A stretch of 64,000 nt of DNA from Lachnospiraceae bacterium (GTDB lineage: Bacteria > Bacillota > Clostridia > Lachnospirales > Lachnospiraceae), in NCBI GenBank assembly GCA_910574885.1, contig CAJTDD010000016.1, positions 1-64,000 on the forward strand, read 5' to 3'. The notes below the pieces were generated by a model. That model had not been told where the DNA came from. It did no database searches and saw nothing but the letters and a program-made list of their open reading frames with translations. A program made the position numbers and the translations under genes. Below, one piece after another: positions 1 to 64,000 of this stretch (position 1 is the stretch's first letter; every line of letters starts with the position of its first letter).

Positions 1-78
1 TACCATTGGACTTATAAAATGGATGAAATAAGTCAGGATGAAGCCGTTAAAGCTGGCATAAAATCAAATGCTAATTAG
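1..78 (+). CDS. possible 3' end of an unidentified CDS
   Basis: Frame 1 stays open from the window edge to a TAG at 76-78 and encodes 25 residues ending in KSNAN. It lies directly upstream of the CRISPR array, where cas2 or an accessory gene would be expected, but the residues do not resemble a Cas2 C-terminus that I recognise. An open frame this short can arise by chance, and the stretch could equally be part of the array leader. The true identity needs sequence upstream of the window. Confidence 0.25.
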   Translation, partial: YHWTYKMDEISQDEAVKAGIKSNAN

Positions 79-105
79 GCCAGTTATTAATTATTCAATG
101 TACTA
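79..105 (+). promoter_or_regulatory. leader-proximal segment of the CRISPR array
   Basis: This AT-rich stretch immediately precedes the first repeat. Repeats read on the + strand end in ATTGAAAT, the usual 3' handle end of type I-C repeats, so the leader should lie on this side. The near-identical first three repeats agree with this being the newer, leader end. If the upstream frame is real the leader here is unusually short, and the promoter would lie further left. Confidence 0.35.
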
Positions 106-1378
106 GTCACTCCCTGTGCGGGAGTGTGGATTGAAATAGAATGGATAGAAACATCACTCGGAACAAATAAGTCACTCCCTGTGCGGGAGTGTGGATTGAA
201 ATCCGCATGGAAGTGACCCGTGCATTCCCAGTCTCGTCACTCCCTGTGCGGGAGTGTGGATTGAAATTGGCCTCTGCTCAGGCAAGCAGCAACACCACCG
301 CGTCACTCCCAGTGCGTGAGTGTGGATTGAAATTATTTCTATTACATCTACTGGATATAGTGCCTTAGTCACTCCCAGTGCGTGAGTGTGGATTGAAATG
401 ACCTCTGTCCCCACATTCAGCTCGCTCTTTATGTCACTCCCAGTGCGGGAGTGTGGATTGAAATGAAAGCCGCTGTATCTTGACGCACAGTGCGGAAGTC
501 ACTCCTTGTGCGGGAGTGTGGATTGATATTACTAATTTGTAAAATTCACTTGCTTTCATTTCTGTCACTCCCAGTGCGTGAGTGTGGATTGAAATTGGTA
601 TTAGGTTGTTGTTTACGCTCTCTATTTGGTCACTCCCAGTGCGGGAGTGTGGATTGAAATGGATTAAGCTCTCTCAAATCTGTCACCTGCTCGCAGTCAC
701 TCCCAGTGCGTGAGTGTGGATTGAAATTTGCAGTTGTCTTCTGCCCCGCTGTCCGTGCCGCGTCACACCCAGTGCGTGAGTGTGGATTGAAATCGTGGAT
801 GTTATATGTACATCTGGATTTGCATTTTGTCACTCCCAGTGCGTGAGTGTGGATTGAAATAAAAATAGAGCCTTCATCCTCTTCATCCACATAAGTCACT
901 CCCAGTGCGTGAGTGTGGATTGAAATACAGGTATAAGTTACTGAATGGTACATATCGGTCTGTCACTCCCAGTGCGTGAGTGTGGATTGAAATAGCAGTA
1001 TCATTAACGACACGTTCCATGACATCGTCACACCCAGTGCGTGAGTGTGGATTGAAATTCTCTTAATTTTTCATCGTCTGTTATGATTTCGTGTCACACC
1101 CAGTGCGTGAGTGTGGATTGAAATAGCAGTATCATTAACGACACGTTCCATGACATCGTCACACCCAGTGCGTGAGTGTGGATTGAAATAGTCTCATAGA
1201 TTTCTCAATGTAAGGTCACAAAGGTCACTCCTATGCGGGAGTGTGGATTGAAATTGGATATGGCGCGGCTGAAAGATTCTGAAAACTTGTCACTCCCAGT
1301 GCGTGAGTGTGAATTGAAATCGGCCGGAATGGAATCGCCGCGGCGGCCGTACAGTCACTCCCAGTGCGTGAGTGTGGA
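106..1378 (+). CRISPR. CRISPR array, type I-C-like, 20 repeats and 19 spacers
   Basis: Twenty direct repeats of 32 bp begin at 106, 171, 236, 302, 368, 433, 498, 564, 629, 696, 762, 829, 895, 962, 1027, 1093, 1158, 1224, 1289 and 1354. They are separated by spacers of 33-35 bp. Each repeat has an imperfect palindrome (CACTCCC with GGGAGTG in the first copies) and ends in GTGTGGATTGAAAT, which is typical of type I-C. The repeats are heterogeneous: the leader copies read CCTGTGCGGGAG, most others CCAGTGCGTGAG, and four carry CACACCC. The copy at 498 ends GATAT, the copy at 1224 is 31 bp, and the copy at 1289 has GAATTG. The last copy stops after 25 bp at 1378, where transposase-like sequence begins. 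No cas genes are visible; they would be expected to the left. Long frames across the array are translations of the repeats, not genes. Confidence 0.97.
994..1157 (+). repeat. duplicated CRISPR spacer
   Basis: The 33-bp spacer at 994-1026 is identical to the spacer at 1125-1157. Between them lies one unrelated spacer (1059-1092). The flanking repeats (1027, 1093, 1158) all carry the CACACCC variant. This suggests a tandem duplication of repeat-spacer units by recombination within the array rather than two independent acquisitions. Confidence 0.9.
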
Positions 1379-1640
1379 GCGGCCTCTTTCGGTATCTTTT
1401 TCAGAAAACGCTCACCATATGCATAGAGAAAGGTCTGGCAGAAGGGAAACTGGTTTTTTACAGACTCGATACACATGAAAGCAAAAACATCCCAGCAAAC
1501 GGAATCCATAAAGCAGTTGGAAAGGATAAAATCGAAACCATTCACCACCGTGAGAACAAAACAGACCCCAAAGCAGGATTTTACAAGCAAAAAGGGAAAG
1601 CAGAAGGGATGTATTACCTGTCCAAGATGAAATATCAAGT
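1379..1640 (+). pseudogene. relic of an IS1182-like transposase
   Basis: Immediately after the truncated last CRISPR repeat, one frame reads ICIEKGLAEGKLVF and the next frame continues FTDSIHMKAKTSQQ. Joined, these match the transposase core pattern 'EGLxxGKxxFTDSTHxKAxA' that I know from IS1182-type elements. The shift between frames falls in a run of six T at 1454-1459, as expected from insertion of one T. Further stops follow (TGA near 1627). No terminal inverted repeats or target duplication could be identified, so this is a decayed internal fragment. The family assignment is from memory of the motif only. Confidence 0.6.
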
Positions 1641-1926
1641 CATGCATGAACTTCCCGATTGGCGTATCTCTACAGTAAGCGCCATTTACATTCAGGATGT
1701 GCGAACCGTCCTCAAATCTTTCCCAACCCTTTTGCCATTATGTCATTCTTTAAGGGAAAGATTACCTACGTATCCGGCAGTTTGACGAAGTCCTCGCCTT
1801 TCTTCAAAAGGCTGCGTCCATCAAGTTGGAGTTTTTCAAGGGTTCTTGATGTAATTTAAGTCATATTATGTTACAATTCATATCAGACTCCATTATGCAT
1901 AAATTAAATAGTATGGCGGAAGTGAG
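1641..1926. other. intergenic region without recognisable gene
   Basis: Short open frames occur here on the + strand but none has a convincing ribosome binding site or recognisable motifs. The segment probably contains further decayed mobile-element sequence and, near 1860-1920, the AT-rich promoter region of the downstream ptsI gene. No clear sigma-A promoter with good spacing was found. Confidence 0.4.
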
Positions 1927-3561
1927 ATGAAAGAGATGCAGAAATTTTTAGGCAAATCCGCAAACAAAGGCATTGCTCAAGGCCCCGTAATGGTAATCAA
2001 AAACGGAAATCTACGCATAAGGCATGAGAAGATATCCAATGTCCAATCCGAAATAAAACGCGTAGAAAGCGCGGTAAAACGAGCCAGAGAACAGCTCCAG
2101 ACATTGTATACAAAGGCATCGGAAGAAATAGGTGAATCTGTTGCGGCAATTTTTAAAGTACACCGGATGATACTGGAAGATGAGGAATATCTCGGCTCCA
2201 TCCGCAATATTATTACTGCCGAGATGGTAAACGCTGAATATGCCGTAGCAATTACCGGAGAAAAATTTACCAGAATCTTTTCCGGTATGGATGACGAATA
2301 TGTGAGTGCAAGGGCAGCAGACATGAAAGATATCTCAGACCGACTGCTCCGAATATTGGACGACCGGGAAGATACAGGCAGAAGTTCAGAAGCCCCTGTC
2401 ATCATTGTGGCAGAAGATTTGAGCCCCAGTGAGACAATCCAGATGGATAGAGAAAAAGTTCTTGCATTTGTTACCATCCACGGTTCCACCAACTCCCACA
2501 CGGCAATTCTTTCCCGACTCATGAATATTCCATCCTTGGTGGGAACGCCTTTGAATCTGGAAAATATCCGAAACGGTATGACGGCGGTGGTAGATGGCTT
2601 TGAAGGCACAGTGATCTTTGAACCGGATGAAAAAACATGTAGACAGGCAAAAGAACGTATAGAAGAAGAGCAGAAGAAGATCCGACTCCTACAATATTTA
2701 AAGGGAAAAGAAAACGAAACGCGAGACGGAAGAAAAATCAGCATTTGCGCCAATATTGGAAGTGTCACGGACGTAGAAAGTGTGTTGGAAAATGACGCAG
2801 GAGGAATCGGGCTGTTCCGCAGTGAGTTTCTGTATCTTGGGCGAAATGATTTTCCAGCAGAGGAAGAACAGTTTCAGGCATATCGTCAGGTCGTACAGAA
2901 GATGGGAGGAAAGAAGGTCATCGTGCGAACCCTGGATATCGGTGCAGACAAGAAGGCAGAATATTTCGGCATTGGAAAGGAAGAAAATCCGGCTATGGGA
3001 TATCGTGCAGTTCGTATCTGCCTGAAACAGCCGGAGATATTAAAAACACAGCTTCGAGCATTGTTCCGTGCAGCGGTATACGGCAATCTTTCAGTCATTT
3101 ACCCGATGATAACCTCTGTAGAGGAAGTGCAAAGGCTCCTTCGGATTGCCGAAGAAGTACGAGATGAACTTGCGAATGAGAAGATTCCATTCAGATATCC
3201 CAGGCAGGGGATTATGATTGAGACGCCGGCGGCAGTTATGGTCAGCGACGAGTTGGCAGAGCTGGCAGATTTCCTTAGTATTGGAACGAACGACCTGACC
3301 CAGTATACGCTTGCCATCGACAGGCAGAACGAGAAACTTTACGAATTCTATAACCCGCACCATAAGGCAGTCATGCGGATGATACGGATTGTGACTGACA
3401 ATGCTCATAAACATGGCAAACGGGTCGGTATCTGTGGGGAACTTGGCGCCGATACGGAACTGACGGAAGAATTTTTGCGCATGGGAATCGATGAGTTATC
3501 CGTGGCGCCGTCTATGGTGCTCGAACTTAGGAAAATTGTCCGGGAAATGAAAGAATATTGA
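1927..3561 (+). CDS. ptsI: phosphoenolpyruvate-protein phosphotransferase (PTS enzyme I)
   Basis: The 544-residue protein matches full-length enzyme I, the cytosolic kinase that takes phosphate from phosphoenolpyruvate and passes it to HPr for sugar uptake. The N-terminal HPr-binding and phosphohistidine region contains GSTNSHTAILSR, with the phosphorylated histidine at about residue 191. The C-terminal PEP-binding barrel carries RTLDIGADK (about 334-342), the substrate loop GIMIETPAAV, SIGTNDLTQY, and GICGELGAD with the active-site cysteine at about 503. The length is slightly below that of E. coli EI (575). No ptsH or EII gene is adjacent, so this is an orphan locus. A short spacer separates it from a small conserved gene downstream. 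Confidence 0.95.
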   Translation: MKEMQKFLGKSANKGIAQGPVMVIKNGNLRIRHEKISNVQSEIKRVESAVKRAREQLQTLYTKASEEIGESVAAIFKVHRMILEDEEYLGSIRNIITAEMVNAEYAVAITGEKFTRIFSGMDDEYVSARAADMKDISDRLLRILDDREDTGRSSEAPVIIVAEDLSPSETIQMDREKVLAFVTIHGSTNSHTAILSRLMNIPSLVGTPLNLENIRNGMTAVVDGFEGTVIFEPDEKTCRQAKERIEEEQKKIRLLQYLKGKENETRDGRKISICANIGSVTDVESVLENDAGGIGLFRSEFLYLGRNDFPAEEEQFQAYRQVVQKMGGKKVIVRTLDIGADKKAEYFGIGKEENPAMGYRAVRICLKQPEILKTQLRALFRAAVYGNLSVIYPMITSVEEVQRLLRIAEEVRDELANEKIPFRYPRQGIMIETPAAVMVSDELAELADFLSIGTNDLTQYTLAIDRQNEKLYEFYNPHHKAVMRMIRIVTDNAHKHGKRVGICGELGADTELTEEFLRMGIDELSVAPSMVLELRKIVREMKEY

Positions 3562-3635
3562 AAGGGACAGGAAGATATGCTATGATGTGAATTGGAACAT
3601 TCAAAAGATAAGTTTTCACAGAAAAGGATATTGTT

Positions 3636-3971
3636 ATGACGAAAGAGCAGAGACAGGCGGTTATAAAATTGGAAGATCAATTAAAGGAGACAGATGCACC
3701 TGCGCTTGATGACCTGCTCTGGGATACGCTGGTAAAGTTTCAGGATTATCCGTTTCACACAGCAAAGAATCTGGAGTTTTCTTATATCATCAAGGGGAAT
3801 GAGATGTTTGTGACCCGAAAGGATAAGTCCATTACCAGGGCAAGCATTATGGTGGCGTTTCATAAGGCATTAGAACTTGAACGGGTAGTGAAGGGACCTA
3901 AAAAACTGGGAACCTTCGGGGCTAGTTATCTATATCCTGTCTTTCGGGAAATAGGCGTAATCATAGTGTGA
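3636..3971 (+). CDS. conserved small protein of unknown function
   Basis: The 111-residue protein has no motif I can assign. It begins with a charged helix-like segment (MTKEQRQAVIKLEDQLKE). A mixed region follows with the dibasic turn TRKDKSITRASIMVAFHKAL, which suggests a small soluble alpha/beta fold. There is no signal peptide or membrane segment. The gene follows ptsI on the same strand with 74 bp between them and may be cotranscribed, but nothing links it functionally to the PTS. The codon usage resembles the neighbours, so it is probably a real lineage-specific gene. Confidence 0.7.
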   Translation: MTKEQRQAVIKLEDQLKETDAPALDDLLWDTLVKFQDYPFHTAKNLEFSYIIKGNEMFVTRKDKSITRASIMVAFHKALELERVVKGPKKLGTFGASYLYPVFREIGVIIV

Positions 3972-4099
3972 AAAAGAGAGGTAAAAGTAATTGAATATCG
4001 TGAATTTTAATGTTACTATTGATATAAATGCAGTTCAAGCCCAATGGTGTTTCGAGCTTGAGCAGCTGCATGAGAATTGGAAATAAGAGGTAATGGAAG

Positions 4100-5410
4100 A
4101 TGTGTGAAGAGATTGTATCTGGATTGGCTTCTTTTGTCGGAGATAGCCCGACGGCGTTTCACGCTGTCGCGAATATTGGGGATATTCTGCAAAAGAATGG
4201 ATACCAGAGACTTTATGAGGAAGAAAGGTGGGAGATTAGCCCGGGCGGGAAGTATTATGTGACTCGGAATGATTCCAGCATCATTGCGCTGAACGCAGGG
4301 GCAGGCCTTGAGAATTATTGTTTTAAGATTGCAGCTTCCCACAGTGATTCACCGACGTTCAAGCTCAAGGAGAATGCCGAGATTCAGGTGAAGGAAAAGT
4401 ACATGAAGCTGAATACAGAGGGGTACGGCGGGATGCTGTGTGCCTCCTGGTTTGACCGTCCCCTGTCGGCTGCCGGACGGGTCATGGTGAAGGACGGTGG
4501 GGCGTATCGGGCAAGGCTTCTGAATATAGACAGGGACTTGCTGTTGATTCCCAATATGGCAATCCATATGAACCGCAAGGCAAACGACGGGTATACCTAT
4601 AATTTGCAGGTGGACATGCTGCCGCTGTTTGGGGGAAGCGGCTGTAAAAAGGGCGATTTTAAGAAGCTGGCGGCTAAGGAGCTGGATGTGGAGGAGGATT
4701 GCATTTACGGGATGGACTTATATCTGTATAACCGGATGAAGCCATCGGTATGGGGCGCTAAGAAGGAATATATTTCCAGTCCGCGGCTTGACGACTTACA
4801 GTGTGCTTATACTTCCCTCCAGGGCTTCCTGAAAGGCTCGGACGACGGGGCGGTCAATGTATTTGCCTGCTTTGATAACGAGGAAGTGGGTTCCTGCACG
4901 AAGCAAGGGGCGGCTTCTACATTCCTTTATAATACCCTTTACCGCACGAACCTGTGTCTGGGAAAAGGGGAGGAGGAGTTTTTCAGGGCGGCTTCTAAGG
5001 GCTTCATGCTGAGCTGTGACAATGCACAGGCGGTTCACCCCAACCATCCGGATAAGACGGACGCGGATAACTGTGTGTTTATGAACGAGGGTATTGTGGT
5101 GAAGTCCCATGCGGGGCAGAAGTATACCAGCGATGCCGTAAGTATTGCCGTATTCCGGGGAATCTGCGAGGAGGCGGGCGTACCGCTGCAATTCTTCGCG
5201 AACCGTTCGGATATGGCAGGCGGGAGTACCCTTGGCAATATTGCCATGTCCCAAGTGTCAATGAACAGTATTGACATCGGGCTTGCGCAGCTTGCCATGC
5301 ATTCTGCCTATGAAACTGCCGGAGTGAAGGACAGTTATCATATGGTTCAGGCTGTCGGGCAGTTTTTTAACAGCCGGATTGAGATGTTGCCGATTCAATC
5401 GTTAACATAA
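4100..5410 (+). CDS. M18 family aminopeptidase
   Basis: The 436-residue protein resembles M18 zinc aminopeptidases (aspartyl aminopeptidase/ApeB type), cytosolic dodecameric enzymes that remove N-terminal residues from peptides. Expected metal-binding and catalytic segments are visible: AASHSDSPTFKLK near residue 74 (first histidine ligand), CFDNEEVGS near 255 (tandem acidic residues), and AVHPNHPDKTD near 312. The C-terminus carries SDMAGGSTLGNI. The start follows a purine-rich site (AAGAGGTAATGGAAG). The length is typical of the family. It is followed by a strong inverted repeat. Confidence 0.92.
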   Translation: MCEEIVSGLASFVGDSPTAFHAVANIGDILQKNGYQRLYEEERWEISPGGKYYVTRNDSSIIALNAGAGLENYCFKIAASHSDSPTFKLKENAEIQVKEKYMKLNTEGYGGMLCASWFDRPLSAAGRVMVKDGGAYRARLLNIDRDLLLIPNMAIHMNRKANDGYTYNLQVDMLPLFGGSGCKKGDFKKLAAKELDVEEDCIYGMDLYLYNRMKPSVWGAKKEYISSPRLDDLQCAYTSLQGFLKGSDDGAVNVFACFDNEEVGSCTKQGAASTFLYNTLYRTNLCLGKGEEEFFRAASKGFMLSCDNAQAVHPNHPDKTDADNCVFMNEGIVVKSHAGQKYTSDAVSIAVFRGICEEAGVPLQFFANRSDMAGGSTLGNIAMSQVSMNSIDIGLAQLAMHSAYETAGVKDSYHMVQAVGQFFNSRIEMLPIQSLT

Positions 5411-5428
5411 ATCCCTTTCAATTCATGG

Positions 5429-5465
5429 AGGTATACCCCCGGTTTTTGATGCCGGGGGTATACCT
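5429..5465. terminator. perfect 14-bp inverted repeat after the aminopeptidase gene
   Basis: The arms AGGTATACCCCCGG (5429-5442) and its exact reverse complement (5452-5465) flank a 9-nt loop that begins TTTTT. The stem is very stable and lies 18 bp after the stop codon. There is no T-run after the stem on either strand, so it is not a canonical intrinsic terminator. It may instead protect the mRNA 3' end or act as a weak bidirectional stop. Confidence 0.5.
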
Positions 5466-5507
5466 TCGCCTACGTACAAAAATAGTTAGTTTTATAGGGA
5501 GTTGATT

Positions 5508-6356
5508 ATGAAAGCAAAGATTAATTTTAAGGAATTTTTGGTGATACTTGTGGGTATGTTTCTCATATCTGTGGCGGTTTATTATGTGATGATACCGGAT
5601 AATCTGGTTCTGGGGAGCCTGTCCGGTCTGATATTGGTGCTGGTGAATTTTATCCCCTTGAAGATTTCCACGTTGACGTTTATCTTGAATGCCGCTCTTT
5701 TGGTGGTTGGATACATATTTATCGGGAAAGAATTTGGACTGAAAACGGTGATTACGTCTCTGATGCTGCCCGTGTATCTTAGGGTTTTCGAGATTGTGAC
5801 GCCAAATGTGGAGTCCCTGTCCGGAAATATTGTGATTGATTTGGCATGTTTTATGGTGGTAATCAGTCTTGGACAGGCATTGCTGTTCAACATAAATGCT
5901 TCTTCCGGCGGGCTGGATGTAGTCGCAAAGCTGTTAAATAAATATCTGGGGTTCAAGATCGGGGAGAGCCTTACGATTGTCGGGTTTGTAATTGCGTTTA
6001 CGTCTATTTTTGTCTACGACCGTGAGACGATGATTATCAGCCTGATAGGGACGTATATATACGGGCTTGTGCTGGACCGGTACTGCGACGGGTTTCGGAT
6101 ACGGAAGAAGGTATGTATCCTGTCGGGTAAATATACGGAGATTCAGGAGTTTATTGTGAAGGAACTTCACCGGGGGGCGACCTTGTACCGGGCGTATGGA
6201 GGAATGGGCCTTGCGGAGCAGATGGAGATTGCGACGATTCTTGAGAAGAGTGAGTATGGAAAGCTGTTGGCATTTATCCAGCAGACAGACCCGGCTGCCT
6301 TTGTGACGGTCAGTACGGTCAATGAGGTAATCGGGGCTTGGAATAAGAAGCGGTAG
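5508..6356 (+). CDS. YitT family membrane protein
   Basis: The protein (282 residues from this start) has about five or six hydrophobic segments in its first 200 residues, including the INASSGGLDVVAKLLNKY signature of YitT/DUF161 proteins. A soluble C-terminal DUF2179-type domain follows from about residue 205. The substrate of this family is unknown. I chose ATG 5508 because AGGGA at 5496-5500 is seven bases upstream, whereas a TTG six bases earlier is too close. A paralogue lies at 7754-8620 and the two flank an asparaginase and a glutaredoxin-like gene. Identity of the fold is secure; transport function is not established. Confidence 0.88.
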   Translation: MKAKINFKEFLVILVGMFLISVAVYYVMIPDNLVLGSLSGLILVLVNFIPLKISTLTFILNAALLVVGYIFIGKEFGLKTVITSLMLPVYLRVFEIVTPNVESLSGNIVIDLACFMVVISLGQALLFNINASSGGLDVVAKLLNKYLGFKIGESLTIVGFVIAFTSIFVYDRETMIISLIGTYIYGLVLDRYCDGFRIRKKVCILSGKYTEIQEFIVKELHRGATLYRAYGGMGLAEQMEIATILEKSEYGKLLAFIQQTDPAAFVTVSTVNEVIGAWNKKR

Positions 6357-6396
6357 GGATGGCGAAATACGCAAATGAGGAAGGGGATTGAAAACG

Positions 6397-7419
6397 ATGA
6401 AGAAGATACTGATGATTGGGACAGGAGGCACCATTGCCTCTACCCAGACGGAGTTTGGCCTGGCGCCGGGCCTTACGCCTGCGGATATCCTGTCTTATAT
6501 TCCAGCGGTACGGCAGGTCTGCGAGGTAGATTCGATTCAGGTCTGTAACCTGGACAGTACCAATGTGACGCCGGAGCATTGGAGGCTGTTGGCAAGAAGC
6601 GTTGAGGAACACTACGGGGCGTATGACGGGTTTGTCATCTGCCATGGCACAGATACGCTGGCATATACGGCGGCGGCGTTGTCCTATATGATTCGGAATT
6701 CGTCGAAACCGATTGTGATTACAGGGGCGCAAAAACCCATCCAGATGGATGTGACCGATGCCAGGACGAACCTTTTGGACAGCTTTATCTATGCCGCGGA
6801 TGATGAATCACAGAATGTCAATATTGTGTTCGACGGGAAGGTGATAGCCGGGACACGGGCAAAGAAGGAGCGGGCGAAGAGTTATGATGCATTTTCCAGT
6901 ATAAATTTCCCGTATCTGGCTGTGATTCAAGAGGGGATGATCGTGCGCTATATTAAGGAGCCGCCTTGCAGCGAGTCGGTCTGCTTCAGTTATGATATGA
7001 AGGACAGCGTGTATGTGTTAAAGCTAATCCCAGGGATGCACGCAAGTATACTGCCGTATTTGTTTATGCATTATGACTGTATCGTGATTGAGAGCTTTGG
7101 GGTCGGAGGGATTCCCAATACGCTGGTGCAGGAGTTTTACCGGGAGATGAAGGAGTGGGAAGGCAAAGGAAAGTATGTGGTGATGACTACTCAGGTGGCC
7201 AACGAGGGGAGCAACATGACCGTCTATGAGGTGGGGAAACGTGTGAAGCAGGATTTTAAGCTGCTGGAAGCGTATGACATGACTCTGGAGGCTGTGATTA
7301 CGAAGATGATGTGGCTGATGGGAAGAGGACAGTCAGATTATGAGGGGATGAAGAGGGAGTTTTATACGGAGATTAACCATGATATTTTGTTTACGAAGAG
7401 ACTGGAAAGAGAGGGATAG
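6397..7419 (+). CDS. ansA: type I L-asparaginase
   Basis: The 340-residue protein shows the two asparaginase catalytic triad regions: GTGGTIAST at the N-terminus (nucleophile threonine) and VICHGTDTLAYTAAALSY (second threonine-aspartate). ITGAQKPI follows. It converts asparagine to aspartate and ammonia. No signal peptide is present, so it is the cytosolic type. The ATG at 6397 is preferred because GAGGAAGGGG ends about ten bases upstream, while an upstream TTG at 6388 sits on top of that site. It follows the YitT gene and precedes the glutaredoxin-like gene in the same direction, consistent with one transcript. Confidence 0.9.
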   Translation: MKKILMIGTGGTIASTQTEFGLAPGLTPADILSYIPAVRQVCEVDSIQVCNLDSTNVTPEHWRLLARSVEEHYGAYDGFVICHGTDTLAYTAAALSYMIRNSSKPIVITGAQKPIQMDVTDARTNLLDSFIYAADDESQNVNIVFDGKVIAGTRAKKERAKSYDAFSSINFPYLAVIQEGMIVRYIKEPPCSESVCFSYDMKDSVYVLKLIPGMHASILPYLFMHYDCIVIESFGVGGIPNTLVQEFYREMKEWEGKGKYVVMTTQVANEGSNMTVYEVGKRVKQDFKLLEAYDMTLEAVITKMMWLMGRGQSDYEGMKREFYTEINHDILFTKRLEREG

Positions 7420-7425
7420 GCTGTT

Positions 7426-7707
7426 ATGGAGCTTGTGATTTATGGAATGCATGTTTGTCCGGACTGTGTGGAGGCTTTAGAGGAGCTTGACAGAAGAGAG
7501 ATTGCGTATGTGTATAAGGATTTTTCCGAAGCTACGGCGAATCTGAAAGAGTTTTTAAAGTATAGGGACTCTAGTGAGATTTTTGATGAGGTTAAGGCAG
7601 ACGGGGGGATTGGGATTCCCTGTTTTGTGCTACCGGACGGGGAAGTGACCCTTTCTCTGGAGGATGTATTAAAGGTATACCCAGGGGCACACCGTGACGG
7701 GCAGTGA
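7426..7707 (+). CDS. glutaredoxin-like protein
   Basis: This 93-residue protein starts with a beta strand followed by YGMHVCPDCVEAL, a CPDC dithiol motif at about residues 11-14. It ends with a strand-turn GIGIPCFVLPDGE that supplies the cis-proline of a thioredoxin fold, here followed by another cysteine. It probably acts as a small cytosolic thiol oxidoreductase. It lies six bases after the asparaginase stop codon. Its 3' end overlaps only the longest possible frame of the next gene and not the start I chose there. Confidence 0.8.
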   Translation: MELVIYGMHVCPDCVEALEELDRREIAYVYKDFSEATANLKEFLKYRDSSEIFDEVKADGGIGIPCFVLPDGEVTLSLEDVLKVYPGAHRDGQ

Positions 7708-7753
7708 GGACTCGTCCGGAAGAAAAGAATTTGAGAGTTGTGGAGGCATTATC

Positions 7754-8620
7754 GTGGAAGAGAGTAAGGCGTTTGATGGGAAAAAGTTTTTAAAGGAGTA
7801 TGGTCTGCTGACTCTGGGGACGGCAGGTATTGTTATTTCAGACTATTTTTTTAAGTTTCCGAATCATTTCAGTTTCGGCGGCGTGACAGGTATTGCAGTT
7901 TTGTTAAGCGGCGTTTTGGGCGGTACGGCAAGTACGTACTCATTTATTATGAATATTGCGCTGCTTGTGATAGGCTTTTTTGTGCTGGGGAAGAGCTTCG
8001 GGATAAAGTCGGTGTATGTCACATTGCTGTTCAGTGTGGGACTTGAGGTGATCCAGTTTGTAATTCCCTTTGAGGGGACGCTGACAGACCAGCCTGTGCT
8101 GGAATTAATTTTTTCATTTATCTTTATGACGGTTTGTTCGGCGTTGTTCTTCAACCTGAATGCGTCCAGCGGCGGGACAGATATCATTGCTCTGCTTCTC
8201 AAGAAATATACGAATGTTTCGATTGGGCGGGCGTTGATGATCACGGATTGCATCGTCGTGATTGGCTCTTTCTTTATCTATGGACCGACCATCGGCTTGT
8301 TTTCGCTGGCGGGCTTTCTGGCGAAGTCCTGTTTTATTGACACAGTGATTGAGAGTATGAATCTGTGTAAGTATTTTACCATCGTATCAACCAATGCGGA
8401 GCCAATCTGTGAATTTATCCATAAGGAGCTGAACCATAGCGCGACGGTGTACCATGCCGAGGGGTCTTACACCCATAAGGATAAGACGGTGCTTCTGACC
8501 GTGGTAAACCGGAACCAGGCGATTCGGCTGCGTGATTTTGTCCGGGCCGTGGACCCGGAGTCGTTTATGATGATTACGAACAGCAGCGAGATTATCGGAA
8601 GGGGATTTCGGGTGAATTGA
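7754..8620 (+). CDS. YitT family membrane protein (second copy)
   Basis: This is a paralogue of the protein at 5508-6356, with the same layout: several membrane segments, the signature NLNASSGGTDIIALLLKKY, then a C-terminal DUF2179-like domain beginning near CKYFTIVST. The open frame extends back to a GTG at 7694 overlapping the glutaredoxin gene. I prefer GTG 7754 because GGAGG at 7742-7746 is seven bases upstream, giving 288 residues. Function of the family is unknown; the two copies around asparaginase and a glutaredoxin suggest they arose by duplication or work on related substrates. Confidence 0.85.
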   Translation: MEESKAFDGKKFLKEYGLLTLGTAGIVISDYFFKFPNHFSFGGVTGIAVLLSGVLGGTASTYSFIMNIALLVIGFFVLGKSFGIKSVYVTLLFSVGLEVIQFVIPFEGTLTDQPVLELIFSFIFMTVCSALFFNLNASSGGTDIIALLLKKYTNVSIGRALMITDCIVVIGSFFIYGPTIGLFSLAGFLAKSCFIDTVIESMNLCKYFTIVSTNAEPICEFIHKELNHSATVYHAEGSYTHKDKTVLLTVVNRNQAIRLRDFVRAVDPESFMMITNSSEIIGRGFRVN

Positions 8621-8659
8621 TAATAACTATAAATAGACGTTCTTATCGACATTAACGAT

Positions 8660-8689
8660 TGGACAGAGAATTTTCCTGCTAATATAATA
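8660..8689 (+). promoter_or_regulatory. sigma-A promoter of the PucR-type regulator
   Basis: TTGGAC at 8660-8665 and TATAAT at 8684-8689 are separated by 18 bp. The start codon of the regulator is about 50 bp downstream. Confidence 0.65.
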
Positions 8690-8739
8690 AAAAGTAGTAT
8701 GTCAATACACTGGTATTGCAGAAATGAGGGCAGATGTGC

Positions 8740-9963
8740 ATGAAGGATAATTTCGATATAAATGTCTGTTATAAAAAAGTATTCAGGATGTTGGGGAACG
8801 AAGGCACGATGGACAAGATGGTAAATGATATCGCAGAATATACCAACACGGTCATTACCATCATCGATATCGGAGGAAAGATACTTTCTGCGTCAGATGG
8901 AAGCCTGGACGGGGATGACGGAGGCTGCAAGGAACAAAGAGAAAAATTTACGCGCCTGGTTGCGCGTTACATCGACGTGCAGGAAGATGAATCCTCGGAG
9001 GATTCCATGCTGATGGAAGAAGAGGAAGGATGCAAGGTAATCAGCAGGATTACGGTAAAAGGAAATACGGAAGGGTTCAGTATCATGGAGTCCCCGTTTT
9101 GCGGGGACTTTGGCATGGACACAGAGGAGATTCTTTGTCAAGTCAACGATATTCTCTGTCAGGCGGTAGGAATTCTGATGGAGCGGTACGGACACAGGGT
9201 TTATTACCATGCTTCCACGCTGCGCCGCATGATAGCCAGAAGTTTTTTTGACGAAGAGGCGGAAAATGGATTTAAGATTAAGGAAATTCGCTCCATGTAC
9301 GACGCCTACGTCCTGCCTGGGTTTATCGTAGCCGTGCTGGAGATGAAAGATTATCATATGTTCCAACTGCAAAAGGCAGCGAACGGACTTGCAGACGAGT
9401 TTCCAGATTCATTTATCTATATGAAAGAAAACAGGGCATACGTATTGTTTTCAGGTGTGCGTGTAAAACATCCGGAGAAAAAGATTCGCGCGGTATTGGA
9501 AGAGCTGTGCAAAGGGTTTGGATTCTACTGCGGCATGAGCGGAGCTTTTGATGATGTAGGATTGGTAGAAAAGAAGCATTTTCTGGTGAAGAAGGCGCTT
9601 GAAATCGGAAAGTCATCGGAGCCGGAGAAGGGAATCTACATGGAATACGACTATTACATCCAGACCGTCTGTTCCTGCGCGGTATCCTTCATAGGTAAGG
9701 CAAGATATTTGGAGGAAGAGCTGCAGGAATTGAAGAACGAAGACTGCATGAAAGGGACATGCTTTTACAATACATTAAAGGAATATCTTCTGAATGGGAA
9801 TAATGTCAGTATGACGTCAAAAAAATTATTTATCCATCGCAATACGATGATTTACCGTCTCGGGAAAATCAACGAGATACTGGGAGTGGATATCAATGCG
9901 CCTTCCGTCGCCTGGCGGCTCATGCTCAGTATTATTTTGCAGGAACAGGAATGGGGGAACTGA
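8740..9963 (+). CDS. PucR/CdaR-type transcriptional regulator
   Basis: The 407-residue protein ends in a PucR C-terminal helix-turn-helix: TLKEYLLNGNNVSMTSKKLF and HRNTMIYRLGKINEILG, the hallmark HRNT motif of this family. The N-terminal 150 residues look like a ligand-sensing domain with GAF-like strands (ITIIDIGGKILSASDG), and the middle is the usual linker. I chose ATG 8740 because GAGGG at 8726-8730 gives nine bases of spacing; ATG 8734 would be too close. Family members sense small metabolites such as purines or organic acids. The gene next door, a double-cubane reductase, is a plausible target. Confidence 0.85.
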   Translation: MKDNFDINVCYKKVFRMLGNEGTMDKMVNDIAEYTNTVITIIDIGGKILSASDGSLDGDDGGCKEQREKFTRLVARYIDVQEDESSEDSMLMEEEEGCKVISRITVKGNTEGFSIMESPFCGDFGMDTEEILCQVNDILCQAVGILMERYGHRVYYHASTLRRMIARSFFDEEAENGFKIKEIRSMYDAYVLPGFIVAVLEMKDYHMFQLQKAANGLADEFPDSFIYMKENRAYVLFSGVRVKHPEKKIRAVLEELCKGFGFYCGMSGAFDDVGLVEKKHFLVKKALEIGKSSEPEKGIYMEYDYYIQTVCSCAVSFIGKARYLEEELQELKNEDCMKGTCFYNTLKEYLLNGNNVSMTSKKLFIHRNTMIYRLGKINEILGVDINAPSVAWRLMLSIILQEQEWGN

Positions 9964-10023
9964 GGGAAAGTGGTCATTGTGCAGACTGCATAACGAAAAG
10001 TTGCTTGTTTGTGTCAGGAAGAA

Positions 10024-10053
10024 TTGTTTTTTGCAGAAGGAGTGTGGTAGAAT
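10024..10053 (+). promoter_or_regulatory. possible promoter of the double-cubane reductase gene
   Basis: TTGTTT at 10024-10029 and TAGAAT at 10048-10053 are 18 bp apart and 31 bp upstream of the start codon. The -35 element is a weak match, which would suit an activated promoter. Confidence 0.4.
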
Positions 10054-10083
10054 AGGGGTGTTTAGGTAAGAGGAGAGCGTTAT

Positions 10084-11244
10084 ATGAATATCATTAAGGA
10101 ATTGCCCGAAATATTCGAGGAATTTGCAGAGCAGAAGAAACAGTCATTTTTAATCGTGAAAGAGTGCAAAGACCGGCATATTCCGGTTATCGGGGCATAC
10201 TGCTCCTATTTCCCGAGAGAACTGGCTACGGCGATGGGGGCGGTTCCCATCGGGCTGTGTTCATCGTCGGAGGAGACGGTAAAGATTGCGGAGACAGTAC
10301 TGCCTAAGAATGTCTGTCCGCTGATTAAGTCCAGCTATGGATTCGCTGTCTCGGACAGATGCCCATATTTTCATTTCTCAGATCTGGTCGTGGGAGAAAC
10401 CACCTGCGATGGGAAGAAGAAGATGTACGAGATGATGGCCGAATTCAAAGACGTCTTTATCATGGAGCTTCCCAACATACAGTCTGAGAAAGGGCTGAAA
10501 CTGTGGCGGGAGGAAATCATCCGGCTGAAGGACTTTCTGGAAGAAAAGTTCCAGCTCGTGATAACGGACGAGGATGTCAGGCAGGCGATTCATCAGGAGA
10601 ACCGCCAGCGGGAGGCGTTAAAGAGGCTTTATGAGGTCATGAGGTTGGATCCTGTTCCTGTTATGGGAATGGATTTGCTCAATGTGCTTTATGGGAGCAA
10701 GTATCGGCTGGATAAGGAGCAGGCGGCGGAAGAGCTGAATTGTTTGAGAGAGCGGATACTGGAAGACTACCATGCCAATCCTAAGAAGGAGAAGAAGCCA
10801 AGGATACTGGTCACGGGATGCCCGATTGGCGGGGATACCCAGAAGGTCGTCCGGGCGATTGAGGATAACGGCGGGGTTGTGGTGGCATTTGAGAACTGTA
10901 CAGGGGCAAAAGTGCTGGATAAACTGGTGGACGAGGAAGATCCTGATATCTACGGGGCGATTGCGCGGAAGTATTTCTATATCGGGTGCGCCATTATGAC
11001 GCCCAATGACAACCGGATTGAGCTGTTGGGCAGGATGATTGATGAGTTCCGTGTAGATGGGGTGGTGGAAATGATTCTGTCGGGATGCCATTCCGTACAT
11101 ATGGAGTCGATTAGTGTACGTAACTTCGTCGGAGAAGAGAAGCATATACCATACATAGACGTTGTCACGGATTACTCTCCGGGGGATGTGGGACAACTGA
11201 ATACGAGGATGTCGGCATTTATTGAGATGTTGGAGACACATTGA
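10084..11244 (+). CDS. double-cubane-cluster anaerobic reductase (2-hydroxyacyl-CoA dehydratase D family, YjiM-like)
   Basis: The 386-residue protein belongs to the 2-hydroxyacyl-CoA dehydratase D-component superfamily. Cysteines sit in GAYCSYFPRELATAMG, NVCPLIKSSYGF, ETTCDGKKKMYE, TGCPIGGDT and LSGCHS, the pattern of the standalone double-cubane-cluster proteins rather than of paired dehydratase subunits. Such proteins hold a double [4Fe-4S] cluster and perform low-potential reductions powered by an ASKHA activator ATPase. No activator gene lies next to it. The gene has its own promoter region and a strong terminator, so it is monocistronic. The physiological substrate is unknown. Confidence 0.85.
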   Translation: MNIIKELPEIFEEFAEQKKQSFLIVKECKDRHIPVIGAYCSYFPRELATAMGAVPIGLCSSSEETVKIAETVLPKNVCPLIKSSYGFAVSDRCPYFHFSDLVVGETTCDGKKKMYEMMAEFKDVFIMELPNIQSEKGLKLWREEIIRLKDFLEEKFQLVITDEDVRQAIHQENRQREALKRLYEVMRLDPVPVMGMDLLNVLYGSKYRLDKEQAAEELNCLRERILEDYHANPKKEKKPRILVTGCPIGGDTQKVVRAIEDNGGVVVAFENCTGAKVLDKLVDEEDPDIYGAIARKYFYIGCAIMTPNDNRIELLGRMIDEFRVDGVVEMILSGCHSVHMESISVRNFVGEEKHIPYIDVVTDYSPGDVGQLNTRMSAFIEMLETH

Positions 11245-11253
11245 AGAATGAGG

Positions 11254-11296
11254 CTGTGGGAAAAATGGATACGCCGTTTTCCTACAGTCATTTTTT
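11254..11296 (+). terminator. intrinsic terminator
   Basis: CTGTGGGAAAA (11254-11264) pairs with TTTTCCTACAG (11277-11287) with one G-T pair. TCA and six T residues follow (11291-11296). Confidence 0.85.
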
Positions 11297-11314
11297 GTCC
11301 ATGTTTACACTATT

Positions 11315-11381
11315 TATAGACAATATATATTTATTATAGACATATATAGACATCGTCTAACAATTTGTGCGCAATGCACAA
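11315..11381. promoter_or_regulatory. phased direct repeats and palindrome upstream of metN
   Basis: The octamer TATAGACA occurs at 11315, 11335 and 11345, that is 20 and 10 bp apart, placing the copies on the same helical face. A short palindrome TTGTGCGCAATGCACAA follows at 11365-11381. Together they look like operator sites for one or two regulators of the downstream importer. No S-box or T-box consensus is apparent. Confidence 0.45.
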
Positions 11382-11470
11382 TCGACATAGAAAATATTGG
11401 AATTGTAGATGATGAAATCATAATAATTTTTTATTAGAATATCAAAAGGATTGTACGAGGAGGGAAGAAA

Positions 11471-12460
11471 GTGATTGAGATAAAGAACCTAAAGAAAATC
11501 TGGGAGGACGACGGAACCAGCGTCCTTGAGGACATCAACCTGACGATCGAAGACGGGGATATCTACGCACTGGTAGGGCGAAGCGGGGCGGGCAAATCAA
11601 CGCTGCTTAGGTGCATTAACGGACTGACCTCTTATCAGGGCGGCAGCCTTACCGTGGACGGGTGTGAGATTAAGGACTTAAAAGATAAGGAACTGAGAGA
11701 GTTCCGCAGGCATGTGGGCATGATATTCCAGCATTTCTCCCTGTTGGAGCGGGAGACAGTGTACCAGAATATTGCACTTCCCATGCAGTGCTGGAAATAT
11801 TCCAAGGCAGATACGGATAAAAAAGTAAAGGAGCTGCTGGAGCTGGTAGGACTGACAGATAAGATGAACGCCAAGCCAAGAAACCTTAGCGGCGGACAGA
11901 AGCAGAGAGTCGCGATTGCAAGGGCGTTGACCATGGAGCCTAAGATTCTCCTGTGCGATGAGGCGACATCCGCCCTTGACCCCAAGACGACGAACTCAAT
12001 TCTGGAGCTTCTGTTGGAGATTAACCAGAAAATCGGAATTACCATTGTCATCGTGACGCACCAGATGGAGGTCGTAAGGAAAGCATGCAATAAGGCCTGC
12101 ATTCTGGAACAGGGACGGATTGCAGACGAGGGGACGGTGCGGGATATTTTCATCAAACAGCCCTTATCTCTCAGGAGGCTTCTTGGAGAAGAGGAAATCC
12201 GGCTTCCTTCAAAAGGGCACAATATCCAGATTGCCCATATGGTAAATGATATCAGTGATGGGGAGCTGTTCGGCAAAATGTCCAAGGATTTGGATTATGT
12301 GTTCCCGATTCTGGACGGTAAGATTCAGGAGTATCAGGGGGACCATATGGGAATCTTTGTGATAAATGTGGACGACGCACATTTCCAAATGGTAAAGGAC
12401 TACTTAGACACCCAGAAATTGAACTGGTGCGTGCTTGACGAAAGGAGAGAAGAAGAATGA
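11471..12460 (+). CDS. metN: methionine-type ABC importer ATP-binding protein
   Basis: The 329-residue ATPase has Walker A GRSGAGKST (about 37-45), signature LSGGQKQRVAIARAL (about 139-153), Walker B ILLCDEATSALD and the H-loop VTHQ. Its C-terminal 90 residues form an ACT-like NIL domain, the substrate-sensing domain of MetN proteins that mediates trans-inhibition. It starts at GTG 11471 behind GAGGAGGGAAG. It overlaps the permease gene by 4 bp (ATGA), so translation is coupled. It energises uptake of methionine or a related compound. Confidence 0.93.
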   Translation: MIEIKNLKKIWEDDGTSVLEDINLTIEDGDIYALVGRSGAGKSTLLRCINGLTSYQGGSLTVDGCEIKDLKDKELREFRRHVGMIFQHFSLLERETVYQNIALPMQCWKYSKADTDKKVKELLELVGLTDKMNAKPRNLSGGQKQRVAIARALTMEPKILLCDEATSALDPKTTNSILELLLEINQKIGITIVIVTHQMEVVRKACNKACILEQGRIADEGTVRDIFIKQPLSLRRLLGEEEIRLPSKGHNIQIAHMVNDISDGELFGKMSKDLDYVFPILDGKIQEYQGDHMGIFVINVDDAHFQMVKDYLDTQKLNWCVLDERREEE

Positions 12461-13125
12461 CCTTAAAGAATTATACGTTTTTGCAGATATGTCAGATGAT
12501 TATTATCCCCGCATTTTTTGATACGATGAAAATGTTGATCATTTCCGGCATCCTTTCGACAATTCTGGGATTCTTCCTGGGAGTCATACTGATTATCACG
12601 GAGAAGGGCGGCCTGTGTGAAAATGTAGTCGTGAACCGTATTCTGGACTTTTTTGTTAATATGATACGGTCGTTCCCTTTTATTATCCTGATGATTTCGA
12701 TTATCCCCCTTACGAGGCTGATTGTGGGAAGTTCCATCGGGGACAAGGCAGCTATCGTTCCGCTTACGGTGGCGGTAACGCCTTTCATGGCTCGGATTTA
12801 CCAGAACAGTTTTAAGGAAGTGGATCCGGCGCTCATTGAAGCGGCACAGTCCTTTGGCGCATCTAAGAGCCAGATTGTGTTTAAGGTGATGTTAAAAGAA
12901 TCTGTCCCGTCGATTATTTCCGGGTTGTGCCTGGCAATCATCAACCTTCTGGGAGCCACTGCGATGGCTGGGGCGGTGGGAGCCGGAGGGCTTGGCTCTG
13001 TGGCGCTTACATACGGCTATCAGAATTTTAACCAGCAGATCATGTATTCCATCTGTGCGGTGCTGGTCATCCTGGTGGCAATTATTCAGTATTTGGGAGA
13101 CTGGATTTACCGGAAATTAAAATAG
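12457..13125 (+). CDS. metI: methionine-type ABC importer permease
   Basis: The 222-residue protein has five membrane segments and the coupling-loop EAA motif (EAAQSFGASKSQIVFKVML) that docks to MetN. Length and topology are typical of MetI. The start overlaps the metN stop codon, and a short hairpin separates it from metQ. It forms the membrane channel of the importer. Confidence 0.92.
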   Translation: MTLKNYTFLQICQMIIIPAFFDTMKMLIISGILSTILGFFLGVILIITEKGGLCENVVVNRILDFFVNMIRSFPFIILMISIIPLTRLIVGSSIGDKAAIVPLTVAVTPFMARIYQNSFKEVDPALIEAAQSFGASKSQIVFKVMLKESVPSIISGLCLAIINLLGATAMAGAVGAGGLGSVALTYGYQNFNQQIMYSICAVLVILVAIIQYLGDWIYRKLK

Positions 13126-13137
13126 GCACGAATAAAG

Positions 13138-13158
13138 ATGGGCGACAGGCCCATTTTT
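13138..13158 (+). terminator. short hairpin with T-run between metI and metQ
   Basis: ATGGGC (13138-13143) and GCCCAT (13149-13154) enclose a 5-nt loop and run into five T residues. The stem is short, so it probably causes partial termination or 3' protection, adjusting the ratio of metQ to metNI transcripts. Confidence 0.5.
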
Positions 13159-13196
13159 AGATAAAATTTAAATTACGTATTAGCAGGAGGTTATTT

Positions 13197-14039
13197 ATGA
13201 AAAAAAGATTTTTGAGTATGGTTCTTATCATGGGTATGGCAGGAGCGATGCTGGCAGGCTGCGGCGGTTCCGGGGATGAGAAAGCCGATGCAGGGGATTC
13301 TGGTTCGGAGAGTTCTGGCTCTAAGGATACTATCCGGATTGGTGTCCGTTCCGACGGAATCGACCAGTTAGAGGTTGTGCGTGACAAGATTGAAGCGGCG
13401 GGCTATACGGTAGAGGAGAGCGTATTTGACGACAGTATCCAGCCGAATGTGGCGTTGGCAGAGGGCAGTATAGATGCCAACTGGTATCAGCATGGGCCGT
13501 ATCTTGAGAGCTATAATGCGGAAAATGACACGGATTTCGTGATGGTGGAGCCAAAGACGGCATACCCGTTGTTCGCAATGTTCTCAGACAAGCATGATTC
13601 TATCGAGGATCTTCCGGACGGAGCAAAGATCGGGCTGTGTAATGATGCGACGAATCAGGCGCGCGCGCTGAATATGCTTGAGGCGGAAGGATTGATTGAG
13701 CTGGATGATTCGGTGGAAGTCCCGACCATGTATGATGTGAAGGGAAATCCGCATAATTTTGAGTTCATTGAAGCTGAGATGACGGTGCTTCCGCAGTCTT
13801 TGGGAGATGCGGATGCCATCTGTCTTGCAGCGGCGCATATGGTAACGGCCGGAAAGCCGGCAGACAAGTATCTTTGTTCCGCACCAGACGGTGAGGACTA
13901 TGCGGTAGGCTTTGTTGTAAGGAGCGAGGATAAAGACGCGGAGTGGGCGAAGGAGATTGCTAAGCTTGTGCAGTGCGACGAGCTTGCAGAGTATTTTGCC
14001 ACGGAAAAAGACGGGACGATGGTTCCAAGCTGGAAATAA
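13197..14039 (+). CDS. metQ: methionine-binding lipoprotein (NlpA family)
   Basis: The 280-residue protein has a lipoprotein signal peptide with lipobox LAGC (cysteine at about 22), a serine/acidic linker, then an NlpA domain starting TIRIGVRSDG. SIDANWYQHGPYL matches the 'D.N..QH..YL' pattern that contacts substrate in MetQ. A GGAGG site lies upstream of the ATG. It is the extracellular receptor feeding MetI/MetN. Exact ligand (L-methionine, D-methionine or a peptide) cannot be read from sequence. Confidence 0.92.
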   Translation: MKKRFLSMVLIMGMAGAMLAGCGGSGDEKADAGDSGSESSGSKDTIRIGVRSDGIDQLEVVRDKIEAAGYTVEESVFDDSIQPNVALAEGSIDANWYQHGPYLESYNAENDTDFVMVEPKTAYPLFAMFSDKHDSIEDLPDGAKIGLCNDATNQARALNMLEAEGLIELDDSVEVPTMYDVKGNPHNFEFIEAEMTVLPQSLGDADAICLAAAHMVTAGKPADKYLCSAPDGEDYAVGFVVRSEDKDAEWAKEIAKLVQCDELAEYFATEKDGTMVPSWK

Positions 14040-14049
14040 TGAGGACGGG

Positions 14050-14077
14050 GGGCGGACACTTGGTGTTTGCCCTTTTT
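14050..14077 (+). terminator. intrinsic terminator of the met importer operon
   Basis: GGGCGGACAC (14050-14059) pairs with GTGTTTGCCC (14063-14072) through a 3-nt loop, with two G-T pairs. Five T residues follow. Confidence 0.88.
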
Positions 14078-14212
14078 GGATAGCAGGGAGCGCGTGCCAG
14101 AATTTTGTTTCTTTTGATCTGTAGAACATATTGTTAGGGCTTATTGCTGTCAGAGAGCTGATGTAGGAGCGCCGGAGTGTGGAATCCGGATTGCATAGTG
14201 AGGAGGTCGTGA

Positions 14213-15124
14213 ATGGAACTTGCCGCAATTACCTTGTATAAGACACTTGTCATGGTGATTCTTGCATTGACAGGGGTGTTCAGTTACAGGGCAGGAATCG
14301 TAGATGAGTCCATGAACCGAAAACTGTCGGAGCTGGTACTGACACTTTTCACGCCGGTTTTGTTGTTTACGTCGTTCCAGAAAGAATTTTCCCAGGAACT
14401 GCTTTCCGGGCTTGGGATATCCGTAGTGTTATCGTTTTTGTCCTTTGCCGTTATCTGGTTCATCTGTAAATGTGTCGTGTATGGGCGGGATAAAGACTAT
14501 CAGGCGGTGGAGCTGATTGCTATGATGTATTCAAACTGCGGGTTTATTGGTATCCCCATGGCGCAGGGAATCTGGGGGACGGACGGAGTGTTCTATATGA
14601 CCGCATATGTGGCGGTGGCAAATTTCCTGCTATGGTCCCATGGGGTCATCGTTATTTCGGGAAAGAAGAATGTAAAGTCATTGAAGCATGTATTTACGTC
14701 GCCGACGATACTTTCCATTGTCTTAGGGGTGGTGTGTTTTCTGGCGCAGGTGAGGCTCCCGGCAATGGTGAATGAGCCGCTTGCAATGGTGGCGGATATG
14801 AATACCCCTATGGCGATGATGGTCGCGGGGATTAATATTGCACAGGCAGATCTCAGGAATACCTTCCGGAAATGCCGTTTGTATTGGCTGGCCTTCGTGA
14901 AATTAATTATGATGCCATTGGTGCTTATCGGGCTGTTTCGGATGCTGCCCGTGGAAGATGAAGTGAAAACGGTCATGGTACTGGCCACGTCCTGCCCGGT
15001 AGGGGTGACGGGGAGCTTGTTCGCACTGCGGTATGGGAAGGATGCGGTGTATGCATCGGAACTGTTTGCGATGTCAACCGTGATTTCAATCGGTACGATG
15101 CCATTTATGATGCTATTCTGCTGA
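14213..15124 (+). CDS. AEC family transporter
   Basis: The 303-residue membrane protein has ten hydrophobic segments arranged in two repeats, with the first-half motif NCGFIGIPM and second-half TSCPVGVTGSLFA. These are typical of AEC (auxin efflux carrier-like) transporters of organic anions such as malate. A GAGGAGG ribosome site precedes ATG 14213. It sits 70 bp before the first UroD-fold gene on the same strand, so it may move a substrate or product of the methyl-transfer cluster, although this is only inferred from position. Confidence 0.85.
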   Translation: MELAAITLYKTLVMVILALTGVFSYRAGIVDESMNRKLSELVLTLFTPVLLFTSFQKEFSQELLSGLGISVVLSFLSFAVIWFICKCVVYGRDKDYQAVELIAMMYSNCGFIGIPMAQGIWGTDGVFYMTAYVAVANFLLWSHGVIVISGKKNVKSLKHVFTSPTILSIVLGVVCFLAQVRLPAMVNEPLAMVADMNTPMAMMVAGINIAQADLRNTFRKCRLYWLAFVKLIMMPLVLIGLFRMLPVEDEVKTVMVLATSCPVGVTGSLFALRYGKDAVYASELFAMSTVISIGTMPFMMLFC

Positions 15125-15194
15125 TGGATTGTTGTGGAAGGACGGCTATCGGATGTTGTTTGTGTGTTTCGGTGAGAGAGGAGAGAACCTAAAT

Positions 15195-16304
15195 ATGGAA
15201 TTAATAAAATTAGAAATGACCCCCAAAGAGAGGAAGCTGGCTTATGCCAGAGGAGAGGAGGTCGATCGGATACCCACGTCCCTGAGCGCAAATGAAACGG
15301 CGCCGCCCTTATATGGGATTGATATCTGTGATTACTATTTTTCCGCCGATGCAATGGTACAGGTGGAGACGGCTTTGGCAAATGATTTTCAGGCGGATAA
15401 CATGGGAATCGGGCTTGGCCTTAGGTCTGTGGTGGAAGCACTCGGTACGAAGCTTGAGTATCCAAAGAAAAATGTGTCCTATATTAAAGAACCTGCGCTG
15501 AAAACGTTGGAGGATGTGGAGAACCTGGAACTGATTAATGTGGAGAAGGACGGGAGATTCCCAATTATTCTGGAGGCGACTGAGCGGCTGCTTAAAAGGT
15601 TCGGCGAGGAGCGTGTGATCGGCAGCGGGCTTGCGGGGCCGTTGACGACTGCGGCGAGCCTGATCGGGACGGAGATGTTCCTGAAGGCGACTGTGAAGAA
15701 TAAGGAAGGGGCGCATAGATTGCTGCAGTTTAGCACGGACTGTATTGTAACATGCTGTAAAGATATCAACCGGAAACTGGGGATTGGTTTTATGCTGTCA
15801 GAGCCCATGGCGGCGCGCAACCTGCTGAGCAAGAAGCAGTTCAATGAGTTTTTCCTGCCGTATCTTAGGCAGACGGTGGAAAGGCTGAATGAGTTCCAAA
15901 GCGGGACGGCAATCCACATCTGCGGGAATACGAGGGATAGGTGGCAGGAAGTGGTGGATGCAGGGGTGAGCGGTTTCTGGGTGGATAACTGTGAGAGCTT
16001 GAAGGAGTTAAAGGAATCCTTCGGGGAGCGGATCGCCATAAGCGGCAACCTTGTGCCGGTAGGGGTACTCAGGGACGGTACGACAGAAGAAATCGCAGAG
16101 AATGTCCGGTTTTGTATTGCCCAGGCCGGCGATAACCCTTGCGGATATAATCTGTGTCCCGGTTGTACGACTCCTATTGGGACATCTAAGGAGAACATGA
16201 TTGCGTTTATGAACGCTGCCGCAGTTTATGGCAGAGGGGCAAGGAAAGGACGAATGCCTAAGGGGATGCAGGATAGTCTGGAAATTGGAGAGTTCTTGTT
16301 TTAG
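15195..16304 (+). CDS. UroD-fold methyltransferase family protein
   Basis: The 369-residue protein has the fold of uroporphyrinogen decarboxylase/MtaA-CmuA methyltransferases, beginning LEMTPKERKLAYARGEEVDRIP. It keeps the zinc-ligand motif HICG (in GTAIHICGNTRD) and a later cysteine in YNLCPGCTTPIGTSKENM. In characterised relatives zinc activates a thiolate or holds a methyl acceptor, and methyl groups move to or from a corrinoid protein. I chose ATG 15195, nine bases after AGAGGAGAG; longer upstream frames lack a site. True UroD is unlikely because the zinc motif is present and no haem genes are near. Confidence 0.8.
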   Translation: MELIKLEMTPKERKLAYARGEEVDRIPTSLSANETAPPLYGIDICDYYFSADAMVQVETALANDFQADNMGIGLGLRSVVEALGTKLEYPKKNVSYIKEPALKTLEDVENLELINVEKDGRFPIILEATERLLKRFGEERVIGSGLAGPLTTAASLIGTEMFLKATVKNKEGAHRLLQFSTDCIVTCCKDINRKLGIGFMLSEPMAARNLLSKKQFNEFFLPYLRQTVERLNEFQSGTAIHICGNTRDRWQEVVDAGVSGFWVDNCESLKELKESFGERIAISGNLVPVGVLRDGTTEEIAENVRFCIAQAGDNPCGYNLCPGCTTPIGTSKENMIAFMNAAAVYGRGARKGRMPKGMQDSLEIGEFLF

Positions 16305-16308
16305 GATA

Positions 16309-16339
16309 AGGGAGAAGCCTTCGGGAATCTCCCTGTTTT
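16309..16339 (+). terminator. intrinsic terminator
   Basis: AGGGAGA (16309-16315) pairs with TCTCCCT (16328-16334), with an inner GCC-GGG helix possible, followed by GTTTT. Confidence 0.7.
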
Positions 16340-16342
16340 GTA

Positions 16343-16385
16343 CAATGATGATATAGATATATTCTATATATCTATATCATCATTG
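16343..16385. repeat. 19-bp AT-rich perfect inverted repeat
   Basis: The arms 16343-16361 and 16367-16385 are exact reverse complements around the 5-nt loop TTCTA. The sequence is AT-rich and lies between a terminator and the start of the corrinoid operon. An overlapping 13-bp palindrome TTGATAATATCAA follows at 16383-16395. The repeat could be an operator, a cruciform or an RNA hairpin in the leader. Confidence 0.75.
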
Positions 16386-16489
16386 ATAATATCAATTAGT
16401 GTGAAAGAAGTATTTGTGATACGATATGTTTGACGAATTACAGCGGATTTTAGATAGGTTTATGGAAGAATAGGGAAGGGGAGAGGATA

Positions 16490-17374
16490 TTGGCAGAGAT
16501 AAAAGATTTTCAATGTACATATGACAATTCTGCCGGAATCAGCAGTAAGGTGACGGAAGGCCTGGGCCTTACGTTCCCGGATGCGTACCTTAACTGGGAT
16601 ACCATGGCGGCATTGTCCAAGGCGTTAAAGGAGCATGACAAGGCGGCGTTCTGTGAACTGCCCTTCTGCCATACGGTTGAGGCAGAAGCATTGGGCGGTA
16701 TCGTTAATTATGGAAATGAGACGGCAGGCCCCAGGGCGAAGGAGTATATCTGTACATCGCCGGAGGAGCTTCTCACACTGCCGAAGATTGATTTCTCGTC
16801 GGGAAGGATTCATGAGGTTTTGCTGGCATGCAAGGCCTTGCGGGAGGCGGGAGAGCATGTGGTGCTTCAGGTGTCGGGGCCGCTTACCATATTGAATGTA
16901 TTGATCGATGCGAAGTATGTTTTCAAAGCAATGCGCAAGAAACCGGAACTGATGAAAGAGGTGTTCTGGAAACTTGGTGCAGAGATCCTCAGGTTCATGG
17001 AAGAAGGGAAAAAGTACGGTGCGGATCTGATAAGCTATGCAGATTCTTCCGGCGGCGTGAATATTCTGGGTCCAAAGATGGCGGGGCAGGTGGTGGAGGA
17101 TTTCACATATGGATTTTTGAAAAAGGCTGAAATGCTGGCGGACGGCAAGACGATGATATTATTATGCCCGAAGACGGCGTTTGCCTTGCTTGGGACGGGA
17201 AAAGCGAGATTCCGCGACTTAAAGCTGCCAGAACCGATGGCATACGGGGAAGGGTGTATCGAGATGATTGGGAAGGTAAAGATGGCAGGGCAGATGTGTA
17301 TTAAAAATGTAGGATACTGGCTTGAGAACGGGATATTTAAAGAGGTTGTGCTTGAGGACTGTGCAGATTCATGA
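16490..17374 (+). CDS. divergent UroD-fold protein, first gene of the corrinoid operon
   Basis: The 294-residue protein has UroD-fold signatures (LPFCHTVEAEALGG, QVSGPLTILNVLI, YADSSGGVNILGP) but is short for the family. The zinc motif expected as HxC reads LLC in MILLCPKTAF, so the histidine ligand is missing. It starts at TTG 16490 after GGGGAGAGG, nine bases upstream; no ATG is available. The next gene is the corrinoid protein. It may be the substrate-specific partner or a non-catalytic subunit. Upstream, a 15-codon frame (16426-16473) might be a leader peptide but has no clear ribosome site. Confidence 0.75.
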   Translation: MAEIKDFQCTYDNSAGISSKVTEGLGLTFPDAYLNWDTMAALSKALKEHDKAAFCELPFCHTVEAEALGGIVNYGNETAGPRAKEYICTSPEELLTLPKIDFSSGRIHEVLLACKALREAGEHVVLQVSGPLTILNVLIDAKYVFKAMRKKPELMKEVFWKLGAEILRFMEEGKKYGADLISYADSSGGVNILGPKMAGQVVEDFTYGFLKKAEMLADGKTMILLCPKTAFALLGTGKARFRDLKLPEPMAYGEGCIEMIGKVKMAGQMCIKNVGYWLENGIFKEVVLEDCADS

Positions 17375-17395
17375 AGATTACAGGAGGAATTTCGG

Positions 17396-18052
17396 ATGAG
17401 TTCAAAAGAGGAATTATTAAAGCGTCTTTCAGACGGAGTGGTAGAGATGGAGGAAGAAAATGTCGCCTGCGCGGCGCAGGAATATCTGGATGCGGGTTAT
17501 CCGGCATTTGACGGTATCATGGAAGGGCTGGTGGACGGAATGAACCGCGCCAGTGAACTTTTTGAGGCGGAAGAGTATTTTGTGACGGATGTACTGCTGT
17601 GTTCCGATGCGATGTACGCAGGACTCGATATTTTGCGGCCCTATCTGCCGGAAACGTCAAGGGACGATAAGGTCACAGGGGTTATCGGGGTCGTGGAGGG
17701 GGATACCCATGACATCGGGAAGAATCTGGTGAAGATTATGCTGGAGACGGCGGGATTCCATATGATAGACCTTGGAAGGGATGTCCCGCTGGCGAAGTTT
17801 GTGGAGACGGCAAAGGAAGAAAATGCGGATTTTGTGTGCCTGTCTACATTGATGACCACCACCATGGGCGGGATGGAGACGGTAATCCGTCTGCTTACCG
17901 AGGCAGGGCTGCGTGACAGAGTGAAGGTAATGATCGGGGGAGGCCCCATTTCCCAGAAATATGCAGACAGAATCGGGGCGGACGGGTATTCCCAGAATGC
18001 AGTGGAAGCTGTAAAACTGGCGAAAAGATTGCTGAGGAGTGAGAAATGCTGA
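17396..18052 (+). CDS. corrinoid (B12-binding) methyl carrier protein
   Basis: The 218-residue protein has the two-part structure of MtaC/MtbC/MttC proteins. An N-terminal helical cap (about 1-90) is followed by a Rossmann-type B12 domain with EGDTHDIGKNLV, the DxHxxG motif whose histidine (about 105) is the lower cobalt ligand. Downstream are LSTLMTTT and MIGGGPI, the other cobalamin-contacting loops. It carries the methyl group between the substrate methyltransferase and the acceptor methyltransferase. It overlaps the next gene by 7 bp, so the two are translationally coupled. Confidence 0.92.
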   Translation: MSSKEELLKRLSDGVVEMEEENVACAAQEYLDAGYPAFDGIMEGLVDGMNRASELFEAEEYFVTDVLLCSDAMYAGLDILRPYLPETSRDDKVTGVIGVVEGDTHDIGKNLVKIMLETAGFHMIDLGRDVPLAKFVETAKEENADFVCLSTLMTTTMGGMETVIRLLTEAGLRDRVKVMIGGGPISQKYADRIGADGYSQNAVEAVKLAKRLLRSEKC

Positions 18053-19062
18053 CACCAAAAGAAAGATTAAGGATGATTTTAGCGGGGCAGCAGGCGGACA
18101 GACCTGCCTGTATCTGCCCCGGCGGAATGATGAATATGGTGACTTCCGAGCTGATGGATAGGGTGAAGGTCTATATGCCGGAGGCGCACAGGGATGCAAG
18201 ACAGATGGCAGAACTGGCGAAAGCTGTTTATGAAGAGGGATGTTTCGAGAATTATGGAGTTCCCTTCTGCATGACCGTAGAGGCGGAGGAGATGGGCGCA
18301 GAGGTAGATATGGGGACTTCTGTGTACGAGCCCCATGTGACCGGATATGTGATTGAGTCCGTAAGTGAGTTGGAGAAACTGCGGCCGGTGGATGTGACGA
18401 AAGGCAGGGCGAAGGTTACGCTGGATGCAATCCGTATCCTGAAAGAAGAGACAGAGGATGTGCCGATTGTGGGCAATCTGACAGGGCCAATCAGCACGGC
18501 AAGCTCTGTGATGGAGCCGGTTACATTTTACAAGGAGCTGCGTAAGAAGAACAGAGAAGCACATACATACATGGAATTTATTACGGAACAACTGATTACC
18601 TTCGGGCGGGCGCAGATTGAGGCAGGCGCAGATATTATCGCAATCTCGGACCCAAGTGGAACGGGAGAGATACTAGGGCCGAAATATTTCAAAGAGTTTG
18701 CCGTGACCTACATTAACCGGCTCTTGGATGCCCTGCAGGAAGAGAAAATGGGGACGATCGTGCATATTTGCGGGCAGATGAGCCCGGTATATAAGGAAGT
18801 ACACGAAGTACGCAGCAGCGCGCTCAGTTTTGATTCCATCGTGCCCATGAAGGAGGCGCGGGAACATCTGAAAGACCGGGTACTGATGGGAAATGTCAGT
18901 ACCTATGCGTTGGAATTCGGAGATCCTGACCGAGTCAAGATGCTGACAAAAAGCTGTGTCAAAAGTGGTTCAGATATTATTTCCCCGGCGTGCGGGCTTG
19001 GGATGAAGTCGCCGCTTAGGAATGTACAGTCGATTTTGGAATGCCTGACCGACGCGCAGTGA
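18046..19062 (+). CDS. MtaA/CmuA-type corrinoid methyltransferase (UroD fold)
   Basis: The 338-residue protein begins with the family opening MLTPKERLRMILAGQQADRP. It carries IVGNLTGPISTASSV, DPSGTGEILGP, the zinc motif HICGQM, and the C-terminal SPACGLGMKSPLRN with the third ligand cysteine. It should exchange a methyl group between the corrinoid protein and a thiol or other acceptor. Of the three UroD-fold proteins here it is the closest to canonical MtaA. The start overlaps the corrinoid gene and GAGGAG lies just upstream. Confidence 0.87.
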   Translation: MLTPKERLRMILAGQQADRPACICPGGMMNMVTSELMDRVKVYMPEAHRDARQMAELAKAVYEEGCFENYGVPFCMTVEAEEMGAEVDMGTSVYEPHVTGYVIESVSELEKLRPVDVTKGRAKVTLDAIRILKEETEDVPIVGNLTGPISTASSVMEPVTFYKELRKKNREAHTYMEFITEQLITFGRAQIEAGADIIAISDPSGTGEILGPKYFKEFAVTYINRLLDALQEEKMGTIVHICGQMSPVYKEVHEVRSSALSFDSIVPMKEAREHLKDRVLMGNVSTYALEFGDPDRVKMLTKSCVKSGSDIISPACGLGMKSPLRNVQSILECLTDAQ

Positions 19063-19078
19063 GAGGAGAGAAAGAGAG

Positions 19079-20680
19079 ATGGCAGAGATAAAGATTCGGC
19101 ATGGCGGAAGGCATTTTATATGTCAGAACGGCACAAATCTTCTGGACGCTTTGCTGGAAGCCGGAGTTTTCGTAGATAATCCTTGCAATGGCAAAGGCAT
19201 CTGCGGGAAATGTAAAGTGAAGGTATTGTCTGAGGGCTTGACCCCAATGACGGCTTCGGAGGAGCGGCTATTAAAGCCGGAAGAGATTTCAGAAGGAGTC
19301 CGTCTGGCCTGCATGGCGGAAGTGACGGGGGATGTGGAAATCGGACTGCTAAAAAAGGAACGGAAACATGAGGTGCTGACAAAGGGATATCTGCCGGCGT
19401 TTGAGAAGGACAATTTTGACGGCGGGTATGGCGTCGTCATCGACATCGGCACGACGACGGTAGTGACGGCATTGATTGACCTTAGGACAGGGGAGGAGAT
19501 TGCCAGCGCGTCGATGATCAATGCACAGAAACGTTACGGTTTGGATGTGCTGACCAGGATTACCTACGAATACGAGCATCCGGACTGCGGGGTACGTAAG
19601 CTTCAGGAGGCGATCGTGAATTCAATCAATGGCATGATCGAAGAGGTATGCAAGGAAACAGCGGTAAGCCGGGAGGAGATTCGGGAAATCGATGTGGCGG
19701 CAAACTGTACCATGATGCATATGCTGTTGGGAGTCGATGCAAGGTCTCTCGGGAAATCGCCCTACAAGCCGGAGTTTACAGAGGCAAAAGAGCTGCTTGC
19801 CCATGAGATTGGAATCCGGGCGGCAGAGGATACGAAGCTGTACTGCCTTCCCCAAGTGTCTGCCTATATTGGAGCGGATATCGTGGCAGGGGCTTATGTC
19901 TGCCAGCTTTGGAAGGAGCAGGGGAATGTGCTCTTCATCGACATCGGGACCAATGGAGAAATCGTCCTTGCAAACCATGGACGGCTTACATGCTGTTCCT
20001 GCGCGGCTGGACCTGCGCTGGAGGGAATGAATATCAGCTCCGGGATGCGGGCGGCTGAAGGGGCGATCGAAGATGTGGAGATTATGGAGCAGGGAATCCG
20101 TCTAAGGGTCATCGGAAATGGGGAGCCGGCGGGACTCTGCGGGAGCGGAATCCTTGCTGTGGTGAAGGAATTATTGCGCACGGGAATCGTGAAGAAGACA
20201 GGAGTGTTCGTGAAGAAAGAGAAACTTGAGGAGACCGATTACCGTTATCCCATGATCCGCATGGATGGGACGAAGCGGGAATTTGTCCTGTGTGAGGAGC
20301 CGCAAATCGTGGTGACGCAAGGAGATGTGCGTCAAGTGCAGCTTGCCAAAGGAGCAATCCTATCCGGGTTCACCGTTCTTTTAAAGAAGGCAGGGCTTAG
20401 GATGGAGGAGCTTGATAAGGTGATGATTGCCGGGCAGTTCGGCGCGCACCTTCCGGCAGAGTCCTTAATCGGGACAGGAATCCTTCCGCAGGAGGCAGCG
20501 GGAAAGCTTTCCTATGTGGGAAATTCGTCCAAGACGGGAGCCTATATGGCGCTTTTGTCCCGGCGGGTGAAACAGGAAATCGAAACTTTGGCGGAGAAGA
20601 TGGAGTATATGGAGTTGGCGGAAACCGAGAACTATGAGAGGATATTTGCGGAGAGCATGATATTTTCCGAGGTAAATTGA
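19079..20680 (+). CDS. corrinoid activation/regeneration ATPase (RACo type, ASKHA)
   Basis: The 533-residue protein starts with a plant-type [2Fe-2S] domain: cysteines at about 36, 42 and 45 in NPCNGKGICGKC and at about 78. It continues with an ASKHA ATPase domain showing VVIDIGTTTVVTALID and FIDIGTNGEIVL phosphate loops and a C-terminal IAGQFGAHL. Such proteins use ATP to reduce inactive cob(II)alamin of methyl carrier proteins to cob(I)alamin. Its place behind the corrinoid and methyltransferase genes supports this role. The stop region is immediately followed by the next gene. Confidence 0.92.
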   Translation: MAEIKIRHGGRHFICQNGTNLLDALLEAGVFVDNPCNGKGICGKCKVKVLSEGLTPMTASEERLLKPEEISEGVRLACMAEVTGDVEIGLLKKERKHEVLTKGYLPAFEKDNFDGGYGVVIDIGTTTVVTALIDLRTGEEIASASMINAQKRYGLDVLTRITYEYEHPDCGVRKLQEAIVNSINGMIEEVCKETAVSREEIREIDVAANCTMMHMLLGVDARSLGKSPYKPEFTEAKELLAHEIGIRAAEDTKLYCLPQVSAYIGADIVAGAYVCQLWKEQGNVLFIDIGTNGEIVLANHGRLTCCSCAAGPALEGMNISSGMRAAEGAIEDVEIMEQGIRLRVIGNGEPAGLCGSGILAVVKELLRTGIVKKTGVFVKKEKLEETDYRYPMIRMDGTKREFVLCEEPQIVVTQGDVRQVQLAKGAILSGFTVLLKKAGLRMEELDKVMIAGQFGAHLPAESLIGTGILPQEAAGKLSYVGNSSKTGAYMALLSRRVKQEIETLAEKMEYMELAETENYERIFAESMIFSEVN

Positions 20681-20697
20681 AGAATAGGAGTGAAGAC

Positions 20698-21147
20698 ATG
20701 GAAGAAAAAGTAATTGCCGAACAGTTCATGAAGGGTTATGACTGTTCACAGGTCGTTGTGTCCCATTATGCGGCAGAACTTGGCATCTCAGAAGAATTGG
20801 CGAACAAAGTAGCCGCCTGCTTCGGAGGCGGAATGCTTCAGGCGGATACGTGCGGGGCATTCACAGGGGCGCTTATGGTGATTGGGTTAAAGTATGGACA
20901 TTATGATTCAGGGAAGCTTCAGACACAAAAAGAAGTAATGATGGCAAAGAGCGGGGAATTCAGGAAAAAGTTTTTTGAAAAACACCCTACATGTAACTGC
21001 AAAGAACTGGTGGGCTATGATGTCTCTACGCCGGAAGGGTTCAAGGAGGCAGTGGAAACGGGAAGGATGATGTCCTTCTGCCCGAAGCTGGTGAAGGATG
21101 TAATCGAGGTGTTAGATGAGATGCTAAAATCTTCTCACAGTAAATAA
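20698..21147 (+). CDS. C-GCAxxG-C-C family redox protein
   Basis: The 149-residue protein shows the family layout: GYDCSQVV near the start, FGGGMLQADTCGAFTGALMVIG in the middle, then NCKELVGYD and a late cysteine in SFCPKLV. These spaced cysteines are thought to bind a metal cluster or form redox disulfides, and the family is often found with corrinoid or redox enzymes. I chose ATG 20698, seven bases after AGGAG at 20686-20690, rather than an upstream TTG overlapping the previous gene. Its exact role in the operon is unknown. Confidence 0.82.
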   Translation: MEEKVIAEQFMKGYDCSQVVVSHYAAELGISEELANKVAACFGGGMLQADTCGAFTGALMVIGLKYGHYDSGKLQTQKEVMMAKSGEFRKKFFEKHPTCNCKELVGYDVSTPEGFKEAVETGRMMSFCPKLVKDVIEVLDEMLKSSHSK

Positions 21148-21161
21148 AGAAGGATGAAAAT

Positions 21162-22172
21162 ATGGACAGAATTACAGGGTTAAGGGAATACATTAACTCA
21201 GAAGAAGTGAAAGAAAAATTGGGCATTCCCCGCCGGGAAAAACTGGAATGCCGTCTGTTGGCACAGGGAGAATATAATATTAATTATGTGTTCGTGCATC
21301 CCTTGTCAGAGAAAAAATTGATTCTCAGGGTGAATACAGGCAGTCAGATGCATTTAGAGAATCAAATCGAATATGAATACCATGCGTTGAAGCTATTGGA
21401 AAATTCAGGCAGGACTCCCCGTGCCGTCTATGTAGACGGAAGCAGGGAGAAAGTGGAATATGGCGTCATGGTGATGGAGTTCCTCGAAGGGCATGCTCTC
21501 GACTACCGTCAGGAAATGGAATGTGCGGCGCAGTGCCTTGCGGACATTCACAGTGTTCCGGTGTCAGAGGATGCAGGGCTTATTATGCCAGAGAACCCGC
21601 TGCAGGCGATTCTGGACGAATGTAACGAGATGGCAGAGACTTACTATCATTCCCCTCTTGGAGATATGTCAAAAAAACAGATGATAGGGCGGATGCTAAA
21701 GAGCGGGCAGCGGATGTTGAATCAAGTTTCCGTATCTGGCGGATATCGGTGCTGTATCAATACGGAGCTGAATTCCGGGAATTTTTTGATCAATGGTAAG
21801 GGGAAGGAAAACTATCTGGTTGACTGGGAGAAGCCGCTGTATGGCGACCCGGTGCAGGACTTGGGGCATTTCCTTGCCCCGACGACGACCTTCTGGAAGA
21901 CGGACGTGATTCTTGGAGGGGAGGAGATGGACCATTTTATCCGGCAGTACAAAGATTCTGTAGAAGGCAGGTATGACGTACAGGGAATCGAAGAACGCCT
22001 GAAACTGTTTATTCCGATTACCTGCCTCAGAGGAATCACATGGTGTGCCATGGCATGGATACAATACCAGAATCCGGATCGCTTGATTTGGAACGAAGGA
22101 ACCTTCCGCAAAATAGAAGCCTATTTAGAGGATGGATTTCTGAAGAAGCTAGAGACTTCATTTTTTGCTTGA
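21162..22172 (+). CDS. aminoglycoside phosphotransferase-like kinase
   Basis: The 336-residue protein has an APH/choline-kinase fold: LILRVNTGSQ (strand with the ATP-site lysine replaced by arginine), MVMEFLEGHAL (hinge), and the catalytic loop and metal segment NTELNSGNFLI and YLVDWEKPLYGDPVQDLG. The usual HxD of the catalytic loop is NTE here. The gene follows the redox protein by 14 bp and sits just before a TPP riboswitch and thiT. It could phosphorylate a small metabolite, thiamine included, but nothing in the sequence fixes the substrate. Confidence 0.78.
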   Translation: MDRITGLREYINSEEVKEKLGIPRREKLECRLLAQGEYNINYVFVHPLSEKKLILRVNTGSQMHLENQIEYEYHALKLLENSGRTPRAVYVDGSREKVEYGVMVMEFLEGHALDYRQEMECAAQCLADIHSVPVSEDAGLIMPENPLQAILDECNEMAETYYHSPLGDMSKKQMIGRMLKSGQRMLNQVSVSGGYRCCINTELNSGNFLINGKGKENYLVDWEKPLYGDPVQDLGHFLAPTTTFWKTDVILGGEEMDHFIRQYKDSVEGRYDVQGIEERLKLFIPITCLRGITWCAMAWIQYQNPDRLIWNEGTFRKIEAYLEDGFLKKLETSFFA

Positions 22173-22204
22173 CTTTTTCCGATTATGGACGTATTCTAAA
22201 TATG

Positions 22205-22290
22205 TTGCATAGGGGTGCTTAGAATGGCTGAGATGTATGCAGAGCATACGAACCCTTCAAACTTGATCCGGGTAATGCCGGCGTAAGGAA
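22205..22290 (+). ncRNA. TPP riboswitch (THI element)
   Basis: The conserved TPP aptamer segments are present in order: AGGGGTGCTTAGAATGGCTG, then the CTGAGAT core at 22228-22234, a variable hairpin TATGCAGAGCATA, ACCCTTCAAACTTGATCC and GGGTAATGCCGGCGTAAGGA. The element ends just before the thiT ribosome site, so it probably controls translation initiation when thiamine diphosphate binds. Confidence 0.95.
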
Positions 22291-22304
22291 AGGAGAATTT
22301 CATA

Positions 22305-22868
22305 ATGTCACAAACTAATTCTGTCACAGGCAGGAGTGCGTCTTCTGCCGTCAAAAAGCTCGTTTTTTCTGCAATGGGAATCGCACTTGCAATGGTTACT
22401 TCCTATATAAAGGTATGGGAGATGCCAATGGGCGGTTCGGTCACGCTATTATCCATGCTGTTTATTTGCCTGATTGGTTATTGGTTCGGAGCCGGTTACG
22501 GAATCCTCACCGGGGTCGGATATGGCTTCCTGCAATTTATTGCAGACCCCTATATGATGTCCATTCCACAGGTACTTTTTGATTATCCCCTTGCTTTCGG
22601 TGCATTGGGATTGTCGGGATTTTTCAGCGGCAGGAAATATGGGCTGCAAATAGGTTATGTTGTAGGCGTGTTGGGTAGATTCCTGTGCTCAACGCTGTCC
22701 GGCGTGTTCTTTTTCGCCGCATATGCGCCGGAAGGAATGAATCCATGGGTGTATTCTTCCCTGTACCAAGGAAGTTACCTCGGGGCAGAAGGGATCATAA
22801 CGCTGGCGATTATATCCATACCGCCTGTGGCAAAGGCGTTGGATACGGTGAAGAGACAGGCGATGTAA
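22305..22868 (+). CDS. thiT: thiamine ECF transporter S component
   Basis: The 187-residue protein has six membrane helices and ThiT features: GIALAMVTSYIKVWEMPMGG, then ADPYMMSIPQVLFDYPLAFG, and LPYxG-like helices. The acidic and aromatic residues after the first helix form the thiamine pocket. It must pair with a shared ECF ATPase/transmembrane module encoded elsewhere. The TPP riboswitch directly upstream confirms the thiamine assignment. A rho-independent terminator follows. Confidence 0.95.
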   Translation: MSQTNSVTGRSASSAVKKLVFSAMGIALAMVTSYIKVWEMPMGGSVTLLSMLFICLIGYWFGAGYGILTGVGYGFLQFIADPYMMSIPQVLFDYPLAFGALGLSGFFSGRKYGLQIGYVVGVLGRFLCSTLSGVFFFAAYAPEGMNPWVYSSLYQGSYLGAEGIITLAIISIPPVAKALDTVKRQAM

Positions 22869-22882
22869 TTTTTTAGAAAAAG

Positions 22883-22936
22883 ATGGGGCAGTTGGGAGAT
22901 GTTTCTATTTCGGCATCACGGACTGCCCCATTTTTT
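22883..22936 (+). terminator. intrinsic terminator after thiT
   Basis: ATGGGGCAGT (22883-22892) pairs with ACTGCCCCAT (22922-22931) around a long loop and ends in six T residues. Confidence 0.88.
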
Positions 22937-23134
22937 CTTTTATATATTAATAAAATCTATAATTGAATTAACATATATTTTTTTTCAATTAGACGCGTAT
23001 ATTTTCCCATGATAATATAAAAAAGCAAAAATTCTATATGTATTTATTTACAGAAAGAGGGGAAATATCTTATGAAGAAGTTGTGAATAACAGAGCAGAA
23101 AAAAAAGAGCTGGATAGGGAAAGCAATCATCGTA

Positions 23135-23803
23135 TTGCTGTTCGCCGCGGCAATACTTGCATACATGTGGATCCCATCCGTGCATGACTTATACAATGAG
23201 ATTGCCCGGATGTTTGCCAGCGGTGATTTTACCGTGGTACGAAACTTTGTGGAATCTTACGGCGGGTATGCGGCGGCAGTGTCATTCGCACTGATGATCT
23301 TACAGTCTATCGCAGCGCCTCTCCCGGCATTTTTGCTGACATTTGCCAATGCGAACCTTTTCGGATGGTGGCAGGGAGCGATTCTTTCATGGTCCAGCGC
23401 AATGGCAGGGGCGACGGTCTGCTTTTTCATTGCGCGGATTTTAGGCCGCGACGTGGTGGAGAAGATTACCAGCAAGGCAGGGTTAAAACAGATTGACGTT
23501 TTCTTTGAGAAGCACGGGAGGTTGAGCATTTTGATTGCAAGGCTGCTCCCGTTCATTTCCTTTGACATCGTAAGCTATGCGGCGGGACTTACGTCCATGT
23601 CCTTCTGGAGCTTTTTTGTCGCGACAGGAATCGGGCAGCTCCCGGCAACGATTATTTATTCTTATGTAGGCGGTATGCTGACCGGAGGGGCGCAGATGCT
23701 TGTGACGGCGTTGATGATACTTTTTGCTTTGTCAGCGTTGATTGTACTTTTCAGACAGCTTTATGTGGAACGACAAAAGAAAAAAGAAGAATCATTTTTA
23801 TGA
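23135..23803 (+). CDS. VTT (TVP38/TMEM64/DedA-like) membrane protein, start uncertain
   Basis: The protein is a VTT-domain membrane protein: five or six hydrophobic segments, with APLPAFLLTFANANLFGWWQ and the re-entrant region ARLLPFISFDIVSYAAGLT. The best ribosome site (AGAGGGG) and ATG lie at 23072, but the fifth codon in that frame is TGA (23084-23086). The frame then continues intact through 15 charged codons into the first membrane helix. The coordinates given use the first TTG after the stop. The gene may be nonsense-mutated or start from an unusual codon. It heads an operon with a rhodanese lipoprotein, a second VTT protein and glycosyltransferases. Confidence 0.7.
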   Translation: MLFAAAILAYMWIPSVHDLYNEIARMFASGDFTVVRNFVESYGGYAAAVSFALMILQSIAAPLPAFLLTFANANLFGWWQGAILSWSSAMAGATVCFFIARILGRDVVEKITSKAGLKQIDVFFEKHGRLSILIARLLPFISFDIVSYAAGLTSMSFWSFFVATGIGQLPATIIYSYVGGMLTGGAQMLVTALMILFALSALIVLFRQLYVERQKKKEESFL

Positions 23804-23823
23804 GTGAAGGAGAGTATTCCATT

Positions 23824-24957
23824 ATGAAAAAGAAACTATTAAGCGTATTATTAAGTGTGACAGTAGCAGCGGCTCTTGCTGTGGGATGCAGTTCCAATCC
23901 GGACGACGCAGAGAAAGCTCCGGAGAATACCGCGGATGAGCAGAAAGAGGATACCGATGCAGCGGATGATACATCAGACGATACCGCAGACGTAGAACCT
24001 GTGGAGCAGCGGACCGTGTATGTTACGCCGGAGTGGGTGAAAAGCGTCATTGACGGAAACCAGGCGGGCTATGAGGACGCCGTGATTGCAGAGGTCACAT
24101 ATACAGGCGTGCTGGATGACAGCGAGTCTTATAAGAAAGGACATGTCCCGGGGGCAATCCTCGTGGGAGATACGGAAGTGGAGGATGCAGAAGGAACGGA
24201 AGAGAAGCCCTATAATCTTCTTACGCCGGAAGAAGTTGAGTCTTATATGCTTTCCCACGGCATTACCAAGGATACTAAGGTCATCTTGTATGGTGAGGAT
24301 GTTTCTGGTGTAGGCCGTGTGGCATACGCTTATCTCTGGGCAGGCGTTGAGGATGTCAAGATCTTGAATGGCGGCCTGAAGGCATGGGAGAAGGCCGGCT
24401 ATGACCTGGAAACGGATGTGAATGAAGGAACGAAAGCAGATAGCTTCGGCACAACGGTTCCGGCCCATCCGGAATTCTGGGTATCCATTGAGGATGCAAA
24501 AGACAGGCTTGAAAATGATGACAACTTTAAACTGGTAAGTATTCGGAGCGAGGATGAGTGGCTCGGAAAGACAAGCGGCTATAACTACATTGAGCGGGGC
24601 GGCGAGCCGGAAGGCGCTGTGTGGGGCAAAGGCGCGCAGACTGCGTTCGACGTGGCTGATTTTACAGACGCAGACGGAGTTGTCAAGGATTTAGAGGGAT
24701 TTAAGAAAGTATGGGAAGACTGTGACTTTACCCTGGACAACCATCTTTCCTTCTACTGCGGCACAGGCTGGCGGGCAACGGTTCCGTTTTTAGTGCTTTA
24801 TGAAAATGGGTATGATGATATTTCCGTTTATGACGGCGGTTGGTATGAGTGGCAGATGAAGTCCGACTATCCGGTACAGGTAGGAGATCCGGCAAGCGAC
24901 GACTGTGAGCATACGACGGTAAAGGAGCTGCCGACGGATAAAGCGGCTGCAGAATAA
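23824..24957 (+). CDS. lipoprotein with tandem rhodanese domains
   Basis: The 377-residue protein has a signal peptide with lipobox LAVGC (cysteine 22) and an acidic low-complexity linker of about 40 residues. Two rhodanese domains follow (about 65-195 and 210-350). The second has the active-site loop YCGTGWRA with cysteine about 312; the first has none, as in thiosulfate sulfurtransferases where only the C-terminal domain is catalytic. It should transfer sulfur or selenium persulfide outside the membrane. I chose ATG 23824, nine bases after GGAGAG. It lies 20 bp after the VTT gene. Confidence 0.88.
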   Translation: MKKKLLSVLLSVTVAAALAVGCSSNPDDAEKAPENTADEQKEDTDAADDTSDDTADVEPVEQRTVYVTPEWVKSVIDGNQAGYEDAVIAEVTYTGVLDDSESYKKGHVPGAILVGDTEVEDAEGTEEKPYNLLTPEEVESYMLSHGITKDTKVILYGEDVSGVGRVAYAYLWAGVEDVKILNGGLKAWEKAGYDLETDVNEGTKADSFGTTVPAHPEFWVSIEDAKDRLENDDNFKLVSIRSEDEWLGKTSGYNYIERGGEPEGAVWGKGAQTAFDVADFTDADGVVKDLEGFKKVWEDCDFTLDNHLSFYCGTGWRATVPFLVLYENGYDDISVYDGGWYEWQMKSDYPVQVGDPASDDCEHTTVKELPTDKAAAE

Positions 24958-25091
24958 TCGGACAGAACAGTATTATGTCGGGGGCTGTTGTACTAAGCAA
25001 GATAATTACAAGATATGGCTGTCATATATTGTATATTTTATGCTTAATGCGGCAGTCCCTTTCGTAATTTTTATTGAGGTATGGAGAATCT

Positions 25092-25520
25092 ATGAAAAAA
25101 GTACTATATATCATCTCAGATCTATTGATAGCCGCATTGCTGGCGGGAGCATATATCGTCCAGTATTTTGCGAAACGTAAGCTGGGGATGAACCGCTGGA
25201 TCGTGTTCAAGATTTCAAAAGTAAAAGAAGCGCTGCCGATCGAGATGCTGCGCTACGTGGCCGTGGCGGCAGTGCTTGCGCTGGCAGTCCTGGTTTTGCT
25301 CCTGTATGGAAGGAACAGGAAGGCATACCAGAAAATCGTTCTTCCAATGGTAATCGTGACGATTGTGCTTGCGGCAGGTTATCTTGGGTTTACGCTATAT
25401 TTTTCACAGGAGCGAGTCCGCGCCTATTATCTGATGCTGCCGTTGATCGGTCTGGCAAATGTGGTGCAGTTGGCAAAGACTTTTACTGCGATGAAGCTCT
25501 GTAAGGTCAATGAGCCATGA
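25092..25520 (+). CDS. small membrane protein of unknown function
   Basis: The 142-residue protein has four predicted membrane helices (about 5-27, 55-77, 85-105 and 112-130) and a cytosolic basic loop FAKRKLGMNRWIVFKISKVK. I do not recognise the family. ATG 25092 is preceded by GGAG five bases upstream. It overlaps the second VTT gene by 4 bp (ATGA), so the two products are probably made together and may interact in the membrane. Confidence 0.65.
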   Translation: MKKVLYIISDLLIAALLAGAYIVQYFAKRKLGMNRWIVFKISKVKEALPIEMLRYVAVAAVLALAVLVLLLYGRNRKAYQKIVLPMVIVTIVLAAGYLGFTLYFSQERVRAYYLMLPLIGLANVVQLAKTFTAMKLCKVNEP

Positions 25521-26209
25521 AGAAATATATCAAAATCATAACGTTTGCATTCATTATCGTACTGATACTGGTGTTGAACCATTACTTCGGCTGGTCAGAC
25601 TATCTGTCGGATGCGGATAATCTGATGTTCCTGAAGGAAACGGTGGAAGAGCACTTCCTGTGGGCGCTGTGCATCTATATTGTCCTTACCATCATCGGCT
25701 GCGTCGTGCTTGCGCTTCCGGGAATTACCTTTGCCGTTGCGGCAGGCATACTTTTCGGGCCGTTCATGGGTATCTTTGCGTGCCTGACCGCTACGACCCT
25801 TGGCGCCATGTTCGCGTTCCTTGTGGGAAGGTTCTTTCTCAAGGAATCCGTAAAGCCTATGCTTGAAAAGAACAGGCTGTTGAAGCGGCTTTTGTTCTCA
25901 GAGGACGGGAAGAGCGACATGATCGTACTTATGATCACGAGGATGGTTCCGCTCTTTCCCTATAATCTGCAAAATTTTGCCTATGGGATCACGGATATCG
26001 GATTCTGGAAATATTCCATATTCACGTTTATCTTCATGCTGCCAGGAGTGTCCTTTTTTACCATTGGTTCGGCGGGGCTTACGGCAGAAGGGGACAAGTG
26101 GAAATACTTCCTGACTGCCGGAATCCTTGCAGTACTGGTGACGGCAGCCGGGATTCTGATCCAGAGAAAGTTTCTTGGGAATGTAAAGGAGGAAACAAAA
26201 GGAAATTAG
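25517..26209 (+). CDS. TVP38/TMEM64 family membrane protein
   Basis: The 230-residue protein has the VTT core: LALPGITFAVAAGILFGPFMG, then TLGAMFAFLVGRFFLK, and the second half MIVLMITRMVPLFPYNLQNFAYG, which matches the 'R..P..PF...NY..G' motif. Family members are lipid scramblase-like or ion-coupled membrane proteins. It overlaps the preceding small membrane gene and abuts the glycosyltransferase fusion gene (TAG then ATG). It is the second VTT protein in this operon. Confidence 0.87.
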   Translation: MKKYIKIITFAFIIVLILVLNHYFGWSDYLSDADNLMFLKETVEEHFLWALCIYIVLTIIGCVVLALPGITFAVAAGILFGPFMGIFACLTATTLGAMFAFLVGRFFLKESVKPMLEKNRLLKRLLFSEDGKSDMIVLMITRMVPLFPYNLQNFAYGITDIGFWKYSIFTFIFMLPGVSFFTIGSAGLTAEGDKWKYFLTAGILAVLVTAAGILIQRKFLGNVKEETKGN

Positions 26210-27778
26210 ATGAAACAGGCAATCATTTTATTTACAAGAGTCCCTGTGGCTGGACAGACAAAGACAAGGCTGATGCCATTTTTATCAGGGGAGGATTGTG
26301 CGGCGCTGCACAGCGAGTTCATCCGAAGCGCTGCACGGGCATGCCAGGGCGTGGATGCGGATCTTCTGGTGTATTACGCTTTGCCGGAGGCAGTGTGCCC
26401 GTCTGGGGCGAGAAAGAATGACGGGGCGTGTATTGGAACGCTTGCGAAGTTGACCAAAGGCTCTAAGGGTTTTTATCCCCAGAAGGGGGAAGGACTGGGG
26501 GAGCGGATGTCACAGGCCTTTGCGGAAGTTTTTGCGCTGGGATATGAGCGTGTGCTGCTTACTGGGACGGATATTCCCCAGATAACGGCCGATATTTTCC
26601 GACAGTCCTTCCGGGAGCTTGAGGAATACGACGCCGTAGTGAACCCCACGGAAGACGGCGGTTATTATCTGATTGGACTGAAAAGCGCCAGGGACGATAT
26701 CTGGAACGTGCCTCATTATGGCACGAATACCGTATTTGAGGATACTCTCTGCCAGCTTGAAAAGGCAGGGCTTCGTGTCTGCGTCGGGCAGACATTGAGA
26801 GATATTGATACAAAGGAAGATCTGATGGCATGGTATGGGGCTGACCGCTGTATCCACTGCGGGGCATGTACAAGGAGCTGCCGTTTTCTTGAGAAGTATG
26901 GGATCGATCTGGAAGGGTTTGCGAAACGGCCCGAGCTTGCATATTCCTGCTTCCTGTGCGGCAGGTGTAAGGCGGTATGCCCTAAGGATATTGACGGCGC
27001 GCGTATGGCAGTCCTTATGCGGCAGATGCGTGAGGACAGAGCTTCCTATCAAGGTCTTTTGTGGGAGAAAAGCCCCTATAAATTCGCCAATTACCGGAAG
27101 GGATGGAAAAAGTCTGTTTTTTTCCCGGGATGTAATTTTACCGCATTTTATCCCAAGACCACGAAATATCTGGAACGTCTCATGAAAAAGCATGGGATAG
27201 GGACAGTCTATGACTGCTGCGGGAAACCGGTCTATGAGCTTGGGCTTAGGGAAGATTCGGAAGATGGCCTTGACCGGATTGCCGCCCGTCTGAAAGAACA
27301 GGGAGTGGAGGAGTTGATCGTGCTGTGTCCCAACTGTTACCATTTTTTTAAGGACAGGCTTGAGGTTTTGATGGTGACAGTCTATCAGAAGCTCAGAGAA
27401 CTGGGCGAAGGAAAGCCTGTGAAAAAAGACAGGATTCCCATTTACTATCCATGTCCGGACAGAGATCAGAAGGAAATGTTCCAGGATGTCTGCCAGTTTT
27501 TGGAAGGGGAGGTAACGGAGCCGTTTTGGAAGGTTCAGTGCTGTGGGCTGGGTGGCTGCGCAGGCGTGAAGGAACCTGAGCTTTCACGGGAAATGGCGGA
27601 GTCGGCGAAGGATTACGGCGATGAGCTGTATACTTATTGTGCTTCCTGTATCAGTAATTTCAGGAGAAAGGGCATGGAAGATGCGCACCATATCCTGCCG
27701 TTGATTTTGGGGATTGAGGAAAAGGTGCCTCTTGGGATACAGCCATTCATGAATCGTGCAAGGAGAAAATTATTGTAG
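26210..27778 (+). CDS. fusion of DUF2064 glycosyltransferase, ferredoxin and CCG (HdrB-like) domains
   Basis: The 522-residue protein has three parts. Residues about 1-205 form a TIGR04282/DUF2064 nucleotidyl-sugar transferase-like domain, with FTRVPVAGQTKTRLMP, LTGTDIPQ and DGGYYLIGL. Residues about 210-270 hold two ferredoxin-type clusters, CIHCGACTRSC and CFLCGRCKAVCP. Residues about 290-500 carry HdrB/GlpC-like cysteine-rich repeats: FFPGCNF, YDCCGKPV, CPNCYHFF, QCCGLGGCAG and YCASCISNF. The parts are usually separate genes. It is translated right after the VTT gene and directly before a TIGR04283-type glycosyltransferase. The combination suggests a redox-linked modification of a small sugar-like molecule; the reaction is unknown. 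Confidence 0.85.
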   Translation: MKQAIILFTRVPVAGQTKTRLMPFLSGEDCAALHSEFIRSAARACQGVDADLLVYYALPEAVCPSGARKNDGACIGTLAKLTKGSKGFYPQKGEGLGERMSQAFAEVFALGYERVLLTGTDIPQITADIFRQSFRELEEYDAVVNPTEDGGYYLIGLKSARDDIWNVPHYGTNTVFEDTLCQLEKAGLRVCVGQTLRDIDTKEDLMAWYGADRCIHCGACTRSCRFLEKYGIDLEGFAKRPELAYSCFLCGRCKAVCPKDIDGARMAVLMRQMREDRASYQGLLWEKSPYKFANYRKGWKKSVFFPGCNFTAFYPKTTKYLERLMKKHGIGTVYDCCGKPVYELGLREDSEDGLDRIAARLKEQGVEELIVLCPNCYHFFKDRLEVLMVTVYQKLRELGEGKPVKKDRIPIYYPCPDRDQKEMFQDVCQFLEGEVTEPFWKVQCCGLGGCAGVKEPELSREMAESAKDYGDELYTYCASCISNFRRKGMEDAHHILPLILGIEEKVPLGIQPFMNRARRKLL

Positions 27779-28453
27779 ATGAAGGTTTCAATTATTATTC
27801 CAATCTATAACGAAGAAACGACAATCCGAAAACTGCTTGGGTCTCTTGAGCCGGTGAAAGAAAAAGCGGAGATTCTTTTCGTGGACGGCGGGAGTACGGA
27901 CAGGACATTGCAAATGATACCGGAAGGATATACGGTGCTTCAAGGAGCGAAGGGGCGGGCAAGGCAGATGAACCTCGGTGCAAATAAGAGCAGTGGGGAT
28001 GTGTTGTTCTTTCTCCATTGCGACAGCGAACTTCCGGCAGATGCCATAGAGCAGATTGAGGCGGTCATGGAGCAATACCGTGCAGGGTGTTTTGGGATTG
28101 CGTTTCATTCTAAAAATATCTGGATGAAATGCTGCCAGCTCATTTCCAATCAAAGAATTAAGGACCGGAAGATCATGTTCGGGGATCAGGGAATCTTTAT
28201 CCGGCGGAAACTATTCTTTGAGATAGGCGGGTTTCCGGATCTGCCCATCATGGAAGATTACCAGTTTTCCCTTACGCTCAAAGAGATGGGGGTCAGGCTC
28301 GGGATTGCCGGGAAGCGGATCTATACTTCTGACAGGCGGTTCGCCAGAGGCGGAAGGCTTCGGGTAATGTGGAAAATGAACCGTCTGCGCGCGATGTACA
28401 GAAGAGGCGTGGATATTGAGAAGATTGCAGAGCTGTATAGGGATGTGAGGTAA
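27779..28453 (+). CDS. family 2 glycosyltransferase, TIGR04283 type
   Basis: The 224-residue protein begins MKVSIIIPIYNEE and has FVDGGSTDRT, GRARQMNLGA and FGDQGIFIRR, the pattern of the short TIGR04283 transferases. These are often found beside DUF2064 proteins in arsenosugar or selenium-linked clusters. Here the DUF2064 partner is fused to iron-sulfur domains in the gene directly upstream, with no gap between stop and start. No radical SAM gene is present in the window. It is cytosolic, with no membrane segment. Confidence 0.85.
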   Translation: MKVSIIIPIYNEETTIRKLLGSLEPVKEKAEILFVDGGSTDRTLQMIPEGYTVLQGAKGRARQMNLGANKSSGDVLFFLHCDSELPADAIEQIEAVMEQYRAGCFGIAFHSKNIWMKCCQLISNQRIKDRKIMFGDQGIFIRRKLFFEIGGFPDLPIMEDYQFSLTLKEMGVRLGIAGKRIYTSDRRFARGGRLRVMWKMNRLRAMYRRGVDIEKIAELYRDVR

Positions 28454-28461
28454 TAGAGGAG

Positions 28462-28540
28462 ATGGGAACCGGCATGCCGGGAGACGGCGGAGGTTTGGCT
28501 TGGCACGCCGCAAGGGACTGTGTACTGTCTGGTGATGAGC
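28462..28540 (+). other. possible truncated start of another operon gene
   Basis: After the glycosyltransferase stop, AGAGGAG and an ATG at 28462 open a frame with no recognised motif. It runs into the duplicated non-coding block beginning at 28541. It may be the 5' remnant of a seventh operon gene cut off by the rearrangement, or a chance frame. Confidence 0.2.
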
Positions 28541-28838
28541 AGGGAACAGACAGACGAAGTCTGAAAAGATTTTGGCAGGAATCGCGAAAGTCCATTGCGT
28601 CTTGCCTTTTTATATGGTATACTTCTTACATAAGAATCTTAAAAGGTGTTCACCTTCTATTTTCTATCCGACAGTTCGCCGGATTATTCAATCATTATTT
28701 TAAGTATGCAGATTATGAGATTCTTAATATTGAAGATTTTGTTATCAGACATCAATGATTTCTTTTGAAATCCTGCTTCTCTATGTGTATGTTTCATGAT
28801 ATGATGAATCTATACAGTAAAAGTCTTCCTAAGAGAAT
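28541..28838 (+). repeat. 298-bp duplicated segment, copy A
   Basis: This segment matches 33066-33363 over 298 bp with about six substitutions and no gaps. It contains a terminator-like hairpin (GGCAGGA with TCTTGCC, followed by TTTTT). It also holds the upstream region that in copy B precedes the Rpn-type transposase. Here the transposase gene is absent and the segment ends against a MalF-like relic. Confidence 0.92.
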
Positions 28839-28972
28839 TCTTTGCCACCCTTAAAGGTGAGCTGATAAGCATACATGACCATGGTAGTCGTTGACATGAA
28901 AGGTCCGCCGCCGGTCATGGTATACACGATATCGAACACCTGCATGGAGCTGATAATTGCCAGAAACATAAG
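28839..28972 (-). pseudogene. relic of a sugar ABC permease (MalF type)
   Basis: On the minus strand one frame reads LMFLAIISSMQVFDIVYTMT followed by GGGPFMSTTTMVMYAYQLTF. This is the conserved region near the C-terminus of MalF-like carbohydrate permeases, with the FD-VY-MT-GGGP and ST motifs. About 45 codons survive, without start, stop or flanking helices. It is cut at one end by the 298-bp duplicated block and at the other by a UroD-like relic on the opposite strand. Confidence 0.8.
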
Positions 28973-28975
28973 TTA

Positions 28976-29245
28976 AATGAGCTGAGCCTTGACAACATCA
29001 TCGACCTTGGGCGTGCCGTTGAGGAACTGGGGAATCAGATTCCGATTGCGGGAAATATAGATCCCGTGGAAGTGGTGATGAATGGCAGCAGGGAGGAAAT
29101 CCATAGGGAGGCGCTAAGATGTATTGAGATTGGACAAAAGGCAGAGAAAGGGTATGGGTTGGCCACCGGGTGCGATGTGCCGGAAACAGCGAAACCTGTG
29201 CAGATTGACTGGATGATGGAGGCGGTCAGGGAATACTGCCGCTAA
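28976..29245 (+). pseudogene. 3' relic of a UroD-fold methyltransferase gene
   Basis: An uninterrupted frame of about 89 codons ends at TAA 29243-29245. It contains IPIAGNIDPVEVVMNGSREE and GYGLATGCDVPETAKPVQ, the C-terminal pattern of UroD/MtaA-like proteins including the third zinc-ligand cysteine. There is no start codon with a ribosome site and the N-terminal two thirds are missing. It is not a copy of the UroD-fold genes at 15-19 kb, judging by the different residues. Confidence 0.78.
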
Positions 29246-29278
29246 AATAGCATATACTGAGTATAAGCTTCATTTTGC

Positions 29279-29307
29279 TTGACTTCTGTAAAAAGTCATT
29301 GTAAAAT
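29279..29307 (+). promoter_or_regulatory. strong sigma-A promoter upstream of the AbiF-associated RNA
   Basis: TTGACT at 29279-29284 and TAAAAT at 29302-29307 are exactly 17 bp apart. Transcription would start near 29314, well upstream of the protein gene, leaving a structured leader. Confidence 0.75.
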
Positions 29308-29313
29308 AAGCTT

Positions 29314-29385
29314 AGTGATCGTACTGGGGAAACTTGTGAAGCCCTCAGTCCGGAAGGCTCCTGAGGGAGCCTTTCGTTATATTTT
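29314..29385 (+). ncRNA. candidate abiF-type structured RNA
   Basis: Two helices can form. ACTGGGG pairs with CCCTCAGT (one bulged T) around 29322-29349, and AGGCTCC (29355-29361) pairs with GGAGCCT (29366-29372) over the loop TGAG. That loop can also pair with CTCA at 29344-29347, giving a pseudoknot. The second helix is followed by TTCGTTATATTTT and may terminate transcription. A promoter lies just upstream and an Abi_2/AbiF gene about 80 bp downstream, the position where the published 'abiF RNA' motif occurs. I could not test the covariance model, so the identity is provisional. Confidence 0.55.
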
Positions 29386-29463
29386 GATAATGCAATCCTT
29401 GGTGTAATATGGATAGGACAGGAGGGAATCGGAACGTCAAAGACCTTTAAATCATATGAAGAT

Positions 29464-30351
29464 TTGTTAGAAATCTTACAAAAAGATAAAAATCTGATAA
29501 TCGATGATATAAGTTATGCAAGACGTATTCTAGCGAAGACGGGCTATTTTTCTCTGATTTCTGGTTATAAATCTATTTTTAAAAATCCAACTACCGGAAA
29601 ATTTAAAGATGGTACTACTTTTGAAGACATATATAGGCTCTATTTATTTGACAATGAATTGAGAAGTATATTTTTGAAATATATACTCATCGCCGAGCAT
29701 GGTATAAAATCTTCATTAGCATATTATTTTACGGAAGCATATGGAGAAGATCAAAAAGAATATTTATCGATGGAGCATTATATGGTGACAAAATCAACAC
29801 AGTGCGATGTACGGAGGATGATAAATATTCTTTCTTACAATATTACATATAGAAGTGACTATACGTTTATAACACATTACAAAAATCAGCACAAAAACGT
29901 GCCGTTGTGGATTATGATTCAAGTATTGACGCTTGGACAGCTTTCGCATATGTTTGATCTGCTAAAAGCAAATGTGCCCATTAAAATGTGTTGTAGTTAT
30001 CATGATGTTGGACGGAAAGATATGCACTCTTTCTTATCTGTTATGACAAAACATCGAAATGTCTGTGCTCATGGAGAGCGTTTTTATAATTATGTTACAA
30101 AAGATAGTATTACAGATACGTTGCTTCATAAAAAGATAGAGATATCACGGGAAAAAGGACGTTATCAGAAGGGGAAGACAGACATTTTCTCTGAGGTGAT
30201 TATTTTAAAATATCTTTTAGATAAAGAAGATTTTCATAATTTTTATTATGAACTGATACGTTGCTTCAAAAAATATCGTCCGAATGAGAAGATAATGAAT
30301 ATTATGGGTTTTCCTGAAAAATGGATGGCTATCATACGTTTAAAATTATAG
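29464..30351 (+). CDS. AbiF/AbiD-like abortive infection protein (Abi_2, HEPN)
   Basis: The 295-residue protein has the Abi_2 pattern: RRILAKTGYFSLISGYK near the start, LYLFDNELRSIFLKYILIAEH in the middle, VPLWIMIQVLTLGQLSHMF, and the RNase motif HRNVCAHGERF with R198 and H203 (RxxxxH). This HEPN ribonuclease family acts in phage defence by abortive infection and is considered ancestral to Cas13. The homologous N-terminus seems to begin earlier: in-frame codons before TTG 29464 read TSKTFKSYED, and GGAGGG sits at 29421-29426, but no ATG, GTG or TTG exists there. AT-rich composition differs from its neighbours, suggesting transfer. Confidence 0.85.
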   Translation: MLEILQKDKNLIIDDISYARRILAKTGYFSLISGYKSIFKNPTTGKFKDGTTFEDIYRLYLFDNELRSIFLKYILIAEHGIKSSLAYYFTEAYGEDQKEYLSMEHYMVTKSTQCDVRRMINILSYNITYRSDYTFITHYKNQHKNVPLWIMIQVLTLGQLSHMFDLLKANVPIKMCCSYHDVGRKDMHSFLSVMTKHRNVCAHGERFYNYVTKDSITDTLLHKKIEISREKGRYQKGKTDIFSEVIILKYLLDKEDFHNFYYELIRCFKKYRPNEKIMNIMGFPEKWMAIIRLKL

Positions 30352-30432
30352 AATAGAGACAGGGGATTTGCGAGTAACATTTTGAGTGTATGGAGGGAAA
30401 CATAGTTTGTCCCCCAAAGGAGAAAGAATGAG

Positions 30433-31242
30433 ATGAAGATAGAAGAAATAATGGAACGGATTCATTTACCCGAAGAAGCACGCGGGCTGGTACGTAAAGA
30501 GCGGATAGACGAGAATGAATATGGCGTCTGGAAGGAGAAGTTGTATCAGGATAGCCGGCGCTTTATCGGCGAATGGGAGAAAATGGACGCACGTTTCTCA
30601 TGGGCGTTGGAATTTTATCTGAAACTGGCAATGGATACCTATGAAGAATACCAAAAGAAAGGGTATGCAGACAAGATATTTGACCAGACCTTTTATGATA
30701 TTACAATCTGGTGCGGCGAATGTTACCGGAAGCACGGCGTCTACGGTCTGGAAGAACTTATGTGGCTTGGGCAGTCCGTGAAGATGGAACTGTTCCGGCT
30801 TGGAAGATTACAGTTTGAGCCAATTCGTACCGAGAAGGATAGGAAGGGGAAGAATCAGCATATTCCTGCGGGAACGAAGGCGTTAAGCGTACATATTCCT
30901 GCAGGGGAGCCGTTAGTATATGAGGAGTGCCAAAAGTCTTTCGCAGAGGCGAGAGCATTCTTCGGTGGGGAATATGGGGTGTTCGTCTGTGACTCCTGGC
31001 TGTTGTCCCCGCACCTGAAAGAGATACTGCCGGAATCAAGCAATATCATTCGTTTCCAGAATCTCTTCGAGGTGACAGAGGTCAGCTATGCGTATCCGCA
31101 GGCGGAACAGAGGATTTTCGGAGATGTACTTGAAGATAAGCGGCAGTATCCGGAGGATACATCCCTTAGGCAAAGGGCGAAAGCGTATGTGCTCGCCGGA
31201 CGTGATCTTGGAATCGGCGCGGGATTTTTTGTAACCTTTTGA
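30433..31242 (+). CDS. GNAT-like acyltransferase domain protein
   Basis: The 269-residue protein resembles two-domain acyltransferase-like proteins with a helical N-terminal part (about 1-130) and a GNAT_C-type part carrying ALSVHIPAG, FFGGEYGVFVCDSWLLSPHL and LPESSNIIRFQ. The reaction is uncharacterised. It starts behind AAAGGAG. Relatives are often near DUF4091 glycosidase-like genes and sugar ABC transporters, as here, suggesting a role in glycan use. The gene appears intact although its neighbours are decayed. Its last codons form part of a 60-bp sequence repeated at 34769. Confidence 0.7.
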   Translation: MKIEEIMERIHLPEEARGLVRKERIDENEYGVWKEKLYQDSRRFIGEWEKMDARFSWALEFYLKLAMDTYEEYQKKGYADKIFDQTFYDITIWCGECYRKHGVYGLEELMWLGQSVKMELFRLGRLQFEPIRTEKDRKGKNQHIPAGTKALSVHIPAGEPLVYEECQKSFAEARAFFGGEYGVFVCDSWLLSPHLKEILPESSNIIRFQNLFEVTEVSYAYPQAEQRIFGDVLEDKRQYPEDTSLRQRAKAYVLAGRDLGIGAGFFVTF

Positions 31243-31282
31243 GAATTTTCTCACACTAACAGATGTATGGAAAAAGACGTCT
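31223..31282 (+). promoter_or_regulatory. ECF-type promoter-like element, copy 1
   Basis: This segment aligns over about 60 bp with 34769-34828, the region just before the ECF sigma gene. Both hold TTTTTTGTAAC, a TTTTC stretch, then CACTAAYAGATGTAYGG and AAAAAGACGTCT. TGTAAC followed about 20 bp later by CACTAA resembles ECF -35 and -10 elements. Copy 1 lies upstream of the DUF4091 gene. Confidence 0.5.
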
Positions 31283-31394
31283 CAGTAATGTATAGATATA
31301 TTCGATAGGTTAATTCCATATATTTATATTATCAATTTAACAACGGGGAAGATTATGGTTAAAATGTCAATAGCGCAGAGGATACGGAGGTAAG

Positions 31395-33059
31395 ATGCAT
31401 ATGTTTAAACAGAAAGAAGTTAAGTATGAGATGAAATTATTAAGTTCTCTGGTCAAGGTGTTTCAGGACGAGACTCCGGTATACCAGCCGGAATGCCTGA
31501 AACTCAGCGCCTTGTGGGGAGAGACGGTATCTTTTCAGGCGGCATACACAGGAGATTATTTTATGCGGGAGCGCCTGGACGTTAAGGTCGTGTCTCCGAT
31601 TGAAAAATGGATTCGCGTAAGGACTGTGGAACAGGTCCCGGTGGGACGGGCGACCAACGGGATTGTGGATGATAACTATCTGAAAACCACTTCCGGGCTG
31701 TACCCGGATCTTCTGCGGGACTTAAAAGACGGAAAGGCTATCGTATGTTCCCATCAGTAGAGGAGCCTTTGGATTGATGTGGATGTGACGGAAGAAATCG
31801 AAGCCGGAGATTATGAGATTGAAATTCAGTTACAAAAGGAAGGAGAAAACGTGTGTTCATCTGTCATGAAGCTGTCGGTAATCGGCGTTACCCTTCCGAA
31901 ACTTGGAATCATGCACACGGAGTGGCTTCACGTGGACTGTCTTGCAGACTATTACCATGTGGAGGTATTTTCGGAGGAACACTGGAAACTTCTGGAAAAT
32001 TATTTTCATGAATATGTGCAGAGAGGCTGCAACATGATGCTTGTCCCGCTGTTCACATTGCCGTTGGATACTGCTGTGGGACTTGAGCGGACGACGACCC
32101 AGCTGATTGAGGTGGAAGTAAAAGACGAAGAGTACCGGTTCGGGTTTGACAAGTTAAAACGCTGGATAGATTTGTGTAAAGACTGCGGGATTGAATATTT
32201 TGAGATGTCCCACCTCTTCTCCCAGTGGGGAGCGAAATATGCGCCTAAGGTTGTGGCAATGGTAGATGGGAAGGAAGAGAAGATTTTCGGGTGGCATACG
32301 CCAGCTGTGGGCGAGTACACAAAATTCCTGCAATGTTTCCTGCCTAAGCTCACCAACAAGCTGCGGGAGTGGGAGATTGCAGAAGTAACATACTTCCATA
32401 TCTCCGACGAGCCGCGGGAAGCGCATCTGGAGAGTTTTAAAGCCGCGAAAGAGTCGCTTGGGGACCTGCTTTATGGTTTCCATACTTTTGACGCGCTGTC
32501 AAGCTATGAGTTCTACCGCCATGGGCTGATTGACAAGCCGATTCCTGGGAATAACGAGATAGAAGAGTTCCTGGGGCACGGGCTTACAGAGATGTGGACT
32601 TATTACTGCACCGGGCAGTTTTATGAAGTGAGCAACCGGTTTATGTCCATGCCGTCTGCAAGGAACCGGATTTACGGGGTACAGTTGTTTAAGTATGACA
32701 TTATCGGAATCCTGCATTGGGGATATAATTTCTACAACAGCCAGTTCTCCATCGAACATATCAACCCCTATGAAGTGACGGACTCGGGCAATGCATTCCC
32801 GTCGGGCGACCCGTTCCTGGTCTATCCGGGAAGCGATGGGCATCCGGAAGAATCTATCCGTATGATGGTTCATTATGAGGCGCTGACGGATTTGAGGGCG
32901 CTTCGCCTGCTGGAATCTCTGGCTGGCAAGGAGTATGTGATGGATTTGGTGGAGGGCGAACTTTCGGAGCCGCTGACGTTTAAGAGGTATCCTAAGTCAG
33001 ATATGTACTTGATTACCCTGCGCAACCGTGTGAACCGTGAGATTGCCCGGAGAATATAG
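31395..33059 (+). pseudogene. DUF4091 (GH123-like) protein interrupted by an amber stop
   Basis: Two stretches in the same frame, 31395-31757 and 31761-33059, are separated by a single TAG at 31758-31760. Across it the protein continues naturally (KAIVCSHQ, stop, RSLWIDVDV). A CAG to TAG change would explain it. The C-terminal part has FHISDEPREAHLESF and IYGVQLFKYDIIGILHWGYN, typical of DUF4091, a TIM-barrel domain related to glycoside hydrolase family 123. The start follows CGGAGG. Without readthrough only a 121-residue fragment is made, although translation might restart inside. Confidence 0.82.
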
Positions 33060-33065
33060 AAAGAT

Positions 33066-33363
33066 AGGGAACAGACAGACGAAGTCTGAAAAGATTCTGG
33101 CAGGAATCGTGAAAGTCCATTGCGTCCTGCCTTTTTATATGGTATACTTCTTACATAAGAATCTTAAAAGGTGTTCACCTTTTATTTTCTATCCGGCAGT
33201 TCGCCGGATTACTCAATCATTATTTTAAGTATGCAGATTATGAGATTCTTAATATTGAAGATTTTGTTATCAGACATCAATGATTTCTTTTGAAATCCTG
33301 CTTCTCTATGTGTATGTTTCATGATATGATGAATCTATACAGTAAAAGTCTTCCTAAGAGAAT
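33066..33363 (+). repeat. 298-bp duplicated segment, copy B
   Basis: This is the second copy of 28541-28838. It lies between the DUF4091 pseudogene and the Rpn-type transposase, contains the terminator at 33099-33136 and the promoter region of the transposase, and is probably the original location. Confidence 0.92.
33099..33136 (+). terminator. intrinsic terminator
   Basis: GGCAGGA (33099-33105) pairs with TCCTGCC (33125-33131), followed by TTTTT. In copy A of the duplication one base of the second arm is changed. Confidence 0.75.
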
Positions 33364-33395
33364 CCGAGTATTCTGCAGATGAAAGGAGACTTTTT

Positions 33396-34306
33396 ATGAA
33401 TAAGACACAAAATGGAATGCAGACACAGACAGATTTTATTATGTCCCCGACCGTTGATGTATGTTTTGCCGGATTAATGGAAAATCCTGTTGTACGGAAA
33501 GGATTCTGTGCGGCTGTTATGCGGGTTCCGCCGGACCTGATTGGTGAGACAATGCTTGTTCCTACACATCTGCGCAGAGAGAATGCCCAGGATAAACTGG
33601 GAATTTTGGATGTTCTGGTAAAATTAAAAGATGGGACACATATCAATCTGGAGATGCAGGTGAGATATTTTGAGTTCTGGGATGAGAGGGCGCTGTTTTA
33701 TCTCAGCAGGATGTTTTCCGGCAGTTAGAATACGGGGATTCTTATGAAAAATTAGGGAAATGTATCCATGTCAGTATTTTGGATTTTGTACGCTTCCCAG
33801 AGGATGAGAAGTGTTACCGTACCCTGCATTTTAGAGATGATGAGAGTAGTGAGCTTTATAATGATAAGATGGAGATTCAGATTCTGGAACTTAGGAAGTT
33901 GCCGGAGGAAGTGCGGACAGGGGAGGACATTGTGGATTGGATGCGTTTCTTGAAAGGAAAAAGCAGGGAGGAGTTTGAGCGGATGGCAGAAACAAGCGTA
34001 TATTTTGGAGAAGCATATGAAGCGTTGCAGCGATTAAGTGCGGATGAACGGAGACGATTGGAATATGAAGAACGGGATAAGGCGTTGAAAGATTATAATA
34101 CACAGATGAGCAGTGCGCTAAGGCAGGGGCAGAAGATTGGAGAAGAGATAGGAGAGAATGCCGGTATTCATTTAGTATGCAATGTATTGAATTTGCATGC
34201 ACAGGGAAAATCTGTCGAGGAAATTGCAGCAGTATGTAATTCGAGCATTGAAAAAGTACAGATGATCTTACAGAATGTAAAAAGCATTTTTCAGAAGAGG
34301 ATTTAA
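33396..34306 (+). pseudogene. Rpn/PDDEXK-family nuclease-transposase, frameshifted
   Basis: The first part (33396-33728) has MSPTVDVCFAGLMENP, KLGILDVLVKLKDGTHINLE and MQVRYFEFWDERALFYLSRM, the PD-(D/E)XK core of Rpn family recombination-promoting nucleases. It stops at TAG after MFSGS. One base out of frame the protein resumes as QLEYGDSYEKLGKCIHVSIL and continues to 34306, ending in a basic helix-turn-helix-like tail. A one-base deletion near 33720 explains it. ATG 33396 has AAAGGAG upstream. It is a recently inactivated mobile-type gene. Confidence 0.85.
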
Positions 34307-34393
34307 AGACTGGGTTTCTTAGAGGAGCTGCCCGTATCTTACAGAATAAGAAGTGAGAGACCGCACGCCCTCACGGTGTCTTACTTCTCCATA

Positions 34394-34720
34394 TCATCCC
34401 TTCAACCCATTCAGCGCGACCCCCGCCTCGAATTTTTACTGGAGCAGCAAATAGAACAGAAACGGCGGCATAAACGTATCACCGCACATGCCATCGAAAG
34501 TCCCACATCCACATCATACTGTGCCTTCATGGCAGTGTGCGCATCACCAGAGGCAGAATGACAGACCACAGAATCCTTCGGTTGGAAGCTCCGTCAATCC
34601 GGGCAGATTCCAGCAGTTCATTGGGGATGTCAAGAATCGCCTGCCGCATAATGAACACATAGATAAGTACAAGAGATAATTAACGGCATATGGGAGGATG
34701 GACGATGAAGATTCAAAAAC
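34394..34720 (-). pseudogene. relic of a sugar ABC permease (MalG type)
   Basis: On the minus strand the frame reads [20 protein letters not shown] followed by [18 protein letters not shown]. This is the EAA coupling motif of MalG-like permeases. After a frame change a typical C-terminus follows (LMPPFLFYLLLQ, stop, KFEAGVALNGLKG) ending at TGA 34394-34396. The N-terminal half is missing. With the MalF relic on the same strand at 28.9 kb it points to a lost carbohydrate transporter linked to the DUF4091 and acyltransferase genes. Confidence 0.8.
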
Positions 34721-34737
34721 ACAAGTGGCACATAGGA

Positions 34738-34777
34738 ATCCACCGTATCGGTTTTTATCCGGTACAGTGGATTTTTT
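34738..34777 (+). terminator. intrinsic terminator overlapping the sigma-factor promoter
   Basis: ATCCAC (34738-34743), then GTA after one mismatch, pairs with TAC and GTGGAT (34763-34772), followed by TTTTTT. The T-run leads into TGTAAC, the possible -35 element of the ECF promoter. Confidence 0.65.
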
Positions 34778-34828
34778 GTAACTTTTTCTGAAATTTTCCC
34801 CACTAATAGATGTACGGAAAAAGACGTC
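34769..34828 (+). promoter_or_regulatory. ECF-type promoter-like element, copy 2 (autoregulatory?)
   Basis: This is the second copy of the element at 31223-31282 and lies 33 bp before the start of the sigma gene. TGTAACTTTTT and CCCACTAATAG would be the -35 and -10. Sigma factors of this kind often transcribe their own operon. Confidence 0.55.
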
Positions 34829-34860
34829 TTTTTGAGAAAAGTAAATAAAGGAGAAGTGTA

Positions 34861-35394
34861 ATGAGTGCAGAGGAACAGATACGGCTTGTGAAAAAAGCAG
34901 TAAAGGGAAATCCGGACGCATATGGTACATTGATTGCAGAGCATCAGGAGTATTTGTATAAAATGGCGTATTTATATGTACGCAATGAGGAAGCCGCCCT
35001 GGACGTGGTGGGTTCTGCAATACTGAGCGCATACCAAAGCATACGCACATTGAAGGAACCGGAGTATTTTAAGACTTGGCTTACCAGGATTCTTATCCGC
35101 ACGGCGTTAAACGAGCAGAAGAAAGTGGTCTATTACAGTGAATTGGACAATGTAGTGATTTCGCAGCGGTATACGGGAGTATCGTTGGAAGAAAAATGCG
35201 ATTTAAATTCTGCCATCGGGCAGTTGTCCGAAAAATATCGCACGGTCATCTATCTGAAATATTTCAGCGAGTTCACGATAAAAGAAATCGCATTTGCCAT
35301 GGACGCGCCGGAAGGTTCGGTAAAAGCATATTTAAGCCGCGCGAGAGAGGAATTAAAACGAATATTGAAGGAGGATTATCTATATGCAAATTAA
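34861..35394 (+). CDS. ECF-type RNA polymerase sigma factor
   Basis: The 177-residue protein has region 2 (AYGTLIAEHQEYLYKMAYLY and a later WLTRILIRTALNE) and region 4 (AIGQLSEKYRTVIYLKYFSE, FTIKEIAFAMDAPEGSVKAY with the helix-turn-helix). It directs RNA polymerase to stress-type promoters. It overlaps the following DUF4179 gene by 11 bp, the standard arrangement with a membrane anti-sigma factor. AAAGGAG precedes the ATG, and the element at 34769-34828 is a likely autoregulated promoter. Confidence 0.9.
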   Translation: MSAEEQIRLVKKAVKGNPDAYGTLIAEHQEYLYKMAYLYVRNEEAALDVVGSAILSAYQSIRTLKEPEYFKTWLTRILIRTALNEQKKVVYYSELDNVVISQRYTGVSLEEKCDLNSAIGQLSEKYRTVIYLKYFSEFTIKEIAFAMDAPEGSVKAYLSRAREELKRILKEDYLYAN

Positions 35395-36466
35395 ATTTGA
35401 CGATATCAGCGTCCCGACAGAGAAACTGAATCAGGTAGTCGCACAGAATCTCTATGATATAAAAATCCAGTATAAGAAAAGGCGGCAACGGAATCATTTG
35501 TTCAGGGGGATGGCGGCGGCAGCCATTCTGTTTGCAGCAGGAGTCTGTTTTACCAATCCGGCGCTTGCGGCGAAGCTGCCCTTGATTGGCCATATTTTCG
35601 AGAAGGTTCAGGATGAGATGATGTTCCCAGGGGATTTTGACGAGGTAGCGGAACCGGTAACGGAAGGAAATGTCAGCGAATCCCAAGGCGTTACAATCAC
35701 ATTGTCGGAAATCTACTGCGACCCAAGGGCGATGCAGGTTTCCGCAGTAATTGAGACGAAAGAGCCGTTCCCGGACAAAGTCAAAGAATCCAACATCCTA
35801 TATGGGGATGACATCGGATATCGAATGGAGCTTGACGTGGAGCAGGATTTTGATTTTATGACGCCTTCTGGCAGTGAGGATGAATGGGAATGGACGCCTG
35901 TTGAGATGAGGGGAGAATATGTGGATGAGCATACCTTCGTCGGGGCAATCTATATTCCTTTTTGGGTCAGCCCGATAGCAAGATATACGGTTCCGGATAC
36001 ATTTCAGTGGAAATTAAAAGTGAGCGGGATACGGAATCAGTATTATTCCAAGGCAGGAACATGGGAATTCAAGACGGACGTGACGGTTGACCGGTCACAG
36101 ATGAAAGTGGTTGAGGTCAATAAAAGCGCGCCGAACGGCGAGATCATCAAATCAGTGACTATGACGCCTACAGAGGTATATGTGGACGCCGTCCATGACG
36201 ACAGCCGGGAGATTGGGAGTTATGAAGAACTCCAGAGCGTCATGCTGGATGCGGACGGCAGGCACATCATTGATAAAGTGTGGACATTTTCGGCAGAGCA
36301 GTACAATGTGTCGAAAATTACGATTTACTATTTCCGCGCCGAGACAGACGAGGCATATATGGAGATACAGGAAAAATTAAACGACGAGTCATTTCAGGAT
36401 CAACTTGTGGAGTATCTGGAGGAAATATCGGTCGAAAAGATAGAGATTGATTTGAGTGATGTATAG
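35384..36466 (+). CDS. DUF4179 membrane protein, probable anti-sigma factor
   Basis: The 360-residue protein has a cytosolic N-terminus of about 40 residues with a basic patch KKRRQRNH and one membrane helix (about 42-60). A long extracytoplasmic part follows, with the DUF4179 domain beginning GVTITLSEIYCDPRAMQVSA. This topology fits an anti-sigma factor that holds the ECF sigma factor at the membrane and senses an external signal. Overlap with the sigma gene supports this. A strong terminator follows, shared with the convergent AraC gene. Confidence 0.82.
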   Translation: MQIKFDDISVPTEKLNQVVAQNLYDIKIQYKKRRQRNHLFRGMAAAAILFAAGVCFTNPALAAKLPLIGHIFEKVQDEMMFPGDFDEVAEPVTEGNVSESQGVTITLSEIYCDPRAMQVSAVIETKEPFPDKVKESNILYGDDIGYRMELDVEQDFDFMTPSGSEDEWEWTPVEMRGEYVDEHTFVGAIYIPFWVSPIARYTVPDTFQWKLKVSGIRNQYYSKAGTWEFKTDVTVDRSQMKVVEVNKSAPNGEIIKSVTMTPTEVYVDAVHDDSREIGSYEELQSVMLDADGRHIIDKVWTFSAEQYNVSKITIYYFRAETDEAYMEIQEKLNDESFQDQLVEYLEEISVEKIEIDLSDV

Positions 36467-36506
36467 ATCTATTAAATAGATTAATGGTAACAGAGCGATG
36501 AATATT

Positions 36507-36532
36507 AGAGAGAGGATTATCCTCTCTCTTTT
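36507..36532. terminator. intrinsic terminator between convergent genes
   Basis: AGAGAGAGGA (36507-36516) pairs with TCCTCTCTCT (36520-36529) over a TTA loop, with T residues after it on the + strand. Confidence 0.85.
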
Positions 36533-36567
36533 GCCAGGGAGAATACATTGACAATTATTAAAAGCAT

Positions 36568-37461
36568 TTAAGAGGGGATACGCATATGCTCCTTCCGGTA
36601 ACGGCTGGGGGAGCATCCCATGTACCGCTTAAATATCTGCCCGTAATACGCGGGGGTGGAGAATCCTGTCATGACGGAAGTCTTCGTAACGCTCTCCCCC
36701 TCCCGCAGAAGCGAAAGGCTGCTCTGCACACGCAGGAACAGGATATAGTCAAAGATCGTCATTTTCATATATTTCTTAAAAAAACGGCAGCATTCGCTTT
36801 TGCAGATGTTCACATGCTCCGAGATTTCATCTAACGTCAACTCCTGTGTATAATGAGCCTGAATATAGGAAAGGATTTCTTTCAGCCTTGCCAGATGCTT
36901 CTGGGGCTGCTGTTCGCTGACGGGAAGGGAACAGTAATATCGGTATAGGCTTTGCCAGATGCCGGCGAGGATGAGATGCACCTGCAATTCATAGTCCGCC
37001 GGCGGATTCTGCGACATTCGGTAAATCTTTTGGAGCTGTCCAATCACATTCTGATGCCATTCCACGTCTTTTTGGAGTTTTAAGGAATGCCAACTCTCGT
37101 TGGCAGTGATAAAATCCACATATTTCGTCTGGAGCAGGCTGTTCTCGTACCCGTAAATGAATCTGGGATGGAAGGTGACGGACAGATAGTTACAGTCCTT
37201 CTGCTCTACCATATAGCCGGAATGGAGGGCGTTGCTGTTGCAGAACAAGCCTTCCCCCTGAGAAAGCAGGTTCTTCTCATTGTTCACAAAATATTCGATT
37301 TGCCCGGACATGACCCATGTAAACTCGATTTCCGGATGCCAGTGCCAGGGAAATGAATTCTGTTCGTATGCCTGAATCTTCTCGAGGCTTACGTGGACCG
37401 GAAATTCATAGTTCCCGTGTTTTTTGATTTCTTTCTGGTCTTTTTCTGTTTGCAGCTTCAT
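36568..37461 (-). CDS. AraC family transcriptional regulator with cupin domain
   Basis: The 297-residue protein has a cupin-like sensor (FPWHWHPEIEFTWVMSGQIE, about 37-56) and two AraC helix-turn-helix motifs at about 205-290: LDEISEHVNICKSECCRFFK and VTKTSVMTGFSTPAYYGQIF, ending with the family tail GCSPSRYRKEH. Such proteins activate sugar-use operons when a sugar binds. It is divergent from galK, and a 16-bp palindrome lies between them, so galK-galT is the likely target. Confidence 0.9.
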   Translation of the reverse strand: MKLQTEKDQKEIKKHGNYEFPVHVSLEKIQAYEQNSFPWHWHPEIEFTWVMSGQIEYFVNNEKNLLSQGEGLFCNSNALHSGYMVEQKDCNYLSVTFHPRFIYGYENSLLQTKYVDFITANESWHSLKLQKDVEWHQNVIGQLQKIYRMSQNPPADYELQVHLILAGIWQSLYRYYCSLPVSEQQPQKHLARLKEILSYIQAHYTQELTLDEISEHVNICKSECCRFFKKYMKMTIFDYILFLRVQSSLSLLREGESVTKTSVMTGFSTPAYYGQIFKRYMGCSPSRYRKEHMRIPS

Positions 37462-37486
37462 AGCAAAACCTCATTTCCTCAATATA

Positions 37487-37540
37487 TTGATAATATTATC
37501 AAATATTCTTATTGTATCCCTTGGCAAATCTCATTATAAT
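37487..37540 (+). promoter_or_regulatory. galK promoter with upstream palindromic operator
   Basis: TTGTAT (37512-37517) and TATAAT (37535-37540) are 17 bp apart and form a good sigma-A promoter reading toward galK. Just upstream, TTGATAATATTATCAA (37487-37502) is a perfect 16-bp palindrome between the divergent AraC gene and galK. It is a plausible regulator site. Confidence 0.6.
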
Positions 37541-37671
37541 TATAAAACAAATAGGGCAGATATGCAAGCAAAGCCAGAGAATGCCGGCATTTGAAGCCGG
37601 CTTTGCAGATGGCGGGGAACAGGCAGTCCGTTTGCACGAAAAATTGGCAAAAAACAAAAACGGAGGATACG

Positions 37672-38841
37672 ATGATGAAGGAGAAATTAATTCAGCAGTT
37701 CCAGGATCTATACAAAGGGGAAGGTGAAATCAGGGCTTACTTTGCGCCGGGGCGTGTGAATCTGATCGGAGAACACACAGATTATAATGGGGGGCATGTA
37801 TTTCCCTGTGCGTTGACATTAGGAACATATGGAATCGTAAGGAACAGAGATGACAGGAAACTCAGGTTCTACTCTGCGAATTTTGACAAGCTGGGTGTCA
37901 TTGAGACGACCCTTGACGAGCTGGTTCCGGACCCGAAGGCGAATTGGACGAATTATCCCAAAGGCGTGATGTGGGCGTTCGAGAAACGGGGATATAAGCT
38001 GGCGCACGGCCTGGATATCCTGATTTACGGAAATATCCCCAACGGCTCCGGACTGTCTTCTTCCGCATCGCTTGAGGTGCTGACAGGAATCATATTGAAG
38101 GATACATTTGGGTTTGATGATGTGTCCATGGTGGATATCGCGCTGATCGGCCAGGATTCGGAAAATAATTTCAATGGCTGCAACTGCGGGATTATGGATC
38201 AGTTTGCCAGCGCAATGGGCAAGAAGGACCACGCCATTTTCCTGGATACCAATACGCTTCATTATGAGTATGCGCCGGTAGCGCTTGAAGACGCGAAGAT
38301 TGTAATTACCAACAGCAAGGTAAAGCACAGTTTGGTGGACTCTGCGTATAATGACCGGAGAAATGAATGTGAGACGGCTCTGAAAGAGCTAAAGGCCGTG
38401 ACAAATATTTCTTCCCTTGGAGAATTGTCAGAGGAAGCGTACGAGGAGCATAAGGACGCAATTAAGGATGCTGTCCGGCAGAGACGGGCAAAACATGCCG
38501 TCTATGAGAACCAGAGGACGATTCGTGCCGTTGAGGCGTTGAAGAACCAGGATGTAGAGCTGTTCGGAAAGCTGATGAACGCATCCCACGAATCCCTGCG
38601 GTATGACTATGAGGTTTCCTGTGAAGAGATTGACATCCTTGTGGATCTTGCACAGGCGATGCCGGGCGTGCTTGGCTCCCGTATCACGGGCGGCGGTTTC
38701 GGCGGCTGTACCGTCAGCATCGTGAAGAATGACGCTGTGGATACGTTTGTCAGCGAGATTGGGAAGGCATACAGAGAGAAGGTAGGGCATGACGCGGAGT
38801 TCTATGTTGTAGATATCGGGGACGGCGCAAGTGTAATTTAG
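37672..38841 (+). CDS. galK: galactokinase
   Basis: The 389-residue protein is a GHMP kinase with GRVNLIGEHTDYNGG (galactokinase signature), the ATP loop PNGSGLSSSASLEV, and the C-terminal GSRITGGGFGGCTVSIV. It phosphorylates galactose at C1, the first step of the Leloir pathway. The frame extends upstream, but CGGAGG at 37661-37666 sets the start at the ATG pair 37672/37675. galT follows 27 bp later. Confidence 0.96.
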   Translation: MMKEKLIQQFQDLYKGEGEIRAYFAPGRVNLIGEHTDYNGGHVFPCALTLGTYGIVRNRDDRKLRFYSANFDKLGVIETTLDELVPDPKANWTNYPKGVMWAFEKRGYKLAHGLDILIYGNIPNGSGLSSSASLEVLTGIILKDTFGFDDVSMVDIALIGQDSENNFNGCNCGIMDQFASAMGKKDHAIFLDTNTLHYEYAPVALEDAKIVITNSKVKHSLVDSAYNDRRNECETALKELKAVTNISSLGELSEEAYEEHKDAIKDAVRQRRAKHAVYENQRTIRAVEALKNQDVELFGKLMNASHESLRYDYEVSCEEIDILVDLAQAMPGVLGSRITGGGFGGCTVSIVKNDAVDTFVSEIGKAYREKVGHDAEFYVVDIGDGASVI

Positions 38842-38868
38842 ATTTTGGCAGCATAAGGAGAAGAGAAA

Positions 38869-40359
38869 ATGTTAAGTGAAAATATCAAAAAATTAGTAGA
38901 ATACGGTATTCAGACTGGCTTAACCCCTGAGGAGGAGCGAATCTATACGACGAATCTCCTGCTGGAAATGTTCCATGAAGACGACTATGAAGATGCTGCG
39001 TTAGACACGGACGAGATCGAGTTGGAATCTGTGTTAAAGGAGCTTCTAGATGAAGCGGTAAAGCGCGGCATTATCGAGGACAGCATCGGATACAGGGATT
39101 TATTTGACACGAAGTTAATGAACTGCCTTGTCCCAAGGCCGGCACAGGTACAGGCGGCATTTGCGGAAAAATATAAGGCGTCCCCTAAGGAGGCGACGGA
39201 TTACTATTACAAACTGAGCCAGGACAGCGACTATATCCGCCGTTACCGCGTAAAAAAAGATATGAAATGGAAAGTGGATTCCCCTTACGGCGAGATTGAT
39301 ATTACCATCAACCTGTCAAAGCCGGAGAAGGACCCTAAAGCAATCGCGGCGGCGAAACATGCCAAGGCGAGTAGTTACCCTAAGTGTCTTTTGTGCATGG
39401 AGAACGAAGGATACGCCGGACGCCTGAACCATCCGGCGAGGGAGAACCACCGGATTATCCCTGTCACGATTAACGACAGCAAATGGGGATTCCAGTATTC
39501 TCCGTATGTGTACTATAATGAACACTGTATCGTATTTAACGGGCAGCATGTCCCGATGAAGATAGACCGGGCGGCGTTTATCAAGCTGTTTGATTTTATT
39601 AAGCAGTTCCCGCATTACTTCCTTGGATCCAATGCGGATCTTCCAATTGTGGGAGGCTCTATTTTAAGCCATGACCATTTCCAGGGCGGAAACTATACGT
39701 TTGCCATGGCGAAGGCGCCTATTGAGAAGTCTGTGACGATTCCGGGATACGAGGACGTGGAGGCAGGAATCGTGAAATGGCCGCTGTCTGTGCTGCGAAT
39801 TAGGAATCAGGATGAGAAGCGGCTGATAGATCTTGCAGACCATGTTCTGGGCGCCTGGAGGGGATATACGGACGAGGACGCATTTATTTTCGCAGAGACG
39901 GACGGGGAACCCCACAATACGATTACGCCGATTGCAAGGAAAGTAGGAGATACATACGAGCTTGACCTGACGCTTAGGAATAATATCACGACAGAAGAGC
40001 ATCCGCTGGGGGTTTATCATCCTCATGCCCAGTACCATAACATCAAGAAAGAGAATATCGGGCTGATTGAGGTCATGGGGCTTGCGGTGCTTCCTGCAAG
40101 GCTGAAGGAAGAGATGGAGATTCTGGCAGATTATCTGGTGGATGGCAAGGATATCCGAAGCAATGAGAAGATTGAAAAGCATGCGGATTGGGCGGAAGCA
40201 TTCCTGCCTAAGTATGACAGCATCAATAGGGAGAATGTGATGGATGTGCTGAAAGAAGAAATCGGCATTACATTTACCCATGTGCTGGAGGACGCAGGCG
40301 TCTATAAGTGTACGGAGGAAGGGCGTCATGCATTCCTGAGATTTATAGACACGCTGTAA
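38869..40359 (+). CDS. galT: UDP-glucose--hexose-1-phosphate uridylyltransferase (Firmicutes type)
   Basis: The 496-residue protein belongs to the long GalT class found in Firmicutes. It has LVPRPAQVQAAFAEKY and KCLLCMENEGYAGR. The segment VGGSILSHDHFQGGNY is the active-site histidine region, equivalent to the HPH motif of short GalT enzymes. It exchanges UMP between UDP-glucose and galactose 1-phosphate. AAGGAG precedes the ATG. It forms an operon with galK; no galE lies in the window. Confidence 0.95.
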   Translation: MLSENIKKLVEYGIQTGLTPEEERIYTTNLLLEMFHEDDYEDAALDTDEIELESVLKELLDEAVKRGIIEDSIGYRDLFDTKLMNCLVPRPAQVQAAFAEKYKASPKEATDYYYKLSQDSDYIRRYRVKKDMKWKVDSPYGEIDITINLSKPEKDPKAIAAAKHAKASSYPKCLLCMENEGYAGRLNHPARENHRIIPVTINDSKWGFQYSPYVYYNEHCIVFNGQHVPMKIDRAAFIKLFDFIKQFPHYFLGSNADLPIVGGSILSHDHFQGGNYTFAMAKAPIEKSVTIPGYEDVEAGIVKWPLSVLRIRNQDEKRLIDLADHVLGAWRGYTDEDAFIFAETDGEPHNTITPIARKVGDTYELDLTLRNNITTEEHPLGVYHPHAQYHNIKKENIGLIEVMGLAVLPARLKEEMEILADYLVDGKDIRSNEKIEKHADWAEAFLPKYDSINRENVMDVLKEEIGITFTHVLEDAGVYKCTEEGRHAFLRFIDTL

Positions 40360-40378
40360 AATAAATGCGAAAAGCCTA

Positions 40379-40407
40379 TTGACAATCTGGGACAACTGAT
40401 ATATAAT
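40379..40407 (+). promoter_or_regulatory. consensus sigma-A promoter of tRNA-Arg
   Basis: TTGACA (40379-40384) and TATAAT (40402-40407) match consensus exactly with 17 bp between them, 30 bp before the tRNA. Confidence 0.9.
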
Positions 40408-40436
40408 AAATATCGTTGTAAACAGATTGTTAATAT

Positions 40437-40510
40437 GTGGGCGTAGCTCAGCTGGATAGAGCGTCTGGCTACGGACCAGAAGGTCGGGGGTTCGAATCCT
40501 CTCGCCCACG
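40437..40510 (+). tRNA. tRNA-Arg (anticodon ACG)
   Basis: The acceptor arms GTGGGCG (40437-40443) and CGCCCAC (40503-40509) pair fully, with discriminator G at 40510. The D arm is GCTCAGCTGGATAGAGC, the anticodon stem-loop TCTGGCTACGGACCAGA has ACG at the centre, and the T loop is TTCGAAT. The 3' CCA is not encoded. ACG is read as ICG for CGU, CGC and CGA arginine codons. Confidence 0.96.
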
Positions 40511-40512
40511 CT

Positions 40513-40546
40513 AAAAGTCCTTGCAGTTTCTCTGTAAGGACTTTTA
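40513..40546 (+). terminator. intrinsic terminator after tRNA-Arg
   Basis: AAAAGTCCTTGCAG (40513-40526) pairs with CTGTAAGGACTTTT (40531-40544), with the T-run inside and after the second arm. Confidence 0.88.
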
Positions 40547-40628
40547 TCGTACAATGACGATATGGGGCTTGATGTATCGGGGATGATGAAGCCTGATTTA
40601 TACACTTCCTGAAAGGAGGAGTCCGTGG

Positions 40629-40778
40629 ATGGAGAAGAGAAAGATTGCATGTGAAGTCTGCCGCAACCAGTGCGAGATGGAAGTCGAGATGGAAGACGGC
40701 GAGGTAGCCGAGGTTACGGGCAATGGATGTATGAAAGGGTATATTTTTGCGCAGAATGCGGTTAAAGAGCAGCAGTAA
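40629..40778 (+). CDS. small DUF1667-like cysteine protein
   Basis: The 49-residue frame starts at ATG 40629 behind AAGGAGG (40613-40619) and ends at TAA 40776-40778. It has IACEVCRNQCEMEVEMEDGE and VTGNGCMKGYIFA, matching the N-terminal half of the DUF1667 protein at 49052 (INCPMGCMLNVAMEEGEILG, GNTCRRGEAYA). Four cysteines suggest a metal site. The C-terminal half of DUF1667 is absent, so it is either a natural short version or a truncated copy. It stands alone after the tRNA. Confidence 0.7.
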   Translation: MEKRKIACEVCRNQCEMEVEMEDGEVAEVTGNGCMKGYIFAQNAVKEQQ

Positions 40779-40884
40779 TGCGGCTTTGGCAATTTTAGCT
40801 TAGATTTTTTGTGGACAATTACATCAGAATATATTAAGATGGTAATATCGTCAGAATTTATAAGAGAGAAAGGAATATGGGACT

Positions 40885-42153
40885 ATGAAGAGAAATGTTA
40901 TTGTAGGGCAGTCTGGGGGACCGACAGCGGCGATTAACTCAAGTCTTGCGGGCGTTTACCGTACTGCAAAGGATCGTGGGGCGCAGAAGGTATACGGTAT
41001 GCTTCACGGTGTACAGGGATTGTTGGAGGAGAATTATATTGACCTGGCTGACCATATCAAGACAGAACTGGATGTGGAGCTTTTGAAGAGGACTCCGGCG
41101 GCATTTTTAGGTTCTTGCCGTTATAAACTTCCGGAGATTCATGAGAACCGCGAGGTTTATGACAAGATTTTCGAGATTCTGGAGAAGCTGGATATTGAGG
41201 CGTTTATCTATATCGGCGGGAATGACTCCATGGATACGATTAAGAAGCTGTCTGATTATGCAATCATTACGGGATTTTCCACCAGATTTATCGGATGCCC
41301 GAAGACGATTGATAACGACCTTGCGCTGACTGACCATACGCCTGGATATGGAAGCGCTGCGAAGTATATCGGTACTTCTATGAAGGAGATTATCCGTGAT
41401 AGTTTCTGTCTGGAGACGGAGAACGGAATTGTTACGATTGTAGAGATTATGGGACGTAACGCAGGATGGCTGACCGGTTCGGCAGCATTGTCCGAAGGTG
41501 AGGACTGCGAAGGCCCGGATTTGATTTATCTGCCGGAGACGAAGTTCGATCTGCAGGCTTTTGGCAGAAGGGTAAAAGATCTGTTAGAGAAGAAGACATC
41601 TATCGTGGTCGCGGTATCAGAAGGAATCCGTACCGAGGATGGCACTTATGTATGTGAGCTTGGCAATAATATTGACTTCGTGGATGCGTTCGGACACAAG
41701 CAGTTGTCAGGAACGGCGTCTTATCTGGCAAGCTTTATCGCCGGAGAGCTTGGATGCAAGACCCGTGCAATCGAGCTTAGCACGCTGCAGCGTTCTGCGT
41801 CACATGCGGCGTCCCGTGTAGATATTCTGGAGGCTTATCAGGTCGGCGGTGCGGCTGTGAAGGCGGCTGACGAGGGAGATACCGGTAAGATGGTGGTACT
41901 GCAGAGATTGTCTGACGATCCGTATCAGTGCGGGACGGAAGTGAAGGATGTCCATAAGATTGCCAACGATGAGAAGCTTGTTCCGAGAGAGTGGGTGAAC
42001 GAGGAAGGAACATACGTGACCAGCGAGTTCATTTCCTATGTAAGGCCGCTGATTCAGGGCGATGTTTCACCAGTCATGGTAGACGGTATCCCGAGACATC
42101 TGTATACGCCGAGAGAGCTGAGCTATAGACAGAAAAAAGGGAATGTAGAGTAG
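40885..42153 (+). CDS. diphosphate-dependent 6-phosphofructokinase
   Basis: The 422-residue protein has the PFK core: VGQSGGPTAAINSSL, YIGGNDSMDT, and CPKTIDNDLALTDHTPGYGS with the catalytic aspartates. MGRNAGWLTG follows. GGND with D where ATP enzymes have G (GGDGS) marks the diphosphate-using class. It reversibly phosphorylates fructose 6-phosphate in glycolysis. The gene is monocistronic with a strong terminator. Confidence 0.93.
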   Translation: MKRNVIVGQSGGPTAAINSSLAGVYRTAKDRGAQKVYGMLHGVQGLLEENYIDLADHIKTELDVELLKRTPAAFLGSCRYKLPEIHENREVYDKIFEILEKLDIEAFIYIGGNDSMDTIKKLSDYAIITGFSTRFIGCPKTIDNDLALTDHTPGYGSAAKYIGTSMKEIIRDSFCLETENGIVTIVEIMGRNAGWLTGSAALSEGEDCEGPDLIYLPETKFDLQAFGRRVKDLLEKKTSIVVAVSEGIRTEDGTYVCELGNNIDFVDAFGHKQLSGTASYLASFIAGELGCKTRAIELSTLQRSASHAASRVDILEAYQVGGAAVKAADEGDTGKMVVLQRLSDDPYQCGTEVKDVHKIANDEKLVPREWVNEEGTYVTSEFISYVRPLIQGDVSPVMVDGIPRHLYTPRELSYRQKKGNVE

Positions 42154-42160
42154 TAAAAAG

Positions 42161-42191
42161 ACCGCTGCACGGGATATGTGCGGCGGTTTTT
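42161..42191 (+). terminator. intrinsic terminator
   Basis: ACCGCTGCAC (42161-42170) pairs with GTGCGGCGGT (42178-42187) with one mismatch, followed by TTTT. Confidence 0.85.
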
Positions 42192-42361
42192 CGTATCACA
42201 CATTATTTTCATATTTTAACCGACGCTCCTTTAATTTCCAAAATGTACTTGCAATTTTGCGGAAAATCAAGTAGTATAGAATTATTCTAATATTCTTAAA
42301 GAATTACGATTTCAGTTCATCCTAAGTTTTCACGTGCCTATTCCAAAGATAAAGATATCAA

Positions 42362-43804
42362 GTGATTAAAATTGAAAAAGAGGTGGTGTATGTGACAGGA
42401 AGAGAAGGGTTTGACGTATTGCGTCTGATTGAACATGGGCAGACTTGCTATATCAGTTCCGAGTATGTGGAAGGCAGAATACTTGCGGGATGGTTAAAAG
42501 CCTGTCCGGATATTACGAAAGAGCAGCTTTTTTCCCTGATGAGGGAGGCGGCAAATCAGCTTGGCATGATACATAAATGCCGGAAAAAGCCCTATTATCA
42601 GTATGTGAACCCCTACAGCATAGTGGTTACGGACGAGAGGAAGCTATATTTTCTGGATTTAGAAGCAGGTTCCAATGAAAAAAGGCTTAGGTTCATGCAG
42701 AGGCGCGTTGTCAGGGAGAATTTCCTTCCCAAAGAAGAAGCCTACTACCAGAGAGGAAATGCAGAGATTGACATCTATGGGCTTGGGAAGACGTTTCAGT
42801 ATCTCCTTGCCGCATCTGCGCCGAACCCTCCGCTTAACGGGCGGGAGGAAAGGCGGTTTCTCAGAATCATTTCAAAATGTCTGAATTATCAATCAAAATC
42901 ATCTTATCAAAGTGCGGCAGATATCCGAAGGAATATCCCACAATATAAGAAAAAAACAGAATATTCGCCTACATTTCGGAAACGCCTCCTTATGGCTTTA
43001 GGGGCGGCTGCCATCCTTGGGGCAGCGTGGAAACTTCAGGAAACCGGGACTTTTGGGGGATGGGAGGATGTCAGCGGACCGGAGGGCGTCAGTTTACAGG
43101 ATTATGGATTGCAGGAAGGGGAGACGGGCTTTCGGACGAAATTATTGGCTGGAGACAGCGGCGAGGCATATATGGAGGTTGCGTTAGCGTACATTCTGGA
43201 TTTGGAGGACTATGAGAAGAGCCTGTATTATCTGGACAAGATTGAGGAGTATATTCCGGCAAGGGATTTGAAGGAGATAGCAGAAGCGCTTTTCCAGGGA
43301 GTAAAGGAGCCGGAGACATTAGAAGCAAGCCTGCTTCGGTTGGAAGACGAGGCTTTTCAAGATACTACCGGGCAGTATTGTCGTTGTCTGATGAAAGGCT
43401 ATGCATTGCTTGATACGGAACAGGCGGCCAAAGCCATCCTGCGTCTTGGCAGGCCGTATATAGAGCAGGCAGACGGCAGAGGGGAAGAGGCGGAAGAGAT
43501 TTCAGAATATATGGCTTGGGCTTATGAGAAGATTGCCATACTATATGAAGAACGCGGGCAGAAGGAGAAGGCGGCAGAGACTTGTGTCCGGGGAATCGGG
43601 GAACTTGGCGGGGCGGAAAGGCTTGCAGTCATGCATATCCGGCTGATGTGTCAGGATACATCTCTAGAGCGTGACCAGTGCGGGCAGGCCATACAAGAAT
43701 ATATCCGTCAGACGCCGGGGATTTTGGAGAATGAAGAGTTCCAAAAGCTGCAGGAGGAATATGGGATACAGATGGAAGGAGAGCAGGTATGGGTAGGTCG
43801 ATAA
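42362..43804 (+). CDS. pseudokinase-like membrane protein with TPR-like exterior
   Basis: The 480-residue protein has a kinase-like N-terminal region (about 10-195) with VNPYSIVVTDERKLYFLDLE in place of the catalytic and metal loops and IDIYGLGKTFQYLL like kinase helix F. The catalytic HRD and DFG motifs are absent, so it is probably a pseudokinase. One membrane helix lies at about 207-225 (LLMALGAAAILGAAW), followed by about 240 residues of helical repeats resembling TPRs. The arrangement recalls EssB-type proteins but no type VII secretion genes are near. GTG 42362 is the longest start; a GTG near 42392 is an alternative. Confidence 0.65.
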   Translation: MIKIEKEVVYVTGREGFDVLRLIEHGQTCYISSEYVEGRILAGWLKACPDITKEQLFSLMREAANQLGMIHKCRKKPYYQYVNPYSIVVTDERKLYFLDLEAGSNEKRLRFMQRRVVRENFLPKEEAYYQRGNAEIDIYGLGKTFQYLLAASAPNPPLNGREERRFLRIISKCLNYQSKSSYQSAADIRRNIPQYKKKTEYSPTFRKRLLMALGAAAILGAAWKLQETGTFGGWEDVSGPEGVSLQDYGLQEGETGFRTKLLAGDSGEAYMEVALAYILDLEDYEKSLYYLDKIEEYIPARDLKEIAEALFQGVKEPETLEASLLRLEDEAFQDTTGQYCRCLMKGYALLDTEQAAKAILRLGRPYIEQADGRGEEAEEISEYMAWAYEKIAILYEERGQKEKAAETCVRGIGELGGAERLAVMHIRLMCQDTSLERDQCGQAIQEYIRQTPGILENEEFQKLQEEYGIQMEGEQVWVGR

Positions 43805-43881
43805 AAAATATTGTTGAGTTGTTTGTGATACTGGGATTGATTTACTGGCAGCAATATGGTATAGTGATATCAGTTTCATAA
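43789..43881 (+). CDS. possible 30-residue membrane peptide
   Basis: A frame starting at ATG 43789, overlapping the end of the previous gene, encodes MGRSIKNIVELFVILGLIYW followed by ten residues. It forms one hydrophobic helix with a basic start. AAGGAGAG (43777-43784) gives a usable ribosome site. It could be a small membrane partner of the pseudokinase-like protein, but length alone makes it uncertain. Confidence 0.4.
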   Translation: MGRSIKNIVELFVILGLIYWQQYGIVISVS

Positions 43882-43921
43882 ACGGATTGAGATGGGAGAG
43901 CGAATCATTACGACAGAAATG

Positions 43922-43951
43922 TTGTTATTTAGTTTGCTCTTTTCTTATATT
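43922..43951 (+). promoter_or_regulatory. promoter of the glpP-glpK operon with leader hairpin
   Basis: TTGTTA (43922-43927) and TATATT (43946-43951) are 18 bp apart. Downstream in the leader, GATGTCC and GGACATC can form a stem near 43966-43990, which may be a target for the antiterminator GlpP, although no clear T-run follows. Confidence 0.45.
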
Positions 43952-44037
43952 CTGCCATAGGATGGGGATGTCCTAGGCAGGCGGACATCGTCCGTTAAGA
44001 TAAGGGATAAATAAGGAATATAATAGAGGGAAAAGGG

Positions 44038-44607
44038 ATGGACAGAAAGTATTACGATGCAATCGAGAGTAATCCCGTCGTGGCCGCAGCAAAGGACAGA
44101 GAAGGGCTGGAAGAGTGCTGCGGGCTGGAAGATATCAAGGTAGTCTTTATTCTGTTTGGGGACATTTGTTCGATTAGAGACATTGTGGACAGGGTGAAAG
44201 CGTCGGGCAGGATGGCGTTCGTCCATATAGACCTTATCACGGGATTAGGCGCCAAAGAGGTAGCGGTGGACTATATCCGGCAGTATACGGAAGCGGACGG
44301 GATTATTACGACGAAGCCGGCGCTGGTTAGAAGAGGGAAGGAGCTTTCGCTGTGTACGGTGCTTCGGTATTTTCTTATCGATTCTATGGCTTTAGAGAAT
44401 ATACGGAATCAGCAGCATGGGATTAGGCCGGACTTTATCGAGGTGCTTCCGGGAATCATGCCGAAAGTAATCAGGGAGATCTGTAAGATTTCCAGGACTC
44501 CAATCATTGCCGGCGGGCTGATTACCGATAAAGAGGACGTGGTGGGCGCGCTGTCTGCCGGTGCGATAGCGGTATCCACGACGAACCGAGGCGTATGGCG
44601 GATGTAA
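44038..44607 (+). CDS. glpP: glycerol-3-phosphate-responsive antiterminator
   Basis: The 189-residue protein matches GlpP: SNPVVAAAKD, VVFILFGDICSIRDIVDRVK, VHIDLITGLGAKEVAVDYIR, GIITTKPALVRRGKEL and PDFIEVLPGIMPKVI. It binds glycerol 3-phosphate and RNA and prevents early termination in glycerol operons. It directly precedes glpK, so it probably controls its own operon. Confidence 0.94.
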   Translation: MDRKYYDAIESNPVVAAAKDREGLEECCGLEDIKVVFILFGDICSIRDIVDRVKASGRMAFVHIDLITGLGAKEVAVDYIRQYTEADGIITTKPALVRRGKELSLCTVLRYFLIDSMALENIRNQQHGIRPDFIEVLPGIMPKVIREICKISRTPIIAGGLITDKEDVVGALSAGAIAVSTTNRGVWRM

Positions 44608-44628
44608 ACAGGATAAAATGGTTTTTAG

Positions 44629-46146
<1,518 letters not shown>

Positions 46147-46179
46147 TTATATTTTTGAATAGAGGATTTGCAGGAGAGA

Positions 46180-46233
46180 AGAGCAGGGCAATGGACGCAT
46201 TGAGAGATATGCGTTTATTGTCTTGCTCTTTTT
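46180..46233 (+). terminator. intrinsic terminator after glpK
   Basis: AGAGCAGGGCAAT (46180-46192) pairs with ATTGTCTTGCTCT (46217-46229) with two mismatched or wobble positions. An inner ACGCAT/ATGCGT stem lies inside, and five T residues follow. A GlpP-sensitive antiterminator could act here to let transcription reach the next genes. Confidence 0.8.
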
Positions 46234-46315
46234 GTACCTGACGCCTGCAGGGGCAGGGATGCCTTATGGTAAATGGATTGGATAGCAGATTTTAGGATGA
46301 GAAGGAGGCTTACTT

Positions 46316-47758
46316 ATGTATCGATATGATGTAATCATTATAGGCGGGGGAGTGTCCGGCTGTGCGGCGGCAAGGGAACTGTCCCGTTATAAGGTAAATG
46401 TGTGTGTGTTGGAAAAGGAAGAGGACGTTTGCTGCGGGACGTCCAAGGCGAACAGCGGGATTGTCCATGCAGGGTACGACGCGCCAACCGGCTCCCTGAA
46501 AGCAAAGATGAACCTGCGGGGGAATGAGATGATGGAATCGCTGGCTCAGGAGCTTGATATTCCTTTTATCCGCAATGGTTCGCTGGTAGCCTGCCAGAAC
46601 AAAGAGGATCTGCCAAGGCTTGAGGCGTTGTATGGCAGAGGGGTTGCCAACGGCGTGAAAGGACTCCGTATCCTGAACCGGGATGAGGCCTTAGAAAAAG
46701 AACCAAATCTTTCGGAGGACGTGTATGCGGCGCTTTATGCGCCCACGGGGGGAATCATATGTCCCTTTGAATTGAATATCGCCCTTGCGGAAAATGCCAG
46801 CATGAACGGAGTGGAATTCCATTTCCGTACGGAAGTGACGGGGATTGGGAAGCAGGAGGGTGGTTACCGGATACTGACGGGCCAAGGCGTCTATTTTGCA
46901 AAATATGTGGTGAATGCGGCGGGGGTCTACGCAGACAGAATCCACAATATGGTCAGCAAACGCAAGATTCACATTACGCCAAGGCGGGGAGATTACTGCC
47001 TGTTGGATAAGTGTGCCGGAAACCATGTGAAAAGTACCATATTTACGCTGCCGGGGGAATTTGGTAAGGGGATTCTGGTCACACCGACGGTTCACGGCAA
47101 TCTGCTTCTGGGACCGACGGCGGTTGACATTCAGGACAAAGAGGGGACGAACACGACCCGGGATGGAATCGCTCAGGTGCTTGGTAAGGCGGGGATGAAC
47201 GTGAAAAATATCCCTATGCGTCAGGTGATTACCTCATTTGCAGGATTGCGGGCGCATGAAGACGGGGATGAATTTATCATAGAAGAGTTAGAGGATGCAC
47301 CGGGATTTATTGACTGTGCGGGAATTGAGTCTCCTGGGCTTACGAGCTGTCCGGCGATTGGGGAACGGATTGCCGGGATGCTGCGGGAGAGACTGGGACT
47401 TCAGGAAAAAGAGCGCTTCATCGCCACAAGAAAGGGAGTCCTGAAACCGGAAACGCTGTCTAAGGAAGAGCGGACGGCGTTGATTCGGGAGAATCCGGCG
47501 TATGGGAATATCATCTGCCGCTGCGAGATGGTCACAGAGGGAGAGATTATCGACGCCATACGGCGTCCCCTTGGCGCAAAGTCCTTAGACGGGGTGAAAC
47601 GCAGGACGAGGGCAGGCATGGGGCGCTGTCAGTCAGGGTTCTGTTCTCCGAGGACGATGGAGATTCTTGCAAGGGAGTGGAAGATGGATATCCGGGAAGT
47701 GACGAAATCCGGCGGGAATTCTTATCTGGCTGTCGGGACGAATAAGGATGTATTTTAA
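46316..47758 (+). CDS. FAD-dependent glycerol-3-phosphate dehydrogenase-like oxidoreductase
   Basis: The 480-residue protein begins VIIIGGGVSGCAAARELSRY (FAD binding), with SKANSGIVHAGYDAPTGSLK, RNGSLVAC and APTGGIICPFELNIALAENA, typical of GlpA/GlpD-like and L-2-hydroxyglutarate oxidases. The C-terminus has a BFD-like cluster domain with CRCEMVTEGEI and GMGRCQSGFC, which marks the anaerobic GlpA class. With the next two genes it forms a GlpA-like, flavoprotein, DUF1667 trio that oxidises glycerol 3-phosphate. It lies downstream of glpK in the same direction. Confidence 0.87.
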   Translation: MYRYDVIIIGGGVSGCAAARELSRYKVNVCVLEKEEDVCCGTSKANSGIVHAGYDAPTGSLKAKMNLRGNEMMESLAQELDIPFIRNGSLVACQNKEDLPRLEALYGRGVANGVKGLRILNRDEALEKEPNLSEDVYAALYAPTGGIICPFELNIALAENASMNGVEFHFRTEVTGIGKQEGGYRILTGQGVYFAKYVVNAAGVYADRIHNMVSKRKIHITPRRGDYCLLDKCAGNHVKSTIFTLPGEFGKGILVTPTVHGNLLLGPTAVDIQDKEGTNTTRDGIAQVLGKAGMNVKNIPMRQVITSFAGLRAHEDGDEFIIEELEDAPGFIDCAGIESPGLTSCPAIGERIAGMLRERLGLQEKERFIATRKGVLKPETLSKEERTALIRENPAYGNIICRCEMVTEGEIIDAIRRPLGAKSLDGVKRRTRAGMGRCQSGFCSPRTMEILAREWKMDIREVTKSGGNSYLAVGTNKDVF

Positions 47759-47777
47759 GTTGTGAGGAGGCATCGAT

Positions 47778-49046
47778 ATGGAAAATTATGATATTGTGGT
47801 TATCGGGGGCGGCCCGGCCGGACTTGCGGCTGCAGTCTCGGCAAGGGAAAACGGAGTCCAAAGGATTGTCATTCTGGAACGTGACAAGGAGCTTGGAGGA
47901 ATCTTGAACCAATGTATCCATAACGGTTTCGGATTGCATACTTTTAAAGAAGAGTTGACGGGACCTGAGTATGCAGGGCGGTTTATTGACGCGGTGAAGG
48001 GCTTGGGTATTGAATATCGGTTAAATACCATGGTCATGGACATAAGCCGCGGGAAGGTTGTGACGGCGATGAACCGGGAAGACGGACTGTTTGAGATTCA
48101 GGCGAAGGCAGTCATCCTTGCCATGGGATGCCGGGAGCGTCCAAGGGGGGCGCTGAACATCCCGGGATACCGTCCGGCAGGAATCTTTTCGGCAGGAACG
48201 GCACAGCGTCTTGTGAATATGGAGGGGTATCTGCCGGGAAGGGAGGTTGTCATCCTTGGCTCCGGCGATATCGGGCTGATTATGGCAAGGAGGATGACGC
48301 TGGAAGGGGCGAACGTGAAGGTGGTCGCGGAGCTGATGCCTTATTCCGGCGGTTTGAAACGGAATATCGTCCAATGTCTGGACGATTATGGAATTCCCCT
48401 CAGGCTGAGCCATACGGTAGTGGATATCAAGGGGAAGGAACGGGTTGAGGGAGTCACCCTTGCAAAGGTTGACGGAAAGGGAAAGCCGATTCCCGGCACA
48501 AAGGAATTCTATCCCTGCGATACGCTTCTGCTCTCTGTAGGCTTGATTCCGGAAAATGAGCTTTCCGGCGGCATGGGCGTGGAGCTGAACCCGGTCACAT
48601 CCGGGCCAAGGGTGGATGAAAGCCTTGAGACGAATATTGAGGGTGTATTTGCATGCGGAAATGTACTCCATGTGCATGATTTGGTAGATTTCGTTTCGGA
48701 GGAGGCGAAGGCTGCGGGGAAAAACGCGGCGAAGTACGTGCAGGAGAAGAAGGCGGCGGGGGGAGATAACAGAAAGATTCGTTTGGCTGCGGGAGAAGGA
48801 GTACGTTACACAGTCCCGGAAACAATCTGTGTCAAGCGCATGGATGAACGGCTGACCGTACGTTTCCGCGTAGGAAGCGTATACAAAGATTGCTATGTCA
48901 GCGTTTATTTTGGAAAAGACAGGATAATCCACAAGAAAAAGGCGGTGGCCGCCCCGGGCGAGATGGAGGAGGTTGTGCTTACGAAAGAGCAGCTTATGGA
49001 ATATCCTACCTTAGAGGCAATTCATGTGAAGATAGAGGAGGCATAA
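47778..49046 (+). CDS. pyridine nucleotide-disulfide family FAD oxidoreductase of the glp module
   Basis: The 422-residue protein has two nucleotide folds: VVIGGGPAGLAAAVSARENG for FAD and VVILGSGDIGLIMARRMTLE for NAD(P). CIHNGFGLHTFKEELTGPEY and MGCRERPRGALNIPG lie between. No redox CxxC pair follows the first fold; the cysteine in NQCIHNGFG is the usual single one of this group. It probably passes electrons between the GlpA-like subunit and an acceptor, replacing GlpB. It ends 5 bp before the DUF1667 gene. Confidence 0.85.
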   Translation: MENYDIVVIGGGPAGLAAAVSARENGVQRIVILERDKELGGILNQCIHNGFGLHTFKEELTGPEYAGRFIDAVKGLGIEYRLNTMVMDISRGKVVTAMNREDGLFEIQAKAVILAMGCRERPRGALNIPGYRPAGIFSAGTAQRLVNMEGYLPGREVVILGSGDIGLIMARRMTLEGANVKVVAELMPYSGGLKRNIVQCLDDYGIPLRLSHTVVDIKGKERVEGVTLAKVDGKGKPIPGTKEFYPCDTLLLSVGLIPENELSGGMGVELNPVTSGPRVDESLETNIEGVFACGNVLHVHDLVDFVSEEAKAAGKNAAKYVQEKKAAGGDNRKIRLAAGEGVRYTVPETICVKRMDERLTVRFRVGSVYKDCYVSVYFGKDRIIHKKKAVAAPGEMEEVVLTKEQLMEYPTLEAIHVKIEEA

Positions 49047-49051
49047 GAGCG

Positions 49052-49465
49052 ATGGAAGAGAAAAATCTAATCTGTATTAACTGCCCTATGGGATGCATGC
49101 TTAACGTTGCGATGGAAGAAGGGGAGATTCTTGGCGTGTCCGGGAACACATGCAGGCGCGGGGAGGCTTATGCCAGAAAAGAGCTGACGAACCCCACAAG
49201 GATTGTGACGACAACGGTGAAGGTGTCCGGCGGGGCTGCGCGGATGGTGCCGGTCAAGACGAGAGAAGATATTCCTAAGAGAAAAGTCCTTGAGTGTGTG
49301 CGGGCATTAAAGGATGTAGAAGCGAAAGCGCCAATCCGTATAGGAGACGTGATTGTTGAAAATATCGTGGGGACCGGGGTCGATATTGTTGCGGCAAAAG
49401 CAGTGGCACAGGAAATATGGCAGCCTGATGAGAAAGGGCATAAGACACTATTGAAGGACAGATGA
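49052..49465 (+). CDS. DUF1667 protein of the glycerol-3-phosphate dehydrogenase module
   Basis: The 137-residue protein has NLICINCPMGCMLNVAMEEG and SGNTCRRGEAYARKELTNPT, a four-cysteine N-terminal domain, then RMVPVKTREDIPKRKV and VGTGVDIVAAKAVA. It is regularly the third gene after GlpA-like and flavoprotein genes in Firmicutes. It may hold an iron-sulfur site that links the complex to an acceptor. A shortened relative is encoded at 40629. Confidence 0.87.
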   Translation: MEEKNLICINCPMGCMLNVAMEEGEILGVSGNTCRRGEAYARKELTNPTRIVTTTVKVSGGAARMVPVKTREDIPKRKVLECVRALKDVEAKAPIRIGDVIVENIVGTGVDIVAAKAVAQEIWQPDEKGHKTLLKDR

Positions 49466-49466
49466 T

Positions 49467-49991
49467 ATGTACATAGAAACTACACGGATGATCATTCGTG
49501 AATTTACACCGGAAGACGCCGTGGCACTCCACGACATCTTAGGTGATGATGAAACAATGGCAAACTGCGAACCGGCATATGATTTTGAGAAAACGAAGGA
49601 TTTTCTGACTTCTTTCTGCATTGGCAGGAAAGGCGCGGTGGCGGCGCTCCATAAGGAAAGCGGCAAACTGATAGGATACATCCTGTTCAATGAGCTTAAC
49701 GAGGGTGTATATGAAATGGGCTGGATTTACAACCGCAGCTTTTGGCGGCAGGGTTATGCCTATGAGTCTTGTAAGGCTGTGATTGGCTATGCTTTTAGAG
49801 AACTAAATGCCCACAAGATATTTGCCGAAGCAATCGACCCCGTGAAATCCGTCGGTCTGATGCAGAAGTTGGGAATGCGTCTTGAAGGTATTTTGCCAAG
49901 CCAGACCAAGGATAAACAAGGCGGCTGGGCAGACCTTTACTGCTATGTCATGCTGGAAGATGATTGGAGAAGCTATGGAGACAAGCTTTGA
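49467..49991 (+). CDS. GNAT family N-acetyltransferase (RimJ/RimL-like)
   Basis: The 174-residue protein has a full GNAT fold: MYIETTRMIIREFTPEDAVA at the start, EMGWIYNRSFWRQGYAYESC with the acetyl-CoA loop, and AHKIFAEAIDPVKSVGLMQK with LGMRLEG near the end. It probably acetylates an amino group of a protein or small molecule. The start overlaps the end of the DUF1667 gene region by one base of spacing, and the ribosome site is weak. A terminator follows. Confidence 0.87.
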   Translation: MYIETTRMIIREFTPEDAVALHDILGDDETMANCEPAYDFEKTKDFLTSFCIGRKGAVAALHKESGKLIGYILFNELNEGVYEMGWIYNRSFWRQGYAYESCKAVIGYAFRELNAHKIFAEAIDPVKSVGLMQKLGMRLEGILPSQTKDKQGGWADLYCYVMLEDDWRSYGDKL

Positions 49992-50017
49992 GAATCAGCC
50001 GTAAACCTTATGGGATG

Positions 50018-50058
50018 AATGGAGGTGTTAGGATTTCCCGGCACCTCCATTGTTTTTT
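50018..50058 (+). terminator. intrinsic terminator
   Basis: AATGGAGGTG (50018-50027) pairs perfectly with CACCTCCATT (50042-50051), followed by G and six T residues. Confidence 0.92.
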
Positions 50059-50082
50059 ATGAGTTTTGAATCAAAGTCCCCC

Positions 50083-50110
50083 TTGACAGACTGGATTATT
50101 TTGCTATAAT
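50083..50110 (+). promoter_or_regulatory. strong sigma-A promoter far upstream of the adhesin gene
   Basis: TTGACA (50083-50088) and TATAAT (50105-50110) are perfect hexamers 16 bp apart. The nearest downstream gene begins at 50621, so a leader of about 500 nt, or a separate small RNA, is made. Confidence 0.8.
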
Positions 50111-50116
50111 GTATCT

Positions 50117-50185
50117 AACGAAACATTGTTGCGGACAGTATCGGGCTGTCTACAGGACAATCGTCCTAAGCGACACGAAGAGTTC
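50117..50185 (+). ncRNA. candidate structured RNA with a three-way junction
   Basis: Starting at the expected transcription start, three helices can form together. TGTTGC (50127-50132) pairs with GCGACA (50170-50175). Inside it, GGACAG (50133-50138) pairs with CTGTCT (50146-50151), and AGGAC (50154-50158) pairs with GTCCT (50163-50167) over AATC. I recognise no known riboswitch or ribozyme consensus. Confidence 0.45.
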
Positions 50186-50620
50186 TGATTTATTCTTTTG
50201 TTTTCCATGAGATGTATCATATGGTTCATTTATTATCATTATCCAAGTTTACCCTAACTTTTATTGTCAGACATTCTTTTTTCATTTCTGTAATAATGTC
50301 TTACATTCTATCAATCTAAGATTCAAGCGTATTCATGTAACGAATCCCTGAATGAATACCCAAAGGGCACACCGTAATGCATGCCCCTTGGGTATGATTG
50401 AGTGAACCAGCCGGCACAGATTAAGGAAGGAGGTGTGAGGTTCCGGAAAGCGAAATATCGGATAACAGAGCTTGATGGCAGGTAAATAACATCTTGCCAT
50501 TGATATGCACAGGTTTCGGGGCGGGCATGCGGTTATGTGCCCGGATGTCATTATACCCGGAAATGCTTTATGGATAGGGTTTCCGGAAGAATCATCGGAA
50601 TTCGGAAAGGAGAACAGAAT
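50186..50620 (+). other. long leader region of the adhesin gene
   Basis: The first part (50186-50340) is AT-rich and shows no gene. A strong imperfect hairpin lies at 50356-50395: ATACCCAA and GGGCA pair with TGCCC and TTGGGTAT. AAGGAGGTGTGAGG at 50428-50441 resembles a ribosome site, but no ATG follows at a useful distance and no good frame opens. The true start of the adhesin at 50621 has AAAGGAG just upstream. The region may control expression or phase of the surface protein. Confidence 0.4.
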
Positions 50621-53600
50621 ATGGGAAGAATGAAGAGAGGAATTTCCATTTTGCTGGTATTTGTAATCTGTTTGCTGGCTTTGCAAAATGATGTGGGGAA
50701 TGTTTCCGCTTCGGAAACGGGGCAGGAGGAATGGACAGTTCGGCTTGCGCAGACGGAGCATGGCAGGGTTAGGTTTGTAAGTTCAGACGAAGATAAGAAT
50801 ACAGGGCAAGACGGGGACAGTTTGGCAAGTTCAGGAGAAGATACGGACGAGGAGACAAAGGCGTACCGTACAGGGGATAAGGTTGCATTGGAGATAGATC
50901 CGGATAAAGGATTTTGCGTAGAGAACATTCGGATTCTGGATGCCGTGACAGAAGAAGAGATATCGCCGGAAGCCGTAAAAGAAGGGCAGGATAAGTATTC
51001 TTTTGTGATGGGAAATCAGCCTGTGATTGTCTGCGTTGATTTCCGGTTGGCAGACGAAGCCGACGAAGGAACCTTAGAGGGAGCCTCCGGGGAAGAGACT
51101 ATTAGGGAAGGAAGCGATGGGGAAAATCTGGAAACGGAGTATCATTTCCCACAAAAAGGGTATGTGTGGGGGAAGGACAGCGACAGGACAGATACCGGGA
51201 AGGACGCCCGTCTGATTGGGGAAACCGGAGGGCGGAAATTTCGGTCTGCAGCAGGTTCGGATGTGGTAATCCGTCCCGGTACTGCGCACAGCTATGGAAG
51301 CTGGGGAACCTGTGAGTTCACGGTAACGACCAGCGAGGGACAGTTTTTGGGGTACTGCGCGCAGCCGAACCTGAATACACCCAATGGGACATACCGTGTC
51401 TCAGAGCTTGACAATGATATGATTAAGGCGGCGCTTCTGATAGCGCCCGGAGGCGTACCGAAACTGTATCAGGATTATGGAAGGAACATTTATAACGAGA
51501 AGGACAATAATGTCTATGCCTACGCCCATGCCTTGATTGGATATCTGTATATGGGCTCCTTAAAAGGCCTGTCAACATCCATGGCGGCAGGAGTGCGGAA
51601 TATGGCGGATGTGCTGAACCAGTTATCCCAGAATCCGGCAGACCCTTCCTATGGAGTTTTTCAGGATTACCTAAAACAGTACCGGGCCTATGTGGCATAC
51701 ACTGGGGCGGCAGATGTCCAGGATATTGTGTGGCTTGAAAAGAATCCCACCGGTTCTGCCAGATTAAAGAAGACTTCGGCAAACACAGAGATTACGGACG
51801 GGAACAGTTGCTACAGCCTTGCGGGGGCACAGTACGGCGTGTTCCGTGACAGCGGGTGTACACAGCAAGCGGCAGTCCTGACTACGGATGTGTCCGGGAA
51901 CTCGGACACGGCAAGTTTAGACGCCGGGACTTATTATGTGAAAGAAATTACGGCGGCAAAAGGATATCAGCTTGATCCGGAAGTGTATCCGATACAAGTC
52001 TCGGCAGGACAGACGGCAGAATTGAACGTCAGCGACGAACCGATTTACGCACCCCCGGTCATTATTTATAAGGTTGACCGGGAATCCAGGGAAACAGCGG
52101 CGTTGGGGGCGGCAACGCTTGCAAACACGCAGTTCCGGGTAAATTTCTACGGCGGGCATTACACGAAGGAGAATCTTCCGGCATCAGCAACAAGGTCATG
52201 GGTCGTCAAAGCCGGGGAGCCAGTGGCAGGAAAAGGGTTTGAGGCAAAGGCGGCAAGTATACAAAAACCAGATAAAATTTCCGGAGACGCATTTTACCAG
52301 ATTGGAGGGGAGATCATGCTGCCCCTGGGGACAATCAGCGTCGAAGAGATACAGGCGCCGGCGGGATACCAGCTTGACAGTCTTTACCTGAATGGTGAAG
52401 GCGCCGGCGGGACGGCGGAAAAAGTCCATGTCGCCCGGATTATCCAGGACGGAAGCCAGGGCATGGTGGAGGATGGTACAGAGTACCGGGTTGCGGACAG
52501 TGTGATCCGAGGGGATTTTGAACTGACGAAGATTGACAAGAATACCCAGCGTCCCATTGCCGGCGTGCCTTTTCGGATTACGTCAAAGACAACAAAGGAA
52601 TCCCACGTCGTCATGACGGACGAGAACGGACATTATTCTTCCAGTACCGCATACGCCGCCCACAGCCATCGGACCAACGGCGGCCAGGCGGGAGACGGTC
52701 TGTGGTTTGGGCTTGGTAGGGATGGCGGGAGCGTCCCCGTGGATGACAGCGTGGGAGCGATGCCCTATGACACCTATACCATCGAAGAACTAAAGTGTGC
52801 AGCCAATGAAGGAAAATTCCTCTATTCCGGTTCATTTACCATCACCCGGGCAAACTATATCGTCAGTCTGGGAAATGTGGAAAATGCGGATGTTGCAATC
52901 GAGACCGCGGCAAGAGATGAGGCGACAGGAACACACTATGCTTTGGCGGATGATGTGACGTTGATTGACCGGGTTACTTATATCGGCTTGCAGAAAGAGA
53001 AGACCTACCGTCTGGAAGGGACGCTGATGAACCGGACGACGGGAGTTAAGGTCACGGACAGAGAAGGAAATCCCGTTACGGTGACAAAGACGTTCATCCC
53101 TAAGGATTCCAACGGAGAGGTTGAGGTGGAATTTACCTTTGACGCCTCAGGGCTTGCGGGAAATGACGTTGTAATCTATGAAAAATTGTATCTGGGAGAT
53201 GAAAAGCTGGCGGAGCATGCGGACATCAACGACGATTCCCAGACCATCCATTTTCCTGCCATCGCAACGAGCGCGTCTGACCAGAAGAGCGGCAGCCAGA
53301 TGGCGGCAGCAGAGGAAGAAATGATCATTGTGGACACGGTGTCTTATGAGAATCTGCGCGCCGCACGCAAATATAAGATTACTGGGATTCTGATGGATCA
53401 GGCGACAGGGAAAGCCGTCCTTGACGATAATGGAAGTAAGGTAGAGGCGGAGACATCTTTTACGGCAAAGGAGACAAGCGGGACGGTGGAAGTGGTATTT
53501 ACTTTCCCGGGGAAGAAACTTGCCGGGAAGACCTTAGTGGCCTTTGAGACACTGAAAAAAGATAATCAGGAATATGCCGTCCACCATGACATCACAGACG

Positions 53601-55615
53601 ATTCCCAGACAATTTACATTCCTAAGATTGGCACTGCCGTTTTGGACAATGACACGAAGTCGCACATTTCAAGGGCAGATGGGGATGTGACGTTGGTTGA
53701 CGTGGTGAAGTATGAGAACCTTCTGCCTGGAAGGGAGTATGTGCTGAAAGGAACACTGGTGGACAAGGAGACGAAGAAAGCGGCGGAAGATGCAGACGGG
53801 AAACCGATTACGGCGCAGACGGCATTTACCCCGGCAAAGAAGGATGGAAGTGCGGAAGTGGTATTCCGGTTTAACGGGAGCAGGCTTGCAGGAGAGACAA
53901 TGGTTGTCTTTGAAGAGCTGCTGTGCAGCGGGAAACTGGCGGCGGAGCATAAGGATGTAAAGGACGAGGGACAGACGGTGTATTTCCCGTCTATTGAAAC
54001 CACGGCGACAGATAAGGAGACTGGCAAAGGGAATTCCTATGCAGGGCAGCAGGTGACGATTGAAGATGTGGTGCATTACGAGAACCTGATTCTGGGGAAA
54101 ACGTATACGGTACAGGGAGTGTTGATGGACAAGTCAAACGGAGAGCCGTTGTTGGATGCCCAAGGGAAGGAGATTCGGGCAAAGAAGGAATTTACGGCGA
54201 AAGATACAGAGGGAGACGTGACCGTAGTGTTTGTATTTGACGGGAGTCTGCTTGCAGGAAAGACGGCAGTTGCGTTTGAGGAATTATTTTCCGAGAAGAA
54301 GAGCATTGCGATTCATGCAGATATCGAGGATGAGGCGCAGACGGTTGATTTTCCGGAGATTCAGACACAGGCGTTTAATCCCGAGACAGGGACGAATCTG
54401 ACGAATGCGTCTAAGGAGGTTACGGTGGTGGACAGGGTTTCTTATCATCACCTGATACCCGGGCGCCGGTATCATCTCTACGGGGAGCTGATGGACCAAG
54501 AGACAGGGGAACCGGCGTTAGATGCCAAGGGAAAGAAGATTCGCGCAGATATGAAATTTGTGCCGGAGGAAGAGGACGGTACGGTAGAACTGACCTTTCA
54601 TTTCTCGGGGGAAGGCTTAGAAGGGCATACATTCGTCGTGTTCGAGGAGCTGTCGATGGAGAAGTCATGGTTTCGGAAAACGACGGCTGCAGTCCATAAA
54701 GATTTGGAAGATAAGGCGCAGACCATCCATATCCCGAAAGTCTGGACAGAGGCGGCAGATGATGAGACGCTGACCCATCAGTCGATGGCAGACGGGGAGA
54801 TTGGCGTTACGGATCAGATCTTTTATTCAAATGTGGTGGTTGGAAATGAGTACACGGTGAAAGGAATCCTGATGGATCAGGAGACAGGCGAGACGCTGAA
54901 AGACGACGGCGGGAATGCGGTCACAGCAGAGGCGTCCTTCGTGGCAGAGGAAACCCAAGGGGAGGTTTCCGTAGAGTTTTCCCTGAGCGGGACATCCCTT
55001 GCAGGAAAGACGGCGGTTATTTTCGAGACACTGGAGTATGAGGAGCATCCTATCGCAGCCCATGAGGATTTGAAGGAGGCGAAACAGAGCATCTATTTCC
55101 CGACAATCAAGACGAACGCGAAGGATAAGGCAGACGGCGATAAAGAACTGGTGATTGGGGATATGGCGACGGTTACGGACCTGGTAGAGTATGAGAATCT
55201 GATTGAGGGCATGGAATATAAGGTTGTGGGCGTACTCATGGATAAGGCTGCAGGGGAGGCGTTGATGATTGACGGGACGCCAGTGACTGCAGAACGCGTC
55301 TTCAAGGCAGAGAAACCTACGGGAAGTATTGAGTTAGACTTTACCTTCCCAAGCGAGGGGCTTGGAGAGAAGGAACTGGTTGTGTTCGAGAAGCTCTATA
55401 TGACGGAAAATGGGGAAGAGGTTGCGGACCATGAGGATATGGAAGACCAGAACCAGACCGTGAAGCTGGTAAGGAAACCAGAACCGCCGAGATTGCCCAG
55501 GTCGCCTAAGACAGGGGATGGAACGGTAGGGAGAATCTGTATCTGCCTGATTCTGGCCGCGGCAAGCGCAGCTGCCGCTATGGAGAGCGCGGGGCGAAAG
55601 CGGAGATGGAAGTAA
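50621..55615 (+). CDS. sortase-anchored adhesin with thioester and seven ester-bond (VaFE) repeats
   Basis: The 1664-residue protein has a signal peptide (about 1-30) and a spacer rich in acidic residues. A thioester-type domain follows, with FLGYCAQPNLNTPNG (cysteine about 246) and VQDIVWLEK (glutamine about 367). Two or three SpaA-like prealbumin domains come next (TYYVKEITAAKGYQLDPEVY, SVEEIQAPAGYQLDS). Then seven T-Q ester-bond repeats of about 105 residues begin near 765; each has a threonine start, LMDxxTG, a VVFEEL-like strand and DxxQTxxFP. The end is SPKTGDG, a hydrophobic helix and KRRWK, a sortase signal variant. It should bind a host surface covalently through the thioester. No sortase gene is adjacent. 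Confidence 0.9.
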   Translation: MGRMKRGISILLVFVICLLALQNDVGNVSASETGQEEWTVRLAQTEHGRVRFVSSDEDKNTGQDGDSLASSGEDTDEETKAYRTGDKVALEIDPDKGFCVENIRILDAVTEEEISPEAVKEGQDKYSFVMGNQPVIVCVDFRLADEADEGTLEGASGEETIREGSDGENLETEYHFPQKGYVWGKDSDRTDTGKDARLIGETGGRKFRSAAGSDVVIRPGTAHSYGSWGTCEFTVTTSEGQFLGYCAQPNLNTPNGTYRVSELDNDMIKAALLIAPGGVPKLYQDYGRNIYNEKDNNVYAYAHALIGYLYMGSLKGLSTSMAAGVRNMADVLNQLSQNPADPSYGVFQDYLKQYRAYVAYTGAADVQDIVWLEKNPTGSARLKKTSANTEITDGNSCYSLAGAQYGVFRDSGCTQQAAVLTTDVSGNSDTASLDAGTYYVKEITAAKGYQLDPEVYPIQVSAGQTAELNVSDEPIYAPPVIIYKVDRESRETAALGAATLANTQFRVNFYGGHYTKENLPASATRSWVVKAGEPVAGKGFEAKAASIQKPDKISGDAFYQIGGEIMLPLGTISVEEIQAPAGYQLDSLYLNGEGAGGTAEKVHVARIIQDGSQGMVEDGTEYRVADSVIRGDFELTKIDKNTQRPIAGVPFRITSKTTKESHVVMTDENGHYSSSTAYAAHSHRTNGGQAGDGLWFGLGRDGGSVPVDDSVGAMPYDTYTIEELKCAANEGKFLYSGSFTITRANYIVSLGNVENADVAIETAARDEATGTHYALADDVTLIDRVTYIGLQKEKTYRLEGTLMNRTTGVKVTDREGNPVTVTKTFIPKDSNGEVEVEFTFDASGLAGNDVVIYEKLYLGDEKLAEHADINDDSQTIHFPAIATSASDQKSGSQMAAAEEEMIIVDTVSYENLRAARKYKITGILMDQATGKAVLDDNGSKVEAETSFTAKETSGTVEVVFTFPGKKLAGKTLVAFETLKKDNQEYAVHHDITDDSQTIYIPKIGTAVLDNDTKSHISRADGDVTLVDVVKYENLLPGREYVLKGTLVDKETKKAAEDADGKPITAQTAFTPAKKDGSAEVVFRFNGSRLAGETMVVFEELLCSGKLAAEHKDVKDEGQTVYFPSIETTATDKETGKGNSYAGQQVTIEDVVHYENLILGKTYTVQGVLMDKSNGEPLLDAQGKEIRAKKEFTAKDTEGDVTVVFVFDGSLLAGKTAVAFEELFSEKKSIAIHADIEDEAQTVDFPEIQTQAFNPETGTNLTNASKEVTVVDRVSYHHLIPGRRYHLYGELMDQETGEPALDAKGKKIRADMKFVPEEEDGTVELTFHFSGEGLEGHTFVVFEELSMEKSWFRKTTAAVHKDLEDKAQTIHIPKVWTEAADDETLTHQSMADGEIGVTDQIFYSNVVVGNEYTVKGILMDQETGETLKDDGGNAVTAEASFVAEETQGEVSVEFSLSGTSLAGKTAVIFETLEYEEHPIAAHEDLKEAKQSIYFPTIKTNAKDKADGDKELVIGDMATVTDLVEYENLIEGMEYKVVGVLMDKAAGEALMIDGTPVTAERVFKAEKPTGSIELDFTFPSEGLGEKELVVFEKLYMTENGEEVADHEDMEDQNQTVKLVRKPEPPRLPRSPKTGDGTVGRICICLILAAASAAAAMESAGRKRRWK

Positions 55616-55737
55616 AAAATAGTAATTCATTGTAGACACCAGACGAATCTTCAAGTACAATAGTGGATGTGAGAAAAACAGAGTTCACTCGGTAATAGCA
55701 TACCCGGAAGAAAAATACAAGGAAAGGAAGAAGGAAG

Positions 55738-56310
55738 ATGAGTAACCTTACAGAAATCAGATGGCACGGCAGGGGCGGCCAGGGCGCCAAGACGGCAGCC
55801 CTGCTCCTTGCAGACGTGGCGTTCCAGACAGGGAAATACGTCCAGGGATTCCCGGAGTACGGCCCAGAGCGTATGGGTGCGCCGATTACGGCGTATAACC
55901 GAATCAGTGACAGGCAGATCCGCGTCCATTCCAATATCTATACCCCCCAGTATGTGGTAGTCGTAGACGAATCGCTGTTAGAAGCAGTGGATGTGACTGG
56001 CGGATTGAAAAAAGATGGAGCGATCCTTGTCAATACATCCCGCCCCAAGGAGGAGATCCTCCCCCACCTGAAAGGCTATGAAGGAAAGGTATATACCATC
56101 GACGCCCACAAGGTATCCATGGCTGCGATGGGAAGATATTTCCCCAATACACCACTCCTTGCGGCAATCGTCAAAGTAGCGGAAATTATGGACGAAGAGA
56201 CATTCTTGAGAGAAATGCGGGCATCCTTTTCACATAAGTTTGCCAGTAAGCCGGAGGTTATCGATGGCAATATGGCGGCTCTTGAGATGGCCCTTGAGGA
56301 GGTGCGGTAA
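55738..56310 (+). CDS. porC: 2-oxoacid (pyruvate):ferredoxin oxidoreductase gamma subunit
   Basis: The 190-residue protein has EIRWHGRGGQGAKTAALLLA, the GxGGQG motif of the gamma subunit, and QGFPEYGPERMGAPITAYNR, which helps bind coenzyme A. It starts four overlapping genes in the order gamma, delta, alpha, beta, typical of archaeal-type four-subunit pyruvate synthases. GGAAGAAGGAAG precedes the ATG. It contributes to oxidative decarboxylation of pyruvate to acetyl-CoA with reduction of ferredoxin. Confidence 0.92.
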   Translation: MSNLTEIRWHGRGGQGAKTAALLLADVAFQTGKYVQGFPEYGPERMGAPITAYNRISDRQIRVHSNIYTPQYVVVVDESLLEAVDVTGGLKKDGAILVNTSRPKEEILPHLKGYEGKVYTIDAHKVSMAAMGRYFPNTPLLAAIVKVAEIMDEETFLREMRASFSHKFASKPEVIDGNMAALEMALEEVR

Positions 56311-56612
56311 TGAGTACGGATATCAGGAAATTAGGTGTAAAAGCAACATGGAAAGAGCTGACGGAAGGCATGGTGATTGCCGGGGCAGGGACGTCCAAAG
56401 AGTTCAACACAGGTGAATGGTCCACAGACAAGCCGGTATTTATCGAAGAAAAATGTAAACAATGTCTTCTGTGTACGCCGGTCTGCCCGGACAGCTGCAT
56501 CCCTGTGAAAGACGGCAAACGAGGCGAATTCGATTATGGGCATTGTAAGGGGTGCGGCATCTGCGTCAAGGCATGCCCGTTCGGTGCGATTACGATGGAA
56601 GGGGTGGAATAA
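56310..56612 (+). CDS. porD: 2-oxoacid:ferredoxin oxidoreductase delta (ferredoxin) subunit
   Basis: The 100-residue protein carries two [4Fe-4S] motifs, CKQCLLCTPVCPDSC and CKGCGICVKACPFGA. They move electrons from the thiamine site to ferredoxin. It overlaps the gamma gene (TAATG) and has GAGGAGG as its ribosome site. Confidence 0.93.
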   Translation: MSTDIRKLGVKATWKELTEGMVIAGAGTSKEFNTGEWSTDKPVFIEEKCKQCLLCTPVCPDSCIPVKDGKRGEFDYGHCKGCGICVKACPFGAITMEGVE

Positions 56613-56615
56613 GAG

Positions 56616-57797
56616 ATGGCAAAAAGAGACCGTTTATCAGGAAATGAAGCGATTGCAATCGCATTAAGACAGATTAACCCGGATGTATTCCCGGCGTTCC
56701 CAATCACCCCGTCTACGGAGATTCCCCAGTATTTTGCGTCCTTCGTGGCAAATGGGCAGGTGGATACGGAATTTATTCCGGTAGAGAGCGAGCACAGCTC
56801 CATGAGCGCTGCAATCGGAGCGTCGGCGGCAGGCGCCAGAAGCTTGACGGCAACCTCTTCCTGCGGGCTTGCCTATATGTGGGAAGAGTTATACATAGCG
56901 GCGTCCAACCGCCTTCCTTTGGCATTGGCGTTAGTGAACCGCGCTCTGTCAGGGCCGATTAATATTAACTGTGATCATTCGGACAGTATGGGAGCGCGAG
57001 ATGCCGGATGGATTCAAATCTATGCGGAGAACAATCAGGAAGCCTATGACAACATGGTACAGGCATACCGCATTTCTGAGCACAAGGACGTGCGGCTTCC
57101 TATCATGGTTTGCCAGGATGGTTTCATTACCAGCCATGCCGTGGAAAACATGGAACTGCTGGAAGATGATGAGGTAAAGAGATTTGTCGGGGAATATGAG
57201 CCTGAGAATTATCTGCTGAACCCAGATTGTCCGATGGCGGTGGGGCCTTATTCTATCACGGACTATTATATGGAAGCAAAGCGTAACCAGGCAGAAGGCA
57301 TGAAGCATGTGGAACAGGTTGTTTTGGATGTGGCGAAGGAATTTGCAGGGATTTCAGGAAGAGAGTACGGGCTGTTCGAGGAGTACCGCATGGAGGATGC
57401 CGAGTATGCGGTGGTCATGATTGGATCGGCGGCAGGCACTACAAAGGATGCCATTGACGCCCTGCGGGAACGGGGAGAAAAGGTTGGTCTTTTGAAAATC
57501 CGCCTTTACCGTCCATTTCCGGCGGAAGGAATTGCCGAAGCCCTGGAAGGAGTCAAGGCAGTTGCGGTTATGGACCGTGCGGAGGGATATACCAACCACG
57601 GAGGTCCCCTCGGCGCAGACGTGATGTCCGCACTATACCGGGCAAGGTCTAATGCTTTGGCAGTGAATTACATCTATGGGCTTGGCGGGCGAGACGTGCG
57701 CGTAGAAGATATGGAAGGTGTATTCGCAGTCCTGAAACAAATCGCAAAAGACGGCAATGCGGGAGAAACATACCGTTATCTGGGAATCAGAGAATAG
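56616..57797 (+). CDS. porA: 2-oxoacid (pyruvate):ferredoxin oxidoreductase alpha subunit
   Basis: The 393-residue protein has FPAFPITPSTEIPQYFA, EFIPVESEHSSMSAAIGASA, ATSSCGLAYMWEELYIAASN and RYEP-like PCLYRPFPAE, the pyrimidine-binding half of the TPP enzyme. NINCDHSDSMGARDAGWIQI is the conserved substrate region. It starts 3 bp after the delta gene. Confidence 0.93.
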   Translation: MAKRDRLSGNEAIAIALRQINPDVFPAFPITPSTEIPQYFASFVANGQVDTEFIPVESEHSSMSAAIGASAAGARSLTATSSCGLAYMWEELYIAASNRLPLALALVNRALSGPININCDHSDSMGARDAGWIQIYAENNQEAYDNMVQAYRISEHKDVRLPIMVCQDGFITSHAVENMELLEDDEVKRFVGEYEPENYLLNPDCPMAVGPYSITDYYMEAKRNQAEGMKHVEQVVLDVAKEFAGISGREYGLFEEYRMEDAEYAVVMIGSAAGTTKDAIDALRERGEKVGLLKIRLYRPFPAEGIAEALEGVKAVAVMDRAEGYTNHGGPLGADVMSALYRARSNALAVNYIYGLGGRDVRVEDMEGVFAVLKQIAKDGNAGETYRYLGIRE

Positions 57798-57810
57798 GGG
57801 GGGACAAAAG

Positions 57811-58746
57811 ATGGGTTATAATTTCAAAGAAACGATGAGTAAGCCGGAACGTCTGGCTCCGGGGCATAGAATGTGTGCCGGCTGCGGCGGCACGATTGCG
57901 GTGAGGAACGTACTGAGGGGCCTGCACGAAGGAGATAAGGCGGTAATCGGAAATGCCACAGGATGCCTTGAGGTATCCACATTTACCTACCCCTATACTG
58001 CTTGGGAGGATAGTTATATCCATAATGCGTTTGAGAATGCAGGAGCGACTTTAAGCGGTGTGGAGGGCGCTTACAAAGTTTTGAAGAGAAAGGGGAAATT
58101 AAACGAGACATACAAGTTCATTACCTTCGGCGGAGACGGCGGGACTTATGATATCGGTTTCCAGTCCTTGTCCGGCGCGATGGAGAGGAACACGGATATG
58201 GTATACGTGTGTTACGATAACGGTGCATATATGAATACAGGAATCCAGCGTTCCTCTGCCACGCCGATGTATGCGGATACGACGACGACTCCAGTAGGCA
58301 GCGAAAGCAACGGAAAGCCTCAGAACCGAAAAGACTTGGCGGCAATCATCGCCGCGCATGATATCCCCTATGTGGCGCAGACTACATTTATCCAGAATTT
58401 TAAGGATCTCCATGTGAAATCCGAGAAGGCAATCTATACGCCGGGAGCGGCATTTTTAAACATTATGGCGCCATGCCCGAGAGGTTGGAGGTACAACACA
58501 CCAGATATTCTGGAAATCTGTAAGCTGGGCGTGGAGACTTGCTACTGGCCTTTGTTCGAGGTGGTGGAAGGCAGGTGGATTCTGAACTATGAGCCTAAGA
58601 AGAAGCTGCCGATTGAAGATTTCCTGAAGCCTCAGGGACGTTTTAAACATTTATTTAAGAAAGGAAATGAATATCTGATTGAAGAATTCCAGAAGGAAGT
58701 GGATCGCAGGTGGGAAGAACTCAAGTTCAGATGTTCCAGAGGATAA
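57811..58746 (+). CDS. porB: 2-oxoacid (pyruvate):ferredoxin oxidoreductase beta subunit
   Basis: The 311-residue protein binds TPP through FGGDGGTYDIGFQSLSGAME and the metal segment YDNGAYMNTG. Four conserved cysteines, CAGCGG near the start, NATGCLE and a late KFRCSRG, hold the proximal cluster. STFTYPYTAWEDSYIHNAFE is typical of pyruvate synthase beta. AGGGGGGG precedes ATG 57811. Substrate is most likely pyruvate, though 2-oxoisovalerate enzymes look alike. Confidence 0.92.
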   Translation: MGYNFKETMSKPERLAPGHRMCAGCGGTIAVRNVLRGLHEGDKAVIGNATGCLEVSTFTYPYTAWEDSYIHNAFENAGATLSGVEGAYKVLKRKGKLNETYKFITFGGDGGTYDIGFQSLSGAMERNTDMVYVCYDNGAYMNTGIQRSSATPMYADTTTTPVGSESNGKPQNRKDLAAIIAAHDIPYVAQTTFIQNFKDLHVKSEKAIYTPGAAFLNIMAPCPRGWRYNTPDILEICKLGVETCYWPLFEVVEGRWILNYEPKKKLPIEDFLKPQGRFKHLFKKGNEYLIEEFQKEVDRRWEELKFRCSRG

Positions 58747-58752
58747 GAGAGC

Positions 58753-60216
58753 GTGAAGAGAGAAAAATTCGGGTCGCGTATGGGATTTATTCTGGTATCT
58801 GCCGGGTGTGCCATCGGAATCGGCAATGTATGGAAGTTCCCCTATATGTGCGGGGAGTTTGGGGGCGCGGCGTTCATCCTCATCTATCTGGCATTCCTGC
58901 TGATTATGGGAATCCCGGTGATGGTCTGCGAGTTTGCCGTGGGAAGAGGAAGCCGCAGGAGCGTGGCGGCAAGTTTTGAAAAATTAGAGATTGTCGGGAC
59001 GCGCTGGCATGTGATGAAATGGATTGGCGTGGTCGGGTGCTATCTGCTGATGATGTTCTATACGTCGGTGGGAGGCTGGATGATGTATTACTGTTTCCGA
59101 AGCGTCAAGGGAGAATTTGCAGGCGCATCGTCTGAGACGGTGGCGGAAGGATTCTCAGAGATGCTTGGGAATGTGCCGGTCATGACATTTTGGACGGTCC
59201 TGATCTGTATCATTGGATTTGCAGTCTGTTACTTTGGAATCCAGAAGGGAATCGAGCGTGTTTCCAAGGTCATGATGTCCGCGCTTCTGGTTATCATGGT
59301 GGCGCTTGCAGTCCACTCGGTATTTCTCGAAGGCGCAGGAGAAGGGATACGTTTCTATCTGGTTCCGGATTTCGCCGGGATGCGGGAGATTGGCATTGGA
59401 AACATAATTTTTGGAGCGATGAGCCAGGCATTTTTCACCCTCTCCATTGGGATTGGGGCGATGCAGATCTTCGGCAGTTATATTGGAAGAGAACGGAGCC
59501 TGACAGGAGAAGCCGTCAGTATTACGGCATTGGATACGTTCGTGGCGCTAATGGCGGGATTCATCATTATTCCCTCCTGTTTTGCCTTCGGCATTGAGCC
59601 AGGGGCCGGGCCGAGCTTGATTTTCATTACGATACCCAATATCTTTGCACAGATGCCAGGGGGAAGGGCGTGGGCGGCATTGTTCTTCCTGTTCCTGACC
59701 TTTGCGGCGTTTACAACGATTGTGGCAGTGTTCGAGAATATTATTTCATTTGCAATGGATCTGCTTGGATGGTCCAGACGTAAGAGTGTGCTGGCGAATG
59801 TGGTGATGCTTGTGGTGTTGAGTATGCCTTGCGTGCTGGGCTTCAATGTATTGGCCGGGTTTGAACCGTTGGGCGCAGGGACGAATATCATGGATCTTGA
59901 GGATTTCATCGTGTCCAACAACCTGCTTCCTCTGGGAAGCCTGGGGTATGTCCTATTCTGTACCAGAAAGAATGGATGGGGATGGGAGGAGTTTCTGGAA
60001 GAAGCTAATGCAGGAGATGGAATCCATTTCCCACGGGGGTTAAAAGGATATGTGTCCTATGTGCTTCCGGTGATTATTATTGTCATTTATTTAAAGGGGT
60101 ATTACGATAAATTCGTTGGGCAGGGGACGGCTGCGCTTGCCGGATGGATGGCTTTAGCCGTATTGTTCCTCGGGTTTGTGCTGTTCTGTGCGTGGGCGAA
60201 GCCATCAAAGGAGTAG
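58753..60216 (+). CDS. sodium-dependent transporter, NSS (SNF) family
   Basis: The 487-residue protein has about eleven or twelve helices and the NSS opening GFILVSAGCAIGIGNVWKFP with the sodium and substrate site, then CEFAVGRGSRRS, AMSQAFFTLSIGIGAMQIFG and FLFLTFAAFTTIVAVFENII. Bacterial members import amino acids such as tryptophan, tyrosine or leucine with sodium. It starts at GTG 58753, seven bases after porB, so it may share the transcript. Substrate cannot be read from sequence. Confidence 0.9.
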   Translation: MKREKFGSRMGFILVSAGCAIGIGNVWKFPYMCGEFGGAAFILIYLAFLLIMGIPVMVCEFAVGRGSRRSVAASFEKLEIVGTRWHVMKWIGVVGCYLLMMFYTSVGGWMMYYCFRSVKGEFAGASSETVAEGFSEMLGNVPVMTFWTVLICIIGFAVCYFGIQKGIERVSKVMMSALLVIMVALAVHSVFLEGAGEGIRFYLVPDFAGMREIGIGNIIFGAMSQAFFTLSIGIGAMQIFGSYIGRERSLTGEAVSITALDTFVALMAGFIIIPSCFAFGIEPGAGPSLIFITIPNIFAQMPGGRAWAALFFLFLTFAAFTTIVAVFENIISFAMDLLGWSRRKSVLANVVMLVVLSMPCVLGFNVLAGFEPLGAGTNIMDLEDFIVSNNLLPLGSLGYVLFCTRKNGWGWEEFLEEANAGDGIHFPRGLKGYVSYVLPVIIIVIYLKGYYDKFVGQGTAALAGWMALAVLFLGFVLFCAWAKPSKE

Positions 60217-60247
60217 GCTGGCAGGGAGGATGTATTGTTGAATTTAA

Positions 60248-60276
60248 TTGACACTTTTTCCATAAATGATTATGAT
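60248..60276 (+). promoter_or_regulatory. sigma-A promoter of the AIM24-family gene
   Basis: TTGACA (60248-60253) and TATGAT (60271-60276) are 17 bp apart, 30 bp before the ATG at 60306, which has AGGAGGT upstream. Confidence 0.82.
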
Positions 60277-60305
60277 ATAGGTAAAGACATATCAGGAGGT
60301 ACATT

Positions 60306-60986
60306 ATGAGGTATGAGATTAAGGGAGAGACACTTCCAGTTGTAATCTGCCAGCTTGAGGGCGGAGAGAAGATGATAACGGAAGGCGGCGGCATGTCATG
60401 GATGTCGCCGAATATGCTGATGGAGACGACGACTAACGGAGGAATCGGGAAAGCGTTCGGAAGGATGTTCTCGGGGGAGAAGATGTTCCAGAACATTTAC
60501 ACAGCGCAGGGCGGCAGCGGTATGATTGCGTTTGCATCCAGTTTCCCGGGGTCGATTAAGGCGTTCGAGATCGCCCCTGGGCAGGAGATGATTTTCCAGA
60601 AAAGCGCATTCCTTGCCGGCGAAGCAGGGGTGCAGTTGTCCGTGTTCTTTAATAAGAAGTTCAGTTCCGGGCTGTTTGGCGGCGAAGGGTTCATCATGCA
60701 GAAAATCAGCGGACTTGGAATCGTATTTGCCGAGTTTGACGGACATGTTGTGGAATATGAACTGCAGCCGGGGCAGCAGATTGTCGTAGATACCGGCCAT
60801 CTTGCGGCGATGACGGCGTCCTGCCAGATAGAGATTAAGAGCGTGCCGGGAGTCAAGAACATGCTGTTCGGCGGCGAAGGGTTATTCAATACTGTAATCA
60901 GCGGGCCGGGCAAGGTGTGGCTCCAGACGATGCCAATCAGCAATGTGGCAGGAATATTAAGGCCGTACCTGCCGTCCGGTTCATAG
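60306..60986 (+). CDS. AIM24/TIGR00266 family protein
   Basis: The 226-residue protein has the repeated beta-strand units of this family: MITEGGGMSWMSPNMLMETT, GEKMFQNIYTAQGGSGMIAF, FNKKFSSGLFGGEGFIMQKI and GVKNMLFGGEGLFNTVISGP. It has no signal peptide or membrane helix. The function is not established in bacteria. It has its own promoter and is followed 22 bp later by a small HAD gene. Confidence 0.88.
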   Translation: MRYEIKGETLPVVICQLEGGEKMITEGGGMSWMSPNMLMETTTNGGIGKAFGRMFSGEKMFQNIYTAQGGSGMIAFASSFPGSIKAFEIAPGQEMIFQKSAFLAGEAGVQLSVFFNKKFSSGLFGGEGFIMQKISGLGIVFAEFDGHVVEYELQPGQQIVVDTGHLAAMTASCQIEIKSVPGVKNMLFGGEGLFNTVISGPGKVWLQTMPISNVAGILRPYLPSGS

Positions 60987-61008
60987 GTTTTGGAGCGGGA
61001 GCAGACAG

Positions 61009-61476
61009 ATGAAGATAGAGATTCCCGGCTACAAGGTACTTAATTTAGAGTATTTGGTATTGGATTACAACGGGACCATAGCTGTAGACGGGTTGATTCC
61101 GGGCAGTGTGCGTGAGCGCCTGAACCGGCTGGCAGAGAGGTTCCGGATTTATGTGGTTACGGCAGATACACATGGAAATGCAAAGAAAGAGTGTGCGGAT
61201 ATCCTGGCAGATATCCGCACGTTTCCTTCCAAAGATGCAGCACATGCGAAAAAGCAGATTGTGGAAGAGCTTGGCTGTGAGAAGTGCATATGTGTGGGAA
61301 ATGGCAGGAATGATGTACTCATGTGCCAGATTGCCGGACTTTCAATCGGAGTTATGGGTGCAGAAGGCATGTATGGAAGATTGGTTGTGGAGGCGGATAT
61401 ATGCGTAAGGTCGATACAGGAAGGGCTGGAACTGCTGATGTATGAAAAACGCTTGATTGCAACGCTGCGCGGATAG
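61009..61476 (+). CDS. HAD family hydrolase (soluble P-type ATPase-like)
   Basis: The 155-residue protein has HAD motif I as VLDYNGTIAVDG (nucleophile aspartate, but with N where the second D usually stands), motif II VVTADTHG and motif IV VGNGRNDVLM. The lack of a cap domain and the short length resemble the P-type ATPase-like soluble HAD proteins. The DYNGT form is common in that subgroup. Substrate is unknown. Confidence 0.82.
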   Translation: MKIEIPGYKVLNLEYLVLDYNGTIAVDGLIPGSVRERLNRLAERFRIYVVTADTHGNAKKECADILADIRTFPSKDAAHAKKQIVEELGCEKCICVGNGRNDVLMCQIAGLSIGVMGAEGMYGRLVVEADICVRSIQEGLELLMYEKRLIATLRG

Positions 61477-61483
61477 GGAAAAT

Positions 61484-61622
61484 GAAAAATCCACTGTACG
61501 AATCTTCTATTCTGTACAGTGGATTTTAAAATTCTGTATCCATCGGACGATACCTCTCTTTTCTTTATTTTTCAGATTTAAAGATTTAAGTTTTTGGTGG
61601 TCTGTCCTCCTTTTCTTTTGAT
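61484..61622 (-). ncRNA. candidate minus-strand small RNA
   Basis: A promoter on the minus strand, TTGACA (61657-61652) and TATTAT (61634-61629) with 17 bp between them, would start an RNA near 61622. It would end at the terminator 61486-61527, giving about 135 nt. The RNA carries AAGGAGGACAGACCACC, but no start codon follows at a normal distance; only a five-codon frame occurs near the end. It is probably non-coding. It lies between the HAD gene and the TetR gene. Confidence 0.5.
61486..61527. terminator. bidirectional intrinsic terminator
   Basis: AAAATCCACTGTAC (61486-61499) and its exact complement (61514-61527) form a 14-bp stem with a 14-nt loop. T-rich sequence follows the stem on both strands, so it can stop the HAD transcript and a minus-strand transcript. 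Confidence 0.9.
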
Positions 61623-61628
61623 ATATTG

Positions 61629-61657
61629 ATAATATCATACGATATGAAATATGTCAA
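61629..61657 (-). promoter_or_regulatory. sigma-A promoter on the minus strand
   Basis: Read on the minus strand, TTGACA and TATTAT are separated by 17 bp and the -10 is preceded by TGA, an extended -10. It points away from the end of the TetR gene toward the terminator at 61486. Confidence 0.7.
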
Positions 61658-61703
61658 TAGATAATCTGAAAAAAATATAGAAAATTATAAAAAAACTGAC
61701 AAA

Positions 61704-62252
61704 TCATGATTTACATTTTGTAGGCTCCGCAATACGCTGCAAGAGCCCGACAAGCTCTTCCGGAGTTTCTTTCGCTCCATTTGAAGACCAAGAAATGTAG
61801 AGATTATACAAAGCTCCTGCAAAAGCCTGCAAACCGTAATAGGTTTCCATCCCATCCTCCGGCTTATACCAGAAATCGATGATATATTTGCTGATTGCAG
61901 TCAGGAGCAGATGCCCAAGCCCGCTTTTGAACAGACCGTCGAGAAATTCCTTGTGTTTCTCGAAGTAAGAAAAACAGTGGAAGAGGTTGGCGGAGTCATA
62001 GATCTGCTTATCTAATAATAGTTCCCGCGCCTCTTTCTGGTAGTCAGCTAAGGCTTCTTCCAGATAGGAAGAGAAGATATCTTCTTTAGACTGGTAATTT
62101 CGGTAATATGTCATCCGTGAAACGCCGGCTCTTTCTGTCAATTCGGAAATGGATATGGCAGACAGCGGCTTTTCCTTTAATAACTGCATCAGCGCCGTAA
62201 CGATACACTCCCGGGCTAATTTATTTGCCTGATTTTTTCTTTCTATATTCAT
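61704..62252 (-). CDS. TetR family transcriptional regulator
   Basis: The 182-residue protein has a TetR DNA-binding domain (AISISELTERAGVSRMTYYR followed by NYQSKEDIF) at about 30-62. The ligand domain ends in a TetR_C-like part with AFAGALYNLYISWSSNGAKE. I chose ATG 62250-62252 because AAGGGG lies nine bases upstream; an in-frame ATG eight codons earlier has no site. It is divergent from the DegV gene, and the 19-bp palindrome between them is the likely operator. Confidence 0.87.
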   Translation of the reverse strand: MNIERKNQANKLARECIVTALMQLLKEKPLSAISISELTERAGVSRMTYYRNYQSKEDIFSSYLEEALADYQKEARELLLDKQIYDSANLFHCFSYFEKHKEFLDGLFKSGLGHLLLTAISKYIIDFWYKPEDGMETYYGLQAFAGALYNLYISWSSNGAKETPEELVGLLQRIAEPTKCKS

Positions 62253-62293
62253 GAACAAAATCCCCTTATTTGTCACAGTTGCGTGTTAAGATA

Positions 62294-62331
62294 TTGAATT
62301 TTAAAATCCAAAGTGTTACAATTTGTCACAC
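62294..62331 (+). promoter_or_regulatory. promoter of degV overlapped by a TetR-type operator
   Basis: TTGAAT (62294-62299) and TACAAT (62317-62322) are 17 bp apart. The -10 lies inside GTGTTACAATTTGTCACAC (62313-62331), a 19-bp palindrome with only its centre and one symmetric pair unmatched. A further TTGTCACA half site is at 62270-62277 near the tetR start. Binding here would block both directions. Confidence 0.65.
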
Positions 62332-62485
62332 TTTATTATAAAGACGGATACCGTTAATTTCAAGAGAATTATGGAAGCGCTTGGGGCCGCCCTAAGGCGG
62401 GAGGCTTCTGGCAATACAGACGGATGACAATACTGAGTTAGAGAGAATAAGAAAAACGATATGAATGAGCGGGAGGAAGTGCAGT

Positions 62486-63349
62486 ATGAAGACAGCTATT
62501 ATGACAGACAGTAACAGTGGAATTTCAAAGAGTGAAGCAAGGAAGTTAGGAATCTATTCACTTCCGATGCCCGTAATCATTGACGGCGAGACGCACTATG
62601 AGGGCGTGGATCTTACGCAGGAGATGTTTTACGGCAGTCTGACGGGAGGAAGGGATGTGTCTACTTCACAGCCGTCGCCGGGAGAGGTTATGGGAATGTG
62701 GGATGAGCTCCTTGAAGACGGATATGACGAAATTGTACATATCCCAATGTCCAGCGGTCTAAGTAATTCCTGTGAGTCTGCAATCGGTCTAGCGGCGGAT
62801 TATGACGGGAAAGTGCAGGTAGTGGACAACCATAGGATATCCGTGACACTGAGGGAATCTGTGATGGAAGCGAAAGAGCTTGCAGACAGAGGGATTTCCG
62901 CCGCAGAAATCAAAAGAGAGCTGGAAGAACGGGCATATGAAGCCAGCATCTACATAGCTGTCGATACGCTGGAATTCCTGAAAAAAGGAGGAAGAGTGAC
63001 GCCTGCCGCCGCAGCTTTGGGTGCAGTGCTGAATATCAAGCCTGTACTTACGATTCAGGGAGATCGGCTGGATGCATTTGCCAAAGTACGGGGAATGAAA
63101 AAAGGGAAACATAAGATGATAGAGGCGCTGAAAAACGATTTGAAAACCAGATTCAAGGATGTAGACATGGGCCGTGTGGTGATTGGAGGAGCCGGAGCCG
63201 GGCTTAGCGGGGAAGAGGAAAAAGAATGGATAGATACGCTTAGGAAAGAATTCCCGGAGGCAACGGTCTATTATAACCCCTTATCTTTCAGTGTCGGAGC
63301 GCATACGGGCCCAGGAGCGGTGGGGACAGCTATCAGTATCCGGAAATAG
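62486..63349 (+). CDS. DegV family fatty acid-binding protein
   Basis: The 288-residue protein has the DegV opening AIMTDSNSGISKSEARKLGI, then STSQPSPGEVMGMWDELLED, IPMSSGLSNSCESA and VDTLEFLKKGGRVTPAAAAL, ending GPGAVGTAISIRK. DegV/FakB proteins bind fatty acids and present them to a kinase. ATG 62486 is preceded by GGGAGG with nine bases of spacing. Its promoter is overlapped by an operator shared with the divergent TetR gene. Confidence 0.93.
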   Translation: MKTAIMTDSNSGISKSEARKLGIYSLPMPVIIDGETHYEGVDLTQEMFYGSLTGGRDVSTSQPSPGEVMGMWDELLEDGYDEIVHIPMSSGLSNSCESAIGLAADYDGKVQVVDNHRISVTLRESVMEAKELADRGISAAEIKRELEERAYEASIYIAVDTLEFLKKGGRVTPAAAALGAVLNIKPVLTIQGDRLDAFAKVRGMKKGKHKMIEALKNDLKTRFKDVDMGRVVIGGAGAGLSGEEEKEWIDTLRKEFPEATVYYNPLSFSVGAHTGPGAVGTAISIRK

Positions 63350-63473
63350 TAATTGGGATTGCTGCATAACATAAAATTACTGCTCACAGGGCAGTAGAAT
63401 AGTTGCGTTCTAATATTTTATCAAGTATAATACCATGAGATTGATGACTTTAGTATAGAAAGGCAAGAATGTT

Positions 63474-64000
63474 ATGAGCAGGGGTGTAGATTATTTAAAC
63501 TATGTAATAGACCAGCTAAGGAACAAAATCCAGGAGATAGACCAGACAATCAGTGATGTGCAGAAAGACATCGCAGAGATGAACGAGTATTACTGGGAGA
63601 ATTATACGGAGATGGATCAGTATGGTTATGAGAACTACGATAACCAGCAGGCTCTTTTCAGTCAGGTAAATGCAAGTCAGGAACATCAGAAACGGAGAAG
63701 TCTGTGGAGGAAGATGCTGGATTCTCCGTTTTTCGGAAGTGTTGATTTTGTCTACGACGGAGAGGAGGAGGCCGAAACCTTTTATATCGGAATCGGAAAT
63801 TTTGCAAGGAAGAGGGGCAGCGTACCGCTAATCTATGACTGGCGCGCCCCGGTCAGCGGATTATTTTATGATTATGACAAGGGAGCGGCATCCTACGAGG
63901 CTCCGGCCGGGGAGCTCAAAGGGGAGATCCTGTCAAAGCGGCAGTATAAGATCCGCGGCGGTAAGATGGTCTATGAATTCGAGAGCGATATGAAGATTGA
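63474..64000 (+). CDS. HelD-like UvrD-family helicase, 5' part
   Basis: The 175 codons inside the window begin MSRGVDYLNYVIDQLRNKIQ, a coiled-coil N-terminus. SPFFGSVDFVYDGEEE, FYIGIGNFARKRGSVPLIYD and WRAPVSGLFYDYD follow. This matches the N-terminal region of HelD proteins, superfamily 1 motor proteins that remove RNA polymerase from DNA. The helicase motifs lie beyond the window, which ends mid-gene. Confidence 0.85.
   Translation, partial: MSRGVDYLNYVIDQLRNKIQEIDQTISDVQKDIAEMNEYYWENYTEMDQYGYENYDNQQALFSQVNASQEHQKRRSLWRKMLDSPFFGSVDFVYDGEEEAETFYIGIGNFARKRGSVPLIYDWRAPVSGLFYDYDKGAASYEAPAGELKGEILSKRQYKIRGGKMVYEFESDMKI

Follow-up and report, generated by a model that had tools for sequence, protein, structure and literature searches.

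In the window, that is, the whole 64,000-nucleotide stretch of Lachnospiraceae DNA analyzed here, a gene for an AbiF-like protein is preceded by its own promoter and by a small folded RNA which, as judged by covariance models, is distinct from the abiF RNA family of Rfam (RF03085). By its architecture and by analogy to characterized relatives, the pair very probably constitutes a type III-like toxin-antitoxin or abortive-infection module, in which AbiF is the toxin and the RNA its antitoxin. The kind of module is already known; it is the RNA type that is new.

The toxin gene extends from the start point of its relatives to the stop codon (29434-30351, forward strand), within an open frame spanning 29365-30351, and a ribosome-binding-site-like AGGAGG can be read from the sequence at 29420-29425 on the same strand. 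Its product matches the Abi_2 domain (PF07751; E 1.8e-44, 152.7 bits against a gathering score of 25.6) and the AbiD model of PADLOC (E 3.9e-61), and contains the motif R-N-V-C-A-H (30055-30072, forward strand), which conforms to the R-(polar)-x3-H signature of HEPN RNases and whose R, N, C, A and H are invariant in all 16 aligned proteins; the original prediction of an Abi_2 gene with an RxxxxH HEPN motif was thus borne out. The alignment of the window protein and its relatives matches PDB 8vz6 over nearly the full length (E 1.1e-27), with the R and H of the motif aligned to those of RNSCCH in that structure. No ATG, GTG or TTG occurs in the window at the aligned start point of the relatives, the first being the TTG at 29464, and with no standard start codon there the window toxin is probably weakly made or decaying; the window RNA looks intact. 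Of 200 genomes from this bacterial family, 56 have AbiF. Scanning genomes with the window protein by itself gave no matches, and from the scan with the protein alignment A1 the best 80 of 322 relatives were taken; the protein alignments exclude L006 and L087 (in-frame stop), and A1 further excludes L013, L014, L021 and L022.

Just upstream of the promoter (28829-29245) lie overlapping gene fragments that by eye resemble a sugar-transporter permease and a uroporphyrinogen decarboxylase, and 3-4 kb downstream (33396-34306) a PDDEXK_2 transposase-type gene is split into two pieces. These agree with the mobile-element debris that had been proposed for the region, but the other Pfam-matching neighbors are ordinary (glycosyltransferase, acyltransferase, GH123, DUF2064 and VTT), and the description is only partly right. 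A TPP riboswitch is found at 22201-22306 (73.8 bits).

The R1 family of folded RNAs

The promoter, TTGACT-17-TAAAAT (29279-29307, forward strand), is placed such that its second hexamer ends 5 bases before the first modeled base of the RNA (29313-29383, forward strand), which covers the 71 positions of our covariance model R1, scores 79.1 bits in the window and has no Rfam match. Sites resembling TTGACT-17-TAAAAT occurred at chance level in the scan (4 found against 6.2 expected). Across the family, an upstream promoter site matching at least 9 of 12 positions is present in 72 of 75 distinct R1-family RNAs, as against 7.2% of 375 shuffled upstream stretches; its spacer measures 17 bases in 71 of those 72 sites and the 5-base offset to the RNA recurs in 66 of the 72. 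The promoter originally predicted at this position is thereby upheld as a conserved site.

Within the RNA, helix 1 (29323-29349, forward strand) has 7 pairs and a 13-base loop, AAACTTGTGAAGC, with inner pairs 29333-29341 and 29334-29340, and is followed by a terminator-like second hairpin (29351-29376, forward strand) with the tetraloop TGAG at 29362-29365 and then a T-rich end. The window RNA folds with a z-score of -2.36, equal folding being reached in 5 of 200 shuffles. Its R1 score lies inside the range of its relatives, the window copy being one of the sequences on which the model was trained, and the locus itself is the single R1 match in the window's own genome.

Of 103 AbiF loci whose protein is at least 37% identical to that of the window, 102 have an R1 RNA no more than 300 bases upstream of the gene; the set includes the window's own locus, and some records in it were reached twice. 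The 75 distinct R1 RNA sequences from these loci formed the alignment for the structure tests, in which the structure pairs in 95.3% of cells. Of 1419 pair cells, 265 had changed on both sides, where shuffling gave 70.8 on average, and such changes affected 15 of the 19 pairs (shuffled mean 12.0). The R1 covariation score of 0.632 (0.309 in shuffled alignments) was reached by 0 of 500 shuffles, and the signal was destroyed when partner columns were slid by one to three; RNAalifold alone recovered 17 pairs, 15 with compensatory changes. The predicted two helices with a terminator-like end are thus well founded. The same cannot be said of the pseudoknot proposed between TGAG and an upstream CTCA, whose covariation (0.366) is no higher than that in shuffles (0.367) and whose CTCA sits in the 3' arm of helix 1. 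A pseudoknot between the leader and the UGCG loop was also rejected, 493 of 500 shuffles reaching its covariation score.

Helix 1 is paired in 99.0% of cells, with changes on both sides at 5 of its 7 pairs, and the second hairpin in 94.0%. The nearly invariant tetraloop of the latter is UGCG in most relatives, with UUCG and UGAG also present, all of which we take to belong to the stable UNCG/YNMG-type class. Seven columns of the alignment are invariant, of which five close or lie within the helix 1 loop and none of these five falls in the terminator stem; the helix 1 loop, with most of the invariant columns, is the likely contact with the toxin. In the genome scan with R1 no score falls between 46.4 and 37.3 bits, which makes it unlikely that the higher-scoring copies are chance terminators. 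R1 matched 0 of 10 low-identity AbiF loci (L023-L031 and phage phiC2, L032), which were kept out of the counts and among which the L024 sequence begins only 10 bases before its match.

The original prediction had pointed to the described abiF RNA motif. Membership of the window RNA in that family was rejected, as RF03085 had no match at E <= 10 in the window (29150-29520), none at the cut-off of 37 bits in the loci of 20 relatives, and none in two scans of the window's own genome, in both of which the controls too were silent, though 15 family genomes matched in one of them. Those 15 of 200 genomes matched at E <= 0.001, four of them over the cut-off, and at least 5 of their 17 places are followed, some 85-130 bases downstream, by AbiF matches of a more distant kind; the model also matches phage phiC2 (37.6 bits) and cyanophage S-CREM1. 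As RF03085 does not match the R1 RNA, homology between the two RNA types cannot be claimed. No earlier description of the R1 RNA family or of AbiF decoys was found in the literature, of which our coverage is incomplete.

The AbiF-R1 pair as a candidate toxin-antitoxin module

RNA type and toxin clade go together. When 34 AbiF proteins are placed in a tree, a single branch (support 95/97) separates all 17 rows belonging to the R1 group from the rest; the RNA is upstream in 16 of these and downstream in one (L014). RNA type changes once on the tree, against 11.8 times in shuffles. The four rows counted as carriers of RF03085 group together elsewhere, though weakly supported (87/31); the definition is a loose one, since L119 (36.7 bits) and L027 (34.6 bits) lie below the cut-off and L116 has its RNA downstream of the gene. 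The remaining 13 rows were scored as having neither RNA: 0 of 13 has an R1 match, and 10 tested rows lack RF03085 at the cut-off, L256, L264 and L266 not being among those ten.

The two partners are lost unequally. In the 200 family genomes the R1 RNA lies directly upstream of 21 of 22 full-length toxins (at least 36% identity), the exception, G190, having a copy just downstream, and the toxin is thus almost never without its presumed antitoxin. Conversely, 26 of 48 R1 RNAs of at least 45 bits have no full-length toxin downstream, although these include contig-end copies, interrupted toxins and two copies downstream of abiF, and the true solo share is therefore smaller. Such lopsided loss fits an antitoxin, because antitoxins can be kept alone and toxins cannot. 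Copies just downstream of abiF were also seen in L033 (1321-1392), L078 (2958-3029), L010 (2465-2536), L086 (3968-4039), L068 (1248-1318) and L014 (2142-2212), L010 and L086 being the same locus; all except L014, whose toxin lacks an upstream RNA, carry an upstream copy as well, and a toxin can thus be flanked by two. In L015 (247-385) two RNA copies stand in tandem before one abiF gene.

What is seen at the locus and its relatives is therefore a gene, a promoter, a structured RNA, co-inheritance with one AbiF clade and a toxin almost never without the RNA; in addition, RNA, terminator and toxin gene follow one promoter in the order that, by sequence features alone, is the layout of type III toxin-antitoxin systems. 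Because RCd22-AbiFCd works in this manner and 8vz6 matches with the R/H motif aligned, we regard the two partners as toxin and RNA antitoxin, the RNA being of a new type. RCd22 is described as neutralizing AbiFCd both in cis, by early termination, and in trans, by direct binding to the toxin, with R202 and H207 of the HEPN motif needed for toxicity (PMC12373285). By analogy, the window promoter would give an RNA of about 70 nt, most transcripts ending at the terminator hairpin and read-through past it providing the toxin mRNA. The RNA would fold into helix 1, with its conserved 13-base loop, and the terminator hairpin, and for the R1 type we infer that the folded RNA would bind the AbiF HEPN RNase and hold it inactive. 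Phage infection or stress, the presumed trigger, may then lower the RNA or compete for it, such that AbiF would cut RNA and growth would stop. Early termination, RNA binding and neutralization, toxicity and the need for R and H are in this scheme carried over from a relative's experiments, and would apply here provided that the R1 RNA type acts like RCd22, as we infer. Control of the nuclease by the RNA, one of two roles originally envisaged for it, is well supported by conservation, covariation, co-inheritance, the lopsided loss and the C. difficile experiments (PMC12373285).

It is improbable that the RNA acts in cis only, as a riboswitch-like leader with a regulated terminator that never binds the toxin. 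A terminator-like second hairpin does stand before the gene in the window and its relatives, and cis repression is part of the mechanism reported for RCd22; but so is activity in trans (PMC12373285), and although the terminator tetraloop is also nearly invariant, the weight of invariant columns lies at the helix 1 loop and not in the terminator stem. Moreover, solo copies still pair without the gene (93.3% of cells for 42 bacterial copies, in an alignment fitted to the model), and the copy in a tRNA array of phage contig L234 directly precedes a tRNA and has lost its T run. The other role originally envisaged, in which the RNA would guide AbiF to target RNAs as crRNA does Cas13, is highly unlikely even though AbiF has been proposed as the Cas13 ancestor (PMC12737573), as conservation or compensatory change extends along most of the 75 aligned R1 RNAs, which contain no variable, spacer-like stretch.

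Solo RNA copies in bacterial genomes and phage tRNA arrays

With the RNA read as an antitoxin of AbiF, copies that stand without the toxin gene deserve attention; the unexpected part is their number and their place in phage tRNA arrays. In bacterial genomes, 43 of 80 further RNA loci with at least 600 bases of downstream sequence have no AbiF match above 100 bits within 400 bases, a proportion that is not a rate since the loci were chosen chiefly among those not yet known to have a toxin. At least 8 of these 43 keep an abiF fragment by the RNA, in one the toxin lies on the upstream side, and another reaches no more than 37.3 bits; 29 of the 43 (67%) still have a promoter-like site. Solo RNAs might arise where recombination between flanking copies removes the toxin. 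The position of the solo RNA is conserved in L149, L157, L162 and L179, where one and the same gene follows about 210 bases downstream; in L149 this gene has a weak zeta toxin match (26.3 bits against a cut-off of 22.3). Searches with gene pieces near other solo RNAs recovered a HicB antitoxin-like match in L158, SocA/Panacea in L180, nucleotidyltransferase substrate binding in L205 and, below the cut-off, Phd/YefM in L201.

R1-type copies on viral contigs were obtained by pattern scans of a viral collection together with the covariance model. With 76.1 bits, the RNA of L234 (5597-5667) and L224 (201-271) takes up the space separating tRNA-Met from tRNA-Arg, the L234 contig also encoding a terminase and a head maturation protease. 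The RNA of L318 and L367, with 69.1 bits, lies 348 and 523 bases from tRNAs, L367 belonging to a record of 163 kb; the L318 tRNA region also holds a ROOL RNA, so that tRNA regions evidently hold other small RNAs too. Shorter or weaker versions occur inside or beside tRNA arrays in L242 (7469-7538), L292/L355/L379, L362 and L357; helix 1 alone is present in L317, L357 and L362, and little of the second hairpin in L219, L306 and L368. The TGATCG leader and UGCG tetraloop, though absent from the search patterns, are present in L234, L318 and L358. For several copies in or near phage tRNA arrays no clear promoter of their own was seen. Cyanophage S-CREM1 has an RNA of the other type (L428; OP535465), where RF03085 matches at 2532-2568 between tRNA-Asn and tRNA-Gly (52.2 bits); the phage is described as lytic and its abiF RNA was first reported in PMC9964418. 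In L368 (301-825) the AbiF-type hairpin is followed by the Rfam DUF3800-VIII RNA and a just sub-threshold DUF3800-VII RNA, forming a cluster of small structured RNAs; the DUF3800-VIII RNA resembles the hairpin at first sight but is distinct from it, lying about 340 bases beyond.

Abi_2 was matched in 0 of 24 viral records bearing solo copies (23 from IMG/VR and S-CREM1), with both positive controls matching; as many of these records are fragments and several are look-alikes (L224/L234, L318/L367, L292/L355/L379, L357/L395, L219/L226, L238/L239 and L306/L368), the count amounts neither to proof of absence nor to 24 independent cases. Fourteen aligned phage copies pair in 96.1% of cells, in an alignment fitted to the model. 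Pair counts from the model-fitted alignments (A4 and A5) lean towards the model. Six queries of a phage collection gave no named relatives of the phage solo RNAs.

Seven viral search patterns were used, and most of the stretches found are not the RNA: one pattern found none, another 11 stretches with none passing 20 bits, and in another 5 of 17 had at least four further stem pairs; the control, a single scrambled pattern with 6 stretches, is thin. For the pattern with at least 120 stretches, at least four further stem pairs were seen in 18 of 120 among the matches listed, the others lying in open frames with a median of 220 codons, and most of its matches are chance occurrences, probably in genes. 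When look-alikes among the same 120 listed matches of this one pattern are merged, a tRNA is found no more than 1 kb away for 5 of the 10 groups that have a stem and for 0 of the 43 that do not (p 9e-5); three of the ten include a contig with abiF and one (L354) lies in a long open frame.

We propose, with confidence evenly poised, that phage solo AbiF antitoxin RNAs placed among tRNA genes, and made and trimmed with the tRNAs, serve as decoys that would keep the host AbiF RNase off, and that such decoys evolved at least twice, once from R1 and once from RF03085 in S-CREM1. Bacterial solo copies may likewise neutralize incoming AbiF modules. A plausible if less favored alternative is that solo copies are mere relics of decayed modules, those on phages having been carried along with tRNA arrays, or serving in the processing of these, and playing no part against AbiF; in its favor stand the abiF fragments at bacterial solo loci and the ROOL RNA in the tRNA region of L318. 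However, relics of broken genes fit the viral records poorly given the 0 of 24 Abi_2 matches, subject to the look-alikes and fragments among them, and compensatory pairing persists in solo copies, even if choosing and aligning them with the model favors such pairing. The leader and tetraloop that lay outside the search patterns, and the recurrence of the other abiF RNA type in a tRNA array of S-CREM1, also argue against it. If the phage solo copies are indeed decoys, phage tRNA arrays would be places to seek RNA counter-defenses.

Relationship to known AbiF systems and phage RNA mimics

In Rfam, annotation of the RNA half of AbiF systems is confined to matches of RF03085. That a further RNA family goes with a toxin clade of its own shows RNA and protein to diverge together, and the R1 model provides a means to find and annotate such modules. 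Like the R1 RNA, the RF03085 abiF RNA is small and precedes a gene of the AbiF family (PMC12373285 and the family genomes), but its carriers fall in a different toxin group. The closest experimental parallel is RCd22-AbiFCd of C. difficile prophage phi027 and phage phiC2 (PLoS Genet 2025; PMC12373285), with which the window shares a promoter, a short hairpin RNA, a terminator and then an Abi_2/AbiF gene with R-N-x3-H. The window RNA nevertheless has a different hairpin and no RF03085 match, whereas RCd22 is reported to carry two RF03085 motifs (PMC12373285), one of which we found in phiC2, and the window protein is only about 27% identical to the AbiF of that phage. PDB 8vz6 is the structure of PbAbiF solved with its AbiFr RNA (PMC12737573), and is described as a HEPN dimer with one RNA per monomer, the RNA inhibiting the RNase (PMC12737573, PMC12373285); the likeness of the window system to it lies in the protein.

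For the phage copies, two precedents can be considered. The pseudo-ToxI of phage PhiTE is described as an RNA resembling a type III antitoxin with which the phage grows despite the ToxIN toxin (PMC3475682); it differs from the phage AbiF-type RNAs in its toxin family, in being repeat-based and in having been tested by experiment. The RNA-based anti-CRISPRs, or Racr, are reported as solitary copies of defense RNAs on phage genomes without the defense genes (PMC10651486). While Racr mimic CRISPR repeats, the phage copies found here would derive from a toxin-antitoxin RNA, and several of them sit in or near tRNA arrays.
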